Below, piece after piece: positions 1 through 42,526 of a DNA stretch of 42,526 nt. The position numbers and the translations under genes are program-made. Under the pieces are notes generated by a model that saw nothing but the letters and a program-made list of their open reading frames with translations, was not told the DNA's origin and ran no database searches. Positions within the stretch are counted from its first letter, which is position 1. Each line of letters begins with the position of its first letter. Source of the DNA: an uncultured Lactobacillus sp. (lineage in GTDB: Bacteria > Bacillota > Bacilli > Lactobacillales > Lactobacillaceae); NCBI GenBank assembly GCA_946477855.1, contig CAMKZU010000015.1:1-42526 (forward strand), read 5' to 3'.

Positions 1-493
1 GAACTTGAAGCCAAGAATGGCTATCCATAGTTAAAATTTCAGGTAGCGAAACAATTAAACTTGCAAACAACAATAAAGTTATGATCTGGCCAATCGGATT
101 CTTTACTTTGCCCCATGCCAGTTCTGCCATAGGAACTAGCATAATGAGTTCATACAACGTAAAGAGAATTAATAAAAAGATCACATTCTTATTATTAAAA
201 ACTTTGATAAATGCTGCTCCCAAACTGAGTAGTGCAAAAAAGCACAATAATATATTGACGGACTGAAAATAATGATTAAATTGAACTAACTTTCTTTCAG
301 GATGTTTTTCGCATAAAAGGGTTAGTTGCAATAGAACCAGTATGAATAAAACCGGCAGAACTACTACTGCTCCTAGTCTACTCTTGGTCAGGGGTTTGAT
401 TTTAAAAAATAGCACAAATGCCACAATGATCAGAATTTCTTGGACTATTATTTGTCCTAAATGCCAACACTTAATTGCTTCTTCAGAAAGCAT
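1..493 (-). CDS. Partial polytopic membrane protein, unrecognised (C-terminus beyond left edge)
   Basis: An open frame of 164 codons runs from an ATG (complement of 491-493) leftwards off the window. The start is supported by an AAGGAG box about 8 bases upstream that overlaps the stop codon of the preceding Nudix gene, so the two are probably translationally coupled. The visible part is almost all hydrophobic, with about five candidate membrane helices separated by short charged turns (KIKPLTKSR, CEKHPERK, FNNKN). There is no signal peptide and no recognisable catalytic motif in the part seen. It could be the membrane domain of a sensor kinase or a transporter, but nothing here decides this. 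Two short plus-strand frames opposite it are shadows. Confidence 0.6.
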   Translation of the reverse strand, partial: MLSEEAIKCWHLGQIIVQEILIIVAFVLFFKIKPLTKSRLGAVVVLPVLFILVLLQLTLLCEKHPERKLVQFNHYFQSVNILLCFFALLSLGAAFIKVFNNKNVIFLLILFTLYELIMLVPMAELAWGKVKNPIGQIITLLLFASLIVSLPEILTMDSHSWLQV

Positions 494-504
494 TTCGATA
501 CTCC

Positions 505-945
505 TTAAAATAATTCATCCCGTTTACCGTCCAAGATATGCTCATCAATATCTTCGTTAAAGTATACCAGCAAGTCGCGGTCAAAATTATATGCTAATTT
601 ATGTTGGAAAAGTTCTTCTTTAGTCATCCACGTCAATTTGCCTTCTCTTGAGGCTTTGACTGTGCCAATGAATTCAGTCGCTATATAAAAAAGAACAAGA
701 TAGCGGTGATCATTTTCATCATAAAATTGCTTAATGCCACATAGGCGAGGGTTTTTGATATCTAAATTTGTTTCTTCTTTAACTTCCCGCACCACTGAAT
801 CATAAAAAGATTCATGATCTTCAACATGGCCACCTGGAAACGTCAATCCGGGCCAGTATGGGTCATTACGATTCAAGACTAAGATATTGTCTTCTTTTTT
901 TATCATACACATATTCGTCAAAGTAACAGGTTCAGTTCTATCCAT
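505..945 (-). CDS. Nudix hydrolase (MutT/8-oxo-dGTP diphosphatase-like)
   Basis: This 146-residue protein carries a nearly complete Nudix box at residues 39-61 (GX5EX7 then REVKEETNL); the usual Gly near the end of the motif is Asn. The Glu residues that bind the metal are present. Enzymes of this family hydrolyse nucleoside diphosphate-X compounds. Small ones of this size with a PxxPGGHVE entry are often named 8-oxo-dGTP diphosphatases, but the substrate cannot be read from sequence. It is the first gene of a minus-strand pair with the membrane protein at 1-493. A TATAAT-like box on the minus strand (complement of 981-986) lies upstream, without a clear -35. Confidence 0.85.
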   Translation of the reverse strand: MDRTEPVTLTNMCMIKKEDNILVLNRNDPYWPGLTFPGGHVEDHESFYDSVVREVKEETNLDIKNPRLCGIKQFYDENDHRYLVLFYIATEFIGTVKASREGKLTWMTKEELFQHKLAYNFDRDLLVYFNEDIDEHILDGKRDELF

Positions 946-1092
946 TAAAACAATTCACTTTCATTTAATTCATATGTTCAATTATAAAATAGGAATTTAG
1001 AAAGAAAAAGAAAATTTAAAACTAAAAGCAAGAATTAAATATGTAATTAAGAGAAAAACTATATTGGCAATGTCTTTTTAAAAAATATAGAG

Positions 1093-1123
1093 TTGACTAA
1101 TTCTAATTTAAAGCCGTTATGCT
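1093..1123 (+). promoter_or_regulatory. Putative promoter of the trmK operon
   Basis: TTGACT at 1093-1098 and TATGCT at 1118-1123 are 19 bases apart, slightly long for a sigma-A promoter. The -10 box covers the first in-frame ATG of the trmK frame (1119), which argues that translation starts at the later ATG, 1155. Confidence 0.5.
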
Positions 1124-1154
1124 AAAATTCTATTATAAAGAAAGTAGGATAAAG

Positions 1155-1838
1155 ATGAATTTACGATTAAGTACTTTAGCACAAATGGTTGATCAAGGAG
1201 CCCGAATTGCTGACATCGGAACAGATCACGCTTATTTACCAATCCAATTAGTAAAAGAGGGTAAAGTTGATTATGCTATTGCCAGTGATGTAGCAGCTGG
1301 TCCCTTACAAAATGCGGAAAAAGATATCGTTGCGGCCGGCTTAAAAGACAAAATTGAAACCCGTCTGGGATCTGGTCTTGAAACAGTTAGCGCCAAAGAC
1401 AGAATTGATACAGTGGTAATTGCTGGTATGGGTGGTAAATTAATGACCAATATTTTAGATGAAGGCTGGTCAGAAAAATTTCATTTTGCGACTTTAATTT
1501 TGGAACCTAATGTAGGCGAACCTGGTGTGCGTGAATGGCTTTCAACACATAAGTATCAAATTATTAATGAAAAAATTATCGCTGAAGCCGGGCATATATA
1601 TGAGCTGATCAAGGCACAAAAGGTGGAAAGTACTGTCAGGTTAACTGACCGGCAAATATTTTTTGGCCCAGAAATTTTAAAAGAAAAAAATCAGGTTTTT
1701 TATCAAAAATGGCGTAATCAGCTTGTATATCATAAGAAATTACTGCTTAATTTAAATAAGGCTAAAGAAAAAGATTTTAACCATATTCACCAAATTGAGT
1801 CAGAAATAAAAATGATTGAGGAAGAAATAAATGACTAA
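1155..1838 (+). CDS. trmK: tRNA (adenine(22)-N(1))-methyltransferase TrmK
   Basis: The 227-residue protein begins MNLRLSTLAQMV, typical of TrmK, with an AGGAT ribosome site just upstream of 1155. An ATG 12 codons earlier falls inside the likely -10 box and is rejected. The Rossmann methyltransferase core is clear: motif I DIGTDHAYLP at residues 20-29, GMGG at 91-94 and the LILEPN motif at 114-119. TrmK methylates N1 of A22 in tRNA with S-adenosylmethionine. The C-terminal third (from about 165) is rich in Lys and Glu and looks like the coiled coil of the family. Its end overlaps the Nif3-like gene by 8 bases, the usual pairing of these genes in Firmicutes. Confidence 0.92.
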   Translation: MNLRLSTLAQMVDQGARIADIGTDHAYLPIQLVKEGKVDYAIASDVAAGPLQNAEKDIVAAGLKDKIETRLGSGLETVSAKDRIDTVVIAGMGGKLMTNILDEGWSEKFHFATLILEPNVGEPGVREWLSTHKYQIINEKIIAEAGHIYELIKAQKVESTVRLTDRQIFFGPEILKEKNQVFYQKWRNQLVYHKKLLLNLNKAKEKDFNHIHQIESEIKMIEEEIND

Positions 1839-2628
1839 AGTAGAAGATATAGTTGCCGTTTTACAGCATCATTTTCCAGAAGAAATAGCAAGTAAAGGCG
1901 ATCCAGTTGGCATCCAAATAGGCTCGATGCAGCAGAATGTCACTAAAATAATGACCACCTTAGATGTCAGACCACAAGTAGTAGATGAAGCAATTCAAAA
2001 AGGGGTTAATTTGATTATCAGCCATCATCCCCTGATGTTTCATCCTGCTCCAAACTTGGATTTTGCCAATCCCCAATATGCGATGTACGGCAAAATTATA
2101 GCTAATGGAATAACTGTCTATTCCATTCATACCAATTCAGACAAAGCTGAAGATGGCTCAAGTGACTGGCAAGCTGAAGAACTGGGATTAAAAGACATTG
2201 AGCCTTTTTGTCCAGATGATGATGGCATTGCTATAGGACGTAAGGGGAGGCTGACGCAGCCACTATCAGCTCAAGACTTTGCTTATTATGTCAAAGACAA
2301 GATGCAAGTAAAAATGGTAAGATTAATTACTGCTGATAATCAGCAGACTATATCTTCAGTTTGTTTTATCTGCGGTGATGGTGGCAAATATTGGCATCAA
2401 GCAGTAGAAGAGAATATTGATGCTTTTATTACTGGTGACGTTTATTACCATACAGGCCACGATATGATTTCTGCCGGTCTGACGGTAGTAGATCCGGGGC
2501 ACTACACTGAAAAGATTTTTAAAGAAAAAATTTATCAGAAATTGCTTAAATGGAACAAAGAACGTTCTTGGGATGTTGAAGTCGCAGAATCACAAGTTTC
2601 TACTAATCCATTTCAAGATTTATTTTAA
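1831..2628 (+). CDS. Nif3-like dinuclear metal-centre protein (DUF34/YqfO family)
   Basis: A 265-residue protein of the short Nif3/DUF34 form, without the inserted PII-like domain of the roughly 370-residue Bacillus YqfO. Metal-site signatures are visible: ISHHPLMFHP around His65-His66, SIHTNSDKA with His100 and Asp104, and a C-terminal block TGDVYYHTGHD followed by DPGHYTEK. The biochemical role of the family is unsettled; GTP cyclohydrolase I type 2 is a common but poorly supported name. It overlaps trmK by 8 bases, with a GAGGAAG ribosome site inside trmK, so the two are co-translated. Confidence 0.9.
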   Translation: MTKVEDIVAVLQHHFPEEIASKGDPVGIQIGSMQQNVTKIMTTLDVRPQVVDEAIQKGVNLIISHHPLMFHPAPNLDFANPQYAMYGKIIANGITVYSIHTNSDKAEDGSSDWQAEELGLKDIEPFCPDDDGIAIGRKGRLTQPLSAQDFAYYVKDKMQVKMVRLITADNQQTISSVCFICGDGGKYWHQAVEENIDAFITGDVYYHTGHDMISAGLTVVDPGHYTEKIFKEKIYQKLLKWNKERSWDVEVAESQVSTNPFQDLF

Positions 2629-2641
2629 TTAAGGAGAGACA

Positions 2642-3883
2642 ATGGAATATCCAAATTTATTACCAAGATTTTTAAAATATGTCAAAGTTAATTCACGCTC
2701 TGATGAGCATTCAGATCGTTTTCCTTCAACTAAGCGCCAAGAATTCTTTCAAAAAGAAGTAATTCTACCTGACTTAGAAAAATTAGGCTTATCTGATGTG
2801 CATTATAATCAAAAATCAGGGTGTGTTATTGCCGAAATTCCAGCTAATGTAGATTATGATGTACCTGTAATGGGACTTCTAGCACACTGTGATACCGCAG
2901 ACTTCAATGCGGAAAATGTCAAACCGCAAGTTCATGAAAATTATGACGGCAAATCTAAAATTCAATTAGGCGACTCTAATTTTTATCTGGATCCAGCCGA
3001 GTTTCCTAACTTAAAGAAATATGCGGGACAAACTATTATTACAGCTTCAGGAGACACACTTCTTGGCGGAGATGATAAGTGTGGAGTAGCAGAATTAGTT
3101 ACTGTAGCAGAATATCTGTTAAATCACCCTGAAATTAAACATGGTAAGATTCGCTTTGGCTTTACTCCTGATGAAGAGATTGGAATGGGCGCACAGCATT
3201 TTGATATCGAAGAATTTGGAGCTGATTTTGCTTTCACTGTCGATGGCGGGGCTCCAGGTAAGTTAGATTGGGGTACCTTTTCTGCAGCTACTTTCACGCT
3301 TGATATCCAAGGAGTAAATGTGCATCCTTCAGTTGCTAAAGATCAGATGATCAATGCTATCCAAGTTGGTATTAACTTCCAAAACCAACTTCCACAAAAC
3401 GAAGTTCCTGAAAAAACGGCAGGAAGGGAAGGCTTTTACCATCTGACCAACTTTACTGGTACAGTAGACAACGCGCAAATGGAATACATCGTGCGCGACT
3501 TTGAAAGAGATGGTCTGGAGGATCGTAAAAATAAAGTTAAGGCTATTGTTAATCAAATGAACAAGGACTTTGGTACTGAGAGAATTAAGCTTAACATGAG
3601 AGATCAATATTACAATATGGCTGATATTCTTAAAGACCACATGGAAATTGTTAATTTGGCGAGAAAAGCTTATAAAGCTGAAGGTTTAACCATCAATGAA
3701 GACCCCGTAAGGGGAGGAACAGATGGGTCACTTTTAACTTATAGAGGTTTACCTTGCCCGGATCTTTTTTCTGGTCAAGAAAACATGCACGGCAGGTTTG
3801 AATATACTGTTCTGGAGTCCATGGCAAAAGCAGTAGACGTCATGATTAAAATGATAGAGTTGAATGCAAATAGCAACAAATAG
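2642..3883 (+). CDS. pepT: Peptidase T (tripeptide aminopeptidase), M20 family
   Basis: The 413-residue length matches PepT. Metal and catalytic residues of M20 peptidases are visible: AHCDT (His82, catalytic Asp84), GGDDKCGVAE (bridging Asp144), PDEEIGMG (Glu178/Glu179), FTVDGG (Asp201) and the C-terminal QENMHGRFEY His. It is a cytoplasmic dizinc enzyme that removes the N-terminal residue of tripeptides, part of the peptide use of lactic acid bacteria. An AAGGAGAG ribosome site lies 6 bases before the ATG. It follows the Nif3-like gene by 13 bases and probably shares its transcript, which would end at the hairpin at 4014-4060. Confidence 0.95.
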   Translation: MEYPNLLPRFLKYVKVNSRSDEHSDRFPSTKRQEFFQKEVILPDLEKLGLSDVHYNQKSGCVIAEIPANVDYDVPVMGLLAHCDTADFNAENVKPQVHENYDGKSKIQLGDSNFYLDPAEFPNLKKYAGQTIITASGDTLLGGDDKCGVAELVTVAEYLLNHPEIKHGKIRFGFTPDEEIGMGAQHFDIEEFGADFAFTVDGGAPGKLDWGTFSAATFTLDIQGVNVHPSVAKDQMINAIQVGINFQNQLPQNEVPEKTAGREGFYHLTNFTGTVDNAQMEYIVRDFERDGLEDRKNKVKAIVNQMNKDFGTERIKLNMRDQYYNMADILKDHMEIVNLARKAYKAEGLTINEDPVRGGTDGSLLTYRGLPCPDLFSGQENMHGRFEYTVLESMAKAVDVMIKMIELNANSNK

Positions 3884-4013
3884 TGAAACAAAAACGACTG
3901 TTTTTAATACTTCTTATTAAAATAATTAAAAGCTTAAATCTTGTTCTGATGGAGAAAATTTAACTTCTCAAAAGTTAGCAAAATTATGCACAATTAATAG
4001 AAATTTAAATTTA

Positions 4014-4060
4014 GGTACATAGGATCATTATCAAAAATGGTTTTATGTGCCTTTTTTCTT
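4014..4060 (+). terminator. Rho-independent terminator after pepT
   Basis: The intergenic stretch 3884-4213 holds a stem in which GGTACATA pairs with TATGTGCC (one G-U), extended inwards by further wobble pairs, and followed by a T-rich tract CTTTTTTCTTTTT. It lies 130 bases after the pepT stop, which is rather far. The preceding 130 bases (3884-4013) show no gene, only AT-rich sequence. Confidence 0.65.
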
Positions 4061-4127
4061 TTTAAAATTTTATATTGATAATTTGTGGAACACTTAAATT
4101 TTTCTAAGACAAAAGGCAAAAGACTCC

Positions 4128-4156
4128 TTGCAAAAGTTGATTATTTATTTTATTAT
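4128..4156 (+). promoter_or_regulatory. Putative promoter of the first ABC exporter operon
   Basis: TTGCAA at 4128-4133 and TATTAT at 4151-4156 are 17 bases apart. The AGTGTATTA operator-like site starts 3 bases downstream, where a bound repressor would cover the transcription start. Confidence 0.45.
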
Positions 4157-4159
4157 ACT

Positions 4160-4183
4160 AGTGTATTAGACAAATAGTTCACT
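4160..4183 (+). promoter_or_regulatory. Candidate GntR (YtrA-type) operator, site 1
   Basis: AGTGTATTA, six bases, then TAGTTCACT; the two halves are an imperfect inverted repeat (7 of 9 positions). The left half is identical to the left halves of the sites in front of both GntR genes (6686 and 10483), and the 9-6-9 spacing is the same. This suggests that this operon, which has no regulator of its own, is controlled by one or both GntR proteins downstream. Confidence 0.55.
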
Positions 4184-4213
4184 ATTATAATATAAGAGAA
4201 AGGATTAGTGATC

Positions 4214-5101
4214 ATGCGAAGTTCTATTGCACTACACGTTGATGATGTTTGCACTTATGTGGGGAAGACAGTGCTAGTTAATAATGCTACTTTTGATGTT
4301 AAAGCTGGTGAAATAATAGGTCTAATAGGCCCAAATGGAGCTGGAAAAACAACTATTATGAAAACCATTTTAGGGTTAATGAAATTTAAAGGAAAAATAG
4401 AGGTCAATGGCAAAAATGTGTCCGAAAATGACCATCATGCTTTAACAAGGGTTGGAGCATTAATTGAACATCCAGCAATTTACCCATTTCTTACTGGTAT
4501 GCAAAATTTGACCCTTTATGCTCATGATCAAAAAGATATGGCAAATTTGATTTCTGAATTACAAATGGATTCATATATTAATAATAAGGCTAAAGGATAT
4601 TCACTAGGGATGAAGCAAAAATTAGGCATAGCAATCGCCTTATTAAATCAGCCCCAAGTTGTAATTCTTGATGAACCAATGAACGGACTTGACATTGAAT
4701 CAACGATTCGAGTAAGAAAATTAATCAAAAGATATTCTGATCAAGGAACAGCTTTTTTAATTTCAAGTCATATTTTAAGTGAATTACAAAAAGTAATGAC
4801 GAGAGTTGTCTTAATCTCTGGGGGACAAATCATATTGAATAAAGAAGTTGCAGAATTTGAAAAAATTAGTCACCAAAAATACCATTTGACTACTGAAAAT
4901 AATAAACTTGCAAAAAAGATTTTTGCTGCTTACCAGATCACATTTACAGAAAATGAAAATTATTTGATAGTAAGTCAAAACGACATATACAAAATAGAAG
5001 ATCTGCTATTTAACGAAGGTGTTCATTTAAAAGAAATTTTGCCGCTTGAAGCCAACCTTGAACGAATTGTAGTTGATGTCTTGGAAAAGAAAAGGGGCTA
5101 G
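4214..5101 (+). CDS. ABC transporter ATP-binding protein, bacitracin/lantibiotic-export type
   Basis: A 295-residue ABC ATPase. Walker A GPNGAGKTT is at residues 39-47, the signature YSLGMKQKL at 129-137, Walker B VVILDEP at 149-155 and the H-loop His at 186. The segment ALIEHPAIYPFLTG after the Q-loop region is typical of BcrA/LanF-like ATPases. A C-terminal extension of about 80 residues follows the nucleotide-binding domain. The ATG at 4214 is preferred over a GTG at 4208 because the AAAGGA box (ending 4204) is only 3 bases from the GTG but 9 from the ATG. Two ABC-2-like permeases follow, so it probably powers export or sensing of a membrane-active compound; no bacteriocin gene is nearby. 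Confidence 0.85.
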   Translation: MRSSIALHVDDVCTYVGKTVLVNNATFDVKAGEIIGLIGPNGAGKTTIMKTILGLMKFKGKIEVNGKNVSENDHHALTRVGALIEHPAIYPFLTGMQNLTLYAHDQKDMANLISELQMDSYINNKAKGYSLGMKQKLGIAIALLNQPQVVILDEPMNGLDIESTIRVRKLIKRYSDQGTAFLISSHILSELQKVMTRVVLISGGQIILNKEVAEFEKISHQKYHLTTENNKLAKKIFAAYQITFTENENYLIVSQNDIYKIEDLLFNEGVHLKEILPLEANLERIVVDVLEKKRG

Positions 5102-5106
5102 ACAGA

Positions 5107-5862
5107 ATGCTTATAAGCTTTAAACAGGAAATCTATAAATTCAGGCATGAAAACATTGCTCTGTATGGTCTGATTATTCTCATTGTAACAATGATTTACA
5201 ACTTTTTTACTAATCCTATTACAAGCCAATCCCTTAGCTACGGATTTGGTGCAATTGAGTGGATTCCTTTAATAGTTATTACCGTAGCATCTGCAATTTT
5301 TTCAATGGAATACAAGAATAACACGATTATCATGCTGGAGTATAAGACTTCAAGCAAGTTTCAAATTTACTTTTCCAAGTTTTTGGTTGTCTTAGTCTAT
5401 AGTTTTCTCCTAACAGTGATTGCATTTTTACTTAACTTGATTTTAAGCATGTTCTTTAATAATGTCAGATATGATTGGTTAGTTAACAAAAATGGTAATA
5501 ATCTTTTAAATGATCTGGTAACTAACCTGGCAGGAGCATTAATTTATTCTTTTTTTAGCATTGGCTTATCTTTTATGCTCATTATGCTGGTTAAAAATAA
5601 TGCTGTAGTAGTTTGTTTTGGAATTGTACTAGCATTTTTTGGTGCCAGCTTTTCCAAAGGATTAATGCAAACCTTTCCCCATTTTATAAGTACTATTAAA
5701 TGGAACTTTTTAAATATGATTTTTATTTCCCAGCAACTATCAAATTCAAGCCTTAGCTTAAAATCGAATTTATCAAGTCTTGAACTAATTATAGCCAATA
5801 TCGTTTACGGCATAGTTTTTATGGTTCTAGGATATTATCTATTCAAACATCGACGAGTATAA
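5107..5862 (+). CDS. ABC-2 type permease, lantibiotic-immunity-like (first of pair)
   Basis: A 251-residue protein with about six predicted membrane helices. After the second helix it has FSMEYKNNTI and YKTSSKFQIYFSKF, a motif also found in the next gene (FSMEFQNNTI, YKSSNKIYVYLSKY) and typical of LanE/LanG and BcrB-like permeases. The gene starts 5 bases after the ATPase stop. It most likely forms a heterodimeric channel with the product of 5881-6645 and the ATPase of 4214-5101. The substrate cannot be named. Confidence 0.8.
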   Translation: MLISFKQEIYKFRHENIALYGLIILIVTMIYNFFTNPITSQSLSYGFGAIEWIPLIVITVASAIFSMEYKNNTIIMLEYKTSSKFQIYFSKFLVVLVYSFLLTVIAFLLNLILSMFFNNVRYDWLVNKNGNNLLNDLVTNLAGALIYSFFSIGLSFMLIMLVKNNAVVVCFGIVLAFFGASFSKGLMQTFPHFISTIKWNFLNMIFISQQLSNSSLSLKSNLSSLELIIANIVYGIVFMVLGYYLFKHRRV

Positions 5863-5880
5863 AGAGAGGAGATCACTAAA

Positions 5881-6645
5881 ATGATTTATAGTATTAAGCA
5901 GGAATTATATAAATTAGTGCACCGCAAAATTACCTGGATTGCAGCTATTATATTATTTTTTCTAATGCTTATTACCGGTTTCGCTTTAGCAGATGAAAGT
6001 AAAAAGCTAATTTTAACATTAACTTTTGATTCATCTGATTTCATAATGTTTATCCTAGTGATAGTAGGTGCCACCTGTTTTTCAATGGAATTTCAAAACA
6101 ATACGATTTTGACACTTTTATATAAATCTTCTAATAAAATATATGTTTACTTATCAAAGTATATTGTTTTGTTTCTATACGATATTTTTCTGCATCTGCT
6201 AGTTCTTTTTTATACAATTTGTTTGCGTTATACCATATTTAATTACCAAGTTAACTGGTCAGCGTCATATCTATATCATCAGCCAGTATGGCTAAACATG
6301 ATAACTGCTTCTCTAATAGATTTAGTTACTACAATGTTAATTATTGCCACTGTTTTTTTACTTTCGTGTCTAATTAATAGTAGTGCAATTGTAATTACAG
6401 CAAGCCTTCTAGTGACATTCATGGGTCAAAGTATTTCTTCCGACTTAATGAACGGGGGCAAACTGGTAAACATTATGAAATGGAACCCTTTTAATATGGT
6501 GGACTTAACCCGGCAATATGGTAATTATGGCATGTATGTTTTAACTACCCACCTTAACAACCAAGAACTTTTAGTAGGTAGTCTAATCTATATCTTTATT
6601 TTTATAATTGCTGGCTATTTTATTTTTCGCAGAAAAAGATTTTAA
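5881..6645 (+). CDS. ABC-2 type permease, lantibiotic-immunity-like (second of pair)
   Basis: A 254-residue paralogue of the preceding permease, with the same six-helix arrangement and the same block after helix 2 (FSMEFQNNTILTLLYKSSNK). Both proteins also share a start like MxxSxKQExYKxxH and a C-terminal GYxxFxxRR. An AGAGAGGAG ribosome site precedes the ATG. It is the last gene of the first exporter operon; the 76 bases after it carry the promoter and operator of the next module, with no clear terminator. Confidence 0.8.
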   Translation: MIYSIKQELYKLVHRKITWIAAIILFFLMLITGFALADESKKLILTLTFDSSDFIMFILVIVGATCFSMEFQNNTILTLLYKSSNKIYVYLSKYIVLFLYDIFLHLLVLFYTICLRYTIFNYQVNWSASYLYHQPVWLNMITASLIDLVTTMLIIATVFLLSCLINSSAIVITASLLVTFMGQSISSDLMNGGKLVNIMKWNPFNMVDLTRQYGNYGMYVLTTHLNNQELLVGSLIYIFIFIIAGYFIFRRKRF

Positions 6646-6653
6646 GTAAGTAA

Positions 6654-6682
6654 TTGCATAACTTTTAAGTTTATTGTAATAT
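6654..6682 (+). promoter_or_regulatory. Putative promoter of the first GntR-ABC module
   Basis: TTGCAT at 6654-6659 and TAATAT at 6677-6682 are 17 bases apart. The operator-like repeat begins 3 bases later. Confidence 0.5.
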
Positions 6683-6685
6683 TAT

Positions 6686-6709
6686 AGTGTATTATAAATG
6701 TAATACAGT
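6686..6709 (+). promoter_or_regulatory. Candidate GntR operator, site 2 (best inverted repeat)
   Basis: AGTGTATTA, TAAATG, TAATACAGT: the halves match as an inverted repeat at 8 of 9 positions, including a perfect GTATTA/TAATAC core at 6689-6706. It lies between the -10 box and the GntR start codon at 6722, the expected place for autorepression by a YtrA-like protein. Confidence 0.65.
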
Positions 6710-6721
6710 TAGAAGAGAATT

Positions 6722-7075
6722 ATGAATTTTAAAGACAGTTTGCCTATATATATACAAATAAAAGAATATCTATGTCGCCAAATAATCACCGGCAAGCTTG
6801 AGCCAAATCAGATGATACCTTCTGTACGTAATTTAGCAACGCAGTTAACAGTGAATGTTAATACTATTCAAAAAGCGCTTAGACAAATGATTAATTCCGG
6901 TCTTCTGGTTACTAAAAGGGGAGAGGGTAATTATGTTACTAGCGATAAAAAATTATTGGAAAAAATCAAAAGAGACATGATCGTTGCTGAACAACGTAAG
7001 TTTGTTCAGAACATGAAAAGCATAGGAATCACGCCAAAACAAACTCATCTTATTTTGGCTAATCATTTAAAGTAG
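6722..7075 (+). CDS. GntR-family repressor, YtrA subfamily (first copy)
   Basis: A 117-residue protein with an N-terminal winged helix-turn-helix at about residues 8-73 (PIYIQIKEYL, PSVRNLATQLTVNVNT, GLLVTKRGEGNYV) and only about 45 residues after it. This short build is that of the YtrA subfamily, whose members usually repress an adjacent ABC transporter operon and respond to cell-wall stress. An ATPase gene follows after 11 bases and the operator-like repeat at 6686-6709 lies just upstream, so autoregulation of the whole module is likely. The second copy at 10524 is closely similar. Confidence 0.88.
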   Translation: MNFKDSLPIYIQIKEYLCRQIITGKLEPNQMIPSVRNLATQLTVNVNTIQKALRQMINSGLLVTKRGEGNYVTSDKKLLEKIKRDMIVAEQRKFVQNMKSIGITPKQTHLILANHLK

Positions 7076-7086
7076 GGAGTAAAAAA

Positions 7087-7791
7087 ATGGATAATCTTTT
7101 AGAAATTAGAGATTTAACTTACAAGAAAAATCTGAAGACAATTTTAAATAATATCAACTTAAATTTACAACCGGGGAAAATAGTAGCACTTTTAGGCGAA
7201 AACGGTGCTGGTAAAACGACCTTAATGAGGGTAATTAGTGGGATGGCTAAAAACTATCGTGGAACCGTTAAACTTTCTGGTGAAAGTAAAGAGGCTCAAC
7301 GAAAAGCCCGACTATCATTCACTGATAGTCTGACGGGCTTTAACAACTCAACAAAAATCAAAGATATTGTTAAATTTTATGAAATCATTTATCAAGATTT
7401 TGATGGCAAACAATTTGAGCAACTTCGTCAGTTTATGAAATTAGATTCTGAAATGCGATTATCTGAGATGTCAAAAGGAATGCGAGAAAAATTAATTATT
7501 GCACTTGCATTTTCGCGCAAAGTTGACCTTTACCTATTGGATGAACCCTTTTCTGGTATAGATGCTATGGCTCGTAAAAAAATTATTAACTCAATCATTT
7601 TATGGAAACCAGAAAAATCAACAATTCTCGTTTCAGATCACTTTGTGAATGAGATCGCTAGTATGCTGGACGAAATAGTCATTATCAAGGACAAAACCAT
7701 TTATGCTCATAAATCAACTGAAGAGATACGAGAACATCATAAGAGTGTTGAAGACTACTATGAAGGCTTATACAATGCGGAGGATGAATAA
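7087..7791 (+). CDS. ABC transporter ATP-binding protein, YtrB-like (first copy)
   Basis: A compact 234-residue ABC ATPase. Walker A GENGAGKTT is at residues 37-45, signature MSKGMREKL at 128-136, Walker B LYLLDEP at 148-154 and H-loop His185. The usual Q-loop stretch reads LSFTDSLTGF, without an obvious Gln. The gene lies between its GntR regulator and three permease genes, and its stop overlaps the first permease start by one base (TAATG). By eye it is about 70 percent identical to the ATPase at 10889. It probably energises some or all of the paralogous permeases downstream. Confidence 0.88.
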   Translation: MDNLLEIRDLTYKKNLKTILNNINLNLQPGKIVALLGENGAGKTTLMRVISGMAKNYRGTVKLSGESKEAQRKARLSFTDSLTGFNNSTKIKDIVKFYEIIYQDFDGKQFEQLRQFMKLDSEMRLSEMSKGMREKLIIALAFSRKVDLYLLDEPFSGIDAMARKKIINSIILWKPEKSTILVSDHFVNEIASMLDEIVIIKDKTIYAHKSTEEIREHHKSVEDYYEGLYNAEDE

Positions 7792-8600
7792 TGGTCATGT
7801 TTAACCATTTATTTGGCAAACTTCTTGAAAAAAAAGCCAAATATGTTCATCTTCTAGTTGTCCTGCAATTTATTAGTTCTCTGGCATCAGCTTTTTTTAC
7901 TTATTTTAGTTTTTATTCTGGCAGGTTTCACTTAAATTTGAACAATAACCTTGAATTTTTTCCAGGATGGATGGCTCTATTTGCTTCTTTTACTTTCTTG
8001 TTTGGACCTATTTTATATATTTTAACTGTCGTTCAGAATGAACGCTTAAATAGAAGTAAGACATGGCGCCTAGCACCAATCAGCGATGGCACGTTTTATA
8101 TTGATAATATCTTAAGTTCATTTGTTTCTCTAATCTATTTTGTCTTTTTAGATTTTATCATTGCGCTTGGATTATTCTTTGTATCTATTTTTACCTATCC
8201 CAAATTTGGCAAAAATTTGCGGTTTGAACTCAATTTAGATACTGACACATTTCTTACTTTTATTTGTATTATACTGTTGGTAATTCTAACTGCTCTTTTT
8301 ATTTATTTTTTGGTTAGTTTCCTTAACTTTTCCAGTCAGGCAATTTTAAGTTTTTTACCACAAGCGTCAAGTCATATTTTAATTTCTTTTATTCGTATAT
8401 TCATCATTATCATATTAATGGGACTGATTGTTAAGCTATATAGAGTATTGATAAACTCTTTTGTAAATCTTTTTTTACTAAAAGCTACTGATCTTGCGGG
8501 ATTAGAATATGTTGTAGGTATGATGTTTGTTGCTAATTTAATAATGCTTTGCATCAACGTCTTTTTAATCAATCATTTCTTTGAAGCAGAAGAGAAGTAA
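7791..8600 (+). CDS. ABC transporter permease, SxTWRL paralogue 1
   Basis: A 269-residue membrane protein with about six helices (near residues 18-40, 60-80, 110-135, 155-180, 195-215 and 240-263). Between helices 2 and 3 it carries SKTWRLAPISD at residues 89-99, a block found in all four permeases of this array, and it ends INHFFEAEEK, again shared. Translation is coupled to the ATPase by a one-base overlap; a second ATG two codons later is also possible. It is presumably the membrane partner of the 7087 ATPase. The family resembles permeases of YtrA-regulated exporters, but the substrate is unknown. Confidence 0.75.
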   Translation: MVMFNHLFGKLLEKKAKYVHLLVVLQFISSLASAFFTYFSFYSGRFHLNLNNNLEFFPGWMALFASFTFLFGPILYILTVVQNERLNRSKTWRLAPISDGTFYIDNILSSFVSLIYFVFLDFIIALGLFFVSIFTYPKFGKNLRFELNLDTDTFLTFICIILLVILTALFIYFLVSFLNFSSQAILSFLPQASSHILISFIRIFIIIILMGLIVKLYRVLINSFVNLFLLKATDLAGLEYVVGMMFVANLIMLCINVFLINHFFEAEEK

Positions 8601-8645
8601 ATCCTAATATTTTTTACAATATTTTCGTAGTAGGGAGGAAAGAGT

Positions 8646-9473
8646 ATGACCTCATTTAAAAGTTTGTTTGGCAGATTCTTTGTAGAAAAAGCAAAAAATG
8701 TTTATTCATTTTTAATAATTCAAACAGTTGGTGCTCTTGCATTTTCTGTTTTTGGTCTGCTAATTGGGACAGGTAAGATAAGTGAATTTTTAAATTCTTA
8801 TACTGAGCTTTTACCTGACTGGTTAATGGGCTTTTGTCTATTAGGTGTCTTTTTTGTCATTTTCTTTTTTATTTATATTATTGTTAAAAATGAAAAGATT
8901 AACCATAGCCAAACATGGCGTTTAACTGCAATTAGTGACGAAAAATTTTACATCGCTAACAGCTTAAGCACATTTGCAACGTTTGTTTATTTCATTATTC
9001 TTAACATCATTGTTGCTGGCATCTTGCTAATTGCTTCATTTTTCATGGACAAGGCTTTTCGTAGTTCTTGCGAAAGAATGTTTAAGCAATTTAGACCAAA
9101 TTTTGAACTGAATACAATTCGTTTTATTTTTGATATCACGCTCCTCATACTTTTATGTTGCTTTTTCATTTCGTTATTGATCAGCTTTTTAAATTTTTCC
9201 AGTAAAGCCATCATGGATTATCTTCCCATAGCTTCAAGTGGGTTAATTGTCAAAATATTACATATTTTTATTGTTATCATAATAGCCTGGTTTTTTACCA
9301 AAGTAGAAAAAATTTTTGTCGATCAAGTTTTAGGCAGTCTTTTGAATTTTTTAAACTTAAATCCAGCTTATAACAACTCTTTACCATATGTTAATGTAAT
9401 TGTTGTAGTTGTTAATTTAATAGTGTTCGTCATTAATATCTTTTTATTTAAGCATTTCTTTGAAGCAAAGTAA
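8646..9473 (+). CDS. ABC transporter permease, SxTWRL paralogue 2
   Basis: A 275-residue paralogue of the preceding gene with about six helices, the block SQTWRLTAISD at residues 88-98, a long hydrophilic insert around 135-155 and the C-terminus FKHFFEAK. A strong GGGAGGAAAG ribosome site precedes the ATG. The 45 bases between it and the previous gene contain no clear promoter or terminator, so it is likely part of the same transcript. It has no ATPase of its own and probably shares that of 7087. Confidence 0.75.
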   Translation: MTSFKSLFGRFFVEKAKNVYSFLIIQTVGALAFSVFGLLIGTGKISEFLNSYTELLPDWLMGFCLLGVFFVIFFFIYIIVKNEKINHSQTWRLTAISDEKFYIANSLSTFATFVYFIILNIIVAGILLIASFFMDKAFRSSCERMFKQFRPNFELNTIRFIFDITLLILLCCFFISLLISFLNFSSKAIMDYLPIASSGLIVKILHIFIVIIIAWFFTKVEKIFVDQVLGSLLNFLNLNPAYNNSLPYVNVIVVVVNLIVFVINIFLFKHFFEAK

Positions 9474-9542
9474 AAAATAGAGGCATGGTACCAATTTTAT
9501 ATGAGTGACAATTTGTCATCGAGCAAAAATAAGGAGTTCAAA

Positions 9543-10382
9543 ATGACAGAATTTAGCAGGTTATTTAATCGACTATTTAAAATTAAAACAAAAAAATTAC
9601 ACGTATTACTTTTTTTCCAGATAATTGCAGCTCTTGCATGTGCCTTTTTTACATATTATGAAGTAATCAATTGGCATATCCGCAAAAATCCCCAAAACAA
9701 TGTCGGAATTTTACCGGAATGGGCATTATATTTTGTCTTCTTGGCCTTTTTTGTTATTTTTTTTGTTTATTTTATTACGCCGTTACAAAGCGAGAAATTT
9801 AATCGCAGTCAAACTTGGCACTTAGCTGCAATAAGCGATGGGCAATTTTATCTTGTTAATGTATTAAGCACGTTCGTATCTTTTATTTACTTTATTGTAC
9901 TCGAATTCGTCACAGTAATGATATTACTGTTTTCATCGTATCTGACCGACAAGCCTGTTGTATACTTTTTCCGCGATTTATTAAAAAGCATTCTACGCAA
10001 TCTTGACATTAATGTATTCTGGATAATACTTGGTACGATCGTTTTAGCTATTTTAAGTTGTTTCTTTTTATATTTTGTTATCAGTTTCTTTAATTTTGCC
10101 AGCCGCGCAATACTAGATTTTGTCCCTGCAAACATTAATGGCGCAGTTGTGAAAGTATTACACATAGTCATAATCTTCGGATTAATCTGGTTTTTCTTTA
10201 AAATCCAAAATATCTTTGTTTACCAAGTTCTTTTATCAGTGATTCATCCGACTAATTATGGACTTAATTTTTCTAGTAGTTTACCTTTTGCAATTTTGGC
10301 AAACGCAATTAGCGATCTTATTTTATTGAGCAGCAATATTTTCCTCATCAATCATTTTTATGAAGCAACTGAACATAAATAG
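9543..10382 (+). CDS. ABC transporter permease, SxTWRL paralogue 3
   Basis: A 279-residue paralogue with about six helices, the block SQTWHLAAISD at residues 89-99 and a C-terminus INHFYEATEHK. The ATG at 9543 is preferred over one 14 codons earlier (9501): an AAGGAG box lies 6 bases before 9543, and this start gives MTEFSRLFNRLF, which aligns with the other three paralogues. It is the third permease in a row served by one ATPase gene. The 141 bases after it hold only the promoter and operator of the next module. Confidence 0.75.
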   Translation: MTEFSRLFNRLFKIKTKKLHVLLFFQIIAALACAFFTYYEVINWHIRKNPQNNVGILPEWALYFVFLAFFVIFFVYFITPLQSEKFNRSQTWHLAAISDGQFYLVNVLSTFVSFIYFIVLEFVTVMILLFSSYLTDKPVVYFFRDLLKSILRNLDINVFWIILGTIVLAILSCFFLYFVISFFNFASRAILDFVPANINGAVVKVLHIVIIFGLIWFFFKIQNIFVYQVLLSVIHPTNYGLNFSSSLPFAILANAISDLILLSSNIFLINHFYEATEHK

Positions 10383-10453
10383 GGTTTACTATTAAGAAGT
10401 ATAAACTTGCCAACTATTTGCAAAAAGTAGTTTAACTACAAATGTTAAAAGGT

Positions 10454-10482
10454 TTGCGGAAAAAATCAATCTAGTTTATGAT
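10454..10482 (+). promoter_or_regulatory. Putative promoter of the second GntR-ABC module
   Basis: TTGCGG at 10454-10459 and TATGAT at 10477-10482 are 17 bases apart. The operator-like AGTGTATTA starts on the next base. Confidence 0.5.
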
Positions 10483-10506
10483 AGTGTATTATAGGTGTAT
10501 TACGGC
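10483..10506 (+). promoter_or_regulatory. Candidate GntR operator, site 3
   Basis: AGTGTATTA, TAGGTG, TATTACGGC. The left half is identical to sites 1 and 2. The right half is degenerate (GTATTA against TATTAC matches 5 of 6 as an inverted repeat), and the site also reads as a direct repeat of GTGTATTA. It adjoins the -10 box of the second GntR gene. Confidence 0.5.
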
Positions 10507-10523
10507 CAAAGGATGGTGGACTT

Positions 10524-10889
10524 GTGGAATTTAAAGATAACATTCCCATTTACTTACAAATTAAGCAATACCTATATCGACAAATAATTACCGGCAAATT
10601 GAAGCCAGGTAAAAAAATCCCTTCTGTACGTGAACTAGCAGTGCAACTCACTGTAAACGTCAATACGGTACAACGTGCCTTACAACAAATGAACTTTGAA
10701 GGAATTTTGTATACCAAGAGGGGAGAAGGTAATTTTGTCACTGAAGATACTACTTTACTTGAAAAAACGAAAAGGGAATTAATTGACGCTGAACTAGACA
10801 AATTTGTTCAGAGCATGAACTCTTTAGGGGTTTCTGATGAACAAATTCTCAAATCTTTAACTGAATATCTTAAAGAGGAGCGTAAATAA
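10524..10889 (+). CDS. GntR-family repressor, YtrA subfamily (second copy)
   Basis: A 121-residue protein starting at GTG, with an AAAGGATGGTGG ribosome site upstream. The winged helix-turn-helix spans about residues 8-73 (PIYLQIKQYL, PSVRELAVQLTVNVNT, GEGNFVT) and is closely similar to that of the 6722 gene, clearly the product of a duplication. The recognition helices (LTVNVNT) are identical in the two copies, so both could bind the same operators. Its last base is shared with the first base of the ATPase gene (TAATG). Confidence 0.88.
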   Translation: MEFKDNIPIYLQIKQYLYRQIITGKLKPGKKIPSVRELAVQLTVNVNTVQRALQQMNFEGILYTKRGEGNFVTEDTTLLEKTKRELIDAELDKFVQSMNSLGVSDEQILKSLTEYLKEERK

Positions 10890-11596
10890 TGGGTAATCCC
10901 TTAGAAATAACAGACTTAGTTTACAAAAAGAACCAGAAAAAAATTATTACTGACTTAAATTTAACCCTTAAACCAGGAAAAATTGTTGCTCTTTTAGGTG
11001 AAAACGGAGCGGGCAAAACTACTTTAATGCGAATAATTAGTGGCGTAGCTAAAAACTATCGAGGCACTGTTAAAGTTGCAAGTTTTGCCAAAGAAGCTGA
11101 CAGAAAGGCACATCTTTCTTTTACTGATGGCCTGACAGGATTTGCTAATTCAACTAAAATCAATGATATCGTCAAATTTTACCAAATTTTATACCATGAT
11201 TTTAGTCTAAAGCAATTTGAGCAGTTAAGAAAATTCATGAATTTAGATTCTGACATGCGCTTATCTGAAATGTCTAAAGGAATGAAAGAAAAGCTGGTAA
11301 TTGCTTTAACTTTTTCCAGAAAAACAGATTTATATCTTTTGGATGAACCCTTTTCCGGCATTGATGCTATGGCTCGCAAAAAAATTATTAAATCGATAAT
11401 TTTATGGAAGCAAGAAAAATCCACTATTTTAGTTTCAGATCATTTCGTAAATGAAATCGCTGCGGTTTTGGATGAAGTTGTTATTATTAAAAATAAAACT
11501 GTTTGTATGCATAAGTCGACTGAAGCAATTAGAGCTGATAATCAAAGTGTAGAGGAATTTTATGAGAGTTTTTATCAAAGAGAAGAGGATGAATAA
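10889..11596 (+). CDS. ABC transporter ATP-binding protein, YtrB-like (second copy)
   Basis: A 235-residue ABC ATPase aligned without gaps with the 7087 copy over nearly its whole length: Walker A GENGAGKTT at 37-45, signature MSKGMKEKL at 128-136, Walker B LYLLDEP at 148-154, His185. It shares the odd Q-loop region LSFTDGLTGF. One-base overlaps at both ends tie it to the GntR gene and the permease. It most likely pairs with the permease at 11596, though cross-pairing with the three earlier permeases is possible because the ATPases are so alike. Confidence 0.88.
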   Translation: MGNPLEITDLVYKKNQKKIITDLNLTLKPGKIVALLGENGAGKTTLMRIISGVAKNYRGTVKVASFAKEADRKAHLSFTDGLTGFANSTKINDIVKFYQILYHDFSLKQFEQLRKFMNLDSDMRLSEMSKGMKEKLVIALTFSRKTDLYLLDEPFSGIDAMARKKIIKSIILWKQEKSTILVSDHFVNEIAAVLDEVVIIKNKTVCMHKSTEAIRADNQSVEEFYESFYQREEDE

Positions 11597-12435
11597 TGGC
11601 TATTTTTAATCGCTATTTTACGGTGCTTTTCAGATTAAAAACCAAATGGATTTCTATTCTGTTAATTATCCAGACCGTAGCTTCATTTGCGATGTCTTTT
11701 TTCAATTTTAATAACGGCCATGTATACATTAATAGAACTATTTTTTCTAATTTCTTTACCTTATGGCTGACTATTTTTGTGGTATCAGCGTGGCTTTTTA
11801 CCGGGATATTTTATTTAACCACCTGTTTTCAAAATGAACGTGTCAGTAAAAGTCAGACTTGGCGTTTAGTACCAATTGATGATAAAAAGCTGTATTTCGA
11901 TAATATTTTAAGTTCGTTTGGTGCATTGCTTTTCTTTGTGATACTCGAAATAATTTGCACATTAATTTTAGGCGTTGTTACTTTTACTTTTGATAGTCAG
12001 TTTCATACTGTCATAATCGAAATGTTTACTGATATTGGAAGGCATTTGCAACAAGTTGATCTAGAAATTATGTTTAACTTCTTTGGTGCAATTATGATGG
12101 CTATTCTTTGCGCATTTTTTGGTTACTTCATTATCAGTTTTTTAAACTACTCCAGTCGCGCACTTTTGGATTTTCTTCCCCAAGCACTCAGCAAAGCTTA
12201 CTTTCGGGTAATTACAGTTTTTGTAATTATTTTAATTGCTTGGCTTGCAATCAAAGCAAATGACATTGGCCTACAAATAATTTCTTTCCCGTTTAGATTT
12301 ATGATGGGGGAAACCACAGGAACAAATGACGATTTAGCTTTGGCACTGATTTTAATGCTCGTAATCAATCTATTCTTTTGGCTCTTGGATACAATCCTCT
12401 TCAGTAAATTTTTTGAAGCAAGAGAGGGAAAATAG
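11596..12435 (+). CDS. ABC transporter permease, SxTWRL paralogue 4
   Basis: A 279-residue membrane protein with about six helices and the shared block SQTWRLVPIDD at residues 86-96, C-terminus FSKFFEAREGK. It is the only permease of the second module. The gene is coupled to the ATPase by a one-base overlap (TAATG). No terminator is evident in the 48 bases before the IS remnant, so the insertion may have displaced one. Confidence 0.75.
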   Translation: MAIFNRYFTVLFRLKTKWISILLIIQTVASFAMSFFNFNNGHVYINRTIFSNFFTLWLTIFVVSAWLFTGIFYLTTCFQNERVSKSQTWRLVPIDDKKLYFDNILSSFGALLFFVILEIICTLILGVVTFTFDSQFHTVIIEMFTDIGRHLQQVDLEIMFNFFGAIMMAILCAFFGYFIISFLNYSSRALLDFLPQALSKAYFRVITVFVIILIAWLAIKANDIGLQIISFPFRFMMGETTGTNDDLALALILMLVINLFFWLLDTILFSKFFEAREGK

Positions 12436-12483
12436 TAATTATTGAATTAAAATATTTTTAGAAGAAAACCTTAATTAAAATAA

Positions 12484-13031
12484 TGAAGTACAAATAAAAA
12501 GTTAAACATTTTAATATTACACAAGGCCCAATACACGGTTCCGATAGTTAATCGGAATCGTGTATTTTAGTTTGTTTGATCTTCTAATGCGATTCAACAA
12601 GTAAACGTAATCATGCAGTATTTCACGCATTTCTGCTAGTGAACTAATCTTAATGCAGTTAAGCTTCTCCCATTTCATTAGGTTGAAGATTGTTTCTCTC
12701 ATTGCCTTATCGTGGCAATTACCCTTGCGCTACATGCTTTGCTTAATCTTCATCTTTCTTAGTTTGGACTGATAGCCTTAATGGCGGTATTAAAAGCCCT
12801 GGTCTGAATGCAAATAGTCTGAGCTTTCTTTTTTAGGCAGCTTGTGCTTAAACTCTGTCCAGCTCCTGATAGCCGTGTAATCAATGCCATATTCTTTGCC
12901 TAAGCCAGCCAATGAATTTTGGTGTGCTAGATACTTACAAACAAATTCAATTTTCAAAGCAATCGAATATTTAGTCATAAAAAAATGCTCCTAATAGTCA
13001 GATTATTGTCTAACTATTATGGAGTACTTCA
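12484..13031 (-). mobile_element. Decayed, internally deleted IS3-family (IS150-like) insertion sequence
   Basis: Both ends can still be read as inverted repeats of about 26 bases: 12484-12509 (starting TGAAGTAC) and 13006-13031 (ending GTACTTCA) match at 18 of 26 positions as inverted copies. Between them is a broken transposase frame on the minus strand. At 548 bases the element is far shorter than an intact IS3-family element of about 1.2-1.5 kb. No convincing target-site duplication was seen next to the repeats. Confidence 0.75.
12517..12978 (-). pseudogene. IS3-family transposase remnant: OrfA start fused to OrfB end, three nonsense codons
   Basis: Read on the minus strand from the ATG at 12978, one frame starts MTKYSIALKIEFV with the OrfA helix-turn-helix (LAGLGKEYGIDYTAIRSW), then jumps to the OrfB catalytic-domain sequence YLHSDQGF, showing an in-frame internal deletion. 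The frame then meets TAA, TAA and TAG where YRH, GYQSKLRKMKIKQSM and RKGNCHDKAM are still readable, and continues through NLMKWEKLNCIKISSLAEMR to the normal OrfB C-terminus. The two short open stretches (12790-12978 and 12517-12702) are therefore pieces of one dead gene, not two genes. Confidence 0.8.
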
Positions 13032-13158
13032 CAATTAATCTAAGTTTTTTATGTTTAAAATATTTTAAAGAAGAAAACAAAATTACGGAATTTGTTATAC
13101 GATTAAAAGGTTTCATTTAAAAATTTTATCTTAAAGTAAATGTATAACAAAGGCATGC

Positions 13159-13170
13159 ACTTGTACAAGT
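13159..13170 (+). promoter_or_regulatory. Perfect palindrome ACTTGTACAAGT, candidate activator site
   Basis: A 12-base perfect palindrome about 40 bases upstream of the -10 box and just upstream of the cre-like site. This is where MtlR-type activators usually bind, so it is a candidate target for the regulator encoded at 13241; this is inference. Confidence 0.4.
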
Positions 13171-13176
13171 TTAGAA

Positions 13177-13191
13177 ACGAAAGCGCATACA
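13177..13191 (+). promoter_or_regulatory. Catabolite-responsive element (cre-like, CcpA site)
   Basis: ACGAAAGCGCATACA fits the consensus WTGNAANCGNWNNCW at all fixed positions except one (C for T at position 2). It overlaps the -35 region of the operon promoter, where CcpA binding would repress. A cre is expected for an operon of secondary carbon sources. Confidence 0.6.
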
Positions 13192-13240
13192 AAAAATTAA
13201 ATTAGCAGATTATAATTAGATTTGAAAGGGGGATTTGAAA

Positions 13241-15295
13241 ATGAATGAGCGTATTCAAAAAATAATTTCCCTTTTGCTAAAAGAACCTAATATAACAATA
13301 TCGGAGATGATGCAAAAGTTATCGCTTAGCAGAAGACAAATTAATTATGCTGTTAAATTAATAAATAATACTTTGAGGGCAAAACATTTTCCAGAAATAA
13401 CTAGACATAAAAATGGAACTTTCGAATATGATACTTCCATTAGACTGCTAATTCAGGCAGGTAAGGAAGATCAGTTTGGTGAATTATCAGATCATGATCG
13501 TAAAGTTTTAATCATTGCTTACTTAATTTTAAAAACAAGTTATGTTTCTTTGAACCATCTGACATCTTTTCTCAAATATTCGAAGACCACAGTTATTAGT
13601 GATATTAAGGAAGCGCAAAAATTTGTTAAGAGAAATAATTTAGAAATTATTTATAATCGGGTTGAAGGATATTCTCTAAAAGGGGAAAAAGATGATATTT
13701 ATAAATTAGCAACTAAATTATTTTTAAATAATCCAAATCTAATTACAAGTGATCTAATTATATCCATCACAAAAAATAGAACAATCGCAAAAAAAGCGAC
13801 TGTTCTAATACTAGATATTGAAGAAAAATTCAAAGCTACTTTTTCGGACATATATTTTAAAGCTTTGAATAATTTGTTTCAAACAATCTTGTATAGAAGT
13901 CAAAATTCCAATTGTAAATCTAACTGTCCTTCAGATCCTTTTATCACCGAAACAAATGAATATAAATTTTTAAAAACCTATTCGGGTTTAGAAAATTTGG
14001 ATAATGTAGATTTGAAATGGTTAGTTTTAGAAATTTTAGCTTCTAACGTATATGATAAAACAAATTTACAATACGGATCAGATGAAGTAAAAATTTTACA
14101 TTTTATTCATCAAATAGTAGAGGGTTTTAAACAAAAAACGTTAGTTCAGATTGATGATCAAAAGCAGTTTGAAAAAAGATTAATGAATCATTTAAGACCT
14201 GCTTGCTATCGTGTTAAGTACGAATTGCCAAATATCGAAAAGTTAGAGTTGAATAATAGCGAAAACCACCAAATTTTATTTCAAATAATAAAAAATTTAA
14301 TTAGGTCTCTTGAAGACTGGATTGGCAAGACTTTTCCTAAAGGAGAAGTGCAATTATTAACGTATTATTTTGGTTACTTACTTGCTAGTACTCCTGAAAA
14401 TCGTGATATCAACAAACCGATCTATAAAGCTATTGTAGTTTGTTCAAACGGTATAATTATGTCAAACATTTTGATAAAAATTTTAAAAGAAATTTTACCA
14501 GAACTAAATTTCATCTGTACTATGTCAATTAGAGAATTCAACAGTTCAAAAGAAAGATTTGACATTGTTTTTACTACATTGCCATTAAATACCAACAAAA
14601 TACAGTTCGTTGTTAAGCCAAATATGAACTATTCAGAAAAAATTGGTTTACGGTATAGAGTTTTAAACCAGCTAAAGATAGAAAAAACAGATAAAGAAAT
14701 AAATAAACTTCTCGAGCTTATTTCAAGGTATGCCAATTTAACCGATAACCAAGTACTAAAAGCTGACATAAATCGAATGCTTTTAAAACAAAACTTCGAT
14801 AATTCAGATGATAAAAAATCTCATAATTTACTTTCTTATCTTCACCCTAACTATATCGTTTTAAATAAATATACAAATATCGAATGGAAAGTTGCCTTGC
14901 ATGAAGCAATTAAGCCTTTATTGAAAGACAAAAAAATTGAAAAGCGATATGAATTTGAATTACAAAGACAGATTAATAATCCAGATAATTATAGTTTTTT
15001 GGGAACTAGTATCTCTATTCCTCATTCCTTACCTAAAACTGGAATTTTGGGTAGTGGAATTGGTTTTTTAGTATCAAAAACTCCAATCGAAATGCCCTAC
15101 AACAAAACAGTCAACATTATTGCCCCGGTAGCATTTTCTCATACAGATAATAAATTAAAGGCAATTAATCAATTTACTTCTCTTGCGATGAACAAAAATA
15201 TTATTAATAAAATTTTATGCTGTAAAACGTCATTTGAAGTCTATCAAATCATCTTGAAATTTGTAGAAGAGGAGGAAAAAAATGGGGATAAATAA
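13241..15295 (+). CDS. PRD-containing transcriptional activator (BglG/MtlR type) with EIIB- and EIIA-like domains
   Basis: A 684-residue regulator. Helix-turn-helix segments lie at about residues 1-50 and 85-145, PRD-like domains at about 180-290 and 300-385, a galactitol-type EIIB-like domain with VVCSNG (Cys401) at about 396-480, and a fructose-type EIIA-like domain with IPHS (His595) at about 535-684. PRD2 keeps HLRPACYR (His317), but PRD1 lacks clear His residues at the expected places. Such proteins activate PTS operons and sense substrate through phosphorylation by HPr and EIIB. ATG 13241 is preferred over a TTG two codons earlier because AAAGGGGG is 8 bases before it. It overlaps the aldolase gene by 14 bases and likely controls this operon. 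Confidence 0.88.
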   Translation: MNERIQKIISLLLKEPNITISEMMQKLSLSRRQINYAVKLINNTLRAKHFPEITRHKNGTFEYDTSIRLLIQAGKEDQFGELSDHDRKVLIIAYLILKTSYVSLNHLTSFLKYSKTTVISDIKEAQKFVKRNNLEIIYNRVEGYSLKGEKDDIYKLATKLFLNNPNLITSDLIISITKNRTIAKKATVLILDIEEKFKATFSDIYFKALNNLFQTILYRSQNSNCKSNCPSDPFITETNEYKFLKTYSGLENLDNVDLKWLVLEILASNVYDKTNLQYGSDEVKILHFIHQIVEGFKQKTLVQIDDQKQFEKRLMNHLRPACYRVKYELPNIEKLELNNSENHQILFQIIKNLIRSLEDWIGKTFPKGEVQLLTYYFGYLLASTPENRDINKPIYKAIVVCSNGIIMSNILIKILKEILPELNFICTMSIREFNSSKERFDIVFTTLPLNTNKIQFVVKPNMNYSEKIGLRYRVLNQLKIEKTDKEINKLLELISRYANLTDNQVLKADINRMLLKQNFDNSDDKKSHNLLSYLHPNYIVLNKYTNIEWKVALHEAIKPLLKDKKIEKRYEFELQRQINNPDNYSFLGTSISIPHSLPKTGILGSGIGFLVSKTPIEMPYNKTVNIIAPVAFSHTDNKLKAINQFTSLAMNKNIINKILCCKTSFEVYQIILKFVEEEEKNGDK

Positions 15296-15899
15296 TTTTC
15301 CCAAATATACAATCATAATACGAAACTATACTTTCGATGAAGCCTACGCTATTGCTAAGGCAATCGAAGGTTTAGAACAAAATTTTGCGATGGAAATAAC
15401 AATGAATACACCGTCTGCTCCAGAATACATCAAAAACCTAAATAAAGAATTTGGTCAAAAAATCTTAATAGGTGCTGGAACAGTATTAAACCTTAAAGAT
15501 GAAATTGATGCGGTGGATGCTAATGCAAAATTTTTATTAAGTTCATGTTTGTTTAGCAAAAATATGATCGATTATGCTAAACAAAAAAACGTAATAACAA
15601 TACCAGGTGCATATACGCCTACTGAGGTATTGCAAATGCTTAATTATAAAGCAGATATAATTAAAATTTTTCCTGCAATTACAGCAGGACCGGAATATTT
15701 TAAAAATCTTCAAGGACCCTTAGGAAAAATACCACTAATGGCAGTTGGCGGAATTTCGAGTGAAAATGTCGGGATCTTTTTAAAAAATGGTGCTCAATTT
15801 ATTGGAATTGGTTCAGGTGCTTTTTTGAAAGAAGACATTATTAATAAAGATGTTCCAAAATTACGCCAGTCTCTAATTGATATAATTGAAAAGTCATAA
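15282..15899 (+). CDS. KDPG/KDPGal-family aldolase, probable 2-dehydro-3-deoxy-6-phosphogalactonate aldolase
   Basis: A 205-residue class I aldolase of the Eda/DgoA family: catalytic Glu38 in MEITMNTP, GAGTVL at 64-69, PGAYTPTE at 108-115, Schiff-base Lys128 in IKIFPA and AVGGI at 154-158. The motif that reads TLRTP in KDPG aldolases is TMNTP here, nearer to the LNSP of E. coli DgoA, which cleaves 6-phospho-KDGal to pyruvate and glyceraldehyde 3-phosphate. With a galactonate dehydratase in the same operon this is the likelier reaction. The gene overlaps its regulator by 14 bases, with GAGGAGG as ribosome site. Confidence 0.82.
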   Translation: MGINNFPKYTIIIRNYTFDEAYAIAKAIEGLEQNFAMEITMNTPSAPEYIKNLNKEFGQKILIGAGTVLNLKDEIDAVDANAKFLLSSCLFSKNMIDYAKQKNVITIPGAYTPTEVLQMLNYKADIIKIFPAITAGPEYFKNLQGPLGKIPLMAVGGISSENVGIFLKNGAQFIGIGSGAFLKEDIINKDVPKLRQSLIDIIEKS

Positions 15900-15912
15900 A
15901 GTAGGTGGTTAT

Positions 15913-16371
15913 ATGGACAGATCTTTATTGTCAGAAGATGATATTTTTATCAATCAGGAATTTGAAAGTTGTAATTCTTATTATGAAAGAATTTGTAATC
16001 ACCTATTAAGAGAAGAAAAAGTTGATATAAATTATCTCCATAGTATTAAGGAACGCGAAAAAAATTTCCCAACAGGATTAAATACAGGAAAAATTTGCGT
16101 AGCAATTCCACACACAGATTTTCAACATTGTAAAACTAATCAATTGGTTATTACAACCTTAAAACGACCAGTTTATTTTAAACAAATGGATGATCCAACT
16201 AAACTATGCGGAGTAAATATTATTATACAAATCTTATTTTACACTCCTGATAAACAAGTTGAACTTTTAAAGCAATTAATGAATTTAATTCAAAACCAAA
16301 ATTTTTTACAAGACGTATTAGATGCTAACAATAAGAAAACAATCTTAAATTTATTCGAGAAAGGTAATTAA
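15913..16371 (+). CDS. PTS EIIA component, galactitol/fructose-like
   Basis: A 152-residue single-domain EIIA. The phosphorylation site is His67 in VAIPHTD, the fructose/mannitol-type EIIA motif also used by galactitol systems. The protein takes phosphate from HPr and passes it to the EIIB encoded next. The ATG at 15913 is chosen because GTAGGTGG lies just before it; a TTG nine codons upstream lies within the aldolase gene and has no ribosome site. EIIB and EIIC follow at once, so the three form one permease. Confidence 0.85.
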   Translation: MDRSLLSEDDIFINQEFESCNSYYERICNHLLREEKVDINYLHSIKEREKNFPTGLNTGKICVAIPHTDFQHCKTNQLVITTLKRPVYFKQMDDPTKLCGVNIIIQILFYTPDKQVELLKQLMNLIQNQNFLQDVLDANNKKTILNLFEKGN

Positions 16372-16372
16372 A

Positions 16373-16672
16373 ATGAATAAAAAAACTATTATTATATGTT
16401 GTGCATCCTCGATGATCACTTCAACATTAGCTTCTGAGAAAGTTAAAAGTATAGCCTCTGAGAATGGACTTCCTATGCCAAATATAATTCAATGTAAGTT
16501 TTCAGAAGTTCAGGGAAATCTAAAAACCAATAAAGTTGACTTTATTGTTCCAACTGGAAAATTGGACAAAAATGTAACAGAAAATATTCCTGTAATCCAG
16601 GCTACTTCTTTTGTAACTGGAGTAGGCGAAGAAAAAACTAGCGCCGAAATACTAAAGGCTTTAAAAGAATAA
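16373..16672 (+). CDS. PTS EIIB component, galactitol family
   Basis: A 99-residue EIIB of the galactitol (GatB) type, with the phosphocysteine loop near the N-terminus: IIICCASSMITSTLA. By alignment with the usual CGxxxxTST pattern Cys9 should carry the phosphate; the next position, normally Gly, is a second Cys (Cys10). It starts one base after the EIIA stop, with GAGAAAGG as ribosome site. It phosphorylates the substrate carried by the EIIC at 16691. Confidence 0.85.
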   Translation: MNKKTIIICCASSMITSTLASEKVKSIASENGLPMPNIIQCKFSEVQGNLKTNKVDFIVPTGKLDKNVTENIPVIQATSFVTGVGEEKTSAEILKALKE

Positions 16673-16690
16673 GGGAGAAAGTGTGAGAGT

Positions 16691-17965
16691 ATGAATTGGG
16701 TAATTGCAGGCTTAAACTGGATTAGCGGCTTAGGACCTATGGTTATGATGCCTATTGTGATCTTCATTTTGGGTATTATTTTTAAAGTAAAAATAGGCAC
16801 ACTAATTAAATCTTCACTAACAATTGGTGTTGGTTTTGCTGGCGTTAACATTGTAATTAATTGGTTTGTACAACAGGTTGGACCATCTGTCCATTTGATG
16901 GTGAAACATTGGGGGATCCAAACAAGTATTATGGATGTAGGATGGCCAGCTAGAGCTGCCGCAACATGGGCATTTCCTTTGGCTGCGATTGTTGTATTTA
17001 TTGTTCTTGCGTTAAATATACTAATGATAATTACTAAGACAACTAATACAGTTATGGTTGATTTTTGGTCATATAATCACTATATTTTTACTGGTGCTTT
17101 AGTTTGGTATTTAACCAAAAGCGCTGTTGCAGCATTAGTTGCCTCAGCTATTGATGCTGCTATCAGTTTTAAACTAGCCGATTGGACAGCTCCTTTAGCA
17201 CAAAAATATTTTGGTTTAGAAGGAATTTCATTTCCAACAGCAAATTCAGTTGGATGGGCTCCTGTAGCTTGGGCATTAAATAAACTGTGGAGCATTATTC
17301 CTGGAATTAATAAGATTGATGGTAGACCAGAAAAGATACAAAAAAAGTTTGGCTTTGTTGGTGAACCATTGTTTATGGGTTTTATCATAGGAATCATTAT
17401 TGGCGCACTTGCAGGTGAAGACATAGGTAAAATTTTAATTGTAGGAATGAGCACATCAGCTACTATGGTTTTAACTCCTAAAATGATGCAAATTTTAATG
17501 CAGGGATTGATACCTTTTGCTAATTCTATTAAAGAACTACTTAATAAAAAGTTTCCAGGAAATAAATTTACCATTGGAATAGATGCAGCTTTGACAGTTG
17601 CTAATTCATCTGCGATTGCTTGCGGTATTATTATGGTACCGATCACATTAATATTATCAGCTATTTTACCTGGTAATCATCTGTTGCCGATTTCAGATAT
17701 TGCTTACCAAGCTATGTGGCTGTCAGCTTGGCCTGTAGCATTTAGCAAAGGTAATGTTTTTAGAGGAATACTATCAACTATCGTTATTACTTGCTTTGTT
17801 CTCTGGATTGGAACCGCTTTAGCTCCAATACATACACAACTTGCTATTGCTGGTGGTTTCCACTTAGCAAATGGAGTTAAATATATATCCACTGAGGATG
17901 CAGGTACACACATTGTAGGATTTATTATCTATAAAATAGTTGAATTATTTAAGATGATTTTTTAA
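16691..17965 (+). CDS. PTS EIIC permease, galactitol family
   Basis: A 424-residue integral membrane protein with about ten hydrophobic segments, in size and organisation like GatC. Family-like blocks include LGPMVMMPIVIFILG near the N-terminus, FVGEPLFMGFIIG in the middle and a GID motif before the last helices. It forms the translocation and substrate site of the PTS. The galactitol family carries several polyols and sugars; the dehydratase, aldolase and lactonase around it suggest a hexonate or hexonolactone here. AAGGGAG precedes the ATG by 13 bases, with GAGAG nearer. Confidence 0.87.
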   Translation: MNWVIAGLNWISGLGPMVMMPIVIFILGIIFKVKIGTLIKSSLTIGVGFAGVNIVINWFVQQVGPSVHLMVKHWGIQTSIMDVGWPARAAATWAFPLAAIVVFIVLALNILMIITKTTNTVMVDFWSYNHYIFTGALVWYLTKSAVAALVASAIDAAISFKLADWTAPLAQKYFGLEGISFPTANSVGWAPVAWALNKLWSIIPGINKIDGRPEKIQKKFGFVGEPLFMGFIIGIIIGALAGEDIGKILIVGMSTSATMVLTPKMMQILMQGLIPFANSIKELLNKKFPGNKFTIGIDAALTVANSSAIACGIIMVPITLILSAILPGNHLLPISDIAYQAMWLSAWPVAFSKGNVFRGILSTIVITCFVLWIGTALAPIHTQLAIAGGFHLANGVKYISTEDAGTHIVGFIIYKIVELFKMIF

Positions 17966-17980
17966 AACTCGAGGAAAAAT

Positions 17981-19126
17981 ATGAAAATTTCAGATTTTGT
18001 TGTTTACAAAGTAAAACCTAGATGGATATTTATAAAGATAAATACTGACGAAGGCATTTCTGGTTGGGGAGAGTTAGTTTCAGGGACGAAAACAGAAACA
18101 GTTGTTGCTGGAGCAAAAGAGATGTGCAGTAAGCTGATTGGAAAAAATCCACTTGAAATTGAAAGGATATGGCAGCGCCTTCATAGATCTTTCTTTCGTG
18201 GAGGACCAATTAATGGAACCGTAATATCAGGAATAGAAATGGCTTTATGGGACATAAAAGGTAAAACCTTAAATTTGCCAGTTTATGAACTATTAGGTGG
18301 AGCCGTTAGGGATAAGATAAAAGTTTATTCATGGATTGGCGGAGATCGTCCATCAGATGTTGTGGCAATGGCCCAAGAACGTTGGGATAAGGGTTTTAGA
18401 GCAGTTAAAATGAATGCTACTTCTGAAATGCATTATGTTGATTCTTTAGAAAAAGTGAATGCGACTGTTAAAAGAGTTGCCTCTATTCGTGAAAAATTTG
18501 GCAATGCCATGTCTATTGGCATTGACTTTCATGGGCGTGTACACAAACCAATGGCAAAAGTCTTAGCTAAAGCTTTAGAAGAATACCATCCTATGTTTAT
18601 TGAAGAACCAGTCTTACCTGAAAATGAAGAGTATTTTGCTCAAATCTCAAATGAGGTTTCAACTCCAATTGCAACTGGAGAAAGATTATACACCAGATGG
18701 GGTTTTAAAAATATTTTTAAAGAGGGAGCAGTTGATATAGTTCAACCTGATATTTCTCTTTGTGGTGGTTTACTGGAAGAGCGTAAAATAGCTGCAATGG
18801 CAGAGGCATATGATATGGCAGTTGCTCCACATGCTCCGTATGGCCCTGTAGCATTAGCTGCAACTTTTCAAGTTGATGCATGTACTCCAAATGTTTTTAT
18901 TCAAGAACAAAGTCTAGGAATTCACTATAATCAAGGTTTTGACCTACTTGATTTTGTAAAAAACAAAGAAATCTTTCAGTATAAAGATAGTTTCGTTGAC
19001 ATTCCCAAAGGTCCGGGTCTTGGCATTGAAATGGATGAAGACAAAATTAAAGATGTCGCACAAGAGGGATTAGTATGGAACAATCCGGCTTGGGTCAATG
19101 ATGATGGCACTATTGCCGAATGGTAA
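17981..19126 (+). CDS. dgoD: D-galactonate dehydratase-like enzyme (enolase superfamily)
   Basis: The 381-residue protein follows E. coli DgoD from end to end (start MKI, end AEW). All active-site residues I recall for DgoD are kept one position earlier: metal ligands Asp182, Glu208 and Glu234, His184 in DFHGR, His284 in APHAPYGP and Glu309 in IQEQS. DgoD removes water from D-galactonate to give 2-dehydro-3-deoxygalactonate. In this operon no kinase converts that product to the aldolase substrate, so this enzyme may instead act on a 6-phosphorylated acid made by PTS uptake; that is inference. CGAGGAAAAAT precedes the ATG. Confidence 0.88.
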   Translation: MKISDFVVYKVKPRWIFIKINTDEGISGWGELVSGTKTETVVAGAKEMCSKLIGKNPLEIERIWQRLHRSFFRGGPINGTVISGIEMALWDIKGKTLNLPVYELLGGAVRDKIKVYSWIGGDRPSDVVAMAQERWDKGFRAVKMNATSEMHYVDSLEKVNATVKRVASIREKFGNAMSIGIDFHGRVHKPMAKVLAKALEEYHPMFIEEPVLPENEEYFAQISNEVSTPIATGERLYTRWGFKNIFKEGAVDIVQPDISLCGGLLEERKIAAMAEAYDMAVAPHAPYGPVALAATFQVDACTPNVFIQEQSLGIHYNQGFDLLDFVKNKEIFQYKDSFVDIPKGPGLGIEMDEDKIKDVAQEGLVWNNPAWVNDDGTIAEW

Positions 19127-20049
19127 TGACTATGATTAATACTGTTAAAGGAACCATATCTTCAAATGACTTGGGCGTTACTTATATACATGATCATCTC
19201 TTTGTAAATCCAAATCCCTTACCTGAATATAAAGACTATGTTTTTGATGACGTAGATAAAAGCATTGCTGAGGCTATAGACTTTAAAAATAATGGTGGTA
19301 GTACGATCATAGATCTGACTCCGATAAACTATGGCAGAAATCCTATTGCTTTACAAAAAATTTCTGAAGGAGCAAATATTAATATAGGTTTTGTTACAGG
19401 ATTCCACAAAGAAGAATTTATGCCAAAGTGGATTGATAAAATGTCGGATAAACAAATATTTGATTTTTTAGTTAATGAAATTGAAAATGGAGTTAGTTCA
19501 CGTCATCTATTACCCGTTGCCATGAAAGCAGGAACAAGTTTTAAGCAAATAACAAAGAGGGAAAAACGGATCCTACAAATTGAGGGTAAGGTTCAGAAGG
19601 CTACCCATATTCCTATGATTACTCATTGTGATAAAGGAACGATGGCTATGGAACAGGTTGAAATTTTAAGAGGTCAAGGGGCAGACTTAAAGCATATTTG
19701 CTTAAGCCATGTAGATATTCCAAAAAATATAGACTATATTGAAAGAATATGTGATACTGGAGTAAATATAAGTTTTGACCATATTGGCCGTGAGTTAAGC
19801 ACTAATGATAGAGATCGCATACAAATGCTTTGTAAATTAGTTGAGGATGGCTATGTAGATCATATTTGTTTATCAGGTGATATGGGGAGGAAATCATATT
19901 TTTTATCATACAAAGGTAAACCAGGATTGCGATATATTATTACAACATTAAAGCAATCGTTGGTGCCATTAATAGGTAATGATAATTTTGCTAAAATGGT
20001 TATTGATAATCCTAAAAGAGTACTAGAGAATAAAGAGTCAATCGGATAA
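19126..20049 (+). CDS. Phosphotriesterase-family hydrolase, probable (phospho)lactonase
   Basis: A 307-residue amidohydrolase-superfamily protein of the phosphotriesterase family. The binuclear metal site is complete: His22 and His24 (IHDH), carboxylated Lys134 (MKAGTS), His167 (ITHCDKG), His195 (SHVD) and Asp252 (LSGDMGR). Bacterial relatives include lactonases; some from Firmicutes open phosphorylated furanose lactones. Next to a sugar-acid dehydratase, opening a hexonolactone, perhaps phosphorylated, is the natural role. Three in-frame ATGs (19120, 19126, 19132) are possible; 19126 overlaps the dgoD stop as TAATG. No strong ribosome site is visible. A strong terminator follows. Confidence 0.8.
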   Translation: MTMINTVKGTISSNDLGVTYIHDHLFVNPNPLPEYKDYVFDDVDKSIAEAIDFKNNGGSTIIDLTPINYGRNPIALQKISEGANINIGFVTGFHKEEFMPKWIDKMSDKQIFDFLVNEIENGVSSRHLLPVAMKAGTSFKQITKREKRILQIEGKVQKATHIPMITHCDKGTMAMEQVEILRGQGADLKHICLSHVDIPKNIDYIERICDTGVNISFDHIGRELSTNDRDRIQMLCKLVEDGYVDHICLSGDMGRKSYFLSYKGKPGLRYIITTLKQSLVPLIGNDNFAKMVIDNPKRVLENKESIG

Positions 20050-20091
20050 CAAAAAATATAACAAGGTTATTAGAATAATTACCGGACATTT

Positions 20092-20125
20092 AAAGGACGT
20101 TAAGCTTTTGCTTAACGTCCTTTTT
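20092..20125 (+). terminator. Strong Rho-independent terminator of the sugar-acid operon
   Basis: A perfect 14-base stem AAAGGACGTTAAGC/GCTTAACGTCCTTT with a TTTT loop, followed by further Ts, 43 bases after the lactonase stop. Confidence 0.92.
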
Positions 20126-20316
20126 AACAGCCAGAGTAGATTTCGAATGCGAAACAGAGAAATATAAAATCAAACAGGTAATCGGCCAAAATATACCAAT
20201 CAGTTTTTACAAACGCAATCGGGCATACGAATAACTTAATTATTTCTATGAATGAAGCCCAATTTATTATCATAATTAATAAAGTCTTTTAACACTCGCT
20301 TGTAAAAAAACTTATA
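20126..20316. other. Intergenic stretch with no recognisable feature
   Basis: Between the operon terminator and the terminator of the minus-strand genes. It is AT-rich, with a small TTCG/CGAA inverted repeat near 20152-20163. No open frame of useful length, RNA gene or promoter could be supported. Confidence 0.5.
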
Positions 20317-20352
20317 TTTAAAAACCCACAAAAATAATCTCTTGCGGGGTTT
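20317..20352 (-). terminator. Terminator of the signal peptidase / small-protein genes
   Basis: On the minus strand AAACCC (complement of 20347-20352) pairs with GGGTTT (complement of 20322-20327), with an inner GCAA/TTGT extension and a bulged C, followed by a T-run. Confidence 0.65.
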
Positions 20353-20368
20353 ATATTTAGATAATATT

Positions 20369-20560
20369 TTAATGATTTGCAGCAAGGTAATCGTACAGCT
20401 GATTAATTTCTTCAGGAGTAAACTCGCCTTCGCCAGTTTTCATTGCGTGAATTTTTTCAACTGACAAATGACTTGCAAAAGCTAAATCCGTATCAGTAAC
20501 ATGATGTTTTACTTGAAAATCGATAATTGCATCGGATAATTCTTCTAATTGCTGATTCAT
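20369..20560 (-). CDS. Small helix-turn-helix-like protein (63 aa), unknown function
   Basis: A 63-residue acidic protein with a good GGAGAA ribosome site before the ATG. The middle (TDTDLAFASHLSVEKIHAMKTGE) reads like the four-helix DNA-binding fold of XRE regulators, although no wider domain is present. I recall similar small proteins as conserved, uncharacterised genes in lactobacilli, but cannot confirm it here. It lies 56 bases downstream of signal peptidase I on the same strand and is followed by a terminator. A regulatory role is only a guess. Confidence 0.7.
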   Translation of the reverse strand: MNQQLEELSDAIIDFQVKHHVTDTDLAFASHLSVEKIHAMKTGEGEFTPEEINQLYDYLAANH

Positions 20561-20616
20561 AATAAATTCTCCTTTACAATTTATTTTAGCGGAAAAATAT
20601 TAAAATTCAAAGGAAA

Positions 20617-21195
20617 TTAAAAACCCTGAATTTTATTAAATGGCCAATATCTGAATTTGACTTTGCCAACTAAATTTTGTCGTTTTACGGGACCAAATAT
20701 ATGTGAGTCCTTTGAAATATCACGGTGATCACCCATTACCCAATAATAACCTTTCGGAACTTTATAAGTAAAATTATTCGTATATGTTTGTCCTTCAGCA
20801 TTATTAGCTTTTTTGAAATGATTTTCTAGATACGGCTCAGGTAAAAGTTTGCCGTTGACATACATTTTATCGTTTTTAGAAACAAGTTTATCACCAGGAA
20901 GACCAATTACCCGCTTGATGTAATATGCTCCTGGAACATCATTAGCTGCCTTAGGTGCAAGCAAAACAACAACATCATTACGTTTAGGAGTAAAATTACG
21001 CACAGCAATCAAACGGTCATTATCTTCAAAAGTCGGTTGCATAGACGGTCCGGAAACTCTATCATTAGAAAGCACAAAATTGAATAAAACATAGAATACA
21101 CCTAAAATAACTGCCATCATTATGACAACATCGAGAATAAATTTACCTAAGCTTTCTTCCTCTTTGTCTTGCTTTTTTGTTACTTTTTTCGCCAT
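20617..21195 (-). CDS. lepB: Signal peptidase I
   Basis: A 192-residue membrane-anchored serine protease with one N-terminal helix at about residues 20-42. Catalytic Ser51 lies in SGPSMQPTF and catalytic Lys94 in YYIKRVIGLPGD, and the later box reads MGDHRDISKDSHIFGP, with His for the usual Asn. It cleaves signal peptides of exported proteins on the outer face of the membrane. A strong AAGGAGAAA site precedes the ATG, and a TATAAT on the minus strand (complement of 21227-21232) suggests its own promoter, back to back with the gene at 21281. Confidence 0.93.
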   Translation of the reverse strand: MAKKVTKKQDKEEESLGKFILDVVIMMAVILGVFYVLFNFVLSNDRVSGPSMQPTFEDNDRLIAVRNFTPKRNDVVVLLAPKAANDVPGAYYIKRVIGLPGDKLVSKNDKMYVNGKLLPEPYLENHFKKANNAEGQTYTNNFTYKVPKGYYWVMGDHRDISKDSHIFGPVKRQNLVGKVKFRYWPFNKIQGF

Positions 21196-21280
21196 AAAAT
21201 TTTTCTCCTTTATTGTGTTACCTTTTATTATAACTGAAATCTTGTCTTTTGAATGTTAAAATCATTATAGGTATTTGATA

Positions 21281-22033
21281 ATGACAGATTTTTTAAGTAA
21301 AATTAACCAATTAGATGATCAGCTTAATATTGAACAAGTGCATCATCAAGTTAAAGAAATTAATGATATTATTTCTATCGTGAGCCAAAAACAAGTTTTT
21401 AAGAAAGCGCCACAGAAACTGGGGTTTTTACCCGATATTGCTGAGGAAATATGTGCTAGTCTTTCGCAAACTGATATTAAACACTTTAGAACTATTAACC
21501 AGTTAATCGACAATTTGAGACAATTTCTGGCTATAAATTTTGGCGTTTGGTCGCTACCTAATTTACAGACAGCTAGAGCAATTAAAGATTGTTTAAACAT
21601 TAAATCCGGACTGGAAATTATGGCAGGTAATGCTTATTGGAGCAAGGCTTTATCTGATGTAGGCGTAAAAATGATAGTCACAGATAACTTAGATTGGTCA
21701 AAAACTTCAAACACTGGTTCCAAGTCATTTATGCCAGTCGCAAATTTTGATTCTGCTCAGGCCGTTGAGATATTTGACAATGTTGATCTAATAATATGCT
21801 CTTGGGCTCCCAATTTTGGCAATAGCGATACAAAAGTTGTTTCAACCTGGCAAAAGCTGAATACAACAAGCCATCTGCTCTTTATAGGCGAAAAAAACGG
21901 AGCGACCAATTCAGAGGCTTTTTGGCAAAAAGGATTAGTACATCATTCAAAAGAATTAAAACAAATTAATCAAACTTTTCCCAGTTTTGATTTTATTAAT
22001 GAACATATTTTTGAGATAGCACATGAAATTTAA
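21281..22033 (+). CDS. Putative SAM-dependent methyltransferase, substrate unknown
   Basis: A 250-residue protein. The first 100 residues are helical and match no domain I know. Then comes a Rossmann-like segment, SGLEIMAGNAYWSKAL at about residues 109-124, resembling methyltransferase motif I, followed by VKMIVTDN (a motif II acidic end) and DLIICSWAP (motif IV-like). This suggests binding of S-adenosylmethionine, but the catalytic residues are unclear. ATG 21281 is preferred over TTG 21275, though the AGG is only modest. It overlaps the next gene by 11 bases. Confidence 0.65.
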   Translation: MTDFLSKINQLDDQLNIEQVHHQVKEINDIISIVSQKQVFKKAPQKLGFLPDIAEEICASLSQTDIKHFRTINQLIDNLRQFLAINFGVWSLPNLQTARAIKDCLNIKSGLEIMAGNAYWSKALSDVGVKMIVTDNLDWSKTSNTGSKSFMPVANFDSAQAVEIFDNVDLIICSWAPNFGNSDTKVVSTWQKLNTTSHLLFIGEKNGATNSEAFWQKGLVHHSKELKQINQTFPSFDFINEHIFEIAHEI

Positions 22034-22997
22034 AAAAACTATTTTAATCATCATTATATTTTTATCATTTATAGGTATTGGCAGTATGTTGTCAAATGTT
22101 CAGTCCCGCGAAGCGGATCAGCTACTTGAGGCATATGGTTTAAGCAACAATACTCGCCATATTGAAGTCAAAAAAGATCAAGAAGTTAGATCTTTCTTGA
22201 CCTATTTGAAAAAGAGATTTCCTCATAATAAAATTCAAGTTCATATGACTTCTAAAGCTAAGAAAAATCAAACTCTCGTATGGTCGAATCATGATGTGTT
22301 AAAATTACCGACTGAATCTGGAAGATACTTTACCAAAGATGATTTTAAAGGTCGTGTTTCTTTTGCAGTACTAGGTCTAAACGCAGAGGTTCCTACGTTA
22401 AAAACACAAGGAAACGAATATATTTATATAAACAAAAAATATTATACAGTAATAGGAACTTTAAAGCATTATCGTCAAATGAAACAAAATGGTTATTATT
22501 TGACTACTAGTCCGAAACAACCAACAGGCAAATTTAAACTGCGTGATTATCAAATTATAATAGACAGTTCAAATAAAGTCATTCAACAAATCGCTAAGCA
22601 TTATAAAGTTAAAGCTAAGACACCAGTTTTTGTAAAAAATCATCAAATACACCAGTTTTCAATTATTCGTGAAATTTTATTTATATTGTTATTTTTGTTG
22701 GTTGCTGCAGCAAGTAATTTACTCTTAGCCTTTATGGATTGGAAAACAGTTAAGCAAACAAACCTGAAGGGGAGCCTGTTACGCAATTGGCTAATCAATC
22801 ATGGTGTTAGAATTTTGCTTGTTGAGCTTGTAACTACTTTCGGTGCTTATCTCTTTTTGATTTGGCGTAAATTCGTTTCCAAACCACAACATTTAATATG
22901 GCTCTTATTAATAAGTTGGATAATAATTTCTATTCTATACGGTTTAGGTATTCTACATTTATTACGAAAGGAACAAAATAATGCCAAAACTGCCTGA
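22023..22997 (+). CDS. MacB/FtsX-like membrane protein without a partner ATPase
   Basis: A 324-residue protein: one N-terminal helix (about 5-25), an extracytoplasmic domain of about 190 residues, and three C-terminal helices (about 218-240, 262-282 and 290-313). The outer domain contains GRYFTKDDF, AVLGLNAEV and INKKYYTVIGTL, which resemble the MacB periplasmic-core pattern of FtsX-type ABC permeases. No ABC ATPase is encoded nearby. It overlaps both neighbours (11 and 17 bases), so it is part of a tight operon with two methyltransferase-like genes. It may be a degenerate permease or a stand-alone envelope protein. Confidence 0.65.
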   Translation: MKFKKTILIIIIFLSFIGIGSMLSNVQSREADQLLEAYGLSNNTRHIEVKKDQEVRSFLTYLKKRFPHNKIQVHMTSKAKKNQTLVWSNHDVLKLPTESGRYFTKDDFKGRVSFAVLGLNAEVPTLKTQGNEYIYINKKYYTVIGTLKHYRQMKQNGYYLTTSPKQPTGKFKLRDYQIIIDSSNKVIQQIAKHYKVKAKTPVFVKNHQIHQFSIIREILFILLFLLVAAASNLLLAFMDWKTVKQTNLKGSLLRNWLINHGVRILLVELVTTFGAYLFLIWRKFVSKPQHLIWLLLISWIIISILYGLGILHLLRKEQNNAKTA

Positions 22998-24363
22998 AGA
23001 TTTTATCAAAAAATATACTAAGCTTTTAGGTAAGCAAAAGGCTGATCAACTTTTTAATGCAATTAGTGAAAATTCCAAAAATGCATATCGGATTAATTCA
23101 TTGAAAGAAAAGCAAACTCTTTCTTATGCTCAAAGTGAAAAAATCCCGCTAATTCCTGATGCCTATTACGGCAAAATAAGTGGAAAAGATCCTGAATGGG
23201 TGAGCGGAACAGTGTATTCACAAGAACCGGCTGCAATGTTTCCAGCATTTTTTCTTGATGCTCAACCTGGAGAAAAAATTCTTGATTTATGTGCAGCTCC
23301 CGGTGGCAAAAGTACTGCAATTGGCGCACAACTAAAAGGCCAGGGGTTCTTGCTGGCAAATGAAATTTCGCTTAGTCGAGCAAAAATTTTACGTGAAAAT
23401 CTAGAACGTTGGGGAGTAACCAATGCACTAATCACGAGTGAGAAACCGGAAAAATTATCAAAATATTTTTCGCAGTATTTTGATAAAATTCTAGTTGATG
23501 CCCCATGCAGCGGTGAAGGTATGTTTCGCAAAGACCCTCAAGCGATTGAATATTGGTCACAGGATTACGTAATTTTTTGTCAGCAAAGACAAAAAGAGAT
23601 CTTGTCTGCTGCAGTTCAAATGCTTAAGCCGGGAGGAGAACTAATTTATTCAACTTGTACTTTTGCTCCTGAAGAAAATGAACAAATAGTTTCTTGGCTA
23701 ACTAAAACTTTTGGTTTTACAATAATGCCACTAAAAATAAATGAGCAATATATTGACCATGGTCATCCTGAATGGTCAGATAATAATATTGATTTAGTTA
23801 AAACAGCACGTTTTTGGCCTACTGCAAATATTGGAGAAGGACAATATGTCGCAAAGTTAAGGCTTGACGAAAAAATTAAGGATCAAACCTTCACGTCGAC
23901 AAGCAAAAAGTCAAAACACAAGAAGAAACTAAGAAATGCTTTAACTAAATCGGATATACATCTGATTGCAAACGTGTTAGATAATTTTAAATTGCTTCCT
24001 GAGATCGAGAACTGGCAAGTGAATTGTCAGGTAAATAATAATCACGTTTTTATTCCAGCTATAAATACCAATTCTGATACTCATCTTAAAATTTTAGCCA
24101 ATGGCGTTGAGCTGGGTATTTTAAAGAAAAACCGTTTTGAGCCAGGACATCAGCTGGCTATGGTCTTAGCAGGACGAAAGCAGACTAGAGTAGTTGACTT
24201 AAGTAGTAACAATTATTTAAAGTATTTGCATGGAGAAACTATTAAAACTGATTCAGATATAAATGGTTTTATCTTGGTCAGTTTTAAAAACTTTATCTTA
24301 GGCTTTGGCAAAATCAGCAATCATATTATTAAAAACTATTATCCTAAAGGATTACGAATTTAG
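22981..24363 (+). CDS. RsmF-like rRNA cytosine-C5 methyltransferase (RsmB/NOP family)
   Basis: A 460-residue protein with a full RsmB/NOP core: SAM motif LCAAPGGKS at residues 103-111, DAPCSGEGMFRK with Cys176 and YSTCTFAPEENE with Cys226, the two cysteines used by m5C methyltransferases. The C-terminal 160 residues correspond to the RNA-binding (PUA-like) part of RsmF. The likely target is a cytosine of 16S rRNA, but the exact position cannot be read from sequence. AAAGGAA precedes the ATG inside the previous gene, with which it overlaps by 17 bases. Confidence 0.9.
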   Translation: MPKLPEDFIKKYTKLLGKQKADQLFNAISENSKNAYRINSLKEKQTLSYAQSEKIPLIPDAYYGKISGKDPEWVSGTVYSQEPAAMFPAFFLDAQPGEKILDLCAAPGGKSTAIGAQLKGQGFLLANEISLSRAKILRENLERWGVTNALITSEKPEKLSKYFSQYFDKILVDAPCSGEGMFRKDPQAIEYWSQDYVIFCQQRQKEILSAAVQMLKPGGELIYSTCTFAPEENEQIVSWLTKTFGFTIMPLKINEQYIDHGHPEWSDNNIDLVKTARFWPTANIGEGQYVAKLRLDEKIKDQTFTSTSKKSKHKKKLRNALTKSDIHLIANVLDNFKLLPEIENWQVNCQVNNNHVFIPAINTNSDTHLKILANGVELGILKKNRFEPGHQLAMVLAGRKQTRVVDLSSNNYLKYLHGETIKTDSDINGFILVSFKNFILGFGKISNHIIKNYYPKGLRI

Positions 24364-24378
24364 AGAAAGAATAAAAGA

Positions 24379-25164
24379 ATGATTAAACTAATCGCTACCG
24401 ATATGGATGGAACTTGGCTAACTGATCAAAAAACTTATGATCAAGAATTATTTTTGCAAGAATTCCAAATAATGCAAAAAAGAGGCATAAAGTTTGTAGT
24501 TGCAAGTGGAAACCAATTTGAAAATTTGTACTCCCGATTTCCGCAAGTGGCTAATCAGCTTTACTACATTGCAGATAATGGGGCACTCGTAGCTCAAGGC
24601 AGACAAGTAATTCATGTTGATTGCCTTTCTGCAGAGGATTGGCAGACGATTTTACAAATCATCCAAGAATATGATGAAAAAGTAACGGTTTCTGGTCTTG
24701 CCAGTGCATATATTTTAAAAAGTGATGGTCCAGAATATGCAGAAGATTTGAAAAAATATTATGAAAAACTGACAGTCGTTAATAGATTTAATCATCTCGA
24801 TGATCAAGTTTTCAAGGCCACTTTTGATGTTCCAGAAAGTAGAATGTCCACTCTCTTAGCAAAACTTAAACGGGAATACCCTCAAATTGGTTTTGTTTCC
24901 GGCTCAGCCACGTCAATAGATATGTCAACAAAGGGAATGAATAAAGCGCGTGGTCTGCAGTATTTGGGCAGCAAGTACAACATAAGTCCCAAGGAAATGG
25001 TATCTTTTGGCGATAGTGGTAACGATGTGGGAATGTTAAAATATGCAGGCAATAGTTATGCTACAGGAACAGCTCTTCCGAGTGCCAAAAAAGCAGCCAA
25101 CCACATAATAGGATCAAGTAATGATAGCGCTGTTCAAAAGGAAATATGGCGTTTATTAAATTAA
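24379..25164 (+). CDS. Cof-type HAD-superfamily phosphatase
   Basis: A 261-residue protein with the HAD motifs in order: DMDGT (nucleophile Asp8, acid Asp10), ASGNQ (motif II Ser43), Lys185 in STKGMNKARG (motif III) and GDSGND at 211-216 (motif IV). The cap is of the Cof/C2 type. These enzymes dephosphorylate sugar phosphates or cofactors such as FMN or pyridoxal phosphate with broad specificity, so no substrate is assigned. It starts 15 bases after rsmF and ends at the bidirectional terminator. Confidence 0.9.
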   Translation: MIKLIATDMDGTWLTDQKTYDQELFLQEFQIMQKRGIKFVVASGNQFENLYSRFPQVANQLYYIADNGALVAQGRQVIHVDCLSAEDWQTILQIIQEYDEKVTVSGLASAYILKSDGPEYAEDLKKYYEKLTVVNRFNHLDDQVFKATFDVPESRMSTLLAKLKREYPQIGFVSGSATSIDMSTKGMNKARGLQYLGSKYNISPKEMVSFGDSGNDVGMLKYAGNSYATGTALPSAKKAANHIIGSSNDSAVQKEIWRLLN

Positions 25165-25180
25165 ATTATTGTCAAAAATA

Positions 25181-25222
25181 AAAATGAGTACCATAAATTC
25201 TTTAAATCATGGTACTCATTTT
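25181..25222. terminator. Bidirectional terminator between convergent operons
   Basis: AAAATGAGTACCAT pairs perfectly with ATGGTACTCATTTT (14 bases) around a 14-base loop. A T-run follows on the plus strand (to 25224) and, on the minus strand, TTTTTATTTTTG. It serves the HAD gene and, directly after its stop codon, fni. Confidence 0.9.
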
Positions 25223-26239
25223 TTATAATAACTGCTCAATAATATTTTTCAGCGATAAGTCATAATATTTATCAATCTTGGTCAAACTAGAGAGATCGTT
25301 TTGACCGTAAATTGCAAGAAGACAGGCAAGTTCATATTGCCATTCTTCAATAAGGTTTTGCAGGTAATCTGCATCATGTTGCACTAATGCCTGTAAAAAC
25401 ACATTAGAAATGCCAACAAATTTTCCACCCAAGCAAAGACCTTTAAAAACATCTAACGGGTTGCGTACACCACCAGAAACAGTAAATTCAACTTGCTCTT
25501 TAGCTGCCATTAAACTCGAAATAACGGTAGGTAAGCCAATTTTATTAAGATAAGAAACATTATTAGTATTACGTGCATTTTCTATCTGAGCAAAATTAGT
25601 TCCGCCACTACCAGCAACATCGTACAATTTAAAACCTTCATTTTTTAAAGAGCGAATTGTTTTTCTGTCTAGACCAAAACCAACTTCTTTTATGATTATT
25701 GGGACTGTTACTTTCTGACGCAGCTTTTTTAAGTTATCAAGCCAATAAAAGTCTCGATCTCCTTCAGGCATAGCTATTTCTTGTACCACATTTAAATGTA
25801 TTTGTAGTGCATCAGCTTCTAACTCTGTTACAATTTTTTCAGCTTGTTCTGCTGAAGTCTTTGCATTAACGTTTGCTATTAAAGCGCCATCAGGATCTTG
25901 CTGTCTTGCAATCAAAAAGCTATCTAGTAAATTGGGCTCTTTGATTAAAATACTGGCAGAGCCCAAAGCTAATGCAATATTTGTTTTATTAGCTATTCGA
26001 CCTAATTCTTTATTAATTAGATATGATCTGTGAGATCCACCAGTCATAGCATTAATAAAAAACGGGGCCGCAATCTTTTTGCCAAACATTGTAGTTTTTA
26101 TTGCTTCAAGATCAACCTTAGTTTCCGGTAGTGCAGGGCGCACTAAATGCATTTTATCAAAACTATTTGGTTTTTCATCTTGATAAAATTTTTTTGCCAA
26201 ATCTAAATGTTCTTCTTTACGATTAGATCTAATTGACAT
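25223..26239 (-). CDS. fni: Type 2 isopentenyl-diphosphate delta-isomerase
   Basis: A 338-residue FMN-dependent isomerase. The start MSIRSNRKEEHLDLA is typical, and QIHLNVVQE (His148, Gln153, Glu154) holds the active site and metal ligand. The glycine-rich FMN phosphate site is VAGSGGTNFAQIE at about residues 208-220, with SGGVRNPLDVF further on. It interconverts IPP and DMAPP, the last step of the mevalonate pathway encoded by the operon, of which it is the fourth gene. It starts 9 bases after pmk. Confidence 0.95.
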   Translation of the reverse strand: MSIRSNRKEEHLDLAKKFYQDEKPNSFDKMHLVRPALPETKVDLEAIKTTMFGKKIAAPFFINAMTGGSHRSYLINKELGRIANKTNIALALGSASILIKEPNLLDSFLIARQQDPDGALIANVNAKTSAEQAEKIVTELEADALQIHLNVVQEIAMPEGDRDFYWLDNLKKLRQKVTVPIIIKEVGFGLDRKTIRSLKNEGFKLYDVAGSGGTNFAQIENARNTNNVSYLNKIGLPTVISSLMAAKEQVEFTVSGGVRNPLDVFKGLCLGGKFVGISNVFLQALVQHDADYLQNLIEEWQYELACLLAIYGQNDLSSLTKIDKYYDLSLKNIIEQLL

Positions 26240-26248
26240 ATTTTTCCT

Positions 26249-27331
26249 CTAATCAACAACTCGAATTTGGTGTACACGAAAGTCCAATGGCATTATCCCG
26301 TTTTGACGCCATTTGTCTTCAAGAAAAGCAGTATCAGTATTTCTGTCTGCAATTACAATGCCACAATCACCATTGCCGGCACCTGAAGTTTTAGCTGCAC
26401 CGCCAAATGATTCCGCAATGTTAATCAGTTTAGAAAGACGTGGTATCTCAATAGCAATTTGATTTATTTGCGCAAAATGCTGCAGCAGCTTACGATTGAC
26501 GCGTATTTGCTTTTTAATTAACTGAATATCATTATGCTCAAACCCGGCAATCATTTTTAGAACGCATTTGCGGGAAAGCCTGAGAAATTCTTGGTATTGA
26601 CCATTTAAAGCGGCTTTATTGGCATTAGTTTCATCAACTAGTCTTGAGGTGGAGGCAGGCTTTTGACTCCAGCCAATCATCAGTTTTAAGCCGGCGGGAG
26701 GGGTTAAAAGTTGTATCTTCAAACCAGGCCAGGCTTCATTGACCACTTCCGATAATGTTTTATGAGCTAGTTCATTAGCAAGCCATTGTTTATCAAAAGT
26801 CTGATAGGCAATCCAGCCGCCATAAACACTGGCTGCAATGTCACCAGCCGAACCATTTCCTTGCACAGAATAATGCGAAATAGCTGATAATTTATAAACC
26901 AATTCATTACTAAAAGCAACGTTATAAAAACGCAATATTGCTTTAACTGTGGCTACAGTTACAGCAGCACTCGAACCTAAACCATACTTTTTGCCATCAG
27001 AAGAATCTAGATCAGAATTAACATACAAATCATAAACCTTCATCTTGACTTTTTGTTCTAAACAAAATCTTTCCGTATATGAAATAGCAGCCAGGATATA
27101 TTCAAATGGATTATCACGATTGTCAATTACCATTTTTGCTCCCCGTCTGACCCAATGAATAGAACTTTGAGAATATTGTTTAGAATGGATTAATCCAGTT
27201 CCTGATTTTGACTTAATAATTGAAACACGTATAAATTGATTAACTGCGACCAAGATAGCGGGACAATCCTGTTCCAGTACCGCATATTCGCCAGCTATGT
27301 ATAATTTTCCGGGTGCTTGTTCTGTTATCAA
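26249..27331 (-). CDS. mvaK2: Phosphomevalonate kinase
   Basis: A 360-residue GHMP kinase. The start APGKLYIAGEYAVLE is characteristic of phosphomevalonate kinase. The ATP loop is KYGLGSSAAVTVAT and the C-terminal motif KTSGAGNGDCGIVIA. It makes mevalonate 5-diphosphate from the 5-phosphate. Translation appears to start at TTG (complement of 27329-27331), with AGGAG about 10 bases upstream; the first visible residues then match the family start, so the TTG is probably real. Confidence 0.94.
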   Translation of the reverse strand: MITEQAPGKLYIAGEYAVLEQDCPAILVAVNQFIRVSIIKSKSGTGLIHSKQYSQSSIHWVRRGAKMVIDNRDNPFEYILAAISYTERFCLEQKVKMKVYDLYVNSDLDSSDGKKYGLGSSAAVTVATVKAILRFYNVAFSNELVYKLSAISHYSVQGNGSAGDIAASVYGGWIAYQTFDKQWLANELAHKTLSEVVNEAWPGLKIQLLTPPAGLKLMIGWSQKPASTSRLVDETNANKAALNGQYQEFLRLSRKCVLKMIAGFEHNDIQLIKKQIRVNRKLLQHFAQINQIAIEIPRLSKLINIAESFGGAAKTSGAGNGDCGIVIADRNTDTAFLEDKWRQNGIMPLDFRVHQIRVVD

Positions 27332-27367
27332 AAGAATTAAATCTCCTAATCAATTAATTTACATTAA

Positions 27368-28327
27368 CTAGTTCAGACATGAAATACCTGGACCAAAACT
27401 TGCATTTATTATGTTAACATTATGAAATTCGGATACAAACCTATTAGTAATATCTTTTACATTTTTTAATTGACTTAAGATTTTTATATTAGGTCCAGCA
27501 TCTATTGTAAAATAACATTCTATACCTAGTCGCCGTAAATCGGCTACCAGTTTGATTGCTTTAATAGTTGCGGGTTCAAAATATGTAAAACCTGGCTGGG
27601 CAGTTAAATTGACAGCATGCATCTCACAAGCATTCAATTCTGCCAGACTGCCAATGGTTGAAAAATCATTTGCTTTAATAGCGTTAATCATTTGTTCCAA
27701 TTCTATTTGGTTACGCGCTATCCAAGGCATAAAAAAGGGCGACGTTTGCGCCTGCTTCATCCCTTGAGTGGAAGACAAATCTTTTTGTCGGTTATTCAAT
27801 TCAACTACTAACAGCTGCAAATCAACGTCAGGTTTTTCATCTAAAGCATAGGCATAAGATGATTCATCATCGTTTCCTTTTTGCCAAATGGCGAAACCAC
27901 CATAAATTGATCTGCTGGCTGATCCCGAACCTAAACGAGCCAAACGGGATAGTTCGACAGGAGACAAGTTAATGCCATAATGTAGGCAAAAAGCTCCTGC
28001 TAAAGCCGCAAAAGCTGAACTAGAAGAAGCTAATCCTGCAGCTGTTGGAACATGATTATATGATTCAACTTTTAATTTGCCGGTCACAGCAAATTTTTTT
28101 TGCAGTAATTTTAAGAAAGAAAAAACACGATTGCTGCTTGGCCCATTTTGTTTGACACCATTTAGCCAAAATTGATTTTCTGTACTATCTGAAATTTTGG
28201 TGTCAGTATAAAATTTATCAAGCGTCATTGACAAACTGGACATCAAAGGTAAACGTAAACCTGAGTCTGCTTTGCCCCAATATTTGATCAGTGCAATATT
28301 TGTATGGGCACGAACTGTTTTTTCCAT
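27368..28327 (-). CDS. mvaD: Diphosphomevalonate decarboxylase
   Basis: A 319-residue GHMP-family enzyme. HTNIALIKYWGKAD near the N-terminus and PTAAGLASSSSAFAAL around residues 85-105 are hallmarks of the enzyme, and the typical SGSASRSIYGGF follows. It uses ATP to turn mevalonate diphosphate into isopentenyl diphosphate, phosphate and carbon dioxide. It lies 5 bases after mvk, with its GAGG ribosome site inside the end of mvk, and 36 bases before mvaK2. Confidence 0.95.
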   Translation of the reverse strand: MEKTVRAHTNIALIKYWGKADSGLRLPLMSSLSMTLDKFYTDTKISDSTENQFWLNGVKQNGPSSNRVFSFLKLLQKKFAVTGKLKVESYNHVPTAAGLASSSSAFAALAGAFCLHYGINLSPVELSRLARLGSGSASRSIYGGFAIWQKGNDDESSYAYALDEKPDVDLQLLVVELNNRQKDLSSTQGMKQAQTSPFFMPWIARNQIELEQMINAIKANDFSTIGSLAELNACEMHAVNLTAQPGFTYFEPATIKAIKLVADLRRLGIECYFTIDAGPNIKILSQLKNVKDITNRFVSEFHNVNIINASFGPGISCLN

Positions 28328-28332
28328 AAGAA

Positions 28333-29241
28333 TTATATTTCCTCAATCCAACTATTTGCAGCAATTTTTTGACATTCATCGGCTATTTTCACGGCATCTT
28401 CATGATTTTGGCACAAAGCAATTACAATTCCGCCAAGGCCGCTACCAGATAATTTAAACCCTAATGCACCATTTGCAAGAGCAATTTTTTGCAAATGAGC
28501 GATTTTGGCAGTCGAAAGATTAAACGAATTGAGTATCTCTTGGGCACGATTAAAATATAAGCCTACCTTTTCAGAGTCTTGGTTCAACCAGGCGATTTTG
28601 GTCTCGTCTGCCAGTTTGCCTAGTTCTTTAATATTTTCTTTAACACTGGGAACTTTTGTCATCAAATCATGAACCTGACTAACTGCCTTTTTGGTACTGC
28701 CTAATTCACCAGTATCCATTATAAGCAAAGTTGCGCCTAATTTAGCTTTAATTGGCTTGGGACCATCTTTTTGATTAAAAAAGACCAGATAATCTGAATT
28801 AACCGTTGCAGCATCAAGACCTGAAGCTTTACCGTGATTAATCATTTCGGCATGATTAGTGATTTTAATTATCTCTTTTTCCGTTAAGTTAAGTTTGAAA
28901 TAGGCATTCATTGCTCTAGTTGTAGCAAGAGCGACTGTTGCGCTTGAACCTAGGCCGCGTTCGATGGGAATCTCTCCCGTATAGGTTATTTTCAGAGTTT
29001 CTTTACTAGCAGCTTTTGCAAGCATAGTTTTAACAACGTATTTTAGTCCGTCATATTCAGCTGGAGACATAAAAAAAGGCCCCTGATAATGAGCCGTATC
29101 CATCCACGTTTGTTCTGCCGGTTCAACAGTAGTTTTGATATGCAATGATTTGATTGGCAACGCTAAGGCATCATAACCGTAAACTACTGAATGTTCACCT
29201 ATAAGAATAACTTTTCCGTGTGCTAAAAAACTTGATTTCAT
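28333..29241 (-). CDS. mvk: Mevalonate kinase
   Basis: A 302-residue GHMP kinase with AHGKVILIGEHSVVYG at the N-terminus, the ATP loop IERGLGSSATVAL at about residues 93-105 and the C-terminal KLSGSGLGGIVIAL. It phosphorylates mevalonate and is the first gene of the minus-strand operon mvk-mvaD-mvaK2-fni, which supplies isoprenoid precursors for undecaprenyl phosphate and other lipids. The start has AAGGATC about 9 bases upstream. A promoter must lie in the 75 bases shared with rexB, but no good minus-strand hexamer pair was found. Confidence 0.94.
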   Translation of the reverse strand: MKSSFLAHGKVILIGEHSVVYGYDALALPIKSLHIKTTVEPAEQTWMDTAHYQGPFFMSPAEYDGLKYVVKTMLAKAASKETLKITYTGEIPIERGLGSSATVALATTRAMNAYFKLNLTEKEIIKITNHAEMINHGKASGLDAATVNSDYLVFFNQKDGPKPIKAKLGATLLIMDTGELGSTKKAVSQVHDLMTKVPSVKENIKELGKLADETKIAWLNQDSEKVGLYFNRAQEILNSFNLSTAKIAHLQKIALANGALGFKLSGSGLGGIVIALCQNHEDAVKIADECQKIAANSWIEEI

Positions 29242-29258
29242 TTTATTTAAGATCCTTA

Positions 29259-29288
29259 TTGTTTGTAAAAAATTTTGGTTCCTATGCT
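29259..29288 (+). promoter_or_regulatory. Putative promoter of the rexBA-dinG operon
   Basis: TTGTTT at 29259-29264 and TATGCT at 29283-29288 are 18 bases apart. The -10 region TATGCTAAAAT is the same as that in front of trmK. Confidence 0.5.
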
Positions 29289-29316
29289 AAAATAATGACA
29301 AAGGAGAAGAGAACAG

Positions 29317-32300
29317 ATGATCAAAATTTTAGTCGGTCGCCAAACCGATCCCATGCAAGAAAAAATTTTACAGGAAGCAGTACAAAATTATCAGCACTTT
29401 CCTGATCATAAAACTTTTGTCATCGTTCCTAACCATATTAAGTTTACCACAGAAGTCAGAGCAATAAATAGAGTGGCCACTAGTCAAAAGCATATTGAAC
29501 AGTCTGTCAAAAATCTACAGGTTTTATCATTTTCTCGCTTAGCTTGGTTTTTCTTAAAAGATGCAAAAAAAGGGTTGCCAACAGAACTTGATGATGCCGC
29601 TGCGGCGATGCTGCTTGCAAAAATCATTGACCAAAAGAAAGAACAGCTGCACCTTTTTCAAACTACCGACTTAAATCCAGGCTTAATAAAACAATTATAC
29701 GATTCAATTTTGCAAGTCCGCGAAGGCAATTTGAATCTCGATGATATCGACCTGGATGCGCTTGAACTTGAAACCAAAAATAAAATTTCTGATCTCAAAG
29801 TTATCTATTCGGCTTTTATTGAAGCCATTACGGGCAAATTTTCTACCTCAAATGAGATCCAACTGCAGTTAAATGAATTTTTGGCCACACAAAAAAATTT
29901 AGCTCACGCAGACTTTTACTTTAGCGATTTTTCTCATTTTTCCCTGCAGGAATGTTTAACCGTCAAACTATTGATGACTAAAGCCCATAGTGTCACACTG
30001 GCTTTTAAAACAAAAATGGGCGAAATTAACCCTAAACCTGAATCGGGAGATTATGATTACGTCATTCAGACTACTATCAGTAAACTTTTGCAATATATTA
30101 AAGCTCATAATTTGGCACATCAAATAATAAACACAGCTGTCAATCCCAGACCCAGTAAAAGAGAATTGCTTAACGAATTTTGGACTGGGGCTGTTAGCAA
30201 TATTGGTGAGCTTAAGCAAGTGCAGCTCGTGCGTGCAGATAACAGATATGCAGAGGCGTATTATGTAGCTCATACCATTTACCAGCAAGTTGCACTGCGG
30301 CACTACCGCTACCGCGATTTCTTGGTTCTGGCACCGAATCTGCATGAATATGAAACTTATTTAACCCCAATTTTACGGCAAAATCAAATTCCTTTCTTTA
30401 ATGATTTACAACAGGAAATGAAGTATCATCCTCTGGTGGTCTTAATTGAGAATATTGCCCAGTTAGTGACTAGGCCTCTGCAGACCCAAAACTTGCTGGC
30501 GATAATGAAAACCCGCTTGATAATACCTGACTGGTATCAAGATGAAACTGCTTATGTGTATGATGTTGATCAATTAGAAAATTTTGTCCTCGCCCATGGC
30601 ATCAACCATAATTTATGGCGGAGAAACTTTGCGGAATATATGGCAGCAGAAGTCATAGGATTAGACAAAATTCCCGAAGAAGTAAATAAAATAGAAAAAT
30701 TAAAGAATTATTTTATCAAACAAATAACCCAGCTTTTTAATAATTTAAAAGAAGAAAAGGATACCCAAAAAGCTATTACGACATTTTTTAATTTTTTAAT
30801 TAATAATAGAGTCAATGAAGTTTTAGAAAAATGGCGGGCTGATGCCCAAGAAAGCGGAGCTTTACAAGAAGCTAGGCAGTCAGAACAGGTTTGGGATCTT
30901 TTGATCAATCTGCTGCATGATTATCTATTAATTAACCCTGATAATTTTGATCTAAGAGGCTTTTTTGCAGTTCTGATTAACGGCTTTAAGGAAGCTACAT
31001 TTTCTCAAATTCCAGCTACTCTGGACGCTGTAAATTTATCCGAAATGGGTATTGTTCAAGTTAGTGGCTACAAACAGGTTTTTATTATGGGAGCAACAGT
31101 AAACGGCTTACCACAAATGCAGAATACCCCAGGCTTTCTAAGTACAGAAAATCTGGCTGAATTAAAAAAAGATTTTGGCGAGGACTCCTATATTGAAGAT
31201 AAACAACAGCTAAGCAATTGGGATCAAAATTACCAGTTTGGTAATTGCCTGGCTCTAGCACAGGATAAGGTTTATTTATCATATTCTTTAGCAACTGATG
31301 AGGGTAGTACTGTGCAGCCTTCAATTTATTATGAAAGGTTTAAAACAGCTGGTGCCCCAGAATTTTCGCAACACAATTTACCTGAAGAATACAGTCAACT
31401 GTTATCTTTTATAACCAATCCCCAAGCAAGTTTAGGATATTTAAGTTATCTTAACCAGGCAAAAAAAGACATTGATGTTAAAGAATTGTTAAAGCTAACC
31501 GCTAAACTTTTACCGCAAAAAACAGCTAAAGTCATAGAGGGAAGTAATTTTATAAATGAACCCCAAAATATCGGCCCTGATTTGGCACAAAAATTATATG
31601 GGTCAAACCTCAATTCTTCAGTTTCTCAGTTGGAAACCTTTTATGAAAATTCATACGAATATTTTTTAACATATGGCTTACGCCTTCATAAGAGATTTGA
31701 AAATCAATTTGATTTTATACAAGCTGGCAATTATTTCCACGAAACTTTTGATCGTTTGGTTAAGGAACTAAATGACCGTTCACTTGATTTAAAAGAAATT
31801 GATGATGAAACACTTAATCAGTTACTGGAAATTGCACGTACCAAAATGAAAGGCGAAGCCAGATACCAGCAATTATTAAATGATCCATTCAATGAGTTTT
31901 TATTTAAATGCCTTGATCAAACTACCAGTAAAGTGGCAAGCAATTGGCACCATGCAGTTTCCAAAACCCCTCTGCGTGCTAAATATTCAGAGCTCAGTTT
32001 TGGAAAAGGTGAGCAGGTGCAAGGACTTAACTTTAAGCTGCCAGGCATAAAAGGCAATCATTACGTTAATTTAAGAGGAAAAATAGATCGAGTTGATTTG
32101 GCTCAGGTTCCAGAGCAAAACGAATTAATTGCTCAAGTAATTGATTATAAATCCTCAGCTAAAAAATTTGATCTGGGATTATTTTACGAAGGTATTTCTT
32201 TACAAATGGTTTCATATCTAGATGTTTTAATGCAAAACCACAAATTCTTTGCTGGTTCTGAACCACTCTCACTTTTAGGTGCTTTTTACCAAACAGTTAC

Positions 32301-32790
32301 CAGACAAACTGAGAGGCTAAATAGCAAAAACTTGTATAACACTAATTTGCAGATAAAAGAAGACTACTTAGATGGCCAAATTAAACTTAAATATACCGGT
32401 TTAATTAATGACGACCAGCTATTAATGCTCGCTGCTGAGCCTGACTTAAATAACCCACGTAGTACTTCTTCCATTTATGCCGGAGTTAGTTCCACAAAAG
32501 ATGGATCTTTAAAATTTGGTGGCAATTATTTCAATAGTGATGAATTTGAATTATTGCTCAAATACGACGAAGAGCTTATTAAAGATGCCTCCAGTCAAAT
32601 TTTAGCGGGAAAAGTAAAGTTAAATCCCTATAAATATGGGAATGGAAAAAATGCCTTAACTTATTCAGACTTTCGTGATATTTTCTTTTTTGATGCCATG
32701 TTGAAAGAAAATAAATATCATCAAGTAGGAAGCCTGAAAAGGGAGGAACTGTTGGAAAAGATAAAAAAACGGCTAAAGGAGAGAAATTAA
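29317..32790 (+). CDS. rexB: ATP-dependent helicase/exonuclease subunit B (RexB/AddB)
   Basis: A 1157-residue protein. The N-terminus ([15 protein letters not shown]) lacks the GxxGxGKT Walker A of Bacillus AddB, as in the RexB form of lactobacilli and streptococci. The C-terminal RecB-type nuclease motif is visible: VIDYKSS with Asp943 and Lys945, then the QMVSYLDVL helix. I see no four-cysteine iron-sulfur pattern around the nuclease. With RexA it resects double-strand ends for recombination and degrades foreign linear DNA. AAAGGAG precedes the ATG, and rexA starts 2 bases after its stop. Confidence 0.92.
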
Positions 32791-32792
32791 AG

Positions 32793-35700
32793 ATGGTTCT
32801 AGAAAAAGAGAAAACCCCATTTACAGCCGTTCAGGAAAAAGCTATTAATGATCATGGTCGCGACATACTTGTATCAGCTTCAGCAGGTAGTGGTAAAACT
32901 ACCGTTCTTGTGCAACGTTTAATGAAAGAAATTCTTTCTGGTGTCAGTGTTGATCAGCTTTTAGTAGTTACATTTACAAAAGCAGCTGCAGCTGAAATGA
33001 AAAAAAGGATTAAAGAAGTATTATCAAATGAAATACAGAAGTCTTCAAACAATTCATACTTGCGTCAACAGTTAAATTTGCTTAATTCTGCCAATATCTC
33101 TACAATTGATGCCTTTTGTCTGGATGTAATCCATCGCTTTTATTACATAATTAACATTGACCCCAGCTTCAGTATACTAACTGACGATTCACAAGCAGAA
33201 TTAATGCGAGAAAGGGCATTGAAAGAAGTTGAAGGAGAGTTTTTAGAGAAAAAAGATAAAGACTTCATAGCTTTTTATGACAATTTTGCAGGTGACAGGG
33301 ATGCGGAATCACCACAGAATTTATTGTTAGATTTATACAATTACGCAATGGCAAAACCTGATTATCGCCAATGGCTACAAGGGTTAGCCCAAAAATATCA
33401 GATGGGAGAAGAAGTAAGCAAATCTTCTTTGTGGCAGAAAGAAATTAAGCCTTATTTAGTCGATCTTTTTCAAAATCTTGCTGATAAGTTAGAGCATATG
33501 TGTCAAAGTGCGGTCATGGCTACTAAGGAACTGCACAAATTAAAAGAAAGTTTTGACTTGTTTGCAAAATGTCTTAGTGGTTATTTGCATGACTTGAAAA
33601 ATGATAGCACATATGATGATCAGCGAGAAAAACTACGTGCTTGTATTTTCAGAGGTAATCCGCATAGATCTAAAAAATGGGACGAAGATATTATTGCTTT
33701 TTATGACAAGTGCTCTGATTTTAAAAAAGAAGCAAGAGATCAGATTTTTACTGCCTTTACCTCTTTTTATGCCACTGACGAAAAAGAGCAATTGTCCATG
33801 ATGCAAAAAGGCCAGCAAATAATGACTGCGGTTGTAAAAGCAGAACTGGCACTGATTGACCGTTTCAATGAGCTTAAAAGAGCAGAAAACCTGCTTGATT
33901 TTAGTGACATGGAACAATTAGCTTACCAAATTCTCAGCCAAGACACTTCTGCATCACAAATGGCGCGGACATTTTATCAAAATAAATTTAATGAGATTTT
34001 GGTCGACGAGTATCAGGACATCAATCCGCTACAAGAAAATATTTTGCAACTAATTAAAAAAGATGGTCAAAACAATCTGTTTATGGTTGGCGACGTTAAA
34101 CAGTCAATTTATGGTTTCAGACAGGCCGAACCAAGTTTGTTTTTACATAAATATCAAGAGGCAGCCCTTAAAGAAAATCAAGCAAAAGAAGAAAGAATTT
34201 TATTGTCGGACAATTTCCGCTCCTCTAAGCCAGTTATTTCTATTGTTAATCAAGTATTTAAAAATATATTGACAGCTGACTTTGGTGGCATTGATTATAA
34301 CCATGAGAGTCAGCTGACTTATGGTGCCAAATATTATCCCTCAAATCTTCCTGACGCGACTGAAATACTTTTTCATGAAAAAAATAACAACGAAAAAAGC
34401 TCGCAAGATGAAGATCCTGATGATATTGATTCAGCTGAAATTGCGATGGTTATTAACCGAATTAACAAATTCGCAGAAGAAAATTTGTTAGTTTATGACA
34501 AAAGTTCGCCAAATAGCAATCATTTAAGACCTTTTAAGTACAGTGATATTGTTATTTTAACCAGAAGTCGCAGCAATAATCTTGAAATTATGCAAGAGTT
34601 TGCCAAAAGCCATATTCCAATAATGGTTACCGATGCGAAAAATTATTTTCAAACTTTAGAATTAACTATTATCATGAACTACCTCAGGATCATTGATAAT
34701 CCAGACCAGGATATTCCTTTAGTAGCTGTATTAAGGTCGCCTCTTTTTAATTTTACAGAACCTGAACTCAGTACTATCAGAATTCATACGCAGAATGCCA
34801 GTTTTTACAACGCTTTAACTTCTTATGTTGCCGTGGGTAACGAACTTAGTCAAAAAGTAAAAGATTTTTTGAATCAACTCGAAGAATTACGTAAATTCGC
34901 TGCAACACATAGAATTTCAGAATTGATCTGGAGTATCTATGAAAAAACCAGCCTGCTTGAAATTATGACCTCTCTACCTAATGGCAAGCAGCGAAGAGTT
35001 AATTTAGAGGCTTTATATGAAAGAGCTGCTTCTTATGAAAGCGCTGGTTTTAAGGGCCTATATCAATTTATTAATTTTATTGAGCGAATGCGACGCAGCC
35101 AAAAGGACTTGGCCCAGCCACTCTTAACTAAAGAAGCTGGCAACTCCGTGCGCTTAATGACTGTACATAGTTCCAAGGGTTTGGAATTTCCCATTGTTTT
35201 TTACTTAGGCTTGCAGCATCAATTTCAAAAGAGGGATTTAAGCGGCAATTATATTATCAATTCAAGTGCTGTAGGTTTAACTATCAAGCAAAAACATTAT
35301 CGTGCTGATACCCTGGTTAAATCTATTGCAAATATATCTAAGAAGAGACAACTTTTAGAAGAAGAAGCGCGCATTTTATATGTGGGGATGACTAGAGCTA
35401 AGCAAAAGTTAATTTTGGTAGCTGATTTAAAGAATCTACCGCAGACAATTGAAAATTGGCAAAATGAAGCTGATCAAAAAGGACATCTCTCGTTGAGCAG
35501 CAAGCTTAACGCTTCAAATCCTATGAGTTTGATTGGTCCATCAATCAGATGGGATAAGCTTTTAAGTCAAAAAATTAGTGATATCAATTCAGCCTCGGAA
35601 ACTAGTCAAGAATTGCTTTATATCCAGTACCATGACGAAAAAGTTCATCTTCAAGAAGAAATTAGCCCGCAAGAAAGCAAAACTGAAAACATTTCAGCAC

Positions 35701-36440
35701 TAGCACAATATACCAAAAAACTGTTTAATTTTAATTATCCTTTTCAAGATGCCAGTCAAACAACTGCTTATCAATCGGTATCCGAGATTAAAAAAGCGTT
35801 TAATGATCCGCTTGATACTGAACTGGAAAATGCGCACCTAATTTCTTCCACTAACCGCTACTTGCAGCCGATCGATACAAAACCCGATTTTCTGTTTAAG
35901 ACCCGGTTTACAGGAGCAGAGATTGGTACCGCAATGCACCTAATTTTGCAATACTACGATTATCATGGATCGGGAAATATCAGCCAGGTTAAGGAAGAGG
36001 TTCAAGAACTAGTTAAGCAAAATAAACTTAACAACAAAATTGTTCCCAGTTTAGATTTAGAAGCAATAAATTGGTTTGTTCATAGCGCTTTCGCACAAAG
36101 GTTCTGGCAAAAACCAGAAAGCTTGCACCGCGAAATTGAGTTCTCTAGTCTGCTGCCAGCCGCTAGTCTTTTTAGCAATTTTAGCGATGCAGACGCAAAA
36201 ATTTTAATTCACGGTACAATAGACGGTTATTTTACCGAAAAAGATGGCATAATATTATTTGATTATAAAACTGATCATATTGATCAAACTCACCTAGAAA
36301 TAGCTATTGAAAAAATAAAGCAGAAGTACCTGGGACAGCTGCGCCTTTATGAGCAGGCTCTTAATTCATTTGCTGGTAAGAAAGTGAAGGCTAAATACTT
36401 AATTTTGTTAGATGCTTGCAGAGTTGTGGAAGTAAAGTAA
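32793..36440 (+). CDS. rexA: ATP-dependent helicase/nuclease subunit A (RexA/AddA)
   Basis: A 1215-residue UvrD/Rep-type helicase with a C-terminal nuclease. Walker A SASAGSGKTT lies at about residues 28-37, TFTKAAAAEM (motif Ia) follows, Walker B is VDEYQDINPLQ from 404, MTVHSSKGLEFP is motif V-like, VGMTRAKQKL is motif VI, and the nuclease motif DYKTD begins at 1157. It unwinds and cuts DNA ends together with RexB. AAGGAGAG lies 11 bases before the ATG in the end of rexB. The length is normal for AddA. Confidence 0.95.
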   Translation: MVLEKEKTPFTAVQEKAINDHGRDILVSASAGSGKTTVLVQRLMKEILSGVSVDQLLVVTFTKAAAAEMKKRIKEVLSNEIQKSSNNSYLRQQLNLLNSANISTIDAFCLDVIHRFYYIINIDPSFSILTDDSQAELMRERALKEVEGEFLEKKDKDFIAFYDNFAGDRDAESPQNLLLDLYNYAMAKPDYRQWLQGLAQKYQMGEEVSKSSLWQKEIKPYLVDLFQNLADKLEHMCQSAVMATKELHKLKESFDLFAKCLSGYLHDLKNDSTYDDQREKLRACIFRGNPHRSKKWDEDIIAFYDKCSDFKKEARDQIFTAFTSFYATDEKEQLSMMQKGQQIMTAVVKAELALIDRFNELKRAENLLDFSDMEQLAYQILSQDTSASQMARTFYQNKFNEILVDEYQDINPLQENILQLIKKDGQNNLFMVGDVKQSIYGFRQAEPSLFLHKYQEAALKENQAKEERILLSDNFRSSKPVISIVNQVFKNILTADFGGIDYNHESQLTYGAKYYPSNLPDATEILFHEKNNNEKSSQDEDPDDIDSAEIAMVINRINKFAEENLLVYDKSSPNSNHLRPFKYSDIVILTRSRSNNLEIMQEFAKSHIPIMVTDAKNYFQTLELTIIMNYLRIIDNPDQDIPLVAVLRSPLFNFTEPELSTIRIHTQNASFYNALTSYVAVGNELSQKVKDFLNQLEELRKFAATHRISELIWSIYEKTSLLEIMTSLPNGKQRRVNLEALYERAASYESAGFKGLYQFINFIERMRRSQKDLAQPLLTKEAGNSVRLMTVHSSKGLEFPIVFYLGLQHQFQKRDLSGNYIINSSAVGLTIKQKHYRADTLVKSIANISKKRQLLEEEARILYVGMTRAKQKLILVADLKNLPQTIENWQNEADQKGHLSLSSKLNASNPMSLIGPSIRWDKLLSQKISDINSASETSQELLYIQYHDEKVHLQEEISPQESKTENISALAQYTKKLFNFNYPFQDASQTTAYQSVSEIKKAFNDPLDTELENAHLISSTNRYLQPIDTKPDFLFKTRFTGAEIGTAMHLILQYYDYHGSGNISQVKEEVQELVKQNKLNNKIVPSLDLEAINWFVHSAFAQRFWQKPESLHREIEFSSLLPAASLFSNFSDADAKILIHGTIDGYFTEKDGIILFDYKTDHIDQTHLEIAIEKIKQKYLGQLRLYEQALNSFAGKKVKAKYLILLDACRVVEVK

Positions 36441-36462
36441 GAGAAAGGAGGGTAATTGCAAA

Positions 36463-39252
36463 ATGAAATCATTCGAGCATACCGTTTTTGCAGTAGTGGA
36501 TTTGGAAACTACGGGTACACAGCGCGAAGAAAATAATCATATTATTCAGTTTGGCTGCGCTATTATTAAAAACATGAAAGTTGTCAAAACTTACTCTTTT
36601 ATGATTAACCCTCACCGCGATATTCCGCTAGCCGTCCAAAATTTAACCCATATACACAATAAAGATGTGGCTCAAGAAAAAGATTTTGCTTATTATGCAC
36701 CTAAGATTGTTAAAATCTTAAAAAATACTGTTTTCGTAGCACATAACGTTAACTTTGATTTGCCATTTTTGAATTTTGAACTGGTGCAGCACGGCTACGA
36801 ACCACTAACTAATCGAGCTATAGATACGGTGGAGTTAGCCAAAATTGCCTTTCCCACTGAGCCGTCATACAAGTTAAGTGATTTGACCGCACATCTGCAG
36901 ATAGAACATTTAAATCCTCACAAAGCTGATTCTGATGCCTATGGCACTGCTGTTTTATTGATAAAAATAATTGAACGGCTTGAAAAGCTGCCGCAAGCTA
37001 CATTAAATACGCTCAGTTCTTTGGCTCACGGCTTGATTCGTGACACTTCCTGGATTTTTACTAGCATTGCTGATGACGCGCGCAAGGAAAAACGACCTTT
37101 ACCGGCTCAATATCAGCAAGTACGGCAAATAATTTTACGAAAACAGGAAAAAGTAATTAATTCTGAGAATCAACAGTCAGGTCTTTTTCCTAAAAGTGAC
37201 ACGGACAAGAAGAGATTATTTAAAAATAAGATTAATTACCGCCAGCCTCAGGTAGACCTCATCAATCGCATTGAGCAATTTTTGAATGCCCCCAAGCAAA
37301 AAGCACTATTGATTGAAGCACCTAACGGTACTGGTAAAACCTTTTCCTACTTGTTTTCATATTCCTATCAATTATACACAAATAGAAAACTGGTAATTGC
37401 TACTCCTACCAAAGTATTACAAAGGCAAATAATAGAGCAGGAAATTCCGCAATTACTGAATGTTACCAAGTTGGATTTGAAAGCTGAGGAAGTAAAGGCC
37501 AGCAGCCATTACCTTGATTTAGATGGTTTTTACCAAAGTTTGTATCAGGGAACGCCTAATAAGTTAACTTTAGTTTTGCAAATGCGCATTCTGGTTTGGT
37601 TAACTGAAACGCAGACGGGTGATCTTGATGAATTGCAGCTGACTAATTATCGGGCTCCCTTATTTGCTCAAATTGCTCACCCTGGAGATGCTCGTGTTGG
37701 GAGCATTTTTGCCGAAGTTGATTTCTGGAATTTGGCCAGACAAAGGCAAGAGCAGGCTGACATTTTAGTCACAAATCATGCCTATTTGGCTAATCATTAT
37801 AATGATACAATTTGGGGGCAGAATCCCTACCTCGTTATTGATGAAGCTCATCGTTTTGTCGACAATGTGATTACTTCCAGGAATGACTCGTTTCAATTTG
37901 AATCATTGTGGGGCCTTCTTAATCATCTGCGCAATTTGCTTTATTACGCTGATGACAGTATATTTAACCAGTATGGCAGTGACGTCCAGTTTAATTTTCT
38001 CTTAGAAAAGTTAGATCCAGCAATACTTGATCTGATCAAAGTTATTAATCATTTGCAGCGTTTGCTTTGTTCTAAGAAGAAGAAAGCAGTCAGCCAAAAT
38101 AGCTTAGCCAATGGCAACTTGCTTCTCAGTTTTAGGGGCAAAGACCTATTTCCCAAGAACAGTCAATTTTTAACTAAACTAGCAGAATTGCAACGAAAAT
38201 TAGAAGGGATCAGGCAAAATACAAATCAAATTTTATTTAAGCTTTACAATGAAACTGACAGTTCGAATATTGATAGGGATGCTATTTTAAGTGAAGTTTC
38301 TGATCAAATCGATCAACTTGATGACTATATTACCAAAAGCTACCAATTATCGGATTTACTTCACAAGAAAGCCTATGTGGATGCGGAAGGGTTTATCATT
38401 ACCTTGACTAATCCGCAAGATCCTTTAAGTGCCAACTTAAGTTGGTTAATGCTTGACGCAACGCCTGAACTTCATAAAATATATGATCGCTTTGACCATA
38501 TATCATTTGTTAGTGCTACTTTAACCAGTGGAAAAGGGTTTGATTTTATCATTAAACTACTCGGCCTAACTGATTTAGCACCGCAAAAGTATATCGGAAC
38601 CAGTACATTCAAGCTGGCAAAGCATCTTGAAGTTCTGTCTGTGACTGATTTTCCCGACATCAGTGATCCAAAATATGATAAAAGTCTAACCCAGATTTTG
38701 GAGAAAGATCTGATAAATAAAAAGCATGTTTTAGTTCTAATGACAAATTTAGAACAAATAAAAAAAGTTTTTAGTGCTATTATAAATTCACCCAGTTTAC
38801 GTGATTTTGAAATTTTGGCTCAGGGCGTTTCCGGTTCAAATAACCGGATTATTAAAAGATTTGCAATTGCCAAGCAAGCACTTATTTTAGGAGCAGACAG
38901 TTTTTGGGAAGGAATTGATTTTCATGAATGTGGTGTTGATTTGGTAATAGCAACTAAATTACCTTTCGAATCACCGGATTTGCCGGAAGTTAAGTTGCGC
39001 CAAAGACAACTTGTTGACAGAGGTATAGATGTTTTTCATTCTGATACAATGCCGCGAGCAATTATTCGCTTTAAGCAGGGGATGGGCAGGTTAATTCGTG
39101 GAGAACAGGATAAGGGCCAATTTTTAATACTGGATTCAAGAATCTGGTCAAAAGATTATGGTCCGGTTTTTCTGGCAGCAGTTCCAGTTAAAGTCAAAAA
39201 AACATCTTTAAGTAATTTACAGGAAAAACTAACAAACTATGATACAAGATGA
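36463..39252 (+). CDS. dinG: DnaQ-type exonuclease fused to DinG-type helicase
   Basis: A 929-residue two-part protein. Residues about 1-170 are a DEDD exonuclease: DLETTG (Asp13, Glu15), HNVNFDLPF and HKADSDAYGTA, the Exo I, II and III motifs. From about 260 a superfamily 2 helicase follows: Walker A APNGTGKT (Lys292), VIDEAH at 458-463 and a C-terminal GMGRLIRGEQDKG motif VI. No four-cysteine iron-sulfur set is evident between motifs I and II. This fusion is normal in Firmicutes; related proteins degrade DNA 3' to 5' and have been reported to lack helicase activity. AAAGGAGGG precedes the ATG. Confidence 0.93.
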   Translation: MKSFEHTVFAVVDLETTGTQREENNHIIQFGCAIIKNMKVVKTYSFMINPHRDIPLAVQNLTHIHNKDVAQEKDFAYYAPKIVKILKNTVFVAHNVNFDLPFLNFELVQHGYEPLTNRAIDTVELAKIAFPTEPSYKLSDLTAHLQIEHLNPHKADSDAYGTAVLLIKIIERLEKLPQATLNTLSSLAHGLIRDTSWIFTSIADDARKEKRPLPAQYQQVRQIILRKQEKVINSENQQSGLFPKSDTDKKRLFKNKINYRQPQVDLINRIEQFLNAPKQKALLIEAPNGTGKTFSYLFSYSYQLYTNRKLVIATPTKVLQRQIIEQEIPQLLNVTKLDLKAEEVKASSHYLDLDGFYQSLYQGTPNKLTLVLQMRILVWLTETQTGDLDELQLTNYRAPLFAQIAHPGDARVGSIFAEVDFWNLARQRQEQADILVTNHAYLANHYNDTIWGQNPYLVIDEAHRFVDNVITSRNDSFQFESLWGLLNHLRNLLYYADDSIFNQYGSDVQFNFLLEKLDPAILDLIKVINHLQRLLCSKKKKAVSQNSLANGNLLLSFRGKDLFPKNSQFLTKLAELQRKLEGIRQNTNQILFKLYNETDSSNIDRDAILSEVSDQIDQLDDYITKSYQLSDLLHKKAYVDAEGFIITLTNPQDPLSANLSWLMLDATPELHKIYDRFDHISFVSATLTSGKGFDFIIKLLGLTDLAPQKYIGTSTFKLAKHLEVLSVTDFPDISDPKYDKSLTQILEKDLINKKHVLVLMTNLEQIKKVFSAIINSPSLRDFEILAQGVSGSNNRIIKRFAIAKQALILGADSFWEGIDFHECGVDLVIATKLPFESPDLPEVKLRQRQLVDRGIDVFHSDTMPRAIIRFKQGMGRLIRGEQDKGQFLILDSRIWSKDYGPVFLAAVPVKVKKTSLSNLQEKLTNYDTR

Positions 39253-39721
39253 TACAAAGCAAACATTTAAATTTTTAGCATGGGTATTTATAATTCTGAT
39301 CTTTTTATACTTTGCTTTCATTGTTATTTTTTATAAGGCAGGTAATCCTGAACGGTCAGAAACCCGTGAACTTAACAAAATAGCGATCGCAAAGACTCCT
39401 ATCAAATACACAGAAAAAAACTATCATTTAAATCGTGGTGTTAATAGTTATGCACTTAAAGGCTTAACTAAAAACCATAGGACTTACTATTTTATCTATT
39501 TACCAGGCTCTAAAAAAGCCTATCTTTATTCAGCAAATAAAGGTGTAAATGAAGGACTCATTCGCAACAAATATAGTGCAAAAGAGCCTAACGAAAGAAT
39601 TACAGAAGTAAATCTAGGCTGGTATAAAAATAAACCTGTATGGGAAGTAAGCTCTAAAAATATAGTCGGTGAATATCATTATCAACTTTATAATTTTAAA
39701 AACGGAAAATTAATAGGTTGA
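39239..39721 (+). CDS. TseB-like membrane-anchored protein (DUF5590/YpmB family)
   Basis: A 160-residue protein with one membrane helix (about 14-34) and an extracytoplasmic domain with two PepSY-like repeats (YFIYLPGSKKAYLYS and KPVWEVSSKN...YHYQLYNFKNGKLI). Its position, overlapping dinG by 14 bases and standing before asnS, matches B. subtilis ypmB (tseB), whose product works with a penicillin-binding protein in cell-wall elongation. The identification rests mainly on this context and on the build of the protein. Confidence 0.75.
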   Translation: MIQDDTKQTFKFLAWVFIILIFLYFAFIVIFYKAGNPERSETRELNKIAIAKTPIKYTEKNYHLNRGVNSYALKGLTKNHRTYYFIYLPGSKKAYLYSANKGVNEGLIRNKYSAKEPNERITEVNLGWYKNKPVWEVSSKNIVGEYHYQLYNFKNGKLIG

Positions 39722-39788
39722 GTCGCTAAAATGATCAAACTTTGGTATCATTAATTTGATTATGATAAGGAAAGTGGAATAAAAATTT

Positions 39789-41087
39789 ATGACAGAATTA
39801 ATTTCAATAGCAGATTGTCGCCAGCATGTTGACCAAGAGGTGCGAATGCACGTTTGGTTAACTGACAAACGTTCAAGTGGCAAAATAGTATTTTTACAAT
39901 TACGTGATGGTACAGCCTTTTTTCAAGGTGTAGTTCGTAAAAATGCGGTTTCTGATGAAGTGTTTGAAATAGCAAAATCTCTGCATCAAGAAGCAAGTTT
40001 TTATATAAAGGGAACTGTTCACCAAGACGAGCGTTCTCATTTTGGTTATGAAATTCAAATTTCCGATTTAAAGCTGATTGCAAACAATGAAGGCTATCCC
40101 ATCGGCAACAAGGAACACGGGATTGAATTTTTGCTTGATCACAGACACTTATGGCTTAGAAGCAAACGTCCTTTTGCAATTATGCGTATTAGAAATACCA
40201 TTTTCAAAGCTACGGTTGACTTTTTTGAAAATGAAGGCTTTGTGAAATTTGATGCTCCTATCTTTATGCATTCTGCTCCTGAAGGAACTACCGAGCTGTT
40301 TCACACTGAATACTTTGGTGGGGATGCCTACCTATCACAGTCTGGGCAATTATACGGTGAAGTAGGTGCTGAAGCATTCGGTAAAATTTTTACGTTCGGT
40401 CCAACCTTTAGAGCTGAAGAATCCAAAACTCGTCGTCATTTAACTGAATTTTGGATGATGGAGCCGGAAATGGCTTGGATGCATCAAGATGAATCGCTTG
40501 ATTTGCAAGAACGCTTTTTGTCATACGTGACCGGACAGGTTCTTAAACATTGTCAATATGAATTGGAAATTTTAGGCCGTGATCCCCAAAAACTAGAGCC
40601 TGCGGCTCAAGGTAACTACACACGCTTGTCATACGACGATGCAGTAAAAATTTTGCAAGACGATGGCCGTGATTTCAAATGGGGCGATGATTTTGGTGCT
40701 CCTGACGAAGCTTTTATTTCTGAAAAATTTGATCGGCCATTTTTCATCGTTAATTACCCGACAACAATTAAGCCATTTTACATGAAGAAAAATCCTGATA
40801 ATCCTAAGGAATACCTATGTGCAGATGTTTTGGCACCAGAAGGTTATGGCGAAATCATGGGTGGTTCTGAACGTGAAAGTGATTATGAAACTTTGCTCAA
40901 GCAAATCCATGAGGCTGGTTTAAATGAGAATGATTACAGCTGGTATTTAGATTTACGCAGATACGGCAGCGTACCGCATTCTGGTTTTGGTATGGGATTT
41001 GAGCGTGTTATTGCTTGGATTTGCAAATTAGATCATGTTCGTGAAGCTATTCCATTCCCGAGAATGATTAATCGTCTGGAACCTTAA
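39789..41087 (+). CDS. asnS: Asparaginyl-tRNA synthetase
   Basis: A 432-residue class II synthetase. An N-terminal OB-fold anticodon-binding domain ([20 protein letters not shown] to about residue 105) is followed by the catalytic domain with motif 2 [21 protein letters not shown] and motif 3 [13 protein letters not shown]. The length and the lack of an extra insert favour AsnRS over AspRS. It charges tRNA-Asn. The gap of 67 bases after tseB is too short for a T-box leader, so expression is likely by readthrough or a local promoter that I could not define. Confidence 0.95.
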
Positions 41088-41109
41088 ATTAAAGTGAATA
41101 GTATAGTTG

Positions 41110-41146
41110 AAAGTTGAACTAAAAATTGGTTTAGTTCAACTTTTTT
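41110..41146 (+). terminator. Perfect hairpin with T-run between asnS and dnaD
   Basis: AAAGTTGAACTAAA pairs perfectly with TTTAGTTCAACTTT (14 bases) around AATTGG, followed by Ts. The dnaD ribosome site (AAGGGAG) begins 2 bases after the T-run, so dnaD and nth must rely on readthrough or on a promoter close to the hairpin. Confidence 0.85.
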
Positions 41147-41162
41147 AAAGGGAGAAATTAAT

Positions 41163-41804
41163 ATGCGCTATAATGATTACCGTTTTTTAGGTTCTACTAC
41201 CTTATCAAATGGTTTACTGGCTTATTATCCGCAACTTAATATTGACGATGCAGAAATGATGGTCATTATCCAATTGGAAATGTTTGCTCAGAAAAACAAT
41301 TTTTTCCCTACCAATGAACAGATTGCTGGCAATACTAACTTTTCTGTTACAGAAATTACTGCTTTAATTCAAAAATTAATTGAAAAAGACTTAATTGTGA
41401 TTGCTCAGGTTACTGACAAGAATGGTATGATTGGAAATAAATATAATCTTAATCCGTTATATGATAAGCTGGACCAATTGTTGGAAAATAAAACTTTGTC
41501 AGCTAATCAAAAAATGCCTGTTAAAAAATCAGAAACTGCTATTGATAACAGTCCATTAAATCAATTAGTAAGGCAGTTTGAAATTGAATTTGGTCGCTAT
41601 TTAAGTCCAATTGAACGAGAAGAAATAGCCGCTTGGCTCAATGTAGACCATTACGATCCGGCTATTATTAAACTGGCTTTGCGCGAAGCAGTCTTGTCTC
41701 AAGCATATAGTCTGAAGTATGTTGATCGTATTTTGCTCAATTGGCAAAGACATAACTTAAAAACAAGCAGTGAAGTCCAAAAGTTTTTGAGGAGGAACCG
41801 CTAA
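41163..41804 (+). CDS. dnaD: DnaD-like replication initiation protein
   Basis: A 213-residue protein with the DnaD layout: an N-terminal winged helix (about 15-95, with MMVIIQLEMFAQKNNFFPTN and NTNFSVTEITALIQKLIEKDLI), a linker, and a C-terminal DnaD/DnaB-2 domain from about 135 (FEIEFGRYLSPIEREEIAAW to YVDRILLNWQRHN). In Firmicutes DnaD helps to load the helicase at origins and restart sites. The asnS-dnaD-nth order is that of Bacillus. AAGGGAG precedes the ATG, and its stop directly abuts the start of nth. Confidence 0.93.
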   Translation: MRYNDYRFLGSTTLSNGLLAYYPQLNIDDAEMMVIIQLEMFAQKNNFFPTNEQIAGNTNFSVTEITALIQKLIEKDLIVIAQVTDKNGMIGNKYNLNPLYDKLDQLLENKTLSANQKMPVKKSETAIDNSPLNQLVRQFEIEFGRYLSPIEREEIAAWLNVDHYDPAIIKLALREAVLSQAYSLKYVDRILLNWQRHNLKTSSEVQKFLRRNR

Positions 41805-42434
41805 ATGAAAGCAGAAAAAATACTTAGTAAAAATGAAGCCAGAAGGGTGCTAGAGTGCATCAATCAAATGTATCCTGATGCCAAAAGTGAATTGGTATGG
41901 GACAATAACTTTCATTTATTATGTGCAGTGTTGATGAGTGCTCAAACCACAGACAAGATGGTAAATAGAGTGATGCCAAAGTTTATGGAAGATTATCCTG
42001 AACCCAAGAATTTAGCTTTGGCAACAATTCCAGAGATAGAAAATCATATTTCCCAAATTGGACTTTATCATTCTAAAGCTAAGCACTTAAAAGAGACTGC
42101 AGAAATTTTGGTTTCAAAATATGACAGTCAAATTCCACAAGATAAAAAGGAGTTAATTTCTTTGCCTGGAGTCGGCGAGAAAACAGCTAATGTTGTTTTA
42201 GCAGAGGGATTTGGGATACCAGCGATAGCAGTTGATACACATGTGTCACGGATTTCAAAACGATTCCATATTGTGCCCCAAAATGCCAAACCTCTTGAAG
42301 TAGAAAAAAGGTTAGAAGAAATTTTACCGAAAGACGAATGGATTCATACTCATCACGCAATGATTTTATTCGGTCGCTATTCCATGACAGCACGTGATAA
42401 AAATGATCCTTACAGTTATTTAAAAGAAAAATAG
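41805..42434 (+). CDS. nth: Endonuclease III (DNA glycosylase/AP lyase) lacking the Fe-S cysteines
   Basis: A 209-residue HhH-GPD glycosylase. The helix-hairpin-helix is LPGVGEKTANVV with catalytic Lys126, and VDTHVSRISKRF carries Asp144, the equivalents of E. coli Lys120 and Asp138. The C-terminus after HHAMILFGRYSMTARDK ends within about ten residues and has no cysteine, so the [4Fe-4S] cluster of the typical enzyme is absent. The catalytic site is whole, so the enzyme should still remove oxidised pyrimidines. The gene starts directly after dnaD, with GAGGAGG upstream. Confidence 0.93.
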   Translation: MKAEKILSKNEARRVLECINQMYPDAKSELVWDNNFHLLCAVLMSAQTTDKMVNRVMPKFMEDYPEPKNLALATIPEIENHISQIGLYHSKAKHLKETAEILVSKYDSQIPQDKKELISLPGVGEKTANVVLAEGFGIPAIAVDTHVSRISKRFHIVPQNAKPLEVEKRLEEILPKDEWIHTHHAMILFGRYSMTARDKNDPYSYLKEK

Positions 42435-42467
42435 TGTTTGAAAAATAAAAGCGTCGAAAGGTTGATA

Positions 42468-42526
42468 TGACCCCTAAAATTAGGACACTTTATATTAGCT
42501 ATTAACTGAGGACTAACTGCCGATAT
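42468..42526. mobile_element. Possible end of an insertion sequence at the right edge
   Basis: TGACCCCTAAAATTAGGACA, 33 bases after the nth stop, looks like the terminal repeat of an IS3-type element, and GAGG followed 12 bases later by an AT at the very edge could be the start of its first gene. The other end and the transposase lie outside the window, so this is a guess from appearance. Confidence 0.3.

What the first reader, a model, noticed from the sequence alone, without database searches (positions are those of the whole stretch)
15282..20049. Kinase-free sugar-acid operon: a possible fully phosphorylated hexonate or hexonolactone pathway
Seen: one operon encodes a galactitol-type PTS (EIIA, EIIB, EIIC), a phosphotriesterase-family protein with an intact metal site, a DgoD-like dehydratase with all catalytic residues, and a KDPGal-type aldolase, but no KDG/KDGal kinase. 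Known: DgoD normally uses unphosphorylated galactonate, while the aldolase needs a 6-phosphate; the D-glucosaminate (dga) route combines PTS import, dehydration and an Eda-like aldolase without a kinase, and some phosphotriesterase-family proteins open phosphorylated lactones. Inference: the PTS imports galactonolactone or a related compound as its 6-phosphate, the lactonase opens it, the dehydratase acts on the phosphorylated acid, and the aldolase yields pyruvate and glyceraldehyde 3-phosphate. This would be a new substrate form for a DgoD-type enzyme.
Basis: partly seen in the sequence, partly recalled or inferred. Interest (0 to 1): 0.72.

Follow-up and report, generated by a model that had tools for sequence, protein, structure and literature searches.

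The report
Kinase-free PTS sugar-acid degradation operon
This lactic-acid-bacterium operon appears to import a galactonate-like sugar acid or its lactone already phosphorylated and to break it down without the usual kinase, using a dehydratase from a clade whose active-site region differs from the standard enzyme; no enzyme was assayed.

Summary
The operon is real and intact at the stated coordinates; a PRD/EIIA-type regulator directly upstream also belongs to it. In one search, all 36 of 113 distinct DgoDs with a galactitol-type EIIC within 9 kb fall in one clade (support 1.0). They share G35, T36, F72, T80, A285, Y287 and L or M at 260; the 36 with a DgoK- or KdgK-like kinase within 9 kb and no EIIC have E35, G36, Y72, S80, L287 and H260 without exception. 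A later phylum sample kept the split: 2 of 16 hits had the signature and both had EIIC; 14 had neither (one of the 14 seen before). Of 28 other genomes with this DgoD, 7 near-complete ones show no recognisable KDG/KDGal kinase; 21 carry some candidate. The lactonase gene goes only with one EIIC lineage (4 of 4 loci; 0 of 38 with other EIICs), suggesting exchangeable entry modules: lactone versus free acid. Best reading: PTS, aldonate 6-phosphate, DgoD-type dehydration, KDPGal, then aldolase to pyruvate plus glyceraldehyde 3-phosphate. Substrate identity, chain length and stereochemistry are inferred; nothing was assayed.

The parts
13235..15295 (+).
   Evidence: PF00874 PRD, PF00359 EIIA, PF08279 HTH; a similar gene lies upstream of the aldolase in L164, L165, L008-L010 and most of the Lactobacillales loci
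15282..15899 (+). KDPG/KDPGal-type class I aldolase (DgoA/Eda superfamily), Lys128 and Glu38 kept
   Evidence: PF01081; PDB relatives include DgoA 2v81/2v82; alignment A2
15886..16371 (+). PTS EIIA, Gat/Fru type; His in the motif IPH, shared with the L008 protein
   Evidence: PF00359; sequences
16373..16672 (+). PTS EIIB, Gat type; Cys10 matches the Cys of the L007 and L008 proteins
   Evidence: PF02302; NF007643 56.9 bits, below its cut-off of 95; sequences
16691..17965 (+). PTS EIIC, GAT family, of the lineage seen here only with the PTE gene
   Evidence: PF03611; 74-82% identity to EIIC of L007, L164, L165 and 35-39% to the commoner lineage
17981..19126 (+). DgoD-type dehydratase of the PTS-linked clade (G35, T36, F72, M87, L260, A285, Y287)
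   Evidence: NF010624 612.5 bits; tree and switched residues; model pLDDT 87.6, nearest PDB 3rra, TM 0.93
19120..20049 (+). PTE-family amidohydrolase, probable phospho-aldonolactone lactonase
   Evidence: PF02126; nearest PDB sequences 3pnz and 3msr; H24, H26, K136, H169, H197, D254; relatives of 55-59% identity found only in the same operon type, in 72,556 plasmid records and 397 genomes of the family

Best explanation
A PTS-coupled, kinase-free route for a hexonic acid of the galactonate type. The galactitol-type PTS (EIIA/B/C) imports the acid or, with the EIIC lineage in this window, its lactone, and phosphorylates the primary hydroxyl (C6) during uptake. The PTE-family protein opens the 6-phospho-lactone. 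The DgoD-type enzyme, from a clade with changed residues around the active site, dehydrates the 6-phosphorylated acid to 2-keto-3-deoxy-6-phosphogalactonate. The aldolase splits this into pyruvate and glyceraldehyde 3-phosphate. The PRD/EIIA regulator senses the PTS state. Shown: gene content, conserved catalytic residues, the clade, the switched residues, and co-occurrence with and without kinases. Inferred: each reaction, the substrate form, and galactonate as the substrate.
For: 1) In 113 distinct DgoDs (one fragment and four duplicates dropped), all 36 with a GAT-type EIIC within 9 kb lie in one clade, support 1.0, with L018, whose contig starts at the gene. None of the other 77 has one in the stretch held (13 of the 77 have under 4 kb on one side). 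2) Switched positions: G35/T36/F72/T80/Y287 in 36 of 36 against E35/G36/Y72/S80/L287 in 36 of 36 kinase-linked; L (33) or M (3) at 260 against H260. Over all 77 others E35, H260 and L287 are each in 76, the exception being L018. Ten such columns mark this clade; unrelated clades reach at most 1 (53 tested). Positions 35-36 are a capping-domain loop (strand 27-33, helix 38-50); 260, 285 and 287 follow D257 and H284. 3) Later phylum sample (398 genomes, 18 with DgoD, 16 outside the earlier genome sample): 2 signature DgoDs, both with EIIC and aldolase and no kinase hit in the stretch; 14 without the signature, none with EIIC, 11 with a kinase hit. 4) One genome (G315) holds both: signature DgoD with PTS, and E35/H260 DgoD beside DgoK. 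5) Seven of 28 other genomes with this DgoD, 98-100% complete, show no DgoK, KdgK-like or fusion-type KDG kinase (two of the seven have only a ribokinase); one (G429) has the PTE version. 6) EIIC lineage I and PTE occur together in 4 of 4 loci and PTE in 0 of 38 others, while the four DgoDs are not a clade. 7) Precedent: the dga route imports D-glucosaminate by a PTS as the 6-phosphate and ends in an aldolase (PMC9529869, passages).
Against: No activity was measured, and no coordinates were available to place residue 35 or 260 against the substrate. The clade is a single evolutionary event with a long stem (0.25), so some switches may be hitch-hiking. Twenty-one of 28 genomes have a kinase candidate (10 KdgK-like, 8 fusion-type, 3 broken or partial), and G000 is only 67% complete. 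With wider kinase queries, 4 of the 36 PTS loci have a PfkB-family hit 4-7.4 kb away: ribokinases in L141 and L147, a fructokinase-like one in L144, but in L135 one that scores best, below cut-off, as the fusion-type KDG kinase. NF045706 (phospho-furanose lactonase) scores 135 against a cut-off of 630; of five phosphate ligands recalled for MS53_0025, only the Arg and one Tyr are kept (R257, Y260), by reading the alignment. Gat EIICs phosphorylate C1 of galactitol (recalled), which corresponds to C6 of L-galactonate rather than of D-galactonate, so stereochemistry is open. L130 (G247) has a truncated EIIC and no EIIA, EIIB or aldolase hit.
Confidence: 0.67

Rival explanations
1. Ordinary De Ley-Doudoroff route: DgoD acts on free galactonate, a KDG/KDGal kinase elsewhere in the genome phosphorylates the product, and the PTS brings in another compound or its product is dephosphorylated first.
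For: DgoD passes the galactonate dehydratase model (612.5 bits). Twenty-one of 28 genomes with this DgoD have a kinase candidate; in L135 a KDG-kinase-like gene lies 7.3 kb from dgoD. Some lineage-II operons carry a histidine-phosphatase-family gene (L010, L126-L128, L133).
Against: Seven near-complete genomes have the operon and no recognisable kinase. Kinase-linked DgoDs are a different set, with E35 and H260 in all 36. No DgoK hit lies within 9 kb of any of the 36 EIIC-linked DgoDs.
Confidence: 0.15
2. Same kinase-free logic on a phosphorylated pentonate, such as L-arabinonate 5-phosphate, with the aldolase giving pyruvate and glycolaldehyde phosphate.
For: A PTE-family relative, MS53_0025 (taken here to be 3msr, from recall), opens L-arabino- and D-xylono-1,4-lactone-5-phosphate (review PMC10971088, passage). 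L-arabinonate has the galactonate stereochemistry at C2-C4 (recalled).
Against: The aldolase and the dehydratase are closest to the hexonate enzymes DgoA/Eda and DgoD. The window PTE protein scores far below the phospho-furanose lactonase cut-off. Glycolaldehyde phosphate is a poor end product (recalled).
Confidence: 0.12
3. The PTE-family protein is not a lactonase here but cleaves another linkage (ester or glycoside-like) of a phosphorylated galactonate derivative brought in by EIIC lineage I. This concerns the entry step only and can be true together with the main reading.
For: PTE strictly follows EIIC lineage I, which fits any substrate-specific entry step. Phosphate ligands of the known lactonases are only partly kept (ligand list recalled).
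Against: Its nearest solved relatives include, by recall of the entry's name, a proven phospho-lactonase, and a PTE-family gene also sits beside DgoD and DgoK in L077.
Confidence: 0.2

Closest known systems
De Ley-Doudoroff galactonate pathway (E. coli dgoRKADT)
   Same: Dehydratase of the same family (50% identity to E. coli DgoD) and an aldolase of the DgoA/Eda superfamily
   Different: E. coli K-12 has a proton symporter and DgoK in the operon (annotation); here a PTS and no kinase, and the residues E35, Y73, Q88, H261, L288 (E. coli numbering) are all changed
D-glucosaminate (dga) pathway of Salmonella
   Same: PTS import as the 6-phosphate, a lyase on the phosphorylated acid, then an aldolase, no kinase mentioned (PMC9529869, passages)
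   Different: Mannose-family PTS (title of its ref. 1) and a PLP ammonia-lyase instead of a GAT-family PTS and an enolase-superfamily dehydratase
L-ascorbate Ula system with UlaG lactonase (recalled)
   Same: PTS import of a lactone as its 6-phosphate followed by a metal-dependent lactonase
   Different: UlaG is a metallo-beta-lactamase-fold enzyme, and the later steps are epimerases and a decarboxylase (recalled)
Phospho-furanose lactonases MS53_0025 and MAG_6390
   Same: PTE-family amidohydrolases; window protein keeps the metal residues and two of five recalled phosphate ligands
   Different: Score 135 against a cut-off of 630; three recalled phosphate ligands not kept
6-phosphogluconate dehydratase Edd (recalled)
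   Same: Dehydrates a 6-phosphorylated aldonic acid to a KDPG-type product
   Different: IlvD/EDD family, iron-sulfur enzyme, unrelated to the enolase superfamily

Membership tests
D-galactonate dehydratase DgoD (NF010624/PRK14017) | Score over the curated cut-off | tested here: met
   612.5 bits against 311
D-galactonate dehydratase DgoD (NF010624/PRK14017) | Metal ligands and catalytic His/Asp/Glu | tested here: met
   D182, H184, E208, E234, D257, H284, E309, as in E. coli DgoD (roles recalled)
D-galactonate dehydratase DgoD (NF010624/PRK14017) | Residues invariant in kinase-linked members (E35, G36, Y72, S80, Q87, H260, L287) | tested here: not met
   G, T, F, T, M, L, Y in the window protein
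D-galactonate dehydratase DgoD (NF010624/PRK14017) | Activity on unphosphorylated D-galactonate | not testable with these tools
   needs an enzyme assay
De Ley-Doudoroff pathway | KDGal kinase (DgoK) in the operon or genome | tested here: inconclusive
   No kinase in the operon; DgoK 0 in G000, which is 67% complete; 1 of 28 related genomes, there in a separate DgoD operon; other kinase candidates in 21 of 28
Galactitol PTS (TIGR00827 EIIC-GAT) | Score over the curated cut-off | tested here: not met
   388.5 bits against 542.2; PF03611 domain met, 241 against 24.2
Phospho-furanose lactonase (NF045706) | Score over the curated cut-off | tested here: not met
   135.4 against 630
PTE-family amidohydrolase (PF02126) | Domain and binuclear metal residues | tested here: met
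   176 bits against 22.4; H24, H26, K136, H169, H197, D254 (alignment)
KDPGal aldolase DgoA / KDPG aldolase Eda | Score over the curated cut-offs (NF006600, TIGR01182) | tested here: not met
   115.6 against 207 and 120.5 against 156.05; superfamily PF01081 met and Lys128, Glu38 kept
dga-like PTS-coupled phosphorylated sugar-acid route | PTS, lyase and aldolase genes together, no kinase gene | tested here: met
   reaction chemistry not tested

The most novel reading that the evidence does not exclude
A whole clade of enolase-superfamily 'galactonate dehydratases' in Bacillota works on the 6-phosphorylated acid after PTS uptake, marked by loss of a conserved acidic residue (E35 to G) and of H260, and is combined with interchangeable entry modules: one EIIC alone for the free acid, another EIIC plus a PTE-family lactonase for the lactone. 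It would be the first enolase-superfamily sugar-acid dehydratase known to me to use a phosphorylated substrate.
Probability: 0.6. Interest if true: 0.7.

Novelty: new variant of a known kind. Interest (0 to 1): 0.6.

Why it matters
Records name these proteins galactonate dehydratase and galactitol PTS (for example), so models of lactobacilli and enterococci may get substrate, transporter and energy balance wrong. If true, the sugar acid is phosphorylated once, by the PTS, and no ATP is spent on a kinase; a well-studied superfamily gains a new substrate form; and a few residues (35, 72, 260, 287) become a simple test for telling phosphorylated from unphosphorylated routes. The operon is also carried on plasmids of enterococci and Latilactobacillus. 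Two comparative-genomics papers mention these genes as galactitol PTS and galactonate enzymes, without proposing a route in the passages read (PMC6042284, PMC10117131).

Tried and rejected
Considered: simple gene loss of the kinase in one incomplete genome. Rejected because the arrangement recurs in 42 EIIC-bearing loci (before de-duplication) and in 7 near-complete genomes without a recognisable kinase.

Considered: that all PfkB hits below the best KdgK class were other sugar kinases. Rejected after one search showed a second class close to the kinase part of the KHG/KDPG aldolase-kinase fusion (NF041633); my interim count of kinase-free genomes fell from 17 to 7.

Considered: that no PTS locus has any kinase hit nearby except L147, as the first query set showed. 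A check with wider queries found three more (L135, L141, L144), told in the Against line; best-explanation confidence was lowered from 0.68 to 0.67 and the first rival raised from 0.14 to 0.15 for L135.

Considered: the lactonase as an essential step. Rejected; 38 of 42 EIIC-bearing loci lack it.

Dropped rows: L011 dgoD (interrupted) and duplicates L125, L130, L131, L133. An earlier count said 10 kinase-linked of 14; the call itself shows 11. The 36 kinase-linked DgoDs are those found with E. coli DgoK, E. coli KdgK and one Enterococcus DgoK as queries; with wider queries the number is 38 of 76 (E. coli itself not counted). Those kinases are called by similarity and were not named one by one.

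Led nowhere: a CcpA-site search (0 matches, pattern recalled); promoter and terminator scans (promoters 50 found against 42.5 in shuffles). Paper searches listed no paper that, from its title and the part of the abstract shown, proposes this route; one search showed 15 of 86 hits. One listed paper on agaro-oligosaccharides (PMC13204991) names 2-keto-3-deoxy-6-phosphogalactonate and was not read. This covers only the held open-licence library and those terms; passages of five papers were read.

Recalled, from no call: the five phosphate ligands of MS53_0025 and that it is PDB 3msr; the catalytic and metal roles of the residues named; galactitol phosphorylation at C1; the Ula and Edd comparisons; stereochemical remarks. 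I also recalled, but did not use as evidence, that the residue of a mannonate dehydratase matching position 35 lies in its active site.


Full report
Observation. Family scans identify an aldolase of the KDPG/KDPGal superfamily, EIIA, EIIB and EIIC of the galactitol type, a DgoD-type dehydratase (NF010624, 612.5 bits, cut-off 311) and a PTE-family amidohydrolase. Directly upstream, overlapping the aldolase by 14 bases, is a regulator with PRD and EIIA domains (13235-15295), which belongs to the operon. Catalytic residues are intact in the dehydratase, the amidohydrolase and the aldolase; their roles are recalled.

Own genome. The window lies in G000, 1.34 Mb in 32 contigs, 66.85% complete. A DgoK search gave none. 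Its six PfkB-family hits score best as two ribokinases and a 1-phosphofructokinase, a 1-PFK-type hexose kinase below cut-off and two hydroxymethylpyrimidine-kinase pieces. Absence in one genome of this completeness proves little, and I turned to relatives.

Relatives. A similarity search of plasmids (36 records, 20 listed) found the same operon with the PTE gene on an Enterococcus faecium plasmid (L007; its aldolase and regulator lie across the record start). Sister operons without the PTE gene, carrying instead a small hypothetical gene, are on plasmids of E. durans, E. faecalis, E. faecium and Latilactobacillus curvatus. A different plasmid region pairs an interrupted dgoD with DgoK and an aldolase, without a GAT-type EIIC. 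I opened 6 of the 36 plasmid records.

A scan of one genome per species (80 best loci kept of 574) and neighbour annotation by tblastn showed that only the nearest DgoDs sit near a GAT-type EIIC. A survey of 395 Lactobacillales genomes found DgoD in 27, with 28 matches at E 1e-80. Twenty-seven matches, the window included, lie near an EIIC; one, in G315, lies beside DgoK and an aldolase with no PTS, although the same genome also has a PTS-linked copy. One operon (L130, G247) is eroded: truncated EIIC, no EIIA, EIIB or aldolase hit.

Clade and residues. After dropping one fragment and four duplicates, 113 DgoDs were aligned and a tree built. The 36 proteins with an EIIC within 9 kb plus L018, whose contig begins at the gene, form one clade with support 1.0. 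G35, T36, F72, T80, A285 and Y287 occur in 36 of 36; M87 in 33 (I in 3); L260 in 33 (M in 3). In 36 proteins with a DgoK- or KdgK-like hit within 9 kb and no EIIC, the residues are E35, G36, Y72, S80, Q87, H260 and L287 in 36 of 36, and C285 in 35. Over all 77 proteins without EIIC: E35 76, G36 74, Y72 77, S80 76, Q87 76, H260 76, C285 75, L287 76; 13 of these 77 have less than 4 kb of sequence on one side, so an EIIC could be out of view there. L018 has part of the signature (SGTKT, A285, Y287, but Y72, I87, V260). Among 53 clades tested, 10 columns switch cleanly for this clade; only nested, enclosing or complementary clades come near, and unrelated ones reach at most 1. The clade also has the longest stem among the 25 clades printed (0.25), so the control is suggestive rather than conclusive. 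A model of the window protein (pLDDT 87.6; nearest PDB 3rra, TM 0.93) places 35-36 in the loop between a capping-domain strand (27-33) and helix (38-50). Residues 260, 285 and 287 follow D257 and H284, which by recall sit at the ends of barrel strands. I could not measure distances to a substrate.

Kinases near the operon. With the first queries, of the 36 PTS loci only L147 had a kinase hit in range. With wider queries four have one 4-7.4 kb away: L141 and L147 ribokinases, L144 fructokinase-like, and L135 a protein that scores best as the fusion-type KDG kinase, below cut-off.

Later sample. A phylum-wide sample of 398 genomes gave 18 with DgoD, 16 outside the genomes searched before. The two with the signature have EIIC (about 4 kb upstream) and an aldolase and no kinase hit in the fetched stretch. 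The 14 without it have no EIIC, and 11 have a kinase hit in the fetched stretch. One of the 14 (L223) is probably the same record as L073.

Kinases in whole genomes. In 28 other genomes with this DgoD (26 plus G613 and G429), DgoK occurs in 1, G315. KdgK-like proteins (E below 1e-59) occur in 10, with a fragment in G077. A second class, like the kinase half of the aldolase-kinase fusion NF041633, occurs strongly in 8 further genomes, broken in G010 and split in G168. Seven genomes (G429, G074, G202, G065, G249, G387, G172; 98-100% complete) have none of these; G387 and G172 have a ribokinase. G429 carries the PTE version of the operon. Unknown kinase families cannot be excluded.

Entry modules. 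Forty-two EIIC-bearing loci (before de-duplication) carry EIICs of four lineages: lineage I (window, L007, L164, L165; 74-82% to the window), lineage II (31 loci, 55-100% to L008, support 0.98), a third (L020, L148-L150, L213, L214) and L017. The PTE gene is in 4 of 4 lineage-I loci and in 0 of the other 38. The four lineage-I DgoDs are not a clade: L007 groups with Enterococcus proteins, L164 and L165 with Lactobacillaceae proteins of lineage-II operons, and the window apart. EIIC and PTE therefore appear to travel together and to be swapped onto the same core. The simplest reading is lactone entry against free-acid entry.

Lactonase. The nearest solved sequences are 3pnz and 3msr. A review passage states that Ms0025 and Mag6390 open D-xylono- and L-arabino-1,4-lactone-5-phosphate (PMC10971088); that Ms0025 is 3msr is my recall, as is its list of phosphate ligands. 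Two of those five, an Arg and a Tyr, correspond to R257 and Y260 and are kept in the four operon proteins (alignment); three are not. In L077 (Lactonifactor), where a PTE-family gene sits with a kinase-type DgoD and DgoK and no EIIC hit, those two positions read Lys and Gln. This fits a phosphorylated substrate only in the PTS-linked case but rests on few sequences.

Conclusion. The best-supported mechanism is a PTS-coupled route on a 6-phosphorylated hexonate of the galactonate type, with an optional lactonase. It works like the dga route (PMC9529869, passages) but uses an enolase-superfamily dehydratase. DgoD passes the family score but not the residue pattern of kinase-linked members, so I file it as a distinct subgroup whose substrate form needs an assay. 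The rivals are a normal route with a kinase elsewhere and a pentonate version.

Literature. Ten searches of the held open library listed no paper that, from its title and the part of the abstract shown, proposes this route. Two papers mention the genes in passing as galactitol PTS and galactonate enzymes (passages).

Noticed in passing
L077:7364-11200: Lactonifactor longoviformis has aldolase, a PTE-family gene, a kinase-type DgoD and DgoK in a row, without an EIIC hit: possibly an unphosphorylated galactonolactone route.
   Followed up: partly
L018:1-10138: An Oscillospiraceae contig starts in a DgoD with only part of the PTS signature (Y72, I87, V260), followed by tripartite-tricarboxylate-like transporter genes, an IlvD/EDD-like dehydratase, a second DgoD and a sulfatase-like gene (names other than DgoD by eye).
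   Followed up: partly
L017:5546-14500: A Megasphaera cluster puts a signature DgoD beside HPr-like, UxaA-like, two dehydrogenase-like genes, a phosphatase-like gene and a divergent EIIC (names by eye): perhaps several sugar acids feed one route.
   Followed up: no
L010:1165-10018 and L007:5037-9523: On Enterococcus plasmids the operon lies near IS6-family elements (IS1216 on both sides in L010; ISS1N and IS1216 in L007), so it may move as a cassette.
   Followed up: no
L011:6731-7879: The dgoD on E. faecium plasmid NZ_LR135365.1, beside DgoK, is interrupted: frames of 62 and 267 aa are listed.
   Followed up: no
L010:8173-8664; L009:8202-8804: Many lineage-II operons carry a small hypothetical gene (about 160-200 aa, membrane-like N-terminus by eye) after dgoD, in some loci followed by a histidine-phosphatase-family gene.
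   Followed up: no
L135:15435-16403: A PfkB-family kinase that scores best, below cut-off, as the kinase part of the KHG/KDPG aldolase-kinase fusion lies 7.3 kb from a signature dgoD.
   Followed up: partly
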